From contig DXFQ01000051.1 in assembly GCA_019114365.1 (NCBI GenBank), positions 1-36,589 on the forward strand: a stretch of 36,589 nucleotides of DNA. The letters are read 5' to 3'. The notes beneath the pieces were generated by a model. That model saw only the letters and a list, made by a program, of their open reading frames with translations, had not been told where the DNA came from and ran no database searches. Shown here in pieces: positions 1-36,589 of this stretch (positions are counted from its first letter, which is position 1; each line of letters begins with the position of its first letter). Position numbers and translations under genes: made by a program. The stretch is from Candidatus Parakkermansia intestinigallinarum. GTDB lineage: Bacteria > Verrucomicrobiota > Verrucomicrobiia > Verrucomicrobiales > Akkermansiaceae.

Positions 1-60
1 GCGCGGCGGTGTGGGAGGATGGCGGGGCAGTGCTGCTCCGCCGCGGCGGGCCGTGCGGCT

Positions 61-645
61 TCAGTCGCGGAGAGCGGTGCGCATGCCCAAGGTGCTGAGC
101 AGGGCGGTGAAGCGGGCGTAGTCCTGCTCGCGGTCGCCGGAGATGAGCTCAAACTGGTATTCGCCGCAGCGGGCGTCTTCGGTGGCGGCGTTGTGCAGGC
201 GCAGGCGGATGACGTCTTCGGCGTCCGTGCTGCGGCCGCGCAGGCGGGCTTCGAGTTCGTCGGAGGGGACGCGGATGTAGACGTCGGCGTAGGCGCGGCG
301 GATGACCGGGTCGTTGCAGGCGCGGATGGAGGCGGCGCCTTGCACGTCGATGTCCATCACGACGTTGCGCCCCTGCAGCAGCAGCTCGACGATGTCGGCT
401 TTGAGGGTGCCGTAGCTGTTGCCGTGCACGGTGGCGTGTTCGAGAAAGGCTCCGGCGGCGACTTTGGCGTCGAAGTCTTCGCGGCTCAGGAAGTGGTAGT
501 CGATGTCCTGTCGCTCGCCCGGGCGGGGCGCACGCGTGGTGCAGGAGATGGAGTAGCAGGTGAGTCCGTCGGCTTCAGCGCGGCGGCAGAGGGTGGTTTT
601 GCCCGAGCCTGAGGGGCCGGAGACGATCAGCAGGGTGCCTGTCAT
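61..645 (-). CDS. gmk: Guanylate kinase
   Basis: N-terminal P-loop LLIVSGPSGSGKTTL, then SISCTTRAPRPGE, DYHFLSREDF, GNSYGT and DIDVQGA motifs typical of Gmk. Confidence 0.97.
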   Translation of the reverse strand: MTGTLLIVSGPSGSGKTTLCRRAEADGLTCYSISCTTRAPRPGERQDIDYHFLSREDFDAKVAAGAFLEHATVHGNSYGTLKADIVELLLQGRNVVMDIDVQGAASIRACNDPVIRRAYADVYIRVPSDELEARLRGRSTDAEDVIRLRLHNAATEDARCGEYQFELISGDREQDYARFTALLSTLGMRTALRD

Positions 646-738
646 GGAGGGGGATGTTCGAGTTGTATGCGGGGAAAAGGCGGGGAGGCGGAAAGGGCCG
701 CGGTGTAGCCGAGGCGCTGTGTGAGTCGCGGCCGAGGC

Positions 739-811
739 CGTGCGCGGGCTGTGGCTGTGTGCGGGTTGCGGCTGTGGCTGTGTGCGGGTTGCGGCTGTGG
801 CGGTGCGCGGG
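739..811. repeat. ~23-bp intergenic tandem repeat (about 3 copies, unit tgcgggttgcggctgtggctgtg)
   Basis: gcgggttgcggctgtgg begins at 761 and again at 784 (period 23), with degenerate flanking copies; lies between gmk and yicC. Confidence 0.8.
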
Positions 812-812
812 T

Positions 813-1688
813 TTATTCGACGTTCTGAACCTGCTCGCGGACTTTCTCAAGCTCGGTCTTGGCGTTGACGACGAGCTGCGCGAGTTCGGCGTCGTTTGCC
901 TTGGAGCCCGTGGTGTTGAGCTCGCGGAAGATCTCTTGGCACAGGAAGTCGAGCGTGCGGCCGACGGCTTCGTCTTTCGCGCAGATGGCGCAGAATTGGT
1001 CGAGGTGCGAGCCGAGGCGCGTCATTTCTTCGCTGACGTCGCAGCGGTCGGCGAAGAGGGCGATTTCTCGGATGATGCGCTCGTCGTCCGCCGGCAGGGG
1101 CAGGCCGCTTTCTTCGAGGCGTTTGAGCAGGGTTTCGCGGTGGCGAAGCGCGACGCCCGAGGCGCGTTCGAGCATGCGGCTGCGGTAGTCACGCAGGGTG
1201 TCGATGCGGGCCAGCAGGTCGCGGCGCAGGTTGGCGCCTTCCTGGGCGCGCAGGGTGCAGAAGGCGTCGAGGGCGCGGCGTATGGCGGGTTCGGCGACGG
1301 CCCAAGCGTCTTCGGGCGAGATGTCGGCGTCGGTTTCTTCCGCGATGATGCCGAGGCGCAGCAGGGCGTCGAGGCTGGCTTCAACGGGGTGCCCCAGCTC
1401 GTTGCTCACGTCGCTGAGGCGCTGTTTGAGGGAGGTGAGTTTGGCGCGGTTGACGGAGAGGGCGGCGTTGCCGCTGCCGCTGCTCTGCAGGCTGATGTTG
1501 AGGTTGACGCGCCCGCGGGAGACGGCTCCGGCGGCCAGATCCCGCGCTCGGGTTTCGAGCTCGGCCCAGCTGCGGGGCAGGGAGACGGCGATTTCGGTTT
1601 GTTTGCGATTCACCCCGCTGATTTCGACTCTCAGGGTGGAGGATGCGAGGGGAGCCGAGGCGGCTCCGAATCCGGTCATGCTGTTCAT
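813..1688 (-). CDS. yicC: YicC-family protein (putative endoribonuclease)
   Basis: MNSMTGFG N-terminus, RGRVNLNISL, and C-terminal DFLCQEIFRELNTTGSKANDAELAQLVVNAKTELEKVREQVQNVE signature. Confidence 0.95.
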   Translation of the reverse strand: MNSMTGFGAASAPLASSTLRVEISGVNRKQTEIAVSLPRSWAELETRARDLAAGAVSRGRVNLNISLQSSGSGNAALSVNRAKLTSLKQRLSDVSNELGHPVEASLDALLRLGIIAEETDADISPEDAWAVAEPAIRRALDAFCTLRAQEGANLRRDLLARIDTLRDYRSRMLERASGVALRHRETLLKRLEESGLPLPADDERIIREIALFADRCDVSEEMTRLGSHLDQFCAICAKDEAVGRTLDFLCQEIFRELNTTGSKANDAELAQLVVNAKTELEKVREQVQNVE

Positions 1689-2662
1689 ATGGGGGATTTG
1701 CCGATGATGTCGAGCAGGCGCGCATCGAGCGCGAGCGCTTCGTTGATGTTGAAGTTGAGGTCGGTGCGCAGCTCGTCGACGGCGCGCATGCGGCGCAGCA
1801 GGTCTTGCACGGGCAGAGCCGAGGCGAGGGCGGCAATCTCCGGGACGAGGGGCTTGACGTCGGGCGCGTGCGAGGCGAGCATGACGGCTTGCCCGAGGCA
1901 GAGGGAGAGCAGCTCGAGGATGCGGCTGCGCTCGCTGAGGTATTCCGTTTCGATGAGGGCGGTGGTGGCGTCTTTCTGCCGCGCCTCCCAGTCGTGCACG
2001 TCGGTGCCTTCGGCGATGCTTTTGGCTTCGGCTTTCAGTTCGCTTGTCAGGCGTTTGGTGATGAGGTCGCGCCGCTCGGTCAGCAGTTTTTGCAGGTCGG
2101 CGCGCAGGGCGAGGGCGGCGACGTCTGAGCCGATGAGGGGCAGGGCGGCTTGGAGGGCCGGCAGAAAGCGCTGCTGTGCTTCGCAGAGGCGTATTTCGCC
2201 GCTCGGGTCGCGGAGGTCGATGCGCACGCAGCGCGAGAGGATGGTGCGCAGCAGGTGGTCGGGCAGCGCGGTGATGAGGATGATGAGGGTTTGCGGCGGC
2301 GGCTCTTCGAGGGTTTTGAGGAAGGCGTTGGCGGCTTCTTCGCCCATGCGGTCGGCCTCGAGGATGATGACGAGTTTGGTTTCTCCCTCTTCGGCGCGCA
2401 GGGCGAGAAAGGGCTCGACGGCGCGCACTTCTTCAATGAGGATGCGGCGGCTCTTCGAGCCCGGGCGCAGCACGCGGCACATCGGGTGCATCAGGGTTTC
2501 GAGGCTGTCGGCCCGTGCGCCGTTGAGCGTGGCCGCCAGATCGAGCGCGAGGCGGTGCGTGCCCGCTTCCGGCGGGCCGGCGAAGAGCAGGGCATGCGGC
2601 AGGCGATCGGAGGCGATCGCGTGGTGCAGCAGCTTGCGAGCCTGTTCGCAGACGAAGGCCAT
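1685..2662 (-). CDS. holB: DNA polymerase III delta-prime subunit
   Basis: HALLFAGPPEAGTHRLA, EADRMGEEAANAFLKTLEEPPPQTLIILIT and LLRTILSRCVRI motifs; start overlaps the yicC start region. Confidence 0.9.
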   Translation of the reverse strand: MAFVCEQARKLLHHAIASDRLPHALLFAGPPEAGTHRLALDLAATLNGARADSLETLMHPMCRVLRPGSKSRRILIEEVRAVEPFLALRAEEGETKLVIILEADRMGEEAANAFLKTLEEPPPQTLIILITALPDHLLRTILSRCVRIDLRDPSGEIRLCEAQQRFLPALQAALPLIGSDVAALALRADLQKLLTERRDLITKRLTSELKAEAKSIAEGTDVHDWEARQKDATTALIETEYLSERSRILELLSLCLGQAVMLASHAPDVKPLVPEIAALASALPVQDLLRRMRAVDELRTDLNFNINEALALDARLLDIIGKSPI

Positions 2663-2668
2663 GGCGAA

Positions 2669-3736
2669 TCAGTCTTCGGGGTAGGAGCCCAGAACTTTGA
2701 ACATCGGGCAGAGTTGGTGCAGCTCGGAGAGGCAGCTCGCGAGGGGCTCGGAGAGGCGGTGGCCTTCGACGTCGACGTAGAAGAGGTATTCCCACGGGGT
2801 GTCTCGGGTCGGCCGCGAGTCGATGCAGAGCAGGTTGATGTTGTGGTTTTTGAAGTGCTCGAGCACGGTCACGAGGGTGCCGGGGGTGTGCGGCACTTTG
2901 AAGCAGAGGGTGCTGCGGTCGTGCCCCGTCGGTTTGGTCTCTTGCGTGCCGATGACGGCGAAGCGCGTGGTGTTGGTGGCTTTGTCCTGAATGTTCGCCT
3001 CCATCACCCGGAGCCCGTGCATGCGGCCGGCCAGTTCGCTGCCGAGGGCGGCTGCGCCCTGATTCGTTTCTTCGGCGGCCCGCAGCGCGGCGGCCGAGGT
3101 CGAGCTCATGGCTATCTGCTCGGCGTGCGGGAAGTTTTCCTGAAGCCAGAGGCGGCATTGCCCCAGGACTTGCGGGTGCGAGTAGATTGTGTGTATGTCT
3201 TCTCTCCGGCCGTTGCAGAGCAGGCAGTTGCGTATGTTTTGCCGGATTTGGGCGCAGATGCGAAGGGGGCTTTCGCGGAAGAGGTCCATCGCTTGGGAGA
3301 CGGAGCCGTCCGAGCTGTTTTCAATGGGGACGACGCCGTAGTTGACGAGCTCTTTCTCTACGGAGCGGAAGACCTCGCGGAAGCTGGCGCAGGGGATCAG
3401 TTCAACGCTGTCGCCGAAGCGCGCCTGAGCTGCTTGGTGGCTCCATGTGCCTTCGGGGCCGAGGTAGGCGACGCGAATGCCGCCTTCGAGCTTGAAGGAG
3501 CAGCTGACAATCTGCCGGTAGATGCTCTCGAGGCTTGCCTCGGGCAGCACGCCTTGGTTGAGGCGCTTGAGTTTGTCGAAGAGCTGGCTTTCGCGCTCGG
3601 GAACGAAGAGGGGGGTATGGGCTTCGCGCTTGATTTGTCCGACTTGGTGCACGCATTCGGCGCGGCGGTGCAGCAGCTTGATGATGTCGGCATCAAGGCG
3701 GTCGATTTCAGCGCGGAGTTCGTCCAGTGTCATCAT
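2669..3736 (-). CDS. pheA: Bifunctional chorismate mutase / prephenate dehydratase (P-protein)
   Basis: N-terminal CM domain (LDELRAEIDRLDADIIKLLHRRAECV), PDT domain (YLGPEGTWSHQAA, PIENSSDGSVSQAMDL, NTTRFAVIG) and ACT domain. Start set to ATG at 3736 because the promoter at 3745-3773 lies downstream of the longer ORF start. Confidence 0.95.
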   Translation of the reverse strand: MMTLDELRAEIDRLDADIIKLLHRRAECVHQVGQIKREAHTPLFVPERESQLFDKLKRLNQGVLPEASLESIYRQIVSCSFKLEGGIRVAYLGPEGTWSHQAAQARFGDSVELIPCASFREVFRSVEKELVNYGVVPIENSSDGSVSQAMDLFRESPLRICAQIRQNIRNCLLCNGRREDIHTIYSHPQVLGQCRLWLQENFPHAEQIAMSSTSAAALRAAEETNQGAAALGSELAGRMHGLRVMEANIQDKATNTTRFAVIGTQETKPTGHDRSTLCFKVPHTPGTLVTVLEHFKNHNINLLCIDSRPTRDTPWEYLFYVDVEGHRLSEPLASCLSELHQLCPMFKVLGSYPED

Positions 3737-3744
3737 GTGGGTGT

Positions 3745-3773
3745 ATTGTAGCACAGGCCGCGCGGTGTTTCAA
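3745..3773 (-). promoter_or_regulatory. Sigma70-like promoter of pheA (TTGAAA-17-TACAAT, extended -10 TGC)
   Basis: Minus strand reads TTGAAA CACCGCGCGGCCTGTGC TACAAT; the predicted start site falls 0-2 nt before the ATG. Confidence 0.7.
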
Positions 3774-3801
3774 TCCCGATTTCTGATGATGCCGGGGCTC
3801 G

Positions 3802-4653
3802 TCAGGGTGTCGCCCGGGCGCCGACGCGGCGGCAGACTTCGCTGAAGCTGAAGCGCCTCCGTTTCATGTCCTGCAACCAAGGGTCGGCGGGCGGCAGGTC
3901 GGCGGCGCGGTTGAAGTTGCCGGGGGCCGTGATGCGGGTGAAGAGCAGGTTGTGCATGCGCGAGAGTTCGGTGCAGCGGATGCCGTAGCCGCCGGGTTTG
4001 TTGGACGACCAGTAGCGGATGCAGAGGACGCCGTTTCGGCGTTCCTGCCCGAGGTAGAGCACGAGGTGCCCGCGTTCGCGGCAGCCGATTTCGGGCGTCC
4101 AGCCGAACTTCAGGAAGTCGCCCGGGCGAGCGGCTGCCGGGTCGGTGAAGTTGACGCCCGCGCCCAGATCGTGCACGAGCTTTGCCAGTCCCGGGCCGTT
4201 GGCGTTGGCCCGGCCCCAGATGCCGAAGCCGTCGGGTTCTCCGTACACGGCGAGGCTCTGTTGCGCTTCGGGGCTCAGCGCGAGGGCTCCGGCGTGTTGA
4301 AGTTTTTGCAGAGTTTTGACCAGAAGAAGGTAACAGGCGCCGGAGCAGAAGGAGGGACGGGCGAGGCGGGGGGTGATGCTCAGGCTGCGCTGCGCGGCGT
4401 CCCACGCGACGGCTCGGCTCATGTCGGCGACGGCGTCGTCGCTGCCGTCGTAGCCGCCTCCGGGCGCTATGTCGTGCTTCATGGTGGCGAGGAGCTGCAG
4501 GGCAAAGTCCTTCGGTGCAAGAGGCTCTCGCGGCCGACCGAGGCTCGCGGCGGTGTCGCCGTGCCGCTTCGGCGGCGGGCTGCAGGCGACGGAGGCGCTC
4601 AGAAGCAGCGCACAGAGGAGCAGAGGGACGAATCGCGGCGGCAGAGAAGCCAT
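3802..4653 (-). CDS. Secreted/lipoprotein hydrolase-like protein (NlpC/P60- or CHAP-like)
   Basis: MASLPPRFVPLLLCALLLSASVAC signal/lipobox-like N-terminus; SFCSGACYLLL, RPGDFLKFGWTPEIGCRERGHLVLYL resembles a Cys...His peptidase arrangement. An alternative upstream ATG at 4785 overlaps the alkD stop. Confidence 0.5.
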   Translation of the reverse strand: MASLPPRFVPLLLCALLLSASVACSPPPKRHGDTAASLGRPREPLAPKDFALQLLATMKHDIAPGGGYDGSDDAVADMSRAVAWDAAQRSLSITPRLARPSFCSGACYLLLVKTLQKLQHAGALALSPEAQQSLAVYGEPDGFGIWGRANANGPGLAKLVHDLGAGVNFTDPAAARPGDFLKFGWTPEIGCRERGHLVLYLGQERRNGVLCIRYWSSNKPGGYGIRCTELSRMHNLLFTRITAPGNFNRAADLPPADPWLQDMKRRRFSFSEVCRRVGARATP

Positions 4654-4690
4654 ACGGGAATGGCGGCTTGCTGCCGACCCGGTGGCCTGG

Positions 4691-4763
4691 CGCGTGCTCG
4701 CGGGGAGGGTTGGGCGCGTGCTCGCGGGGAGGGTTGGTTGCGTGCTCGCGGGGAGGGTCGGGT
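4691..4763. repeat. 24-bp tandem repeat, 3 copies (gcgtgctcgcggggagggttgg..)
   Basis: gcgtgctcgcgggg recurs at 4692, 4716 and 4740. In the minus frame it encodes TLPASTQP/TLPASTRP/TLPASTRQ. Confidence 0.85.
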
Positions 4764-4781
4764 GCGGGTTGTCGGGGTGTG

Positions 4782-5465
4782 TCATGGGCGGCGCCGGGAT
4801 TCTCGAATTTTGCGCTGTGCCATGCGGCGGCTTTCTTCGGGCAGTCCGCCGTCTCTCAGGAGTTCGGCGGCGCGTTCGGGGTAGCGCAGGTGCAGCTCGC
4901 AGCAGCACCAGGCAACGGCCATGCGGGCGTAATAGCCCTCGGCGGGTTGACGGAGAAGAGCCTGAATGATCTCGGGCACCCATGCCGGTTCTTGCAGGTA
5001 GTGCTGCAAGAGCATGACGACGCCGAAGCGCGCCGGGTATTCTTCGCGGCTGTTCAGCAGGGGTTGCAGGCGTTCATAGGTCTCGCCGAGCCGCTCGCGG
5101 ACGAAGCGGTAGCTCGCGCAGCACGAATCGCAGAGGCTCCAGTTGCGGGCGGAGGGAACGTAGGCTTCAACCAGACGGAGCCGCGTCTCGTAGCTTTCGC
5201 GCCGCAGGTAAGCGGGCAGCAGGCCGCGCAGCATGACTTGCTCCATCCACTGCTCGCTGATGCCGGCGTCGAGATACTCCTGCCAAGCGCCTGCCGCCAG
5301 CTCGCGAGCTAAGCGCCGCAGGGCCGGCAGACGCACGCCGAGCATGGGCATCCCTCCGGGAATGAGTCTTGAGGCGAAGTCGCGGTAGGCAGGTTCTGCG
5401 AGGGCCTCAAGCTGCGGCAGGACGTCGGCGGGGTTGCTGATGACTCGGGCCGCGCCTGCTCTCAT
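4782..5465 (-). CDS. DNA alkylation repair protein (AlkD-like HEAT-repeat glycosylase)
   Basis: GVRLPALRRLARELA, WSLCDSCCAS, YYARMAVAWCCCEL and helical-repeat pattern typical of the AlkD family. Confidence 0.85.
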   Translation of the reverse strand: MRAGAARVISNPADVLPQLEALAEPAYRDFASRLIPGGMPMLGVRLPALRRLARELAAGAWQEYLDAGISEQWMEQVMLRGLLPAYLRRESYETRLRLVEAYVPSARNWSLCDSCCASYRFVRERLGETYERLQPLLNSREEYPARFGVVMLLQHYLQEPAWVPEIIQALLRQPAEGYYARMAVAWCCCELHLRYPERAAELLRDGGLPEESRRMAQRKIRESRRRP

Positions 5466-6571
5466 TGCTTCTCGGGACGGCGGTTTTCGAAGAGCTGCCG
5501 GAGTTCGTCAGTGGGGGCGTAGTCGTAGGCGCTCCGCCCGTCAGAATCTCGGATGGCGGGGTCGGCTCCGGCTTCGAGGAGGCGGAGCACAACCTGTTTC
5601 TTTTCGGCCGGGGTGACGATGTTACTCTCTCCGTCGGCGGCATCGCTCTCGGCCGCGGCGATGTCGCTCGGGGAGCTCACGGGGGCGAGGAGGGCGTAGA
5701 TGAGGGGGGTGCGCCCGCTGCTGTCTCGGCGGTGCACGGAGGCGCGGTTGTCGAGCAGGGTGCGAACGATGGGCTCATCGGCTCTGGCCGCCGCATACAT
5801 CAGGGGCGTCATGCCGGCTTTGTCGGCCCGGTCGATTCTTGCGCCGTGCCTGAGCAGCAGGGAGACGCAGGTTGCGTTGCCGTGGCCGACGGCTTTGTGC
5901 AGGGGTGTCAGGCCGCGTTTGTTCGCGAGATTGGGATCGGCGCCGTGTTCCAGCAGGCAGCGCACGATTTCGGGCGTGTAGGCGTCGCTCTCGAAGGCGG
6001 CTTGCAGGGGGCTGGTGCCGTCGGCGTCGCATTTATCCGGATCCGCCCCCAGAGCGCTGAGCACCTGCACGGAGCTGATGGCTCCGGTGCCGCTGGCGAT
6101 GATGAGGGGGGTGAAGCCGTTGCCGGCACTTTCGTTGATGTCGCTGCGCGGGTCGGCCAGCAGGACGTCCATGACGTTCACGTTGCCGGTGATGGCTGCC
6201 GCGATGAGGGGCGTGACGCAGGGGTCTTTCTCCTGATGGATGTCGGCGCCGTGTTCCAGCAGGCAGCGCACCATGTCGTCGCGGTTGAGCAGCGTGGCTG
6301 CCAGCAGCAGGGAGGTGCCGGACTCGTCCGTGGCGTTGACGTCGAGCCCGGCGTTGAGAAGGTGTTCGAGGTCGCTGACGTCTCCGTGCGCCATGACGGA
6401 GCCGATCCTTTGCAGGGTCGCTTTGTCGGGGTGACGGAGCTCGTCCGCGCCGATGGAGCCGACGGCGGCGGAGGGGCTTTCTTCGAGCGGGGCTCGGAGA
6501 GCTACTTGGCCGGAGGTCAGCAGAGCGAGTGCGCTGCCGGCGACAAGGAGCGTCTGTATGCTGCGTTTCAT
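5462..6571 (-). CDS. Secreted ankyrin-repeat protein
   Basis: Signal peptide MKRSIQTLLVAGSALALL; multiple ANK repeats (GTSLLLAATLLNRDDMVRCLLEHGADIH, GLTPLHKAVGHGNATCVSLLLRHGARID, etc.). ATGA overlap with alkD. Confidence 0.9.
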   Translation of the reverse strand: MKRSIQTLLVAGSALALLTSGQVALRAPLEESPSAAVGSIGADELRHPDKATLQRIGSVMAHGDVSDLEHLLNAGLDVNATDESGTSLLLAATLLNRDDMVRCLLEHGADIHQEKDPCVTPLIAAAITGNVNVMDVLLADPRSDINESAGNGFTPLIIASGTGAISSVQVLSALGADPDKCDADGTSPLQAAFESDAYTPEIVRCLLEHGADPNLANKRGLTPLHKAVGHGNATCVSLLLRHGARIDRADKAGMTPLMYAAARADEPIVRTLLDNRASVHRRDSSGRTPLIYALLAPVSSPSDIAAAESDAADGESNIVTPAEKKQVVLRLLEAGADPAIRDSDGRSAYDYAPTDELRQLFENRRPEKQ

Positions 6572-6638
6572 CGTTGTGCCCGTATTCTACCACAGGTGGC
6601 CGAGGACTGACAAGGTGAAATCCCGCTATGGTAAGGGT

Positions 6639-7220
6639 CTATGGTAAGGGTATATAGTGTTCGGTGTCCCTGCCGGCCTCGCGAAGCAGCAGGGCTCGCT
6701 TGAGCATGCTGCCGCCTCTGTAGCGCCCCGGGTGCTCGGCGCTGCCTCCGGCCGGCAGCACGCGGTGGCAGGGCAGGATGAGCGGCAGGGGGTTGCTTGA
6801 GCAGACGCGCGCCACGCAGCGCGCGGGGCCGAGTTCGCCGTAGCGGCGCGTCTGTCCGCGCGGGATGGCGGCGAGGCGAAGCCGGATTTCCTGTTGCAGG
6901 GGCGTGCCCGGCAGCGGAGCCAGCGGCAGGTCCGGGGTCTCGCGTTGGCCGTCGAGCCAGGCCTGCAGACGGAGGGCGGCTTCGGCGGCCAGAGCGCGGT
7001 CGTCCTCCGAGGCTTGTTCGGCTCCCGGCAGGGGGGCGTCAGGCGTTTCGATTTGCGTTGCCGACCAAGGGTGCAGGAGGCTTTGCGCGTGGCTTTCATC
7101 CGTCGCGGGCAGCAGCACGCGGCAGAGTTTCGCGCGGTCGATGACGAGGCCGAGCGGCAAGGGATGTCCGCCGAGTCGCAGGCAGCAGCGGTGGAGGCAG
7201 GCGGAGGGGGGCAGCTTCAT
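6639..7220 (-). CDS. ogt: Methylated-DNA--[protein]-cysteine S-methyltransferase
   Basis: Active-site LILPCHRVLPAGG; RTRRYGELGPARCVARVCSSNPLP; YRGGSMLKRALLLREA C-terminus. Confidence 0.9.
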   Translation of the reverse strand: MKLPPSACLHRCCLRLGGHPLPLGLVIDRAKLCRVLLPATDESHAQSLLHPWSATQIETPDAPLPGAEQASEDDRALAAEAALRLQAWLDGQRETPDLPLAPLPGTPLQQEIRLRLAAIPRGQTRRYGELGPARCVARVCSSNPLPLILPCHRVLPAGGSAEHPGRYRGGSMLKRALLLREAGRDTEHYIPLP

Positions 7221-7241
7221 GGGGCGGGGCGGAGGCGCGGC

Positions 7242-8825
7242 TCAGTCCTTGGGCGCCGCTGCCGCATCGCCGCCGCTCTCTTGTTCCGCTTTTTTGCGCC
7301 AGCGGTAGTTGAGGTAGAGCGGAAGCCCGAAGACCAGAATGAGCAGCAGAGGGATGAAGACGAAGTGAAAGATGTTGAGGGCGGAGGCGCAGCTGCTGTC
7401 GCCCAGTGCCGCTCCCTGCTTCCACCACTGATAGGTGAGCGTGGGGTTCCAGTCAAGGCCGGAGAAGGGGCTGAGGTGCAGGAAGCCGCGGCGCAGCATG
7501 GCCGAGGCGGCGCCGCCGTCGCTGGCCATGACGATCCAGTGGTTGGCGATGTCTTTTTCACCGGCGGAGAGGTAATAGTCGGCCAGAACGGCGGCTGCCG
7601 CAGGGTCGCCGTAGCGCTCGGCTGCGGTGCGCAGGTAGCGCAGGGCTTCTTCGCTGTCTCGTTCAATGCCGTCGGCGCCGTTGAGCAGCAGGCTCCCGGC
7701 CTGAGTCATTGCCTGCAGGTCGCCCATGCTGGCCGCTTGTTGCAGCAGGGGCAGGGCGTCGGCGTATTGGCCCGCTTCCGCCAGAAGGCGGGATTTGGTG
7801 GAGATGGCCGCAGCGTTGTTGCCGGCGGCGGCCAGATCGAGGTAGCGGAGCCCTTCGGCGTTCTGCTTGTCCGGTGCGGCGGAGGCGTCTCTTGTGCCGT
7901 TGAGGTTGAGGTGGTAGGAGGCCAGCAGCATGGCCATGGTTGCATCTTGCGTCTGCTCGACGATGCGGGCGGCGTAGCTCATGGCTTTTTCCGTGTCCTT
8001 TTCAACGGTCAGGCCCTCGGCGTAGCTCTTGAAGAGCTGGGTGAGCGCCCATTCGCTGCCCTGATCAGCGGCTTGCTCCAGTTTCGCGATGCCCGAGACG
8101 ACGTTTTGATCGACGCCCAAGCCCATTTGCTCCATGTAGCCGAGCCAGTAGAGGCTCTGCAAGTTGTTCGGATCGGCTTCGTAGCGCTCTCGGTAGATCT
8201 CGTAGGCGCGGGCGAAGGCTTTTTGCGATTCTTCGGCTTGCCCTTGGCCTTTGTATTGTTCGCCGAGCAGGTAAGCGGCCGAGGCTTCGCCTTTGTCGGC
8301 GGCCATGCTCAGCCAGCGTGCCGCTTGGGCGGCATCCTGCTCGACGAATTCTTCGCCTCGCCAGTAGAGGGCGGCCAGCAGCAGCATGGCTTTGGTGTCG
8401 CCCTTTTCCGCCTGCTGCGCCAGCATGTCGATGTAGCGCGTCGCCCACGAGTCGGCTTGGCGCAGTTTGCCGTTGAGGGCGTAGCGACGCGCCAGCTGGC
8501 AGGCGGCTTGCGCGTTGCCGGCGGCGGCTTCGTTTTTGAGTGCCGCCAGTTCGCCTTCGAGCTGAAGGTCGTCGGAATCAAAGATGAGCTCCGGCTTTTT
8601 CGGCGTTGGGGCGGGAGCGGCGCTCTCGCTCGGTGCCGAGGAGGCAGCCGCGGCTTCGCTTGTAGCTTCGCCGGAGGGGGCTGCCGAAGCCTCGCTTGAA
8701 GTTTCGCTTGAAGTTTCGCCGGAGGTTGTGGCCGGGGGCGTTGCGGGGGGCGTTTCTTGGGCGGACAGGGGCAGAAGGATGCTTGTCAGCGCCAGAAGGC
8801 GCAGGGCTTGTAGGGTGCGTTTCAT
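7242..8825 (-). CDS. Sel1-like repeat protein, signal peptide and C-terminal TM segment
   Basis: MKRTLQALRLLALTSILLPLSAQ signal; repeated A...LA..Y..G......A..W...AA..G...A SLR units; C-terminal FIPLLLILVFGLPLYLNYRWRKK. Start at MKRTL rather than the ORF-track start. Confidence 0.85.
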   Translation of the reverse strand: MKRTLQALRLLALTSILLPLSAQETPPATPPATTSGETSSETSSEASAAPSGEATSEAAAASSAPSESAAPAPTPKKPELIFDSDDLQLEGELAALKNEAAAGNAQAACQLARRYALNGKLRQADSWATRYIDMLAQQAEKGDTKAMLLLAALYWRGEEFVEQDAAQAARWLSMAADKGEASAAYLLGEQYKGQGQAEESQKAFARAYEIYRERYEADPNNLQSLYWLGYMEQMGLGVDQNVVSGIAKLEQAADQGSEWALTQLFKSYAEGLTVEKDTEKAMSYAARIVEQTQDATMAMLLASYHLNLNGTRDASAAPDKQNAEGLRYLDLAAAGNNAAAISTKSRLLAEAGQYADALPLLQQAASMGDLQAMTQAGSLLLNGADGIERDSEEALRYLRTAAERYGDPAAAAVLADYYLSAGEKDIANHWIVMASDGGAASAMLRRGFLHLSPFSGLDWNPTLTYQWWKQGAALGDSSCASALNIFHFVFIPLLLILVFGLPLYLNYRWRKKAEQESGGDAAAAPKD

Positions 8826-8977
8826 GCGGTGAAAAAGGAGTTTTGTGTTCGGAGATGCAGCCGTGCTGCGGCTTGTTCGAGAGGGAAGGGGGCGCCGGAG
8901 GCGCGGGAAGGTGAGAGGCGGAAGATGAGGCCGGATAACGAGGCGGAAGATGAGGCGGAATGACGAGGCGGGCGTAA

Positions 8978-10375
8978 TCAGTTCGGGGCGCGTCCGCTTG
9001 CCCGGCGGGCGTACGCTTCGGCTGCGGCTTCGTCGACTGCCGTGCCGATGCCTTGGCGGTAACATTCGCTGGCGCGTTGGGCGGCTCGGCGATAGCCCAT
9101 GTCGGCCGCTTGTCTGATTTTTTCGAAGCCTGCGATGTCATCTCGGGCGGTGCCGAGGCCGCTTTGTTCCAAGTAGCCGAGGCAGTAGAGCGAGACACAG
9201 TCGCCGGGGTCGGCGGCGTATCGCAGGGAGGCCGTTTCATAAGCGCTGCCGTAGGCCGCGTCGGCCGCCTGTTGCTCGCCTCGTGTCGCATAAAAGTCTC
9301 CCAGCAGGAGGAATGCGGGGGCGTAGAGTTTGCGCTCGGCGGCTTCGGTGAGGTAGCGCAGGGCACGCGCTTCGTCGACCTCAACGCCGCCGCGACCGCT
9401 CAGCAGGGTGATGGCCGCCTCGGTCATCGACAGTTCATTGCCCATGTCGGCCGCTGCGGCAAAGAGCGGCAGCGCCTCGGCGTGGCGACCTGCTGCGCTG
9501 AGAAGCTGCGCTTTGTGTTGCATGGCGTTGGCGTGGTGGCCGCGCACGGCGATGTCGAGGTAGAGCCGTCCCTTTTCGTCGCTCTCGTCCGCGCCCCGGC
9601 CGGGGAAGCGCCTGCCGTCGAGGTTCATGAAGTAACGCGCCAGACTGTTGGCCATCATGGGGTCGCCCGTGATGGCCACCAAGCGCTCGGCATAGCCTGC
9701 GGCGCGGTCGAGGTCGATCGCTACTCCCTTGCCGCAGGTGTAGGTCTCGTGCAGGCATCGCAGCGCCCTGATGTCTCCGAGTGCTGCCGCGCGTTCGAGC
9801 TTCTCGAGCCCGGCGGCACGTTGTTTCTCCGTGTCTGATGCGTTGACTTCCAGGTAGCCGAGCCAGTACAGGGCATCGGCGTCCGCTGCGTCGGCGGCAA
9901 GGCGTGTGCGGCAGAGTTCGCAGGCCGCGGCGTATGCCCTGCGCGAGTCTTCTTCGCGTCCCTGCCTCTTGTAGAGCGCTCCCAGCACGCAGGCGGCCGC
10001 AGGCTCGCCGGCTTCGACCGCTTTGCGGAACCAAGCGACGGCTCGGGCCTCGTCCTTTTTGATGAACTCATGGCCGCTGCGATAATCCGCGCCCAGCTGC
10101 ATCATGGCGTGCACGTCACCGCGTTCGGCGCGCTGCTCGAGGATTTCGATGTAGCGTGCCGCCCAGTGCTCTGCCTGTGATGCTTCGCCCTTCAGTTTGC
10201 ACGCGCGTGCCCGTTGCAGCGCGGCATCGGCATCGGTATCGGCATCGCCTGCCGCCGCTTCTTGCCCGAGTGCGCTGTCTGCCGGCTCTTGCGCCGACGC
10301 TCCCCCGGCTGCCGCATGTGCTTGAAGAGGCAGCGGAAGGAGCAGGCTGAGGGCAAGAAGGCGGGAAAGCGTCAT
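8978..10375 (-). CDS. Secreted Sel1-like repeat protein
   Basis: MTLSRLLALSLLLPLPLQAHA signal peptide; multiple SLR/TPR-like repeats (AVAWFRKAVEAGEPAAACVLGALYKRQG etc.). Confidence 0.87.
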   Translation of the reverse strand: MTLSRLLALSLLLPLPLQAHAAAGGASAQEPADSALGQEAAAGDADTDADAALQRARACKLKGEASQAEHWAARYIEILEQRAERGDVHAMMQLGADYRSGHEFIKKDEARAVAWFRKAVEAGEPAAACVLGALYKRQGREEDSRRAYAAACELCRTRLAADAADADALYWLGYLEVNASDTEKQRAAGLEKLERAAALGDIRALRCLHETYTCGKGVAIDLDRAAGYAERLVAITGDPMMANSLARYFMNLDGRRFPGRGADESDEKGRLYLDIAVRGHHANAMQHKAQLLSAAGRHAEALPLFAAAADMGNELSMTEAAITLLSGRGGVEVDEARALRYLTEAAERKLYAPAFLLLGDFYATRGEQQAADAAYGSAYETASLRYAADPGDCVSLYCLGYLEQSGLGTARDDIAGFEKIRQAADMGYRRAAQRASECYRQGIGTAVDEAAAEAYARRASGRAPN

Positions 10376-10411
10376 GAAGGCTGATGGAGAGGCGTCGCGG
10401 GGTGCGCCGCG

Positions 10412-11800
10412 TCACTCGCCGCGTCCGTAGGGACGGCGGCTGTTGCTGCGGCGGAAGGGTTTGTGACTGCCGAAGCTTGGACGCTCGCGGAAGCTGCGGC
10501 GTTCACTCTGCTGACGCGATGAGGCGGAAAATGATGATCCGTGACCGCCGAAGCCTCGCTTGCCGCGGTCGCCGAAACTTCGCTTGTCGCCGAAGCCGCG
10601 GTCGCCGCGATCGCCGAAGGCTCGCTTGCCGCCGAAGCCGCGGTCACCGCGGTCGCCGAAGGCTCGCTTGACGCCGAAACCGCGCTCGCTGCGGTCGCCG
10701 AAGACTCGCTTGTCACCGAAGCTGCGTTCACCGCGGTCGCCGAAAGAGCGCTTGCCGCCGAAGCTGCGTTCACCGCGGTCGCCGAAGGCTCGCTTGTCGC
10801 CGAAGCTGCGCTCGCTGCCGTAGTGGCCGTCGCGGGCGTTGCGCGGGGCTCGGCCGAAGGGACGTCGGCTGTTTTCGCGTTCGGGTTCGAAGGCTTCGCT
10901 GTCGTCGAACTTGGTGCCCTGCCCGAGTGCTTCTTGTTCGGTTTCAAAGTCTGCGGGGTCAAAGACGTAGTTTTCGTCGTCATCGGGCTCGTCTGTCGGG
11001 GCGGTGCCGGGTTGCGCTGCCTTCGGCTTGAAGGCCTGTTTGGCGCCGATCATGCCCTTGCGGCGGCGCGGGTTGACGGTGAGTAGAGCGAGTTGCTCAG
11101 CGCTGAGCAGTTCGCAGCGCCCTGGCTCGAGGTCGCCGCCCCAGAGGGAGCCGATGCGCACGCGCACGAGCTTGCGGACGCGCAGCCCCAGGCAGGCAAA
11201 CATCTGGCGCACTTGTCGCTTCAGGCCCTGCTCGAGCACGACGCAGGCACGGCGCGCCGAGAGGCGCGAGACGTATTTGGCTTTCGCCTGTCCTTCCGGA
11301 ATGCGCACGCCTTTGAGGAGCTGGATGAGGACGCTGTTGTCGAAGGCTTGATCGAGCGTGACCCAGTACTCTTTCTCGATGCCGCCGCCGGGATGCCCGA
11401 CTTTCTGGCCGAGTTCGCCGTTGTTGGTGAAGATGAGAAGCCCTTCGCTGTCCGCATCGAGGCGGCCGACGTAGTTGGCGTAGCGGTATTTCGGCGGAAG
11501 GAGGTCGTAGACGGTGCCCGCGGCACCCTGCGCGTCGCGGCTGCATACGTAGCCTCGCGGCTTGTTGAGCAGCAGCACAATCTCTTCCTTCGGCGTCGCG
11601 TGGCGACCGTCGACTTTGACGAAGTCGCCCGGCATGACGCGCAGGCCGGGGGTGTCTACAACTTTGCCGTTGACTTCGACGCGCCCTTCGGCGATGATGC
11701 GATCGGCCGCACGCCGCGATTCATAGCCGCAGGAGGCCAAAAATTTGTTGAGACGAACGCTGCCTTCCGGGGCTGCCGGGTAGTTGCTCTCTTGTGTCAT
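10412..11800 (-). CDS. RsuA/RluB-family 23S/16S rRNA pseudouridine synthase with repetitive basic C-terminal tail
   Basis: S4 domain (VRLNKFLASCGYESRRAADRIIAEGRVEVNG), catalytic GRLDADSEGLLIFTNNGEL, KRQVRQMFACLGLRVRKLVRVRIG. Confidence 0.93.
   Translation of the reverse strand: MTQESNYPAAPEGSVRLNKFLASCGYESRRAADRIIAEGRVEVNGKVVDTPGLRVMPGDFVKVDGRHATPKEEIVLLLNKPRGYVCSRDAQGAAGTVYDLLPPKYRYANYVGRLDADSEGLLIFTNNGELGQKVGHPGGGIEKEYWVTLDQAFDNSVLIQLLKGVRIPEGQAKAKYVSRLSARRACVVLEQGLKRQVRQMFACLGLRVRKLVRVRIGSLWGGDLEPGRCELLSAEQLALLTVNPRRRKGMIGAKQAFKPKAAQPGTAPTDEPDDDENYVFDPADFETEQEALGQGTKFDDSEAFEPERENSRRPFGRAPRNARDGHYGSERSFGDKRAFGDRGERSFGGKRSFGDRGERSFGDKRVFGDRSERGFGVKRAFGDRGDRGFGGKRAFGDRGDRGFGDKRSFGDRGKRGFGGHGSSFSASSRQQSERRSFRERPSFGSHKPFRRSNSRRPYGRGE
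10559..10810 (-). repeat. Coding tandem repeat, 6 x 42 bp (14 aa: R[SG]FGxKRxFGDRxx)
   Basis: RSFGDKRAFGDRGE/RSFGGKRSFGDRGE/RSFGDKRVFGDRSE/RGFGVKRAFGDRGD/RGFGGKRAFGDRGD/RGFGDKRSFGDRGK, then partial RGFGGHG. Confidence 0.95.
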
Positions 11801-11860
11801 GGGGAGGTAAAATGCAGAAGAATGAAAAGGGGGGCTGAGTCGCCCCGAGAGAAGATGAAA

Positions 11861-11893
11861 GAAGCCTCTCGGTAACTTTCACCGGGAGGCTTC
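11861..11893 (-). terminator. Hairpin terminator candidate after the small basic protein gene
   Basis: GAAGCCTCTCGGT-AACTTTC-ACCGGGAGGCTTC; 13-bp stem with one wobble; TTTC follows on the minus strand. Confidence 0.55.
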
Positions 11894-11934
11894 GGAAAGT
11901 CGTTGCGGAGACCCACAGATAAGCGGGGACGCGA

Positions 11935-12090
11935 TCAGGATTCGAACTTCGTCTTGGGAAGGCCGATGGGGCTCTGACCCTGCTTCCACTGGCCGCGCTC
12001 CTTCATGAGCTTGACGCGCTCGAAGCGCTTGAGGACAGAACGCTTACCGCCGACGGTACCAGTGGCCTTGAGTGTGGAATGCTTGGACAT
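11935..12090 (-). CDS. Small basic protein (Chlamydiae/Verrucomicrobia-type, TIGR04137-like), 51 aa
   Basis: Manual translation MSKHSTLKATGTVGGKRSVLKRFERVKLMKERGQWKQGQSPIGLPKTKFES*; not in the ORF track. Has its own promoter and terminator. Confidence 0.85.
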   Translation of the reverse strand: MSKHSTLKATGTVGGKRSVLKRFERVKLMKERGQWKQGQSPIGLPKTKFES

Positions 12091-12148
12091 ATCTCTTGAG
12101 TGTGTTGTAAAGGTTCATTACCGCATCACTGCGGGGTTGCGGTCGCGC

Positions 12149-12177
12149 ATTCTACTCTTCTTTCGCGTGAATGGCAA
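12149..12177 (-). promoter_or_regulatory. Sigma70-like promoter for the small basic protein (TTGCCA-17-TAGAAT)
   Basis: Minus strand TTGCCA TTCACGCGAAAGAAGAG TAGAAT. Confidence 0.75.
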
Positions 12178-12215
12178 GCCAAATTTACGTTTTTTTGCCG
12201 CAAAGTCCAAAAAAA

Positions 12216-12241
12216 CGGGCGAAGCCGATCGGCTTCGCCCG
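12216..12241 (-). terminator. Rho-independent terminator of the AspT-like gene
   Basis: Perfect palindrome CGGGCGAAGCCGATCGGCTTCGCCCG followed on the minus strand by a T-run (TTTTTTT after CG). Confidence 0.85.
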
Positions 12242-12281
12242 CCTGAGGAAGAGCTGTAGCGGCTCCCCGTGCGGTAGGTCC

Positions 12282-13880
12282 TTACAGCATGGAGAGCAGC
12301 AGTTTGGCCAGAATCGTCATGAGCAGCAGGGCTGCCGGGTAGGCCGTGGCGTACGAGATGACGGGTTCTTGGCGGTCGGTCTTGGCCGTGATGGCGCCGA
12401 GTGCCGGCGTCGACGTCATGGCGCCGCAGATGGCACCGAGGGTTTCGGGCAGAGGCAGCTTGAGCATTTTTGTGGCCAAGATGTAGCCCAGCAGCATGGG
12501 AACGAGGGTGATGGCCACGCCGACGAGGAACATCATGACGCCTTGTTCTTGCAAGGTCTCCACCAGCTTTTCGCCGCCGGATACGCCGGCGCCCGCCAAG
12601 AAGATCATCAGGGCGAACTCCATGAGCAGAACGCGGGTCGGGCGCGGCATGTAGCCGGCAATGGGGCCGATCTTGCCGAAGTGACCGAGAATGAGTGCGA
12701 CGATGAGCGGGCCGCCGGCCATGCCCAGGCTGAAGCCGCCGGAGCTGCCCATGCCGATGGTGATGTTGCCCACGATGATGCCGAGGGCGACGCCGCCCGT
12801 CAGCGAGAGGATGTCCGTGGCGTTGATGGCGGTGCAGCGGTGGCCGCAGTCTTTGGCGAATTGTTTGATGGATTCGGGCGCACCGACGACGTTGCAGACG
12901 TCGTTGCGGATGATTTCGGTTTCTCCCACGGGCACGAAGGTGTTGCCGAGGCGGGTGATGCGCGAGATGGTGATGCCGTATTTGCTCAGCAGGTCGAGTT
13001 CGGCGAGCGTTTTGTTGCACATGTCCTTGTTGAGGATGATGAGCTCGGAGGTCTCATCGCCGAAGGCTCGCGGGTGCTGCTGCTTCGGGTCGATTTCGCC
13101 GAGCATCAGGGCTTCGTGCTCGACTTGTGCGCGCTCGCCGACGAGGAAGACCTGCATGCCTTCCGCAAAGCAGTCTTCGGGCTGGAGCGGGTGCAGCACG
13201 CCCTCTTTTACCGAGCGGGTGACGCGGCAGTTGAAGTGTGCTTCTTCACAGAACTCGCCGATGTTGCGCCCGTAGATGTCGGGGCGGGTGATGGTGACGA
13301 CGCGGCGGATGATCTTGTGCATGTCTTTGGCGCCGGACTCGTTGGAGGTGACGGTGTTGAGGTCCTTGCGCAGCAGGCGCGGCAGGAGTTGCACGAAGAG
13401 AACGACGCCGATGACGCCGAAGGGGTAGGCAACGCCGTAGCCGATGTCGAGCCCGGAGGTGTCAAGCCCCGTGAGGGCTTCACGAGCGGCCGCGAAGGCG
13501 GGCGTACTCGTGCAGGCACCGGCAAAGAGACCCGCGGCTACCGAGCCTTCGATGGAGAACATCGACGACAGCAACCAAGTGACGAGCCAGCCTGTTCCGA
13601 CGACGACGACGGAGATCAGCACGAGGCTGCTGCCCTTGCTTCGCAGGGTGGCGAAGAAGCGGTTGCCGACGCCGAGACCCACGCAGTAAACAAAGAGCGC
13701 GGTGCCGATGCCGGTGACGCCGTCGGGGACTTTCAGCTCGTAGTGTCCGGCGGCCAAGGCGACGAACAGAACGCCGGAGCTGCCCAGTGAGATTCCTTTG
13801 AACTGGATATTGCCCAGGGCCAAGCCGAGAAAGAGGATGGCGAAGAGCACGAAAGTCGGGTTTTTGAGGACTTCTTCCAT
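12282..13880 (-). CDS. AspT/YidE/YbjL-type putative antiporter with central RCK/TrkA-C-like domains
   Basis: Duplicated 5-TM architecture (LFLGLALGNIQFKGISLGSSGVLF..., GGVALGIIVGNITIGM...) with GLFAGACTSTPAFAAA and GAICGAMTSTPALGAI motifs. Start at MEEVLKN because the promoter is at 13925-13953. Confidence 0.85.
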   Translation of the reverse strand: MEEVLKNPTFVLFAILFLGLALGNIQFKGISLGSSGVLFVALAAGHYELKVPDGVTGIGTALFVYCVGLGVGNRFFATLRSKGSSLVLISVVVVGTGWLVTWLLSSMFSIEGSVAAGLFAGACTSTPAFAAAREALTGLDTSGLDIGYGVAYPFGVIGVVLFVQLLPRLLRKDLNTVTSNESGAKDMHKIIRRVVTITRPDIYGRNIGEFCEEAHFNCRVTRSVKEGVLHPLQPEDCFAEGMQVFLVGERAQVEHEALMLGEIDPKQQHPRAFGDETSELIILNKDMCNKTLAELDLLSKYGITISRITRLGNTFVPVGETEIIRNDVCNVVGAPESIKQFAKDCGHRCTAINATDILSLTGGVALGIIVGNITIGMGSSGGFSLGMAGGPLIVALILGHFGKIGPIAGYMPRPTRVLLMEFALMIFLAGAGVSGGEKLVETLQEQGVMMFLVGVAITLVPMLLGYILATKMLKLPLPETLGAICGAMTSTPALGAITAKTDRQEPVISYATAYPAALLLMTILAKLLLSML

Positions 13881-13924
13881 GGCAATGTGCGTTGAGCTTG
13901 GTGGCAGCACGGCTGCCGCCGTCC

Positions 13925-13953
13925 GCTATACCATGTTGCCGCATTTTGTGCAA
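13925..13953 (-). promoter_or_regulatory. Sigma70-like promoter of the AspT-like gene (TTGCAC-17-TATAGC)
   Basis: Minus strand TTGCAC AAAATGCGGCAACATGG TATAGC. Confidence 0.6.
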
Positions 13954-14058
13954 GCTTAAACAGCTTCGCGGCGAGGCTCCGAACGGATTTTTTGCCGCTG
14001 CGGCGCGCTTTTCCCGGAGCGCGGCGGAGCAGGGCCGCTGCTGCCGGGGTGGCCGGAG

Positions 14059-14955
14059 TTATCGGCTCCGGCGGGGTTTGTCTGCGGCGCGTTGTTTTGG
14101 CGACGGGTGCCCGGGGAAAGGCGATTTGCTTCCGGCTTGCAGTAGTCGGATCATGGCTGTGTTTGAGTTTTGCTCGGCCATGCGCAGCGGGGAGAGTCCC
14201 TCGGTTGTGTCGCAGGCGTCGACGTCAGCTCCGGCTTCGATGAGGATGCGCGCGCAGTCGATTCTGTTTTTGGAGACGGCGACATGCAGGGGTGTTTCTC
14301 CAAAGGTATTGCCGGTGTTGACGTCAGCTCCGGCTTCGATGAGGGTGCGTGCACACTCAACGCGCCCGTGGCGGACGGCAAAGTGGAGGGGCGTGCCGAT
14401 GCTGTCGTCGGTTTGGGCGTTGATGTCGGCTCCGTGGCTGAGCAGGGCTTTGATGATGGCGGGGCTTTTGGCTACGTGGAGGGCCTGCCAGCCGTCTGGG
14501 TCTTTTGCGTTGACGTCTGCTCCGGCGGCCAGTAGGGCTTTGACGCATGAAGGATGCCCTTTCTGTGCGGCTTTGAAGAGTGCTGTTTGCGTGTCGAAGT
14601 TGCGGGCGTTGACGTCTGCTCCGGCCTCCAGCAGGGCGTTGAGGCAGTCGGTGTGCCCTTCGTATGCGGCTATGAAGAGTGCGCTGTCTTGGTTTTGGCG
14701 TGTGTTGGGGTCGGCTCCGGCGGCCAGCAGGAGTTTGAGGCGGCCGGGTTTGCCTTCGGCGACGGCTTTGAGGAGTTCTCGGTTGTATTGCGCAGGTTCG
14801 ATGCCTTGAGCTTGCAGCTTGGCTCGGGCGTCGCGGCGGCTCGTGGTTGATGTTGACTGTTTGTTTTCGTCGGCAGGGTCTTGAGGGTCACAGGATGTGA
14901 GGGTTGCGGGGGGCAGTAACAGGCAGACTGCGAGGAGTAGGTGTGATGGGTGCAT
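14059..14955 (-). CDS. Ankyrin-repeat lipoprotein
   Basis: MHPSHLLLAVCLLLPPATLTSCDPQ lipobox; about 7 ANK repeats (DSALFIAAYEGHTDCLNALLEAGADVNARN etc.). Confidence 0.9.
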   Translation of the reverse strand: MHPSHLLLAVCLLLPPATLTSCDPQDPADENKQSTSTTSRRDARAKLQAQGIEPAQYNRELLKAVAEGKPGRLKLLLAAGADPNTRQNQDSALFIAAYEGHTDCLNALLEAGADVNARNFDTQTALFKAAQKGHPSCVKALLAAGADVNAKDPDGWQALHVAKSPAIIKALLSHGADINAQTDDSIGTPLHFAVRHGRVECARTLIEAGADVNTGNTFGETPLHVAVSKNRIDCARILIEAGADVDACDTTEGLSPLRMAEQNSNTAMIRLLQAGSKSPFPGHPSPKQRAADKPRRSR

Positions 14956-14987
14956 GGCTCGGTAATTAACTCACGGTCACAGTAGTT

Positions 14988-15016
14988 ATGATATGGCGTC
15001 GCTTTGTATGAGTCAA
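14988..15016 (-). promoter_or_regulatory. Sigma70-like promoter of the ankyrin lipoprotein gene (TTGACT-17-TATCAT)
   Basis: Minus strand TTGACT CATACAAAGCGACGCCA TATCAT. Confidence 0.75.
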
Positions 15017-15055
15017 GCAAAAAAGCTGCCTCGGGGCGGATGGGGGCACGGCTGT

Positions 15056-16441
15056 TCACCACTGCAGGTATTTGCCGTTGGCTTGGCGTTCGCGCAGCAT
15101 GGCTTTGAGGCGGCGCTGTTTGGCGGCGGCTATGTAGCGGCGACCGAGGATGGTGGGCAGCGCTACGCCGAGGGCGATGGCCATGATGACGAGCCCCGAG
15201 GTGATGCCGCTGTCGACGGCTCGCAGAATCGGGGTGACATGCTCGAGGGTGTCGACGTGGTTGCTGATGAGACCGAAGAGCATGCGATACATCAGGACGC
15301 CGGGTATCATGGGGATGACGGAGGGGATGGTCAGGACGTGGTTGGGTACGTGAAACCAGTGAACGGCTTTGATGGCGATGAGGCTCACGAGTGCCGAGCC
15401 GATGAAGGAGCCCGCCGCAATGCCCATGTCGAGCCCGATGTTGTCGGTGCTCGGGCCGAGGTTGACGTAGTTGCGCGTGCAGACGGCGAGGATGCTGCCG
15501 ATGGCCACGACCGGGAGAAGGCGGCGCGGGATGTTGAAGATCATGGAGAAGCCGATGGCCGAGATGGCTGCCGCCAAGGCGTATTCCCAGTAGGCGTGGT
15601 GCGGAACCATGCTGATGGTCGGGAAGAAGTTGCCGATGTCGCAGAGCCTCACGGCGAAGGCGATGCCGAAGGCCATGGCGGAGACGATGAGCAGGGTGTT
15701 GACGGCGCGGATGATGCCGATTTGCGTGTGCCCGCTGATCATGTCATCGACAAAGTTGATGAGCGGGACGCCCGGCACGATGAAGAGGGCACAGGCGAGC
15801 AGGGGATGCCACGGTGTGCTCGTCCAGCTGCCGGGCAGAAAGGTGGTGGCCCAGGCAACGAGGGTGGCGACGAAGGCGGCGAGGCCGATTCCTATGTAGG
15901 GGTTGAGGCCGCCGGCATTGCATTTCGAGCGCACGGTCATGCCGATGATGGCGGCGAGGGAGGCGTACAGAAAGGCGACCCAGTCGCAGCCGAATTGGAT
16001 GCAGAAGCCGCCGCAGGCAAAGCCGGCGCCGATGGCGATTTGCAGGGGGCTGTAGTTGCGCTTTCTGCGGGCGATGCATTCGAGTTCCGCTTCGTAGCGC
16101 TCGAGGCTGTAGTCTTGTTCGATGGCGCGCCAGGAGAGCAGGCTCACTTCGGTGATGGCGTCCATGTTGACGCTGTGGGCGTCGACCCGCTGGAATTTCG
16201 AGAAGGAGTATTCCCCGTCGCTGACGTTGACCATGAGCATGTTGAAGTTGACGTAGAGGTGCAGCTTCTCGTCGGGGATGCCGAGGTAGGCCGCGACGCG
16301 CTTCATGTTGCGCATGATGCGATCGGTGTTGGCCATGCTTTCCACCAGTATTTTGCCGGTTCGCAGCAGGAGGTCGACTCGGCGGTGCAGGAGTTGTTCG
16401 TGCGCCTTGGCTGAGATTTCCGGGTGTTTGTTGTCGGGCAT
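15056..16441 (-). CDS. ThrE-type threonine/serine exporter family protein
   Basis: N-terminal cytoplasmic domain (LLRTGKILVESMANTDRIMRNMKRVAAYLG) and two multi-TM halves (FIVPGVPLINFVDDMISGH, VIPMIPGVLMYRMLFG). Start at MPDNKHP because the promoter covers the longer ORF start. Confidence 0.85.
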   Translation of the reverse strand: MPDNKHPEISAKAHEQLLHRRVDLLLRTGKILVESMANTDRIMRNMKRVAAYLGIPDEKLHLYVNFNMLMVNVSDGEYSFSKFQRVDAHSVNMDAITEVSLLSWRAIEQDYSLERYEAELECIARRKRNYSPLQIAIGAGFACGGFCIQFGCDWVAFLYASLAAIIGMTVRSKCNAGGLNPYIGIGLAAFVATLVAWATTFLPGSWTSTPWHPLLACALFIVPGVPLINFVDDMISGHTQIGIIRAVNTLLIVSAMAFGIAFAVRLCDIGNFFPTISMVPHHAYWEYALAAAISAIGFSMIFNIPRRLLPVVAIGSILAVCTRNYVNLGPSTDNIGLDMGIAAGSFIGSALVSLIAIKAVHWFHVPNHVLTIPSVIPMIPGVLMYRMLFGLISNHVDTLEHVTPILRAVDSGITSGLVIMAIALGVALPTILGRRYIAAAKQRRLKAMLRERQANGKYLQW

Positions 16442-16510
16442 GGATGTCTGGGGAGGTCCGGGGATCGGAGGAAGAGGCGGCGGTCGCCGGGGGAGGACGG
16501 AGGCAGGCGG

Positions 16511-16539
16511 CATATAGCACAGCTGTCTCTTTTAGTCAA
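16511..16539 (-). promoter_or_regulatory. Sigma70-like promoter of the ThrE-like gene (TTGACT-17-TATATG, extended -10 TGC)
   Basis: Minus strand TTGACT AAAAGAGACAGCTGTGC TATATG. Confidence 0.7.
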
Positions 16540-16581
16540 GCTTCATGCGCGACGCATGCGCAGTTATCGTCCGGACGCAGA

Positions 16582-16616
16582 GCACCCCGGCCTGCCCTGG
16601 GGCAGAGCCGGGGTGC
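16582..16616 (-). terminator. Strong hairpin downstream of gltB
   Basis: GCACCCCGGC...GCCGGGGTGC outer stem with inner CTGCCC/GGGCAG stem; no clear T-run. Confidence 0.5.
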
Positions 16617-16642
16617 GGTGGGGGGTGTTCCCGCGCTGCGAA

Positions 16643-19600
16643 TCAGTTGTGCGTTTGGTCTCGCTTGACTTCGGCGTCGGCTCGGGTCATCTGCCCGAGG
16701 ACGCGGCGGTACTCCATGGGGAAGACCTTGACGAAGTTGGTCAGCGCGTTGTCGAAGTCGGCCAGGATGTCGCGGGCGCGTTGCGAGCCGGTGCAGTTCG
16801 CATGCTCTTCGAGCAGGCTGCGCAGGCGCTCGATGTCTTCGGGCTCGGTGACGGGGTCGAGGTCGATGGTGTCGAGGTTGCAGTAGCGGTCGAAGAGGTG
16901 TTGCTCGTCCCAGACGTAGGCGTAGCCACCGCTCATGCCCGCACCGAAGTTGTGGCCGGTGGGGCCGAGCACGACGACGCAGCCGCCGGTCATGTACTCG
17001 CAGCAGTGGTCGCCCGCGCCTTCAACGACGGCAGCGGCACCCGAGTTGCGGACGGCGAAACGCTCGCCGACTTGGCCGCGTATGAAGACTTTGCCGCCCG
17101 TGGCACCGTAGAGCAACACGTTGCCGGCAATCACGTTCTCGCAGGGGACGTAGGTTGTGCCCGCGAAGGGTGTGATGATGATCTTGCCGCCCGAGAGCCC
17201 CTTGCCGACGTAGTCGTTGGCCTGCCCCTGCAGGCGGAGGGTGACGCCGTGCGCGAGGAAGGCGCCGAAGCTCTGGCCGGCGGTGCCCGTCATGTTCAGG
17301 CAGATGCTCTCGTCGGGCAGGCCGGCGTGACCGTGCTTTTTGGCGATGAGGTACGAGAGGCGCGTGCCGACGGCGCGGTCGGTGTTGCGGACGGTCAGTT
17401 CGAGGCTCACGGCTTTGCCTTCGTCGAGGGCGGGCGCGAGCTGCGGCAGGAGGGCTTCGTCGTAGACGGCGCAGCGGTTGCGGTGGTCGGCTCGCCCGTG
17501 GACGTTGAGGGCTTCGGGGCGGATGATGCGCGAGAAGTCGAGGTTTTTCGTCTTCCAGTACGCGAGGGCTTTGTCGACGCGCAGCAGGTCGGCGCGGCCG
17601 ACGGCTTCATCGATGCTGCGCAGGCCGAGGGCGGCGAGGTATTCGCGGGTTTCGCGGGCGACGAAGCGCAGGAAGGTGATGATGTTCTCCGGCTTGCCGC
17701 GGTAGCGCTTGCGCAGCTCGGGGTCTTGCGTGGCGACGCCGACGGGGCAGGTGTTTTTGTTGCAGACGCGAGCCATGATGCAGCCCAGCGCGATCATGAG
17801 CGAGGTGGCGAAGCCGTACTCTTCCGCGCCCAGCAGGGTGGCGATGATGACGTCGCGCCCGTTTTTGATGAGGCCGTCGGTCTGCAGGCGGATGTTTTCG
17901 CGCAGCCCGTTGAGGACGAGCGTCTGGTGCGTTTCGGCGACGCCGAGTTCCCAAGGCATGCCGGCGTATTTGACGGAGGTGAGGGGCGAGGCGCCCGTGC
18001 CGCCGTCGTGGCCGGAGACGAGCACCATGTCCGCTCCGCCTTTGGCGACGCCGGCGGCGACGGTGCCGACGCCGACTTCGGAGACGAGTTTGACGCTGAC
18101 GCGGGCGTCGGGGTTGGCGTTGCGGAGGTCGAAGATGAGTTGGGCGAGGTCTTCGATGGAGTAGATGTCGTGGTGCGGCGGCGGGGAGATGAGGGTGACG
18201 CCCGGGGTGGCGTGGCGCACGCGGGCGATTTCTTCATCGACTTTGCCGCCGGGCAGCTGGCCGCCTTCGCCGGGTTTGGCGCCCTGCGCGACTTTGATTT
18301 GCAGTTCGCGGGCGTTGGCGAGGTATTCGGCGGTGACGCCGAAGCGGCCGGAGGCGATTTGCTTGATGGCCGAGCAGGTGCTGTCTCCGTTGGGCAGGGG
18401 GGTGTAGCGCTCGGGGTCTTCGCCGCCTTCGCCGCTGTTGCTCATCGAGCCGATGCGGTTCATGGCGATGGCGATGGCTTCATGCGCTTCTTTCGAGAGG
18501 GCGCCGAAGCTCATGGCGCCCGAGACAAAGCGCTTCATGATGCTCTCTTCGCTCTCGACTTCATCGAGGGAAATGGCTTTGGTCTCCGCAAAGCCGAAGA
18601 GGCCGCGCAGGGTGCAGAGGGTCTCGGTGTTTTCGTTGACCATCTCGGAGAAGACTTTGAATTGCGCGTAGTCTTCGTTGCGCAGGGCTTTCTGGAACTG
18701 GCCGATGACTTTCGACGTCCAGATGTGTTTCTCGCCGCCGCGCTTCCATTTGTAGAGGCCGGCGTTTTCGAGTTCGGTTTGCGGCTCGAATTGCAGGGCT
18801 TTTTTGCGGTTGAGGCGCTCGACGGATTCGGCCGCGATTTCGCTGAGGCCGATGCCGCCGATGCGCGAGGCGGTGCCGGGGAAGAAGCGCTCGACGATGT
18901 CGTCTCCCAGACCGATGGCTTCAAAGATTTGGGCGCCTCGGTACGAGCGGAGGGTCGAGATGCCCATCTTCGACATGGTTTTGAGCAGGCCGAAGTCGAC
19001 GGCTTCCAGATAGTTCTCCATGCCCTTGGTCGCCGAGACGGATTCGCTCAGCTTGCCCTCGCGGGCGAGGTTGACGATGGTGCCCAAGGCCAGCCAGGGG
19101 CAGACGGCGGTGGCGCCGTAGCCCAGCAGCAGGGCAAAGTGCATGACTTGCCGCGCTTCACCCGTCTCTGCGATGACGCCCGTGCCGGTGCGCACGCCCA
19201 TTTCGCGCAGCTTGGCGTTGACGGCGGCGACGGCCAGCAGGCTCGGGATGGGGGCTTCGTTGCCCGAGAGGGTGCGGTCGGAGAGGATGATGATGCGGTA
19301 GCCTTTATGGATGGCTTGTTCGGTTTCGCGCTCGAGTTCGGCGAGGCCTTCCTGCAGGCCGTTTTTCGAGAGCGCCGAGAATCCGGTCGAGAGGGTGATG
19401 CAGCGGAAGTCGGGCTCTTTGTTGCTCTTGAGCGCTTCGAGGTCGCTCATGGTGAGGATGGGCCGCGCCAGCTTGATGAGTCGCGCCATCTGCGGGGTCT
19501 CGTCGAGGATGTTCGCGGGGTTGCCGATGAAGGTGGTCAGCGACATGACGAGCTGCTCGCGTATCGGGTCGATGGGCGGGTTGGTGACTTGCGCGAACTG

Positions 19601-21163
19601 CTGCTTGAAGTAGTTGAAGAGCAGCTGCGGCCGCTCGGAGAGGACGGCGAGCGCGGCGTCGTTGCCCATGGCGTAGACGGGGTCGTGCCCGCTGTTGGCC
19701 ATGGGCATGATGAAGTGCTCGAGTTCGTCTTGCGTGTAGCCGAAGAGGACTTGGCGCGAGAAGATTTGGTTGGGGTTGACTTCGGGCGCGTTGACGCTGT
19801 CAAAGAAGCCGTGGATTTTGATGCGGTTCTCTTGGCACCAGCGGCGGTAGGGTCGGCGGCGTGCGACGCGGGTTTTGATTTCGGCGCTGTAGCTGATGTG
19901 GCGGCGGGCGAAGTCGATCCAGATGATGTCTCCGGGGGTGAGGCAGCCGCGTTTGATGACGTGGGCGGGGTCGGTGTCGAGCACGCCGGCTTCGCTCGCG
20001 AGAATGAACAGTCCGTTGTCGTCGAGTTCGTAGCGAGCGGGTCGCAGGCCGTTGCGGTCGACGATGGCGCCGGCGCCGAGGCCGTTGCTGAAGCAGACGG
20101 CGGCCGGGCCGTCCCACGGTGCCATGAAGCCGGAGTGGTAGTCGTAGAAGCCGCGCAGGTCTTCGCCGATGAAGTATCGGCTGCCGAAGGCTTGCGGCAC
20201 GAGCATCATCATGCTGTGCGGCAGGCTGCGCCCGCCGGTGACGAGGAGTTCGAGGGCGTTGTCGAGGCTGGCCGAGTCGCTCTGCCCGGCGGGGATGACG
20301 GGCAGGATTTTGGCGATGTCGTCGCCGAAGAGGGGGCTGGCGAGGTTGCCCTCAAGCGCACTCATTTGGTTGAGGTTGCCGCGCAGGGTGTTGACTTCGC
20401 CGTTGTGGGCCATGTAGCGGAAGGGGTGCGCGAGCGGCCAGCTCGGGAAGGTGTTGGTGGAGTAGCGCTGGTGCACGATGGCCAGGCAGCTCTTGAAGCG
20501 GTCGTCGGCGAGGTCCGCGTAAAAGAGCGGCAGTTGCGGCGCGAGCAGAAGTCCTTTGTAGACGATGGTGCGCGAGGAGAGAGAGGGGATGTAGAAGCGG
20601 TCGCCGAGCTTCGGTTGCTCGCGGGCAACACCGTGCTCGATGACGCGGCGCAGGATGTAGAGGCGCCGCTCGAGTTCGTCGCCGCTGAGCTCTTTGTTCT
20701 GCGGCGCGATGAAGCATTGCTCGATGAGAGGGGCGCTCTCGCGGGCAAGGCGGCCGATTTTGCTCTCGTCGACGGGCACTTCTCGCCAGCCGAGAAAGTC
20801 GAAGCCTTCGGCGCTGACGGCTTCTTCAACTTTGGCGCGGCAGACGGCACAGGGGACTTTCTCCTTGGGTAAAAAGAACATGCCGACGGCGTAGTGTCCG
20901 GCGGCAGGTAGTTTGAACTTCGTGACGGCTGAGAAGAATTCATGGGGAATCTGCATCAGCATGCCGGCGCCGTCGCCCGTTTCGGGGTCGCAGCCGGTGG
21001 CGCCTCGGTGCAGAAGTCTCTCAAGGATGGTGATGCCCTTCTCAATGATGCTGTGGGAGGCGCGACCGAGGGTGTCGACGACCATGCCGACGCCGCAGGC
21101 GTCATGCTCTTGAGCGGGATCATACAGGCCCTGAGCCTGAGGATAATATGCACTTGTACTCAC
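16643..21163 (-). CDS. gltB: Glutamate synthase large subunit
   Basis: N-terminal CGVGMV Ntn amidotransferase Cys; HQRYSTNTFPSWPLAHPFRYMAHNGEVNT; PPPHHDIYSIEDLAQLIFDL; GHDGGTGASPLTS; FMN/Fe-S segment CIMARVCNKNTCPVGVATQ; GXGXG C-terminal domain. Start set to GTG 21163 because the promoter at 21219-21247 overlaps the longer ORF start. Confidence 0.96.
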   Translation of the reverse strand: MSTSAYYPQAQGLYDPAQEHDACGVGMVVDTLGRASHSIIEKGITILERLLHRGATGCDPETGDGAGMLMQIPHEFFSAVTKFKLPAAGHYAVGMFFLPKEKVPCAVCRAKVEEAVSAEGFDFLGWREVPVDESKIGRLARESAPLIEQCFIAPQNKELSGDELERRLYILRRVIEHGVAREQPKLGDRFYIPSLSSRTIVYKGLLLAPQLPLFYADLADDRFKSCLAIVHQRYSTNTFPSWPLAHPFRYMAHNGEVNTLRGNLNQMSALEGNLASPLFGDDIAKILPVIPAGQSDSASLDNALELLVTGGRSLPHSMMMLVPQAFGSRYFIGEDLRGFYDYHSGFMAPWDGPAAVCFSNGLGAGAIVDRNGLRPARYELDDNGLFILASEAGVLDTDPAHVIKRGCLTPGDIIWIDFARRHISYSAEIKTRVARRRPYRRWCQENRIKIHGFFDSVNAPEVNPNQIFSRQVLFGYTQDELEHFIMPMANSGHDPVYAMGNDAALAVLSERPQLLFNYFKQQFAQVTNPPIDPIREQLVMSLTTFIGNPANILDETPQMARLIKLARPILTMSDLEALKSNKEPDFRCITLSTGFSALSKNGLQEGLAELERETEQAIHKGYRIIILSDRTLSGNEAPIPSLLAVAAVNAKLREMGVRTGTGVIAETGEARQVMHFALLLGYGATAVCPWLALGTIVNLAREGKLSESVSATKGMENYLEAVDFGLLKTMSKMGISTLRSYRGAQIFEAIGLGDDIVERFFPGTASRIGGIGLSEIAAESVERLNRKKALQFEPQTELENAGLYKWKRGGEKHIWTSKVIGQFQKALRNEDYAQFKVFSEMVNENTETLCTLRGLFGFAETKAISLDEVESEESIMKRFVSGAMSFGALSKEAHEAIAIAMNRIGSMSNSGEGGEDPERYTPLPNGDSTCSAIKQIASGRFGVTAEYLANARELQIKVAQGAKPGEGGQLPGGKVDEEIARVRHATPGVTLISPPPHHDIYSIEDLAQLIFDLRNANPDARVSVKLVSEVGVGTVAAGVAKGGADMVLVSGHDGGTGASPLTSVKYAGMPWELGVAETHQTLVLNGLRENIRLQTDGLIKNGRDVIIATLLGAEEYGFATSLMIALGCIMARVCNKNTCPVGVATQDPELRKRYRGKPENIITFLRFVARETREYLAALGLRSIDEAVGRADLLRVDKALAYWKTKNLDFSRIIRPEALNVHGRADHRNRCAVYDEALLPQLAPALDEGKAVSLELTVRNTDRAVGTRLSYLIAKKHGHAGLPDESICLNMTGTAGQSFGAFLAHGVTLRLQGQANDYVGKGLSGGKIIITPFAGTTYVPCENVIAGNVLLYGATGGKVFIRGQVGERFAVRNSGAAAVVEGAGDHCCEYMTGGCVVVLGPTGHNFGAGMSGGYAYVWDEQHLFDRYCNLDTIDLDPVTEPEDIERLRSLLEEHANCTGSQRARDILADFDNALTNFVKVFPMEYRRVLGQMTRADAEVKRDQTHN

Positions 21164-21218
21164 TGGCGTTGTCTGGTTATGGGGTTGGCAGGCATCCACA
21201 GCATTGCCTGCGGGGGCG

Positions 21219-21247
21219 AGAGTAGCACAGAGGGGGCCTTTTTGCAA
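21219..21247 (-). promoter_or_regulatory. Sigma70-like promoter of gltB (TTGCAA-17-TACTCT, extended -10 TGC)
   Basis: Minus strand TTGCAA AAAGGCCCCCTCTGTGC TACTCT. Confidence 0.6.
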
Positions 21248-21392
21248 TCAAAATTTGAGGGTTAGGGCTCTATCCCCTACTGCTAAACAAGGATTTCGAG
21301 GCGTCGCGAGTTTGTGCGCCGTGTTTCGCGCCCGCGTCGGAGTCGGCGCCGGAACGAGGGGGTGGCCGAATAGGAGGGAAGGCCGGAAAGGA

Positions 21393-21428
21393 GGGGGAAG
21401 TCGGGAAGGGAGGGCAGGGGAAGGAGGG
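21393..21428 (+). repeat. Purine-rich G-run tract with G-quadruplex potential
   Basis: GGGGGAAGTCGGGAAGGGAGGGCAGGGGAAGGAGGG fits G3+N1-7 x4; embedded in degenerate ggaaggccgg-like repeats from ~21358 to 21440. Confidence 0.6.
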
Positions 21429-21444
21429 GAGGCCGGAAACAAAG

Positions 21445-21476
21445 ACTCCCCCGCAGGGGCATGCCTGCGGGGGAGT
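21445..21476 (-). terminator. Rho-independent terminator of the nan/pfk operon
   Basis: Perfect 13-bp stem ACTCCCCCGCAGG-GGCATG-CCTGCGGGGGAGT; minus strand continues CTTTGTTT. Confidence 0.75.
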
Positions 21477-21548
21477 GAAGGGGCTTTGGCGGGAATCCGA
21501 TGCCCATGCCGCTCTGCTGTTCGCGAGGCGACGGGGCTCGGCGTCCCG

Positions 21549-22661
21549 TTAGTTCTGCGCGGCTTGTTTGAGCTGCAGGGATTCGTCGCCGAACGAGATG
21601 CCGATTTCCTTGGCGGCGGTGACGATCTGGCTCTGGATGTCGACCAGATGCAGGGTTCTGACGGCTTCTTCGATGGGCATGGACACCATGTCGTTGCGGC
21701 TCAGCGCGACGGTGTCGCCGAACTTGCCCTCTTCGATGAGGTCGATGGCCTTGGCTCCGCAGCGCACGCCGAGCACGCGGTCGAAGGGAATGGGGTCGCC
21801 GCCGCGCTGGATGTGACCGAGCACGCAGTAGCGGGTTTCGATGCCGGTGAGGGTTTCGAGCTTGGTCGAGAGGAAGGCGGCGATGCCGCCGAGGCGTACC
21901 TCGCCCTTCGTCTCTTCATCGAGGGTGAGCAGCTTGCCGCCGATGCGGGCGCCTTCGCTGACCACGACGATGATTTCTCGCTGCCCCAGTGCCTTGAGCA
22001 GTTCAACCTTGCGCACGATGTCCTCGAGCGTGAACTCGATTTCCGGCAGCAGGATGACGTCGGCACCGCCGGCGATGCCGCCGTAGAGGGCGATCCATCC
22101 GGCATGGCGACCCATCACCTCGACGACCATCATGCGCTGGTGTGAGAAGGCGGTGGTGCGCAGGCGATCGAGGTTTTCGCTCACGACGGAGACGGCCGTC
22201 CAGAAGCCGAAGGTGTAGTCGGTGGCGCCGAGGTCGTTGTCGATGGTTTTGGGCACGCCGACGATGGGCAGGCCGATGTGGCGCAGCTCCAGGCCGATGG
22301 TTTGGGAGCCGTCGCCGCCCACGACGATGAGCGCTTTGAGGTCGAGCCTCTCGACGGTTTCTTTGCTGCGGCGCAGAACGTCGTCTGCAATCTGCAGGCG
22401 GCCGCCCACACCGCTCTTGACCGTGAAGTTGCCTTTGTTGACCGTGCCCAGAATGGTGCCGCCGGTTGAGCGGATGTTGTGGCAGTTCTGGGGGGTGAGG
22501 ATGCGATAGCGTTCGTTTTCGGGGGTGGAGAGCAGACCCTCAAAGCCATCGTAGAAGCCGTAGACGGTCCAGCCGCGGGCAGAGGCGGCGGCAACGGCGC
22601 CTTCAATCACTGCGTTGAGCCCGGGGCAGTCGCCGCCGGCGTTGAGAATACCGATGTTCAT
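21549..22661 (-). CDS. pfkA: 6-phosphofructokinase (group III-like: GGDGS + PKTIDND)
   Basis: GILNAGGDCPGLNAVIEG, VVGGDGSQTIG, VPKTIDNDLGATDYTFGF, SHQRMMVVEVMGRHAGWIAL, LLPEIEF, RYCVLGHIQRGGDPIPFDR; catalytic residues intact. Confidence 0.92.
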   Translation of the reverse strand: MNIGILNAGGDCPGLNAVIEGAVAAASARGWTVYGFYDGFEGLLSTPENERYRILTPQNCHNIRSTGGTILGTVNKGNFTVKSGVGGRLQIADDVLRRSKETVERLDLKALIVVGGDGSQTIGLELRHIGLPIVGVPKTIDNDLGATDYTFGFWTAVSVVSENLDRLRTTAFSHQRMMVVEVMGRHAGWIALYGGIAGGADVILLPEIEFTLEDIVRKVELLKALGQREIIVVVSEGARIGGKLLTLDEETKGEVRLGGIAAFLSTKLETLTGIETRYCVLGHIQRGGDPIPFDRVLGVRCGAKAIDLIEEGKFGDTVALSRNDMVSMPIEEAVRTLHLVDIQSQIVTAAKEIGISFGDESLQLKQAAQN

Positions 22662-22664
22662 GAG

Positions 22665-23672
22665 TTATCTGGTGGGGGTGTGGGTGGATGTGGAGGTGGT
22701 ATTGTTGCTCGGCATGAGGATGAACTCCTCCCTCTTCGAGGTGTCACTGGTGAGCTGCCAATTGCGCCATTCCTGCCAACCGTCGCGCATGAAGTTGTTG
22801 GCAAGGGCGTAGCGCTGCTGCGGAGAGGGCATGCCCAGAATGACGATAAGCAGCCGCTGGGCGTAGGTCGAATCTCTGCCCGTCAGGGGGTTGGGCAGTT
22901 TGATCGAGGCGCGTCGCGCCGTGGCCAGCAGGCAGCAGCCGGCACTCTGCGAGCGTGCGGCCTTGATGCCGTCCACCGCTTCGCCCGATGAGAGCATGCG
23001 GTTGGTGTTGACGACGTTGCGCTGCTTGGTCGCGCCGTCGGGCATGTAGATGCTCACCTGGGCGCTGCGCTGCGAGCAGATGGTGCGCAGGGTCGTGTTG
23101 TCGATGGCGTACATGGAGAGGACGGCCATGTCTCTCGCTGTCGACTGCGAGATGGTGGCGCCGCTGGGGCCCTTGAACACGGTTGAATCCATCTTCAGCG
23201 AGCCGCGTGCCAAGCGGTTCATCTGTGTAGTGAAGGCGCCGATGGGATCGCTCGGGCTGATGACGGAGCCGCAGGCGTATGCCAAGGTGATGGCCGCGCT
23301 GCTGTCGTCCCAGAGCAGCGCGGAGTAGAGCGCGTCTCTCAGGGTGAGCCGAGCCCCGGGCACCAGACCGAGCAGGTTGGTGTTGGGGTGCTCAAGCACT
23401 TGCATCGGGGCGGTGATGAGCGTGTCGAGACTCACATTCTGCTGCGAGACCCAGTCGAGCACGACGGCAGCGGTGACGACGTTGGCCAGCATGCCGATCG
23501 GGCGGCGCTCATTGGCGTTGGACGAGTACAGGATGCGCCCCGTCGAGACTTCGAGGGCTAGGTAACTCGGCTGTGGCGCCTGAGGCGGAGCTTGGCCGAC
23601 CGTACCGGCGCAGGAGCTGAGCAGCAGCCCGGCAAGCCCGAGAACGGCGGCTTTGATGCGGAGGGGGGTCAT
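22665..23672 (-). CDS. DacA/PBP5-like (S11) lipoprotein with degenerate active site
   Basis: Lipobox GLLLSSC; YLALEVSTGRILYSSNANERRPIG; fold-diagnostic flanks retained but SxxK to MLAN, SxN to DDS, KTG to KAA. Confidence 0.8.
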   Translation of the reverse strand: MTPLRIKAAVLGLAGLLLSSCAGTVGQAPPQAPQPSYLALEVSTGRILYSSNANERRPIGMLANVVTAAVVLDWVSQQNVSLDTLITAPMQVLEHPNTNLLGLVPGARLTLRDALYSALLWDDSSAAITLAYACGSVISPSDPIGAFTTQMNRLARGSLKMDSTVFKGPSGATISQSTARDMAVLSMYAIDNTTLRTICSQRSAQVSIYMPDGATKQRNVVNTNRMLSSGEAVDGIKAARSQSAGCCLLATARRASIKLPNPLTGRDSTYAQRLLIVILGMPSPQQRYALANNFMRDGWQEWRNWQLTSDTSKREEFILMPSNNTTSTSTHTPTR

Positions 23673-24823
23673 GATGCCGATTTGCTGCTCTTGCGCGTCG
23701 TTTTCGCGGTGGGACGGCTGCCGTTCAGCGCACCGGGCTCACGGTCGCCGAAGATGATGCCCAAGTCGCGAGCCGTTTGCACAATCTGGCTGTCCGGCTG
23801 CACGAGACGCGGTTTCCTGACGGCTTCGTCGATGGTGACGGTGCCCACGTTGAGTCCCTCCAGAACAATGGAGGTGCCGAATTTTTTCTCTTCGATGAGC
23901 CGCACGGCTTCGACGCCGAAGCGGATGCCGAGGATGCGATCGAAGGCGCAGGGCGAGCCGCCGCGCTGGGTGTGCCCGAGCACGCAGTATCGCGTCTCGA
24001 TACCGGTGAGCTCTTCAAGCTCGCGTGCGAGGCGGTTGCCGATGCCGCCGAGGCGCTCATCGCCGTTCTCGGTGTTGCGGACGGTGACGAGCTGGCCGTT
24101 GATGCGCGCGCCTTCGGCGACGACGACGATGATTTCGCGCTGTCCGTTCGCCTTGCGGGCCTTGATGCAGTCCACGACCTTGTTGAGGTCAAACTCAATT
24201 TCGGGGATGAGTACGACGTCGGCAGCGGACGAGATGCCGCTGTGCAGCGCGATCCACCCCGAGAGGTTGCCCATCACCTCGATGACCATCATGCGCTGGT
24301 GCGAGTTGGCCGTCGTGCGGATGCGGTCGATGGATTCGGTGACGACGGAGACGGCGCTCTGGAAGCCGAAGGTGTAGTCCGAGGCGATGCAGAGGTCGTT
24401 GTTGATGGTTTTGGGAATGCTGATGACCGGCAGCCCTTCTTCCGAGAGCAGTTGCGCCGTCTTGGCCGAGCCGTCACCACCGATGACGACCAGAGCCTGA
24501 AGCCCCAGAGCGGTGATGGTCTTTTTGGCCTTCGCCATGACGTCTTTATCGATGGAGGCGCGCCCGACCTTGTTCGTGCGGACGTTGAAGTTGCCGGTGT
24601 TCGTCGTGCCGAGGATGGTGCCGCCGACCGAGCGAATCTTGTGCGTCTTGATCGGGGTGAGAATCTCATAGCGGCGCCCGCCCGCAACCGGGAGCAGACC
24701 TTCGAAGCCGTCGTGGAAACCGATCACGCGCCAGCCCCGCCGGTAGGCTGAAGTGACGAAACCTTCAATGACTGCGTTGATGCCGGGACAATCGCCGCCG
24801 GAGTTGAGGATGCCGATAATCAT
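23669..24823 (-). CDS. 6-phosphofructokinase paralog with altered catalytic motif (PKTINND, MGN)
   Basis: GILNSGGDCPGINAVIEG, VIGGDGSAKTAQ, IPKTINNDLCIASDYTFGF, EVMGNLSGWIAL, RYCVLGHTQRGGSPCAFDRILG. ATGA overlap with the downstream DacA-like gene. Confidence 0.92.
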   Translation of the reverse strand: MIIGILNSGGDCPGINAVIEGFVTSAYRRGWRVIGFHDGFEGLLPVAGGRRYEILTPIKTHKIRSVGGTILGTTNTGNFNVRTNKVGRASIDKDVMAKAKKTITALGLQALVVIGGDGSAKTAQLLSEEGLPVISIPKTINNDLCIASDYTFGFQSAVSVVTESIDRIRTTANSHQRMMVIEVMGNLSGWIALHSGISSAADVVLIPEIEFDLNKVVDCIKARKANGQREIIVVVAEGARINGQLVTVRNTENGDERLGGIGNRLARELEELTGIETRYCVLGHTQRGGSPCAFDRILGIRFGVEAVRLIEEKKFGTSIVLEGLNVGTVTIDEAVRKPRLVQPDSQIVQTARDLGIIFGDREPGALNGSRPTAKTTRKSSKSAS

Positions 24824-24859
24824 GGATGTGACGTGTGTGTGGAAGAAGGGTGAAGGTGT

Positions 24860-26050
24860 TTATTTGCAGGGCTTGGCCGCCGGAATGGCTCCGAAGTAGT
24901 GGGCGCAGTTCCAAAGGGCGCGGGGGTGGTGGAAGAAGGACTTCCACATGCTGCCCTTGAGGCCGTTGGCCGGGGAGCCGTCGCGCTCGCAGTAGCCGTA
25001 CCATTCGCCGTGCTCGTGGTCTTGAAGGTGCTCAAAGGCCCAGTCGTGCACGCGCTGATGCCACTGCGCGTATTTCTCATCACCTGTCATGACGTAGGCG
25101 AGGCAGGTGCCGATGAGGGCTTCGTCGTGCGGCCACCAGAACTTCATGTTGTGCCAGTACTCCTGCACGGGTCCGCCGAAGACGTCCGTGTAATAGAGCA
25201 GCCCGCCGAACTTCGGATCCCAGCCGCGGGCGAGCGACCAGTCGATCATCTTGCAACCCGTCTCGATGAGAGCGGGATCGTTGCCGCGCAGCCGAGCTTC
25301 CTCGAGGATGAACCAGCCGCCCTCGATGGCGTGGCCGGGGTTCTGCGTGCGCTCGTCAAAGTGGTCGATGATGGAGCCGTCGGGGGCGACGTTCTCGAGC
25401 ACGGCCTTGATGTCCTCCTTCATGAAGAGGCGGCGCAGGTCGTCGATGCAGCGGTCGATCCATGCCGTGTAGGTGCCGTCGGCGTCGCCGAGGTATTTGC
25501 GCATCTCTTGGCAGGTCACCAGCATGATCATGCGGCAGCCCAGATTTTCGGAGGGGCGCAGGCCCGTCGTCTTGGGCTGCATCTTGCCCGGCGTAAAGAA
25601 GATGTCGGCAAAGATGTCAAACCAGTGGCGGGCGCGCTCGGCGCTGCGGGGATTGCCCGTCGCGCCGTAGTGAGCCGCGCAGGCGATGGCGGCGAAGCAT
25701 TCGCTGTAGGCGTAGCGGCGCTTGCGTATCGGGGTGCCTTCTGCCGTGACGTGGAAGTACATGCGGCCGTCAGCGGGGTCGACGCATTTTTCTTCGAGGA
25801 AGCGGATGGCGCTTTCGGCGTATTCGAGCCACTGCGGGCGCTTCTCGATGCTGTTGTAGCAGGTGAGGAGCATCCACGCCATGCGGCCCTGCGCCCAGAC
25901 GTTCTTGTCGCTGTCCACCAGCGTGCCGTCGGCGTCAAAACAGTGGTAGAGGCCGCCGTTGACCGTGTCGACCGCACGGGGAAACCAGAAGGGCTCGACC
26001 TCGTTGAGTAACTTGTCGCGGTAGAATTGCCCGAGTGCTTGCGTTTCCAT
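24860..26050 (-). CDS. N-acylglucosamine 2-epimerase (AGE/RnBP family)
   Basis: FWFPRAVDTVNGGLYHCFDADGTLVDSDKNVWAQGRMAWML, HAIEGGWFILEEARL, MKFWWPHDEALIG, WYGYCERDGSP, KSFFHHPRALWNC. Confidence 0.9.
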   Translation of the reverse strand: METQALGQFYRDKLLNEVEPFWFPRAVDTVNGGLYHCFDADGTLVDSDKNVWAQGRMAWMLLTCYNSIEKRPQWLEYAESAIRFLEEKCVDPADGRMYFHVTAEGTPIRKRRYAYSECFAAIACAAHYGATGNPRSAERARHWFDIFADIFFTPGKMQPKTTGLRPSENLGCRMIMLVTCQEMRKYLGDADGTYTAWIDRCIDDLRRLFMKEDIKAVLENVAPDGSIIDHFDERTQNPGHAIEGGWFILEEARLRGNDPALIETGCKMIDWSLARGWDPKFGGLLYYTDVFGGPVQEYWHNMKFWWPHDEALIGTCLAYVMTGDEKYAQWHQRVHDWAFEHLQDHEHGEWYGYCERDGSPANGLKGSMWKSFFHHPRALWNCAHYFGAIPAAKPCK

Positions 26051-26085
26051 GATGGCTCGTGTGTTGGCGGGGTTCGTCGCGCTCG

Positions 26086-27009
26086 TTACTTGTTGATGGC
26101 CCAGTCAAAGAAACCGATGGCGCTCAGTTCGTCGCGCAGCTGTTTCAGCGTTGCCTGATCGGGGGTGCCCATGGGCAGGCGAGCCGGGCCGAGGTCGACG
26201 CCCCACCAGCCCATGATGGCCTTGCAGCAGCCCATGTAGCCCTTGGAGGCGATGATGTTGATCATCTTGACGGAGAGCTGCTGGAGGCGGCGAGCCTCGG
26301 CGATGTCCCCCGCCTCAAAGGCGCGGATGATGTCCTGATAAAGCTTGGGCGCGTAGTTGAAGGAGGAGCCGACGCCGCCCTTGGCTCCGGTGGCCAGAGC
26401 CCCGAGGAACCACTCGTCAACACCCCACGGGCAGTCGTACTTGCCGCCTTCGTAGTTGAGCGCCTCGATGTAGAGGGCGAGGTCGGGGTTGGTGAACTTG
26501 AGCCCGCAGAAGTTCGGGATCTTCTTTGCCGCGGCCTCCATGAACTTGCAGGGGTTGAAGGACACGTGGGTGAGCGCCGGGATGTCGTAGAAGTAATAGG
26601 GCAGATCCGGAGCGCCCGAGGCCTCAAAGGCGCAGCAGTCGACCAGCGCGTCGAGGCTGCCCGGCTTGAAGTAGCAGGGGGAGTTGCTGGCCGTGGCGGC
26701 CGCGCCGCACTTGACGGCGTACTCCGCCAGCTCGCGCCCGTCATAGACGCTGTTGCCGCCGGTGTGGACGACGAAGCGGATGCCGTGCTTGGCTCCGGCT
26801 TCGCCCCAAGCGGCCATGTTTTCCTTGCGTTCCGCCAGCTGCATGTGGGCGGATTCGCCCGTCGAGCCGGTGATGAAGGCGAGCTTGATGCCCTGAGAGG
26901 CCAGGAAGGCGGCCTGTGCATCGACAGCGTCGGGATTGCACGAGCCATCCGCCTTCATGGGGGTGTGGGTGGCCGCAACGAGACCGTGAAGTTTCAGTGA
27001 GGTGTCCAT
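26086..27009 (-). CDS. nanA: N-acetylneuraminate lyase (DHDPS/NAL superfamily)
   Basis: GLVAATHTPMKADG, FITGSTGESAHM, PYYFYDIPALTHV, FCGLKFTNPDL (Schiff-base Lys), DEWFLGALATGAKGGVGS. Start at MDTSLK because the promoter lies downstream of the longer ORF start. Confidence 0.88.
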   Translation of the reverse strand: MDTSLKLHGLVAATHTPMKADGSCNPDAVDAQAAFLASQGIKLAFITGSTGESAHMQLAERKENMAAWGEAGAKHGIRFVVHTGGNSVYDGRELAEYAVKCGAAATASNSPCYFKPGSLDALVDCCAFEASGAPDLPYYFYDIPALTHVSFNPCKFMEAAAKKIPNFCGLKFTNPDLALYIEALNYEGGKYDCPWGVDEWFLGALATGAKGGVGSSFNYAPKLYQDIIRAFEAGDIAEARRLQQLSVKMINIIASKGYMGCCKAIMGWWGVDLGPARLPMGTPDQATLKQLRDELSAIGFFDWAINK

Positions 27010-27035
27010 AGTGTTGCAAAAAATGTGCGGGCACA

Positions 27036-27052
27036 GATGCCCTATCGGCATC
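27036..27052. promoter_or_regulatory. Candidate operator: inverted repeat GATGCC-N5-GGCATC overlapping the nanA start site
   Basis: GATGCCCTATCGGCATC, perfect 6-bp arms, overlapping the -10 and +1 of the minus-strand promoter. Confidence 0.5.
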
Positions 27053-27078
27053 ATAATGCAGCAAGAGCCTGTTATCAA
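27050..27078 (-). promoter_or_regulatory. Sigma70-like promoter of the nanA operon (TTGATA-17-TATGAT)
   Basis: Minus strand TTGATA ACAGGCTCTTGCTGCAT TATGAT. Confidence 0.75.
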
Positions 27079-27191
27079 GCTCTTTTTCGCCTGTTCGGCA
27101 GAATTTCCGAGCGGGCGGAGCAGCGGCGCGGCCTTTCCGCTCCCTTCGCTGCATGCGCTTCTTTTCTCGGGTGCGCGGCGGGCGTTTTTTT

Positions 27192-27220
27192 ATTGCAGCG
27201 GAGCGTTTTCTGTGCTAGAG
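27192..27220 (+). promoter_or_regulatory. Sigma70-like promoter of kdsD (TTGCAG-17-TAGAGT, extended -10 TGC)
   Basis: TTGCAG CGGAGCGTTTTCTGTGC TAGAGT, 27 nt before the ATG. Confidence 0.7.
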
Positions 27221-27246
27221 TGCCGCGAGTAAGACATTATTCGTAT

Positions 27247-28215
27247 ATGACAGATCACACGATCAGAGGCAGAAAGGTTTTTGAGGACGAGATTGAGGCG
27301 CTCAAGGTGATTGCCGCCCGTCTCGACGACAGTTTCACCCGGGCCGTGGAGGCGCTGCGCCTGGCCATTGACGGCGGTCACAAGATTATCATTGTGGGTG
27401 TGGGCAAGAGTGGTCTCGTCGGTGAGAAGATTGCCGCGACCCTGACGTCGACGGGCGCTCCCTCCATCGTTCTCGATTCCATGAATGCGCTGCACGGCGA
27501 CCTCGGTATCGTGCAGGACGGTGACGCCTGTATTGCGATGTCGTTTTCGGGCGAGACGGCGGAGCTGCTCACGCTCATGCCCTTCCTCAAGCGCTACGAT
27601 ATGACGATTATCGGCATGACGGGCAAGCCCGGCTCGACGCTCGGCCAGCTCTCTGATGTCGTGCTGGATACGGCGGTTTCTCACGAGGCCTGCCCGCTGA
27701 ATCTCGCCCCGACGTCTTCGTCGACGGCGATGCTGGTGATGGGCGATGCTCTTGCCATGGCGCTGCTGGAGGCGCGCCACTTCACCAAGGAGGATTTCGC
27801 CCGCAGCCACCCCGGCGGTTCGCTCGGCCGCGCTCTTCTGACTCGCATCAGCGACATTATGCGCCGCGAGTTCGCCAAGTTGCCCGAGACGGCTACGGTG
27901 GCGGAGTGCATCATCGCCATGACGGCGGCGCGCGCCGGTGCCTGCGTGCTGACGCATGAGGACGGCACGCTCGCCGGCGTCTTCACGCACGGTGACTTTG
28001 CCCGCGCCTACCAGCAGGATGAGTTCTGCGGCAAGAAGCCCGTGGCTGCTCTCATGACGAAGAATCCCGTCTACGTCGAGGCCGACAAGCTGGCCATCAC
28101 CGCCGTCAAGACGCTGCGCGACCGCCGCATTGATGATCTCGTCGTGCTCGATGCACAGCGCGTTCCCGTCGGCCTGATCGATACGCAGGATCTGGTGCGC
28201 CTCAAACTCATCTGA
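27247..28215 (+). CDS. kdsD: D-arabinose-5-phosphate isomerase (KpsF/GutQ family; SIS + CBS domains)
   Basis: GVGKSGLVGEKIAATLTSTGAPS, HGDLGIVQDGDACIAMSFSGETAELL, TSSSTAMLVMGDALAMALLEAR, HPGGSLGRALL, two CBS motifs. ATG at 27247. Confidence 0.95.
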   Translation: MTDHTIRGRKVFEDEIEALKVIAARLDDSFTRAVEALRLAIDGGHKIIIVGVGKSGLVGEKIAATLTSTGAPSIVLDSMNALHGDLGIVQDGDACIAMSFSGETAELLTLMPFLKRYDMTIIGMTGKPGSTLGQLSDVVLDTAVSHEACPLNLAPTSSSTAMLVMGDALAMALLEARHFTKEDFARSHPGGSLGRALLTRISDIMRREFAKLPETATVAECIIAMTAARAGACVLTHEDGTLAGVFTHGDFARAYQQDEFCGKKPVAALMTKNPVYVEADKLAITAVKTLRDRRIDDLVVLDAQRVPVGLIDTQDLVRLKLI

Positions 28216-28370
28216 CGGCTGCGCGGCCGCCTCGCGCCGCTCCGAATGCCTGCCCCTTGAATGCAAAAAATTGATTCAAGGCACATTTTAGGCTTGCATT
28301 CCGTGCGGAAAAGGTGCATCATACGCCCCGCTTTACTGAATAAGCCCGATATCTTACATCAATCACAGTT

Positions 28371-28649
28371 ATGAGAAAGTACGAAGCACTGATCGTCCTG
28401 AATATGAAGGGATCTGCCACGCTTGACGAGCTGACCGCCGCGATGACGGAGAAGCTTGAGTCCGTTGGCGCCAAGGTTACCGAGACCAAGAACCTGGGTC
28501 GCCGTGAGTTCGCTTATGAGTCCGACCACCAGAAGTTCGGTCAGTACATGAGCTTCTCCTTCGAGGCTGAGCCCTCCGTGCCGCGTGCTGCTCGCGAGGC
28601 TCTGTCCATCGACGATCGCGTCCACTACCAGTACTACCGCGTCAAGTAA
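28371..28649 (+). CDS. rpsF: 30S ribosomal protein bS6
   Basis: MRKYEALIVLNMKG..., KNLGRREFAYESDHQKFGQYMSFSFEA, HYQYYRVK. Confidence 0.93.
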   Translation: MRKYEALIVLNMKGSATLDELTAAMTEKLESVGAKVTETKNLGRREFAYESDHQKFGQYMSFSFEAEPSVPRAAREALSIDDRVHYQYYRVK

Positions 28650-28677
28650 GGGCTCGCTTCAGTATCTGCACCTTTCA

Positions 28678-28715
28678 CAGGAGCTTTCCGTTTCGGGAGG
28701 CTCCTGATTTTTTTT
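28678..28715 (+). terminator. Rho-independent terminator of rpsF
   Basis: 13-bp (with wobbles) stem CAGGAGCTTTCCG-TTT-CGGGAGGCTCCTG followed by ATTTTTTTT. Confidence 0.92.
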
Positions 28716-28755
28716 GTGTGTGGGCGCCACGGCGGGCTCGATCGCGATTTCGGCC

Positions 28756-28801
28756 CGGCGTGCAGCCGTCCTGCAAGCCGGCGTGCGGCCGTCCTGCAAG
28801 C
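28756..28801. repeat. 23-bp direct tandem repeat, 2 copies
   Basis: cggcgtgcagccgtcctgcaagc / cggcgtgcggccgtcctgcaagc, one mismatch, between the rpsF terminator and the next gene. Confidence 0.85.
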
Positions 28802-28831
28802 GGCGATGAGCCCCGGGGCGGGGGCGCGGCC

Positions 28832-30256
28832 TCAGCAGAGGGCGGAACAGAGCTCGCGGAGCTGAGCGAGGCCCCGCGCCGGGCGCAGCCATTCGGGGCG
28901 AGAGAGGGAAGCGGCTTCAATCGCGCGTCGCCACGCGACGGGCAGGGCACGCAGACCGAAGCGCGCACCGAGCAGGGCGCCCGCAATGGCGGCGTTGGTA
29001 TCCGTGTCGCCGCCTCGGGCGACGAGACGGCAGAGCGCGGGGGCGACGGCTTCGGCGTCCGGGGTCGTCAGCAGCAGCCGGAAGGCTGCCTGAAAGGCGA
29101 TTTCGACCCAGCCGGCATGGTCCTCATAGTCCGGCTCGCCCATGCGGGCGGCGGCGAGGCGCAGCTCGAGTTCGCGGTCGCCGAGGCGGCGGGAGCGCGC
29201 GACGGCCGCCGCGATGATGTTTTCGGTTGCCTCTCCCTGCATGGCGAGGCGCAGCGCTTCGACAAAGATGATGTTGGCGCAGGCACAGCGGGGGTGCACA
29301 TGCGTGAGCGCGGCATCCTGCGCGGCGGCCTTCTGCCAGTCGAGCTCCGGATGCAGCAGGGAAAAGGCAGCGATCGGGGCAACGCGCATCAGCGCCCCGT
29401 TGGCCTGAGACTGCGGCTGCGCCTGCCCGCAGAGCGCGGATGCCGTGGTGAGGCCGACGGAGGGCGGATCCGTCGCGAGCCAGCGGCGGTAGGCGGCCAA
29501 GGCGTCGGCGGCGTTGTAGGTCTTGCAGCGGCAGAGCGAATCGAGCAGGCAGAGAGCCATCTCACTGTCGTCCGTGACATCTCCCGGGGCGACGTGGGCG
29601 GTTGTGCCCCAGCCCTGCTGCATGCCGGGCACAGCGTCGGGGAAGAGCCGCCGCAGGATCTCGGCGGATTTGAACTCGACGGGAGCCCCCAAGGCGTCGC
29701 CGCACATCAGCCCCGTCAGGCAGCCCATGATTTTGTCCCTGAGCGCCTCCGCCTTGTGCTCGCCGCTTGCGCCCTCCGCCTTGCCGCCTCCGCCGCAGGC
29801 CCCGATCGGATGCTCATGCACAAGCGGGAAATCGTGCGCCAGCGGGTAGTCGGGCACATGAATGAGCTCGACGCCGTATAGCTCGGCAATGGCCGGCGCT
29901 TCGGAGGCCGCGTAGTTCTCGCCGTAGTAGATGGTGCGCACGCCATGCGCGCACAGAGCCTGCATGCACGAGGTGCAGGGCATGGTGGTGCAGGCCACGA
30001 TGCGGGCCTCTCCGCGCTTGAAGAGACTGCACAGGTTGATTTCGGCGTGCATCATGAACTTCTGGCGCTCGTCTCGCGAGGCCCAGAAGCCCTCGGGTGC
30101 CGTAAAGCCGGGAAAGAGCCCGTTGTAGGCCGTGCCGATCACGCGGTTGTCTTTGTCGAGAGCGGCGGCGCCCACCTTGCGGTAGGGGTCTTCGGAGCGC
30201 AGCGCAGCCACGTGCGCCAAGGCCATCACGTACTCGGGGATGGAAAGTCGGCTCAT
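28832..30256 (-). CDS. Fusion: N-terminal CMP/dCMP deaminase + C-terminal ADP-ribosylglycohydrolase (DraG/ARH-like)
   Basis: Deaminase: YRKVGAAALDKDNRVIGTAYNG, HAEINLC, PCTSCMQALCAHGVRTIYYGE. ARH: GCLTGLMCGDALGAPVEF, GDVTDDSEMALCLLDSL, SQANGALMRVAP, LTHVHPRC, GGDTDTNAAIAGALLGARFG. One continuous frame with a Gly-rich linker. Confidence 0.93.
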   Translation of the reverse strand: MSRLSIPEYVMALAHVAALRSEDPYRKVGAAALDKDNRVIGTAYNGLFPGFTAPEGFWASRDERQKFMMHAEINLCSLFKRGEARIVACTTMPCTSCMQALCAHGVRTIYYGENYAASEAPAIAELYGVELIHVPDYPLAHDFPLVHEHPIGACGGGGKAEGASGEHKAEALRDKIMGCLTGLMCGDALGAPVEFKSAEILRRLFPDAVPGMQQGWGTTAHVAPGDVTDDSEMALCLLDSLCRCKTYNAADALAAYRRWLATDPPSVGLTTASALCGQAQPQSQANGALMRVAPIAAFSLLHPELDWQKAAAQDAALTHVHPRCACANIIFVEALRLAMQGEATENIIAAAVARSRRLGDRELELRLAAARMGEPDYEDHAGWVEIAFQAAFRLLLTTPDAEAVAPALCRLVARGGDTDTNAAIAGALLGARFGLRALPVAWRRAIEAASLSRPEWLRPARGLAQLRELCSALC

Positions 30257-30262
30257 GGCTTT

Positions 30263-30290
30263 ACTATAGCAGAAAGATGCTGTCAGACAA
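30263..30290 (-). promoter_or_regulatory. Promoter of the deaminase-ADPRH fusion (TTGTCT-16-TATAGT, extended -10 TGC)
   Basis: Minus strand TTGTCT GACAGCATCTTTCTGC TATAGT AAAGCC ATG; start site predicted at or next to the ATG. Confidence 0.7.
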
Positions 30291-30341
30291 GGATGAAATA
30301 AAGCTCGACACTTGGTGCCGATTCTGCTATACAGCGATGAA

Positions 30342-31148
30342 ATGGGCAAGTTCGTCAATCCTCTGGCCTTTGTGGCGGTGCTTTGCTTCGTCCTCTATCG
30401 CTTCGCGGGCATGGCGGTGGACGAGGAGGTGAGTGGTCGCACCGATGCGCTGCTGCTCACGGTTTGCGTGACTCTGTGTTTTGTTTATTTCACGCTGGCG
30501 CTGGCTCGCGCGATCGCGCATCGCGGCGGGGCGTCCGGTGCCGTGTGGGGCACGCTTTATCTGCTGACGGCCGCTCTGCTCTTTGTCGGCAGCGGGCGGG
30601 GCGCATCAAACGAGGAGCTTTCCGCCGCTTACCGCAGCCATTACGAGGCGTGGAAGAAGGGCGGCGACCCCTGTGCGCCTGATGAAAACGGTGAGTCTCT
30701 GCTCACGCTGGCGGCGAGCCTCGGCAAGATTGACCTGCTGGAGCGCTTGTTGAATGCGGAGGCGGAGATCCCGGTGGAGATGAAGCGCAAGGCGGCTCTG
30801 CTCGCAGCGGAAAATCGCCGCAGCAAGAGTTTGGAGTTGTTGCTGCGCTCGGGCGTCGGCGTCAACGACGCAGTGGAGGGCAGCACACTGCTCTGTGCGG
30901 CGGCTCTGTCCGGTCATGCCGACATCGTCGAGCAGTTGCTCAAGGCCGGCGCTGATCCCAACCTGGCCGATGCCGATCAATCCACGGCGCTGATTCATGC
31001 CGTCATCGCCGATGACCCGATCTGCGTGCGCCTCCTGATGGAAGCCGGCGCCGACCCGACCCACCGCAACAACGACGGACGCGATGCGGCCGGTTACTCC
31101 GTCAACTCTCAAATCGACCAACTGCTCAACACCGCCAAGACACCATGA
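30342..31148 (+). CDS. Membrane-anchored ankyrin-repeat protein
   Basis: N-terminal TM helices (PLAFVAVLCFVLYRFAGMAV; LLLTVCVTLCFVYFTLALARA; GTLYLLTAALLFVGS) followed by ANK repeats (STLLCAAALSGHADIVEQLLKAGADPNLADADQ). ATG at 30342 used in place of the TTG start. Confidence 0.88.
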   Translation: MGKFVNPLAFVAVLCFVLYRFAGMAVDEEVSGRTDALLLTVCVTLCFVYFTLALARAIAHRGGASGAVWGTLYLLTAALLFVGSGRGASNEELSAAYRSHYEAWKKGGDPCAPDENGESLLTLAASLGKIDLLERLLNAEAEIPVEMKRKAALLAAENRRSKSLELLLRSGVGVNDAVEGSTLLCAAALSGHADIVEQLLKAGADPNLADADQSTALIHAVIADDPICVRLLMEAGADPTHRNNDGRDAAGYSVNSQIDQLLNTAKTP

Positions 31149-32062
31149 AACGCTTGCTTTTGACCCTTTGCCTCAGCTCCGTCACCGGTGCCGTCTGCCT
31201 CGCCGAGGACTTTGTGCTGACGGACTCGACCGTCCTGCCCTCCGCCGAGGTGATCCGCAGCGGCATTGACTTTGTGCAGGTCCGCTTCGACGGCGGCATG
31301 CGCAAAGTCAAGGCCGAGCTGCTTCCGCCGGAACTTCAGGAGCGCTTCGAGATGCGCCCCGAAGACGTCAAGGCCCGCCGCGATGCCATCAAGCGGGCCG
31401 AAGATGAGCGCCGCGCCCGGCAGCAGGAGAAGGAAGATCAAATCCGCCGCAGCCTTCAGGATGCCGGGCTGCACCCGCGCTACATGACGGGTGCGGACGT
31501 GCTGGGGCTTTCCGGCCCGCTCCTGTCGCTCGATGCCCGCGTCGCCGAATATCTCGCCTCGCTCTGGAACAAGCGGGAGGCGGAGCGCCTCGGCCTCGAC
31601 AATGAGGCGGAGCGCTTCGCGGCGTCCGTCAAAACCTCTCAGCCCTTCTATGAGGACGCCCGCAAGGATTATCTGGAGCGCGAGCGCACGGAAAAAGCCT
31701 TCCGCGACAAAATCGAGTCTCTCGAAAGGCAGCTCGACGACGCCAAGGCCGACAACAAACGCCTGCAGCAGGAGATCGCCGACCTGCGCAAGCAAGTCGA
31801 GAAGGCCGAGAACAACAGCGGCAACACGACCGTGGTGGTGCCGCCTTCCCGGCCGTCCATCGTGGTGCCGCCCTATTACTACGGCCCGTCCATCGGCCCC
31901 GCCCCCATCGTGAGACCCCGCCCGATCGTGCGCCCGAGACCCGTCGTGCGCCCGAGACCCGTCGTGCGCCCTCGTTCGGGCGGCTCTTCGGGGCTGCGCC
32001 CGAAGGGAGAGCTGCCCGCCTCCAACAACCCTTCGAATAATCCGCACACCATCCGAAACTGA
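31145..32062 (+). CDS. Secreted coiled-coil protein with VRPRP-repeat C-terminus
   Basis: Signal MKRLLLTLCLSSVTGAVCLA; LTDSTVLPSAEVIRSGIDFVQVRFDGGMRKVKAELLPPELQERF module; coiled coil; IVRPRPIVRPRPVVRPRPVVRPRS repeat. ATGA overlap with the ankyrin gene. Confidence 0.75.
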   Translation: MKRLLLTLCLSSVTGAVCLAEDFVLTDSTVLPSAEVIRSGIDFVQVRFDGGMRKVKAELLPPELQERFEMRPEDVKARRDAIKRAEDERRARQQEKEDQIRRSLQDAGLHPRYMTGADVLGLSGPLLSLDARVAEYLASLWNKREAERLGLDNEAERFAASVKTSQPFYEDARKDYLERERTEKAFRDKIESLERQLDDAKADNKRLQQEIADLRKQVEKAENNSGNTTVVVPPSRPSIVVPPYYYGPSIGPAPIVRPRPIVRPRPVVRPRPVVRPRSGGSSGLRPKGELPASNNPSNNPHTIRN

Positions 32063-32072
32063 TCGCTGAAGC

Positions 32073-32103
32073 AAGCCTCGGCGCCCGTCCGGCGCCGAGG
32101 CTT
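32073..32103. terminator. Bidirectional hairpin between convergent genes
   Basis: Perfect 13-bp stem AAGCCTCGGCGCC-CGTCC-GGCGCCGAGGCTT; no T-run. Confidence 0.55.
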
Positions 32104-32171
32104 CTCGCGTGCGGCTCCGGCGCGCTCGCCCGCTGCGGGGAGGTGCCGGAGCCGGATGGCGGCGGCGATTT

Positions 32172-34286
32172 TTATGACTGCGCCTTCTTCTTCACCGTAT
32201 CGAAGCGGCGATCAAAGAGCAGAGCCGCGTTGAAAACGACCAGCACCGAGCCGGCATTGTGCACGAGTGCTCCCGTGATGGGGTTGAGCAGCCCCATGAG
32301 GCTCATGGTCACGGCGATGATGTTGATGGTGAGGGAGAGGGCGATGTTGAAGCGAATCGTGTTGATGGTGGCGCGGCCCAACCTCATGAGGTAGGGCAGG
32401 CGGGCGAGATCGTTCTGCATCAGCGCAACGTCGGCCGCCTCGGTCGCGATGTCGCTGCCGGGCTTGCTCATGGCGATGCCGACCTGCGCCGTTTTGAGAG
32501 CCGGTGCGTCGTTGATGCCGTCGCCGACCATGGCGACGCGGTGCCCTTGTTTCTGCAGCGACTCGATGAGGGCCGCTTTGTCGCCGGGGAGCAGGGAGGC
32601 GTGCACGCTGTCGATGCCCACGTCGGCAGCCAGACGGCGCGCCGCCGTCTCGTGGTCGCCGGTGAGCATGATGCGCTTTTGCGTCAGCTCCGCCAGCACG
32701 TCCCGCGTTTCAGCCCGCGCGTTGTCGCAGAGAGCCAACAGCCCTTCGAGGCGCCCGTCGCTGCCCAGCAGAACGGTTGCCATGCCTCGGCGGCGCAGCT
32801 CATCGAGTTTGGCGCGCTGTTCGTCGCTCAGCGCGACGCCGTTTTCGATCAGAGCCGCTTCGCTGCCGCAGAGCCAGCGCCGCCCCGAGATCTCCGCTTC
32901 AACGCCGCGTCCGGCCGTGGCGCGGAAATGCTCGGCGGCGGGAAGCTTGCCGCTGCCCGAAGCGGCGCGCACAATGGCCTGTGCCAGCGGGTGCTCGCTG
33001 CCGGTCTCCAGAGCTGCTGCCGTGCGCAGCAGCTCGTCGCGGCTCAGGGATCCCGTGCTGATGACTTCTGCCGTTTCAGGGCGTCCGCAGGTCAGGGTTC
33101 CGGTTTTGTCGAAGGCGATCGTATCGACGCGGCCGAGTACTTCCAGCGCTTCGCCTGATTTGATGATGACGCCGTGGCGCGTCGCCTGCCCGATGGCTGC
33201 TGCGATGCTCGTCGGCGTGGCCAGCACCAGCGAACAGGGGCAGAAGACCACGAGAACCGTGACGGCGCGCAGCAGTGCCTCATCGTAGCCGTAGCCGTTG
33301 AATCGCAGCGCGATGAATCCGGCGAGGGCCAGCAGCATGGCGAAGGGAATCAGCCATTGAGCCCAGCGGTCGGCTTCGCGCTGAATCGGCGCCTGCTTCT
33401 CGCCCGCTTCCTGCACGAGGCGAATGAGGCGCTTGAGCGATGAGTCCGAGGCGTCGCGCGTCACCTCGATTTCCAGACAGCCCGCGCCGTTGATGCAGCC
33501 GGCGAAGACGGTGTCGTTGACGCCCTTGTCCAAGGGCATCGGTTCGCCCGTCAGAATGGACTGGTCGACCGTGCTTTCGCCTTTCCGAATCACGCCGTCT
33601 GCCGGGATGCATTCTCCCGGGCGAACGCGCAGGCGATCCCCGCAGCGCAGGGAGTCCGTCGGCACCAGCTCCTCATCGTCTGCCGCCGCGCTCGGCGCTG
33701 CGCTTCGTTCGGCGCGAGCCCTGCGGGCAGCGGCGGCATCATCGGCGAGCGTCGGCACGGAGCAGCAGCTGCCGGACGCCGCAGGCTCTTGTGCAGAGGC
33801 TTGAGCGGTGTCTTGAGCAGGGCGGGCATCCGCGGCGCCTCTCCGCTCCTTGCTCCCGCAGCAGCAGCAAGCGCGTTTCGCCTCTGCGGTGCGCAGGCGC
33901 CGTGCGAGATCCGGGCTCAGCGCGAGCAGTTCCCGCAAGCCGCGACGGGCTCGCGACAAGGTGCCGCGCTCCAACATCTCGCCGATCGCCATGATGAGGG
34001 CAATTTCGCCCGCGGCAAAGTATTGCCCGATGGTCAGCGAAGCGACCATGCCCAGCGAGGTGAGCACCGCCGCGTTCAAGCGGCGCCGCAGAAAGATGAC
34101 CTCGCTCGCTTTGATGAGAATCGGGACGCCGTTGAGCAGCACGCTGCCCCAAGCCAGAGGAATCAGAGCTTCCGGGCCTCCCAGACTGCCCCACAGACTC
34201 AGCCCGAGACAGAGGGCGGAGAGCCCGATGACTTTCCAGCCGTCGAGCCTGTGTTTCCATGTTTGAATTGATTTTAATAGTTGCAT
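32172..34286 (-). CDS. Heavy-metal-translocating P1B-type ATPase (Zn/Cd/Co-type) with internal Cys-rich insertion
   Basis: VVFCPCSLVLATPTSIAAAIG, AFDKTGTLTCG, GSEHPLAQAI, MVGDGINDAPALKTAQVGIAMSKPGSD. CCCCG...SGSCCS insertion before the actuator domain; no N-terminal HMA domain. Confidence 0.92.
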   Translation of the reverse strand: MQLLKSIQTWKHRLDGWKVIGLSALCLGLSLWGSLGGPEALIPLAWGSVLLNGVPILIKASEVIFLRRRLNAAVLTSLGMVASLTIGQYFAAGEIALIMAIGEMLERGTLSRARRGLRELLALSPDLARRLRTAEAKRACCCCGSKERRGAADARPAQDTAQASAQEPAASGSCCSVPTLADDAAAARRARAERSAAPSAAADDEELVPTDSLRCGDRLRVRPGECIPADGVIRKGESTVDQSILTGEPMPLDKGVNDTVFAGCINGAGCLEIEVTRDASDSSLKRLIRLVQEAGEKQAPIQREADRWAQWLIPFAMLLALAGFIALRFNGYGYDEALLRAVTVLVVFCPCSLVLATPTSIAAAIGQATRHGVIIKSGEALEVLGRVDTIAFDKTGTLTCGRPETAEVISTGSLSRDELLRTAAALETGSEHPLAQAIVRAASGSGKLPAAEHFRATAGRGVEAEISGRRWLCGSEAALIENGVALSDEQRAKLDELRRRGMATVLLGSDGRLEGLLALCDNARAETRDVLAELTQKRIMLTGDHETAARRLAADVGIDSVHASLLPGDKAALIESLQKQGHRVAMVGDGINDAPALKTAQVGIAMSKPGSDIATEAADVALMQNDLARLPYLMRLGRATINTIRFNIALSLTINIIAVTMSLMGLLNPITGALVHNAGSVLVVFNAALLFDRRFDTVKKKAQS

Positions 34287-34342
34287 AGATGTTTGATTGT
34301 TGAGTTTAAAAGTGTCGTTGGTGCAGGGATGGCGGGCGATGA

Positions 34343-34663
34343 TTACTCGTAGATGTGCTCGAGCCCCATGTCGAGAATCTTCAATACATGGTCATCGGCG
34401 AGCGAGTAGTAGACGTTTTTGCCGTCGCGCCGCGTGCGGACGAGGTGGCTTTGGCGAAGAATCTTGAGCTGGTGAGAGACGGCTGCCGTGCTCATGTTGA
34501 GCATCTCGGCGACGTGGGAGACGCAGAGCTCACCCTGGTGCAGAGCCCAGAGGACTTTGAGGCGGGAGCTGTCGCCGAAGACCTTGAAGAAATCCGCCAG
34601 ATCGCAGATATCTTCATCGGGCGGAAGCTGCTCGGCCATCTCGGGAGAAAAGCTGTGACACAT
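34343..34663 (-). CDS. ArsR/SmtB-family metalloregulator with an alpha5-type metal site
   Basis: wHTH SRLKVLWALHQGELCVSHVAEMLNMSTAAVSHQLKILRQSHLVRTRRDGKNVYYSL; C-terminal DDHVLKILDMGLEHIYE matches DxHx10Hx2E. Confidence 0.93.
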   Translation of the reverse strand: MCHSFSPEMAEQLPPDEDICDLADFFKVFGDSSRLKVLWALHQGELCVSHVAEMLNMSTAAVSHQLKILRQSHLVRTRRDGKNVYYSLADDHVLKILDMGLEHIYE

Positions 34664-34685
34664 ATTTGAACGGTTACTTGAATGT

Positions 34686-34714
34686 TTAATACACCCTGCC
34701 GCCCCTCATGGCAA
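34686..34714 (-). promoter_or_regulatory. Promoter of the arsR-ATPase unit (TTGCCA-17-TATTAA)
   Basis: Minus strand TTGCCA TGAGGGGCGGCAGGGTG TATTAA, followed by ATTCAAGTAACCGTTCAAAT before the ATG (possible operator). Confidence 0.55.
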
Positions 34715-34879
34715 GACCAAAGTGAAAAAAAGGCGCATTTTTTCACTTCCGAGGGGCAGGGAGGGAGAAAGGTGAGGCCTGAAAGAGCGGGTTGTGCCCC
34801 CCTTGCCGCAGCTTCGGCGGCTCCCTTGACCGACCTCGACCCGACCTCGGCCAGCAGCTCGGCCCGAGCAGGCGCTCGA

Positions 34880-35065
34880 GCCTTTGTTCTGCCTCGGCCC
34901 GAACATGTGCCCGAGACTTTGTCCGAGCATTGCCCGAGACTTTGCCCGAATAGGCGCTCGAGTCTTTGCCCCGAGCATTGTCCCGAGCCTTTGTCCGAGT
35001 CTTTGTCCGAGTCTTTGTCCGAGTATGCGCCCGAGTATGCGCCCGAGCCTTTGTCCGCCCCTCTT
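34880..35065. repeat. Degenerate 12-bp tandem repeat (tttgtccgagtc / tatgcgcccgag family)
   Basis: tttgtccgagtc x3 in a row, then two tatgcgcccgag units; more diverged cccgag-containing units upstream. Confidence 0.85.
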
Positions 35066-35128
35066 GCCGTCGCCTTGGGTTTTACCCTTCTCGGCAGGCG
35101 GAATAGGAGGATATTCGGATGATTTTGC

Positions 35129-35156
35129 TTGCCTTGAACCCGAAACATGCTATTAT
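35129..35156 (+). promoter_or_regulatory. Promoter of the Wza-like gene (TTGCCT-16-TATTAT, extended -10 TGC)
   Basis: TTGCCT TGAACCCGAAACATGC TATTAT. Confidence 0.6.
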
Positions 35157-35203
35157 TCACGCGGATGGGCTCGGACGGCAGCCCCGGAAAACGGACAAGA
35201 GAC

Positions 35204-35833
35204 ATGAGTATGTTCAAGTATATCGACAAGTTTCTGCTGGTGGCACTGGCGTTCTTCTGCCTGTTTGCATCGGTTTCGTCGGCGCAGGTCACGGCGGAGC
35301 CTCGCGCGGTTCGCGGCGGCATTGTGACGGTGCGGATCAACGATATTCCGGAGACGGATCTTGCGAAGGTCAACGGAGAATACAACGTGGACGCCTCTCT
35401 CGGAACAATCAAGCTGCCCTACCTCGAAAAGCCGCTCTATGTGGCCGGCAAGACGGCGCGACAGGTCGAGGATTTGATTCGCTCCGAGTACGTGAAACAG
35501 CAGATTTACAAGCGCCCCATCGTGCAGGCGACGGTCGTCAACTCCGAGGAGCTCAAGGAGGCGATGGTGCGCTACGTGACGGTGTCGGGCTACGTGCTGA
35601 ACAAGAAAAACGTTCGGTACCGAGAGGGGATGACGCTGCTGGAGGCGATTCTCGAGTGCGGCGATATCACGGATTATGGCTCGCGCAACATTCAGGTGAC
35701 GAGGCGCAACGTGACGCGCACTTACGACTACTTCAGCGCGAAGGACAGAAACCTGAAGCTCATGCCCGACGATCAGATCTTCGTTCAGAAGCGCGGCGCC
35801 TTTGAAGGACGTCCCGGGTCCGTCGGGCGCTGA
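35204..35833 (+). CDS. Polysaccharide biosynthesis/export protein (Wza/SLBB-like)
   Basis: Signal MSMFKYIDKFLLVALAFFCLFASVSSAQ; DASLGTIKLPYLEKPLYVAGKTARQVEDLIRSEYVKQQIYKRPIVQATVV; VTVSGYVLNKKNVRYREGMTLLEAI; LMPDDQIFVQKR. Confidence 0.85.
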   Translation: MSMFKYIDKFLLVALAFFCLFASVSSAQVTAEPRAVRGGIVTVRINDIPETDLAKVNGEYNVDASLGTIKLPYLEKPLYVAGKTARQVEDLIRSEYVKQQIYKRPIVQATVVNSEELKEAMVRYVTVSGYVLNKKNVRYREGMTLLEAILECGDITDYGSRNIQVTRRNVTRTYDYFSAKDRNLKLMPDDQIFVQKRGAFEGRPGSVGR

Positions 35834-35900
35834 GCGCTTTCGTTCATTTGAGTCCGATACCTCGGCCGCGGCGTCGGGGTCTGCTCTACGGGATCGCGAT

Positions 35901-36589
35901 ATGGATAGGCGGGCCTTGCTGCTGAGTGTCGGCTACGGTCAGGGGCATCACGCCGCTGCGCGGGCTCTCGCGGAACGTCTCGCCGAGCTGGGTTGGCAGA
36001 CGCGCACGGCGGATGTCTGCGAGCTGGCGCATCCCCGCCTCTTCAGACTCACCCAGCGCTTTTACCATTTCTGCGTCCGCCGCGCCCCTTGGCTCTGGGG
36101 TATCACCTACGCTCAGACGGATACGGCAGACTGGAGTCGGCAGGTGACCCGGCCGATCATCCGCGACTGCACGCGTCAGCTGCGGGATCTGCTGCAGAGC
36201 TATCGCCCGCAGATCGTCTTTTGCACCTACCCGCTCTTCGCCTACATGCTCGACTATCTGGCCGAGCGCGAGGGCATGCGCGTCCCCTACGCCCTCGTGG
36301 TGACGGATGCGATCGAGATCAGCCGGCCGTGGATGCTCTCCAAGGCGCCTCTCGTGTGCGTCCCGGACGAGTATTCGGCTCACGACGCCGTCGAGCGCTA
36401 CGCCCTGCCGCAGCATCTTGTCTACGCCACGGGCTTCCCCGTGCGCCGCGATTTTGCGCGCTGCGGCGGCGGGCAGGACGCCCCCGATGAGTCAAATCTG
36501 CACATCCTCTACGGCGCCTTTTGCAGCATCAGGAGGTGCCGGAATGAGATCGGTGCCCTGCTGCGCCGCTTCCCCCGCTGCCGACTGAC
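35901..36589 (+). CDS. MGDG-synthase-like glycosyltransferase (truncated by window end)
   Basis: Manual translation MDRRALLLSVGYGQGHHAAARALAERLAELGWQTRTADVCELAH...IVFCTYPLFAYMLDYLAER...VPYALVVTDAIEISRPWML...VYATGFPVRRDF, open to the window edge. Not in the ORF track because no stop codon is reached. Confidence 0.8.
   Translation, partial: MDRRALLLSVGYGQGHHAAARALAERLAELGWQTRTADVCELAHPRLFRLTQRFYHFCVRRAPWLWGITYAQTDTADWSRQVTRPIIRDCTRQLRDLLQSYRPQIVFCTYPLFAYMLDYLAEREGMRVPYALVVTDAIEISRPWMLSKAPLVCVPDEYSAHDAVERYALPQHLVYATGFPVRRDFARCGGGQDAPDESNLHILYGAFCSIRRCRNEIGALLRRFPRCRL

What the first reader, a model, noticed from the sequence alone, without database searches (positions are those of the whole stretch)
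28832..30256. Single-chain fusion of a CMP/dCMP deaminase and an ADP-ribosylglycohydrolase
Seen: one uninterrupted minus-strand frame holds a Zn-dependent deaminase (HAE at residues ~70-72, PCTSC at ~93-97) and, from residue ~171 after a Gly-rich linker (GACGGGGKAEGASGEHK), a DraG/ARH-type hydrolase with its metal-binding motifs kept (GDVTDDS and GGDTDTN). Known: dCMP deaminases feed dUMP/dTMP synthesis and occur in phage and anti-phage nucleotide pathways; ARH enzymes remove ADP-ribose from proteins and some nucleic-acid or nucleotide targets. Inference: the fusion suggests coupled processing of an ADP-ribosylated (deoxy)cytidine nucleotide, or ADP-ribosylation control of the deaminase. No ADP-ribosyltransferase partner is in the window. 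I do not know this fusion as a characterised system.
Basis: partly seen in the sequence, partly recalled or inferred. Interest (0 to 1): 0.85.

Follow-up and report, generated by a model that had tools for sequence, protein, structure and literature searches.

The report
dCMP deaminase fused to ADP-ribose hydrolase
A gut bacterium of the genus Akkermansia, and about a dozen of its sister species, carry a real and previously uncharacterised fusion of a core DNA-precursor enzyme with an ADP-ribose-removing enzyme; the two halves look only loosely coupled, and in this particular species the second half has lost a key catalytic residue.

Summary
The fusion is real. One uninterrupted 474-codon frame (30256..28835, minus strand) encodes a dCMP-deaminase domain, a disordered linker and a complete ARH/DraG-type domain. 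The window is an Akkermansia genome from the group found in hoofed animals' guts. The same fusion occurs in 13 of 77 Akkermansia species genomes, so it is not a frameshift or assembly artefact. I found it in no sampled genome of the phylum outside Akkermansia and in no phage, plasmid or viral contig. The deaminase is the genus's core route from dCMP to dUMP: ThyA is near-universal, while ThyX and dCTP deaminase are absent. Most sister species have it alone, often at the same locus. In one lineage the ARH domain was removed by a clean in-frame deletion, and the same ARH type also occurs alone. Akkermansia ARH genes otherwise sit among, or fused to, ankyrin-repeat genes, as in poly-immunity loci. 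Most likely this is a two-function protein: a housekeeping deaminase carrying a captured, immunity-type de-ADP-ribosylase on a flexible tether. Substrate coupling is not supported. Category: new variant of known families.

The parts
28832..30256 (-). fused gene, 474 aa: dCMP deaminase + ARH/DraG-type ADP-ribosylglycohydrolase
   Evidence: homologous fusions
29819..30256 (-). dCMP deaminase domain, residues 1-146; up to 90% identical to standalone deaminases
30041..30049 (-). HAE zinc/catalytic motif, residues 70-72
29966..29980 (-). PCTSC zinc motif, residues 93-97
29744..29818 (-). linker, residues 147-171; model confidence below 50 at residues 143-162; variable in length and sequence among species
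28847..29743 (-). ARH/DraG-type domain, residues 172-470
29564..29584 (-). GDVTDDS, residues 225-231: first metal-ligand motif (T59-D60-D61 of R. rubrum DraG)
29459..29461 (-). Ser266, at the position of R. rubrum DraG Asp97 (crucial for DraG activity; PMC7050489); Asp in the other fused copies aligned
28994..29014 (-). GGDTDTN, residues 415-421: second metal-ligand motif (D243, D245, T246 of DraG)
30263..30290 (-). promoter-like TTGTCT-16-TATAGT ending 6 nt before the ATG (leaderless transcript likely)
28371..28649 (+). rpsF (ribosomal protein bS6), converging on the fusion; conserved downstream neighbour of standalone deaminases in several species
   Evidence: read from the sequence
30312..31148 (+). 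ankyrin-repeat protein with a hydrophobic N-terminal part, diverging from the fusion; also beside standalone deaminases

Best explanation
The gene makes a two-function protein. The N-terminal part is the cell's housekeeping dCMP deaminase, which turns dCMP into dUMP for thymidylate synthesis by ThyA. The C-terminal part is an ARH-type, metal-dependent (ADP-ribosyl)hydrolase whose relatives in the same genus sit in ankyrin-rich, immunity-like gene arrays. It became joined to the deaminase gene and is now made from the deaminase promoter on a flexible tether. The two domains work largely independently: the deaminase feeds dUMP, and the ARH removes ADP-ribose placed on cell molecules by foreign transferases (phage or rival bacteria). 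In the window's own species the ARH active site lacks the DraG-specific Asp, so its activity is probably reduced or altered. Shown: the fusion, its spread, its loss in one lineage, selection on both domains, the metal ligands and the Asp-to-Ser change. Inferred: the catalytic activities, the immunity role and the independence of the domains.
For: Both domains are detected in one chain. The fusion is present in 13 of 77 species genomes. All fused-type ARHs, including standalone ones, form one clade with 100/100 support. ThyA is in 29 of 31 genus genomes, ThyX in 0 of 31, and dCTP deaminase above cut-off in 0 of 40, so the deaminase is the core dUMP route. Deaminase dN/dS is about 0.02-0.08 and ARH dN/dS about 0.08-0.34 within the main fused clade, so both domains are under purifying selection and the ARH is less constrained. 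The linker is disordered between two confident domains, pLDDT 92.3, pTM 0.69. In L088 an in-frame deletion of the ARH keeps the deaminase and the next gene. ARH copies lie beside ankyrin genes or are fused to ankyrin repeats. ARHs and ankyrins are listed immunity families, ARH specifically against ADP-ribosyltransferase toxins (PMC3482391). ARH-centred systems without a coupled transferase are proposed counter-ADP-ribosylation defences (PMC9503650). Metal ligands are intact and the fold matches DraG structures.
Against: There is no enzymatic data and no identified transferase or modified target; no DarT was found in any fusion-bearing genome. The immunity reading rests on neighbourhoods of paralogues, not of the fusion itself, which sits among housekeeping genes. 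The fusion persists in many species, which could mean that the physical link matters. The DraG-specific Asp is Ser here and Asn in L071, so in these copies the ARH may not be a hydrolase at all.
Confidence: 0.5

Rival explanations
1. Guarded metabolic enzyme: the ARH domain keeps its own deaminase, or the dUMP pathway, free of ADP-ribosylation by phage or rival transferases, or the deaminase is switched by endogenous ADP-ribosylation. The physical link matters.
For: The deaminase is the only visible dedicated dUMP source and a plausible target. Tethering an eraser to the target is economical. The fusion is kept in several separate branches of the genus.
Against: The linker is variable and disordered. 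The ARH was lost by in-frame deletion in L088 with the deaminase kept. Standalone ARHs of the same clade exist. Most species keep an unfused deaminase of high identity. No transferase is known.
Confidence: 0.2
2. Regulatory or decaying pseudo-enzyme: in the window's species the ARH domain binds ADP-ribose or a related nucleotide without efficient hydrolysis, as an allosteric or sensing domain of the deaminase or as a domain on the way to loss.
For: Ser266 replaces the Asp crucial in DraG, and L071 has Asn there. The window domain has the longest end branch of the fused clade. Ankyrin-ARH paralogues with a wrecked active site exist in the genus.
Against: All metal ligands, the TH motif, the NGxxMR motif and the Glu-flap Glu are intact. 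ARH1 and ARH3 are active without this Asp (PMC7050489). Ten of 90 sites conserved in the other lineages are changed in the window, no more than in L067 (10 of 90) or L041 (9 of 89), which keep Asp.
Confidence: 0.2
3. Neutral read-through fusion: a neighbouring ARH gene was joined by loss of a stop codon and rides along with no function.
For: Fused and unfused species share hosts. The domain was lost cleanly in L088 and is out of frame in L071.
Against: The ARH half is under purifying selection (dN/dS about 0.08-0.34), with no stop codons in 13 species, and its metal ligands are invariant among the fused copies.
Confidence: 0.08
4. Assembly or frameshift artefact.
For: All named fused genomes seen are metagenome assemblies; L071 shows the same pair out of frame.
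Against: The same in-frame fusion occurs in a dozen independently assembled species from several animal hosts and projects.
Confidence: 0.01

Closest known systems
dCMP deaminase family (human DCTD 2w4l, T4 dCD 1vq2, Bacillus ComEB)
   Same: HAE and PCxxC zinc motifs, YNG motif and full domain; best solved match is human dCMP deaminase
   Different: ComEB equivalog cut-off not reached (41.5 against 219 bits); here a C-terminal ARH domain is attached
DraG, ADP-ribosyl-[dinitrogenase reductase] hydrolase
   Same: fold (TM-score 0.80-0.85 by target length) and all dinuclear-metal ligands
   Different: about 25% identity; far below the DraG equivalog cut-off (113.9 against 337 bits); Asp97 is Ser, the ExxA adenine-binding Glu121 is Gln, Tyr212 is Trp; no DraT or nitrogenase domain among the window genes scanned
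ARH-type immunity proteins (Tri1; Imm-ADP-RGHD; Lmo0067)
   Same: ARH fold; orphan ARH systems without a partner transferase have been proposed as defences (PMC3482391, PMC9503650)
   Different: Tri1 cut-off not reached (60.9 against 490 bits); no toxin gene recognised nearby; attached to a metabolic enzyme
Anti-phage dCTP deaminases
   Same: deaminase fold; weak profile hits
   Different: the long N-terminal part of those models is absent; cut-off not reached (46.2 against 400 bits); housekeeping locus

Membership tests
dCMP/deoxycytidylate deaminase (PF00383-type) | HxE plus PCxxC zinc motifs in the deaminase domain | tested here: met
dCMP/deoxycytidylate deaminase (PF00383-type) | deaminates dCMP in vitro | not testable with these tools
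   no assay; pathway context ThyA present, ThyX and Dcd absent in the genus
ARH superfamily (PF03747) | full domain above the curated cut-off | tested here: met
   184.6 against 26.2 bits, profile positions 1-285 of 287
ARH superfamily (PF03747) | dinuclear-metal ligands (T-D-D and D-x-D-T) | tested here: met
   T228, D229, D230, D417, D419, T420
DraG class of ARH | DraG-specific Asp97 | tested here: not met
   Ser266 in the window; Asp in the other fused copies aligned, Asn in L071
DraG class of ARH | ExxA adenine motif (Glu121) | tested here: not met
   Gln284, with a shorter loop
DraG equivalog TIGR02662 | equivalog cut-off | tested here: not met
   113.9 against 337.05 bits
Tri1 immunity hydrolase NF041672 | equivalog cut-off | tested here: not met
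   60.9 against 490 bits
anti-phage dCTP deaminase NF041025 | equivalog cut-off and the long N-terminal part of the model | tested here: not met
   46.2 against 400 bits; the protein starts directly with the deaminase domain
ART-ARH pair or DarTG-like system | adjacent ADP-ribosyltransferase | tested here: not met
   no ART-type Pfam hit among the window genes scanned; DarT in 0 fusion-bearing genomes. The PF01129 search gave no hit in controls either, so it is not evidence of absence

The most novel reading that the evidence does not exclude
A self-guarding metabolic enzyme: the genus's sole dedicated dUMP-producing deaminase carries its own de-ADP-ribosylase, which erases inactivating ADP-ribose placed on it by phage or rival transferases. 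This would imply that dUMP supply is a target of ADP-ribosylation in gut bacterial conflict. In some species the tethered domain has turned into a non-hydrolytic ADP-ribose sensor.
Probability: 0.12. Interest if true: 0.8.

Novelty: new variant of a known kind. Interest (0 to 1): 0.45.

Why it matters
It links a core nucleotide enzyme to ADP-ribose removal in a well-studied gut genus, and the genus offers a natural experiment: fused, split, secondarily unfused and standalone copies in sister species. If the link is functional, it would point to dUMP supply as a target of ADP-ribosylation. If not, it still shows how an immunity-type enzyme can be placed under a housekeeping promoter by gene fusion.

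Tried and rejected
Artefact: rejected because the in-frame fusion recurs in a dozen species. Phage or mobile origin: the viral-contig scan confirmed no relative, though only two short deaminase peptides were used as patterns; phage and plasmid tblastn gave no place covering 80% of the query, the best hits being ARH alone. Fusion elsewhere in the phylum: none outside Akkermansia in 246 sampled genomes. The single genome-contig scan reaches close relatives only, so other phyla are not excluded. DarT partner: only in 3 genomes without the fusion. An ART search with PF01129 was uninformative because no control rang. Vestigial ARH in the 1.2-kb gap of L078: rejected, no ARH similarity there. Number of fusion and loss events: not resolved; the deaminase tree has few supported branches and I made no species tree. 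Literature searches for this fusion found nothing relevant. The rpsF row used the wrong strand of the window; the gene was re-read from the sequence on the + strand, and its position next to a standalone deaminase is seen directly in L078.

Full report
WHAT IS THERE. The minus-strand frame 30256..28835 is one open frame of 474 codons. Pfam finds dCMP_cyt_deam_1 at residues 7-112 (8e-13) and ADP_ribosyl_GH at 178-439 (4e-54). Human dCMP deaminase (2w4l) and R. rubrum DraG (2woc/2woe) are the best solved matches of the two parts. An AlphaFold2 model has mean pLDDT 92.3 but pTM 0.69, with residues 143-162 below 50: two confident domains on a floppy linker. Foldseek matches the C-terminal part to DraG, TM-score 0.80-0.85 by target length.

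WHO HAS IT. The genome lies in the genus Akkermansia; the close relatives are mostly metagenome assemblies from hoofed animals. Of 77 Akkermansia species genomes, 13 carry the fusion (12 full length, one split by a contig end, G088). One more (G087/L071) has the two genes adjacent but in different frames, and nearly all the rest have a standalone deaminase 73-90% identical to the window's. In 246 genomes drawn across the phylum no fusion was found outside the genus. None was found in the phage, plasmid or viral-contig collections. Other phyla were reached only by the close-relative scan, so a distant analogue is not excluded.

SAME LOCUS, WITH AND WITHOUT THE SECOND DOMAIN. In several species the standalone deaminase lies beside rpsF, kdsD, an N-acylglucosamine epimerase gene and pfk, as the fusion does in the window. 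In others the divergent ankyrin-protein gene of the window is the neighbour. In the yak species L088 the deaminase ends with a fused-type linker followed directly by the last codons of the ARH domain (EQAK-stop), and then by the same overlapping ATGA start of the next gene as in its fused sisters. I read this as an in-frame deletion of the ARH domain, so there the fusion came first. All fused-type ARH domains form one clade (100/100), which also holds standalone copies in G024, G003 and G030; G072 and G084 carry further standalone copies at 49-54% identity. The deaminase tree is too poorly supported to count events.

SELECTION AND RESIDUES. Within the main fused clade pairwise dN/dS is about 0.02-0.07 for the deaminase part and 0.08-0.34 for the ARH part, so both are under purifying selection and the ARH is looser; comparisons with the window itself are near saturation. 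Deaminase zinc residues are invariant. All ARH metal ligands (T228, D229, D230, D417, D419, T420), the TH motif and the Glu-flap Glu are intact in the window. [quoted passage not shown] rubrum, shown to be crucial; review PMC7050489) is Ser266 in the window and Asn in L071. It is Asp in the other copies aligned, and the only further exceptions are two ankyrin-ARH paralogues with an otherwise wrecked active site. The adenine-binding Glu121 is Gln throughout most of the group. ARH1 and ARH3 work without Asp97, so this weakens but does not exclude activity. The window copy is no more changed at conserved sites than L067 or L041, which keep Asp.

CONTEXT FOR FUNCTION. ThyA is present in 29 of 31 genus genomes, the exceptions being incomplete assemblies (one of them the window's own); ThyX in 0 of 31; dCTP deaminase above cut-off in 0 of 40. 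The dCMP deaminase is therefore the genus's main dedicated source of dUMP. The gene has a promoter-like TTGxxx/TATxxT pair ending 6-7 nt before the ATG in fused and many unfused species, suggesting a leaderless transcript. Other Akkermansia ARH genes sit beside ankyrin-repeat genes, and several are ankyrin-ARH fusions, some with intact and some with ruined active sites. ARH and ankyrin proteins are both catalogued as immunity families, ankyrins in poly-immunity loci and ARH against ADP-ribosyltransferase toxins (PMC3482391). ARH systems without a coupled transferase have been proposed to undo viral ADP-ribosylation (PMC9503650). No ADP-ribosyltransferase domain was detected among the window genes scanned, and DarT occurs only in three genomes without the fusion.

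INTERPRETATION. The best-supported reading is a bifunctional protein with largely independent parts: a housekeeping deaminase plus a captured immunity-type ARH that gains the deaminase's expression. In the window species the ARH part may be weakened, altered or a binder only. Catalytic activities, targets and any phage or toxin role are inference.

STATUS. Both domains are members of known superfamilies. The ARH part fails the DraG and Tri1 equivalog cut-offs and the deaminase part fails the ComEB and anti-phage-deaminase cut-offs; the ARH also fails two DraG-class residues, so it is an unclassified ARH. The architecture is restricted, as far as sampled, to one genus, and I found no paper describing it.

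Noticed in passing
L050:5551-6834(-), L054:5201-6493(+), L151 (G068:C5), L152 (G073:C20): Ankyrin-repeat-ARH fusions in the same genus; L050 and L054 have lost the metal site (T-D-D to G-D-A), L151 and L152 keep it. The dead copies sit beside an intact standalone ARH.
   Followed up: partly
window 30263-30290 and upstream of the deaminase in many Akkermansia loci: A -35/-10-like pair ends 6-7 nt before the deaminase ATG with no obvious ribosome-binding site, suggesting a conserved leaderless mRNA.
   Followed up: partly
C-terminal tails/linkers, e.g. L009, L015, L020, L060-L070: Many linkers and some standalone tails carry a CxC or CxCC motif (e.g. PACDC, PCGCCNHH), possibly a metal site or the vestige of an older fusion.
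   Followed up: partly
L071:6400-6720: Deaminase and ARH genes adjacent but one base out of frame within a low-complexity linker: a natural split or a single-base assembly error.
   Followed up: partly
L078:6450-7600: About 1.2 kb of repeat-like filler between the standalone deaminase and rpsF, where most relatives have under 200 bases.
   Followed up: partly
Akkermansia genus: Neither ThyX (0 of 31) nor dCTP deaminase (0 of 40 above cut-off) was found; thymidylate supply appears to run through dCMP deaminase and ThyA.
   Followed up: yes
window 5462-6571, 7242-10375, 14059-14955, 30312-31148: The window is rich in ankyrin- and Sel1-repeat proteins; ankyrin genes recur near ARH genes in the genus.
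   Followed up: partly
window 7242-9065 (-): Sel1-repeat protein with an internal match (residues 320-378) to the PtuA ATPase defence model.
   Followed up: no
window 21549-24823: Two phosphofructokinase genes flank a D-Ala-D-Ala carboxypeptidase-type gene.
   Followed up: no
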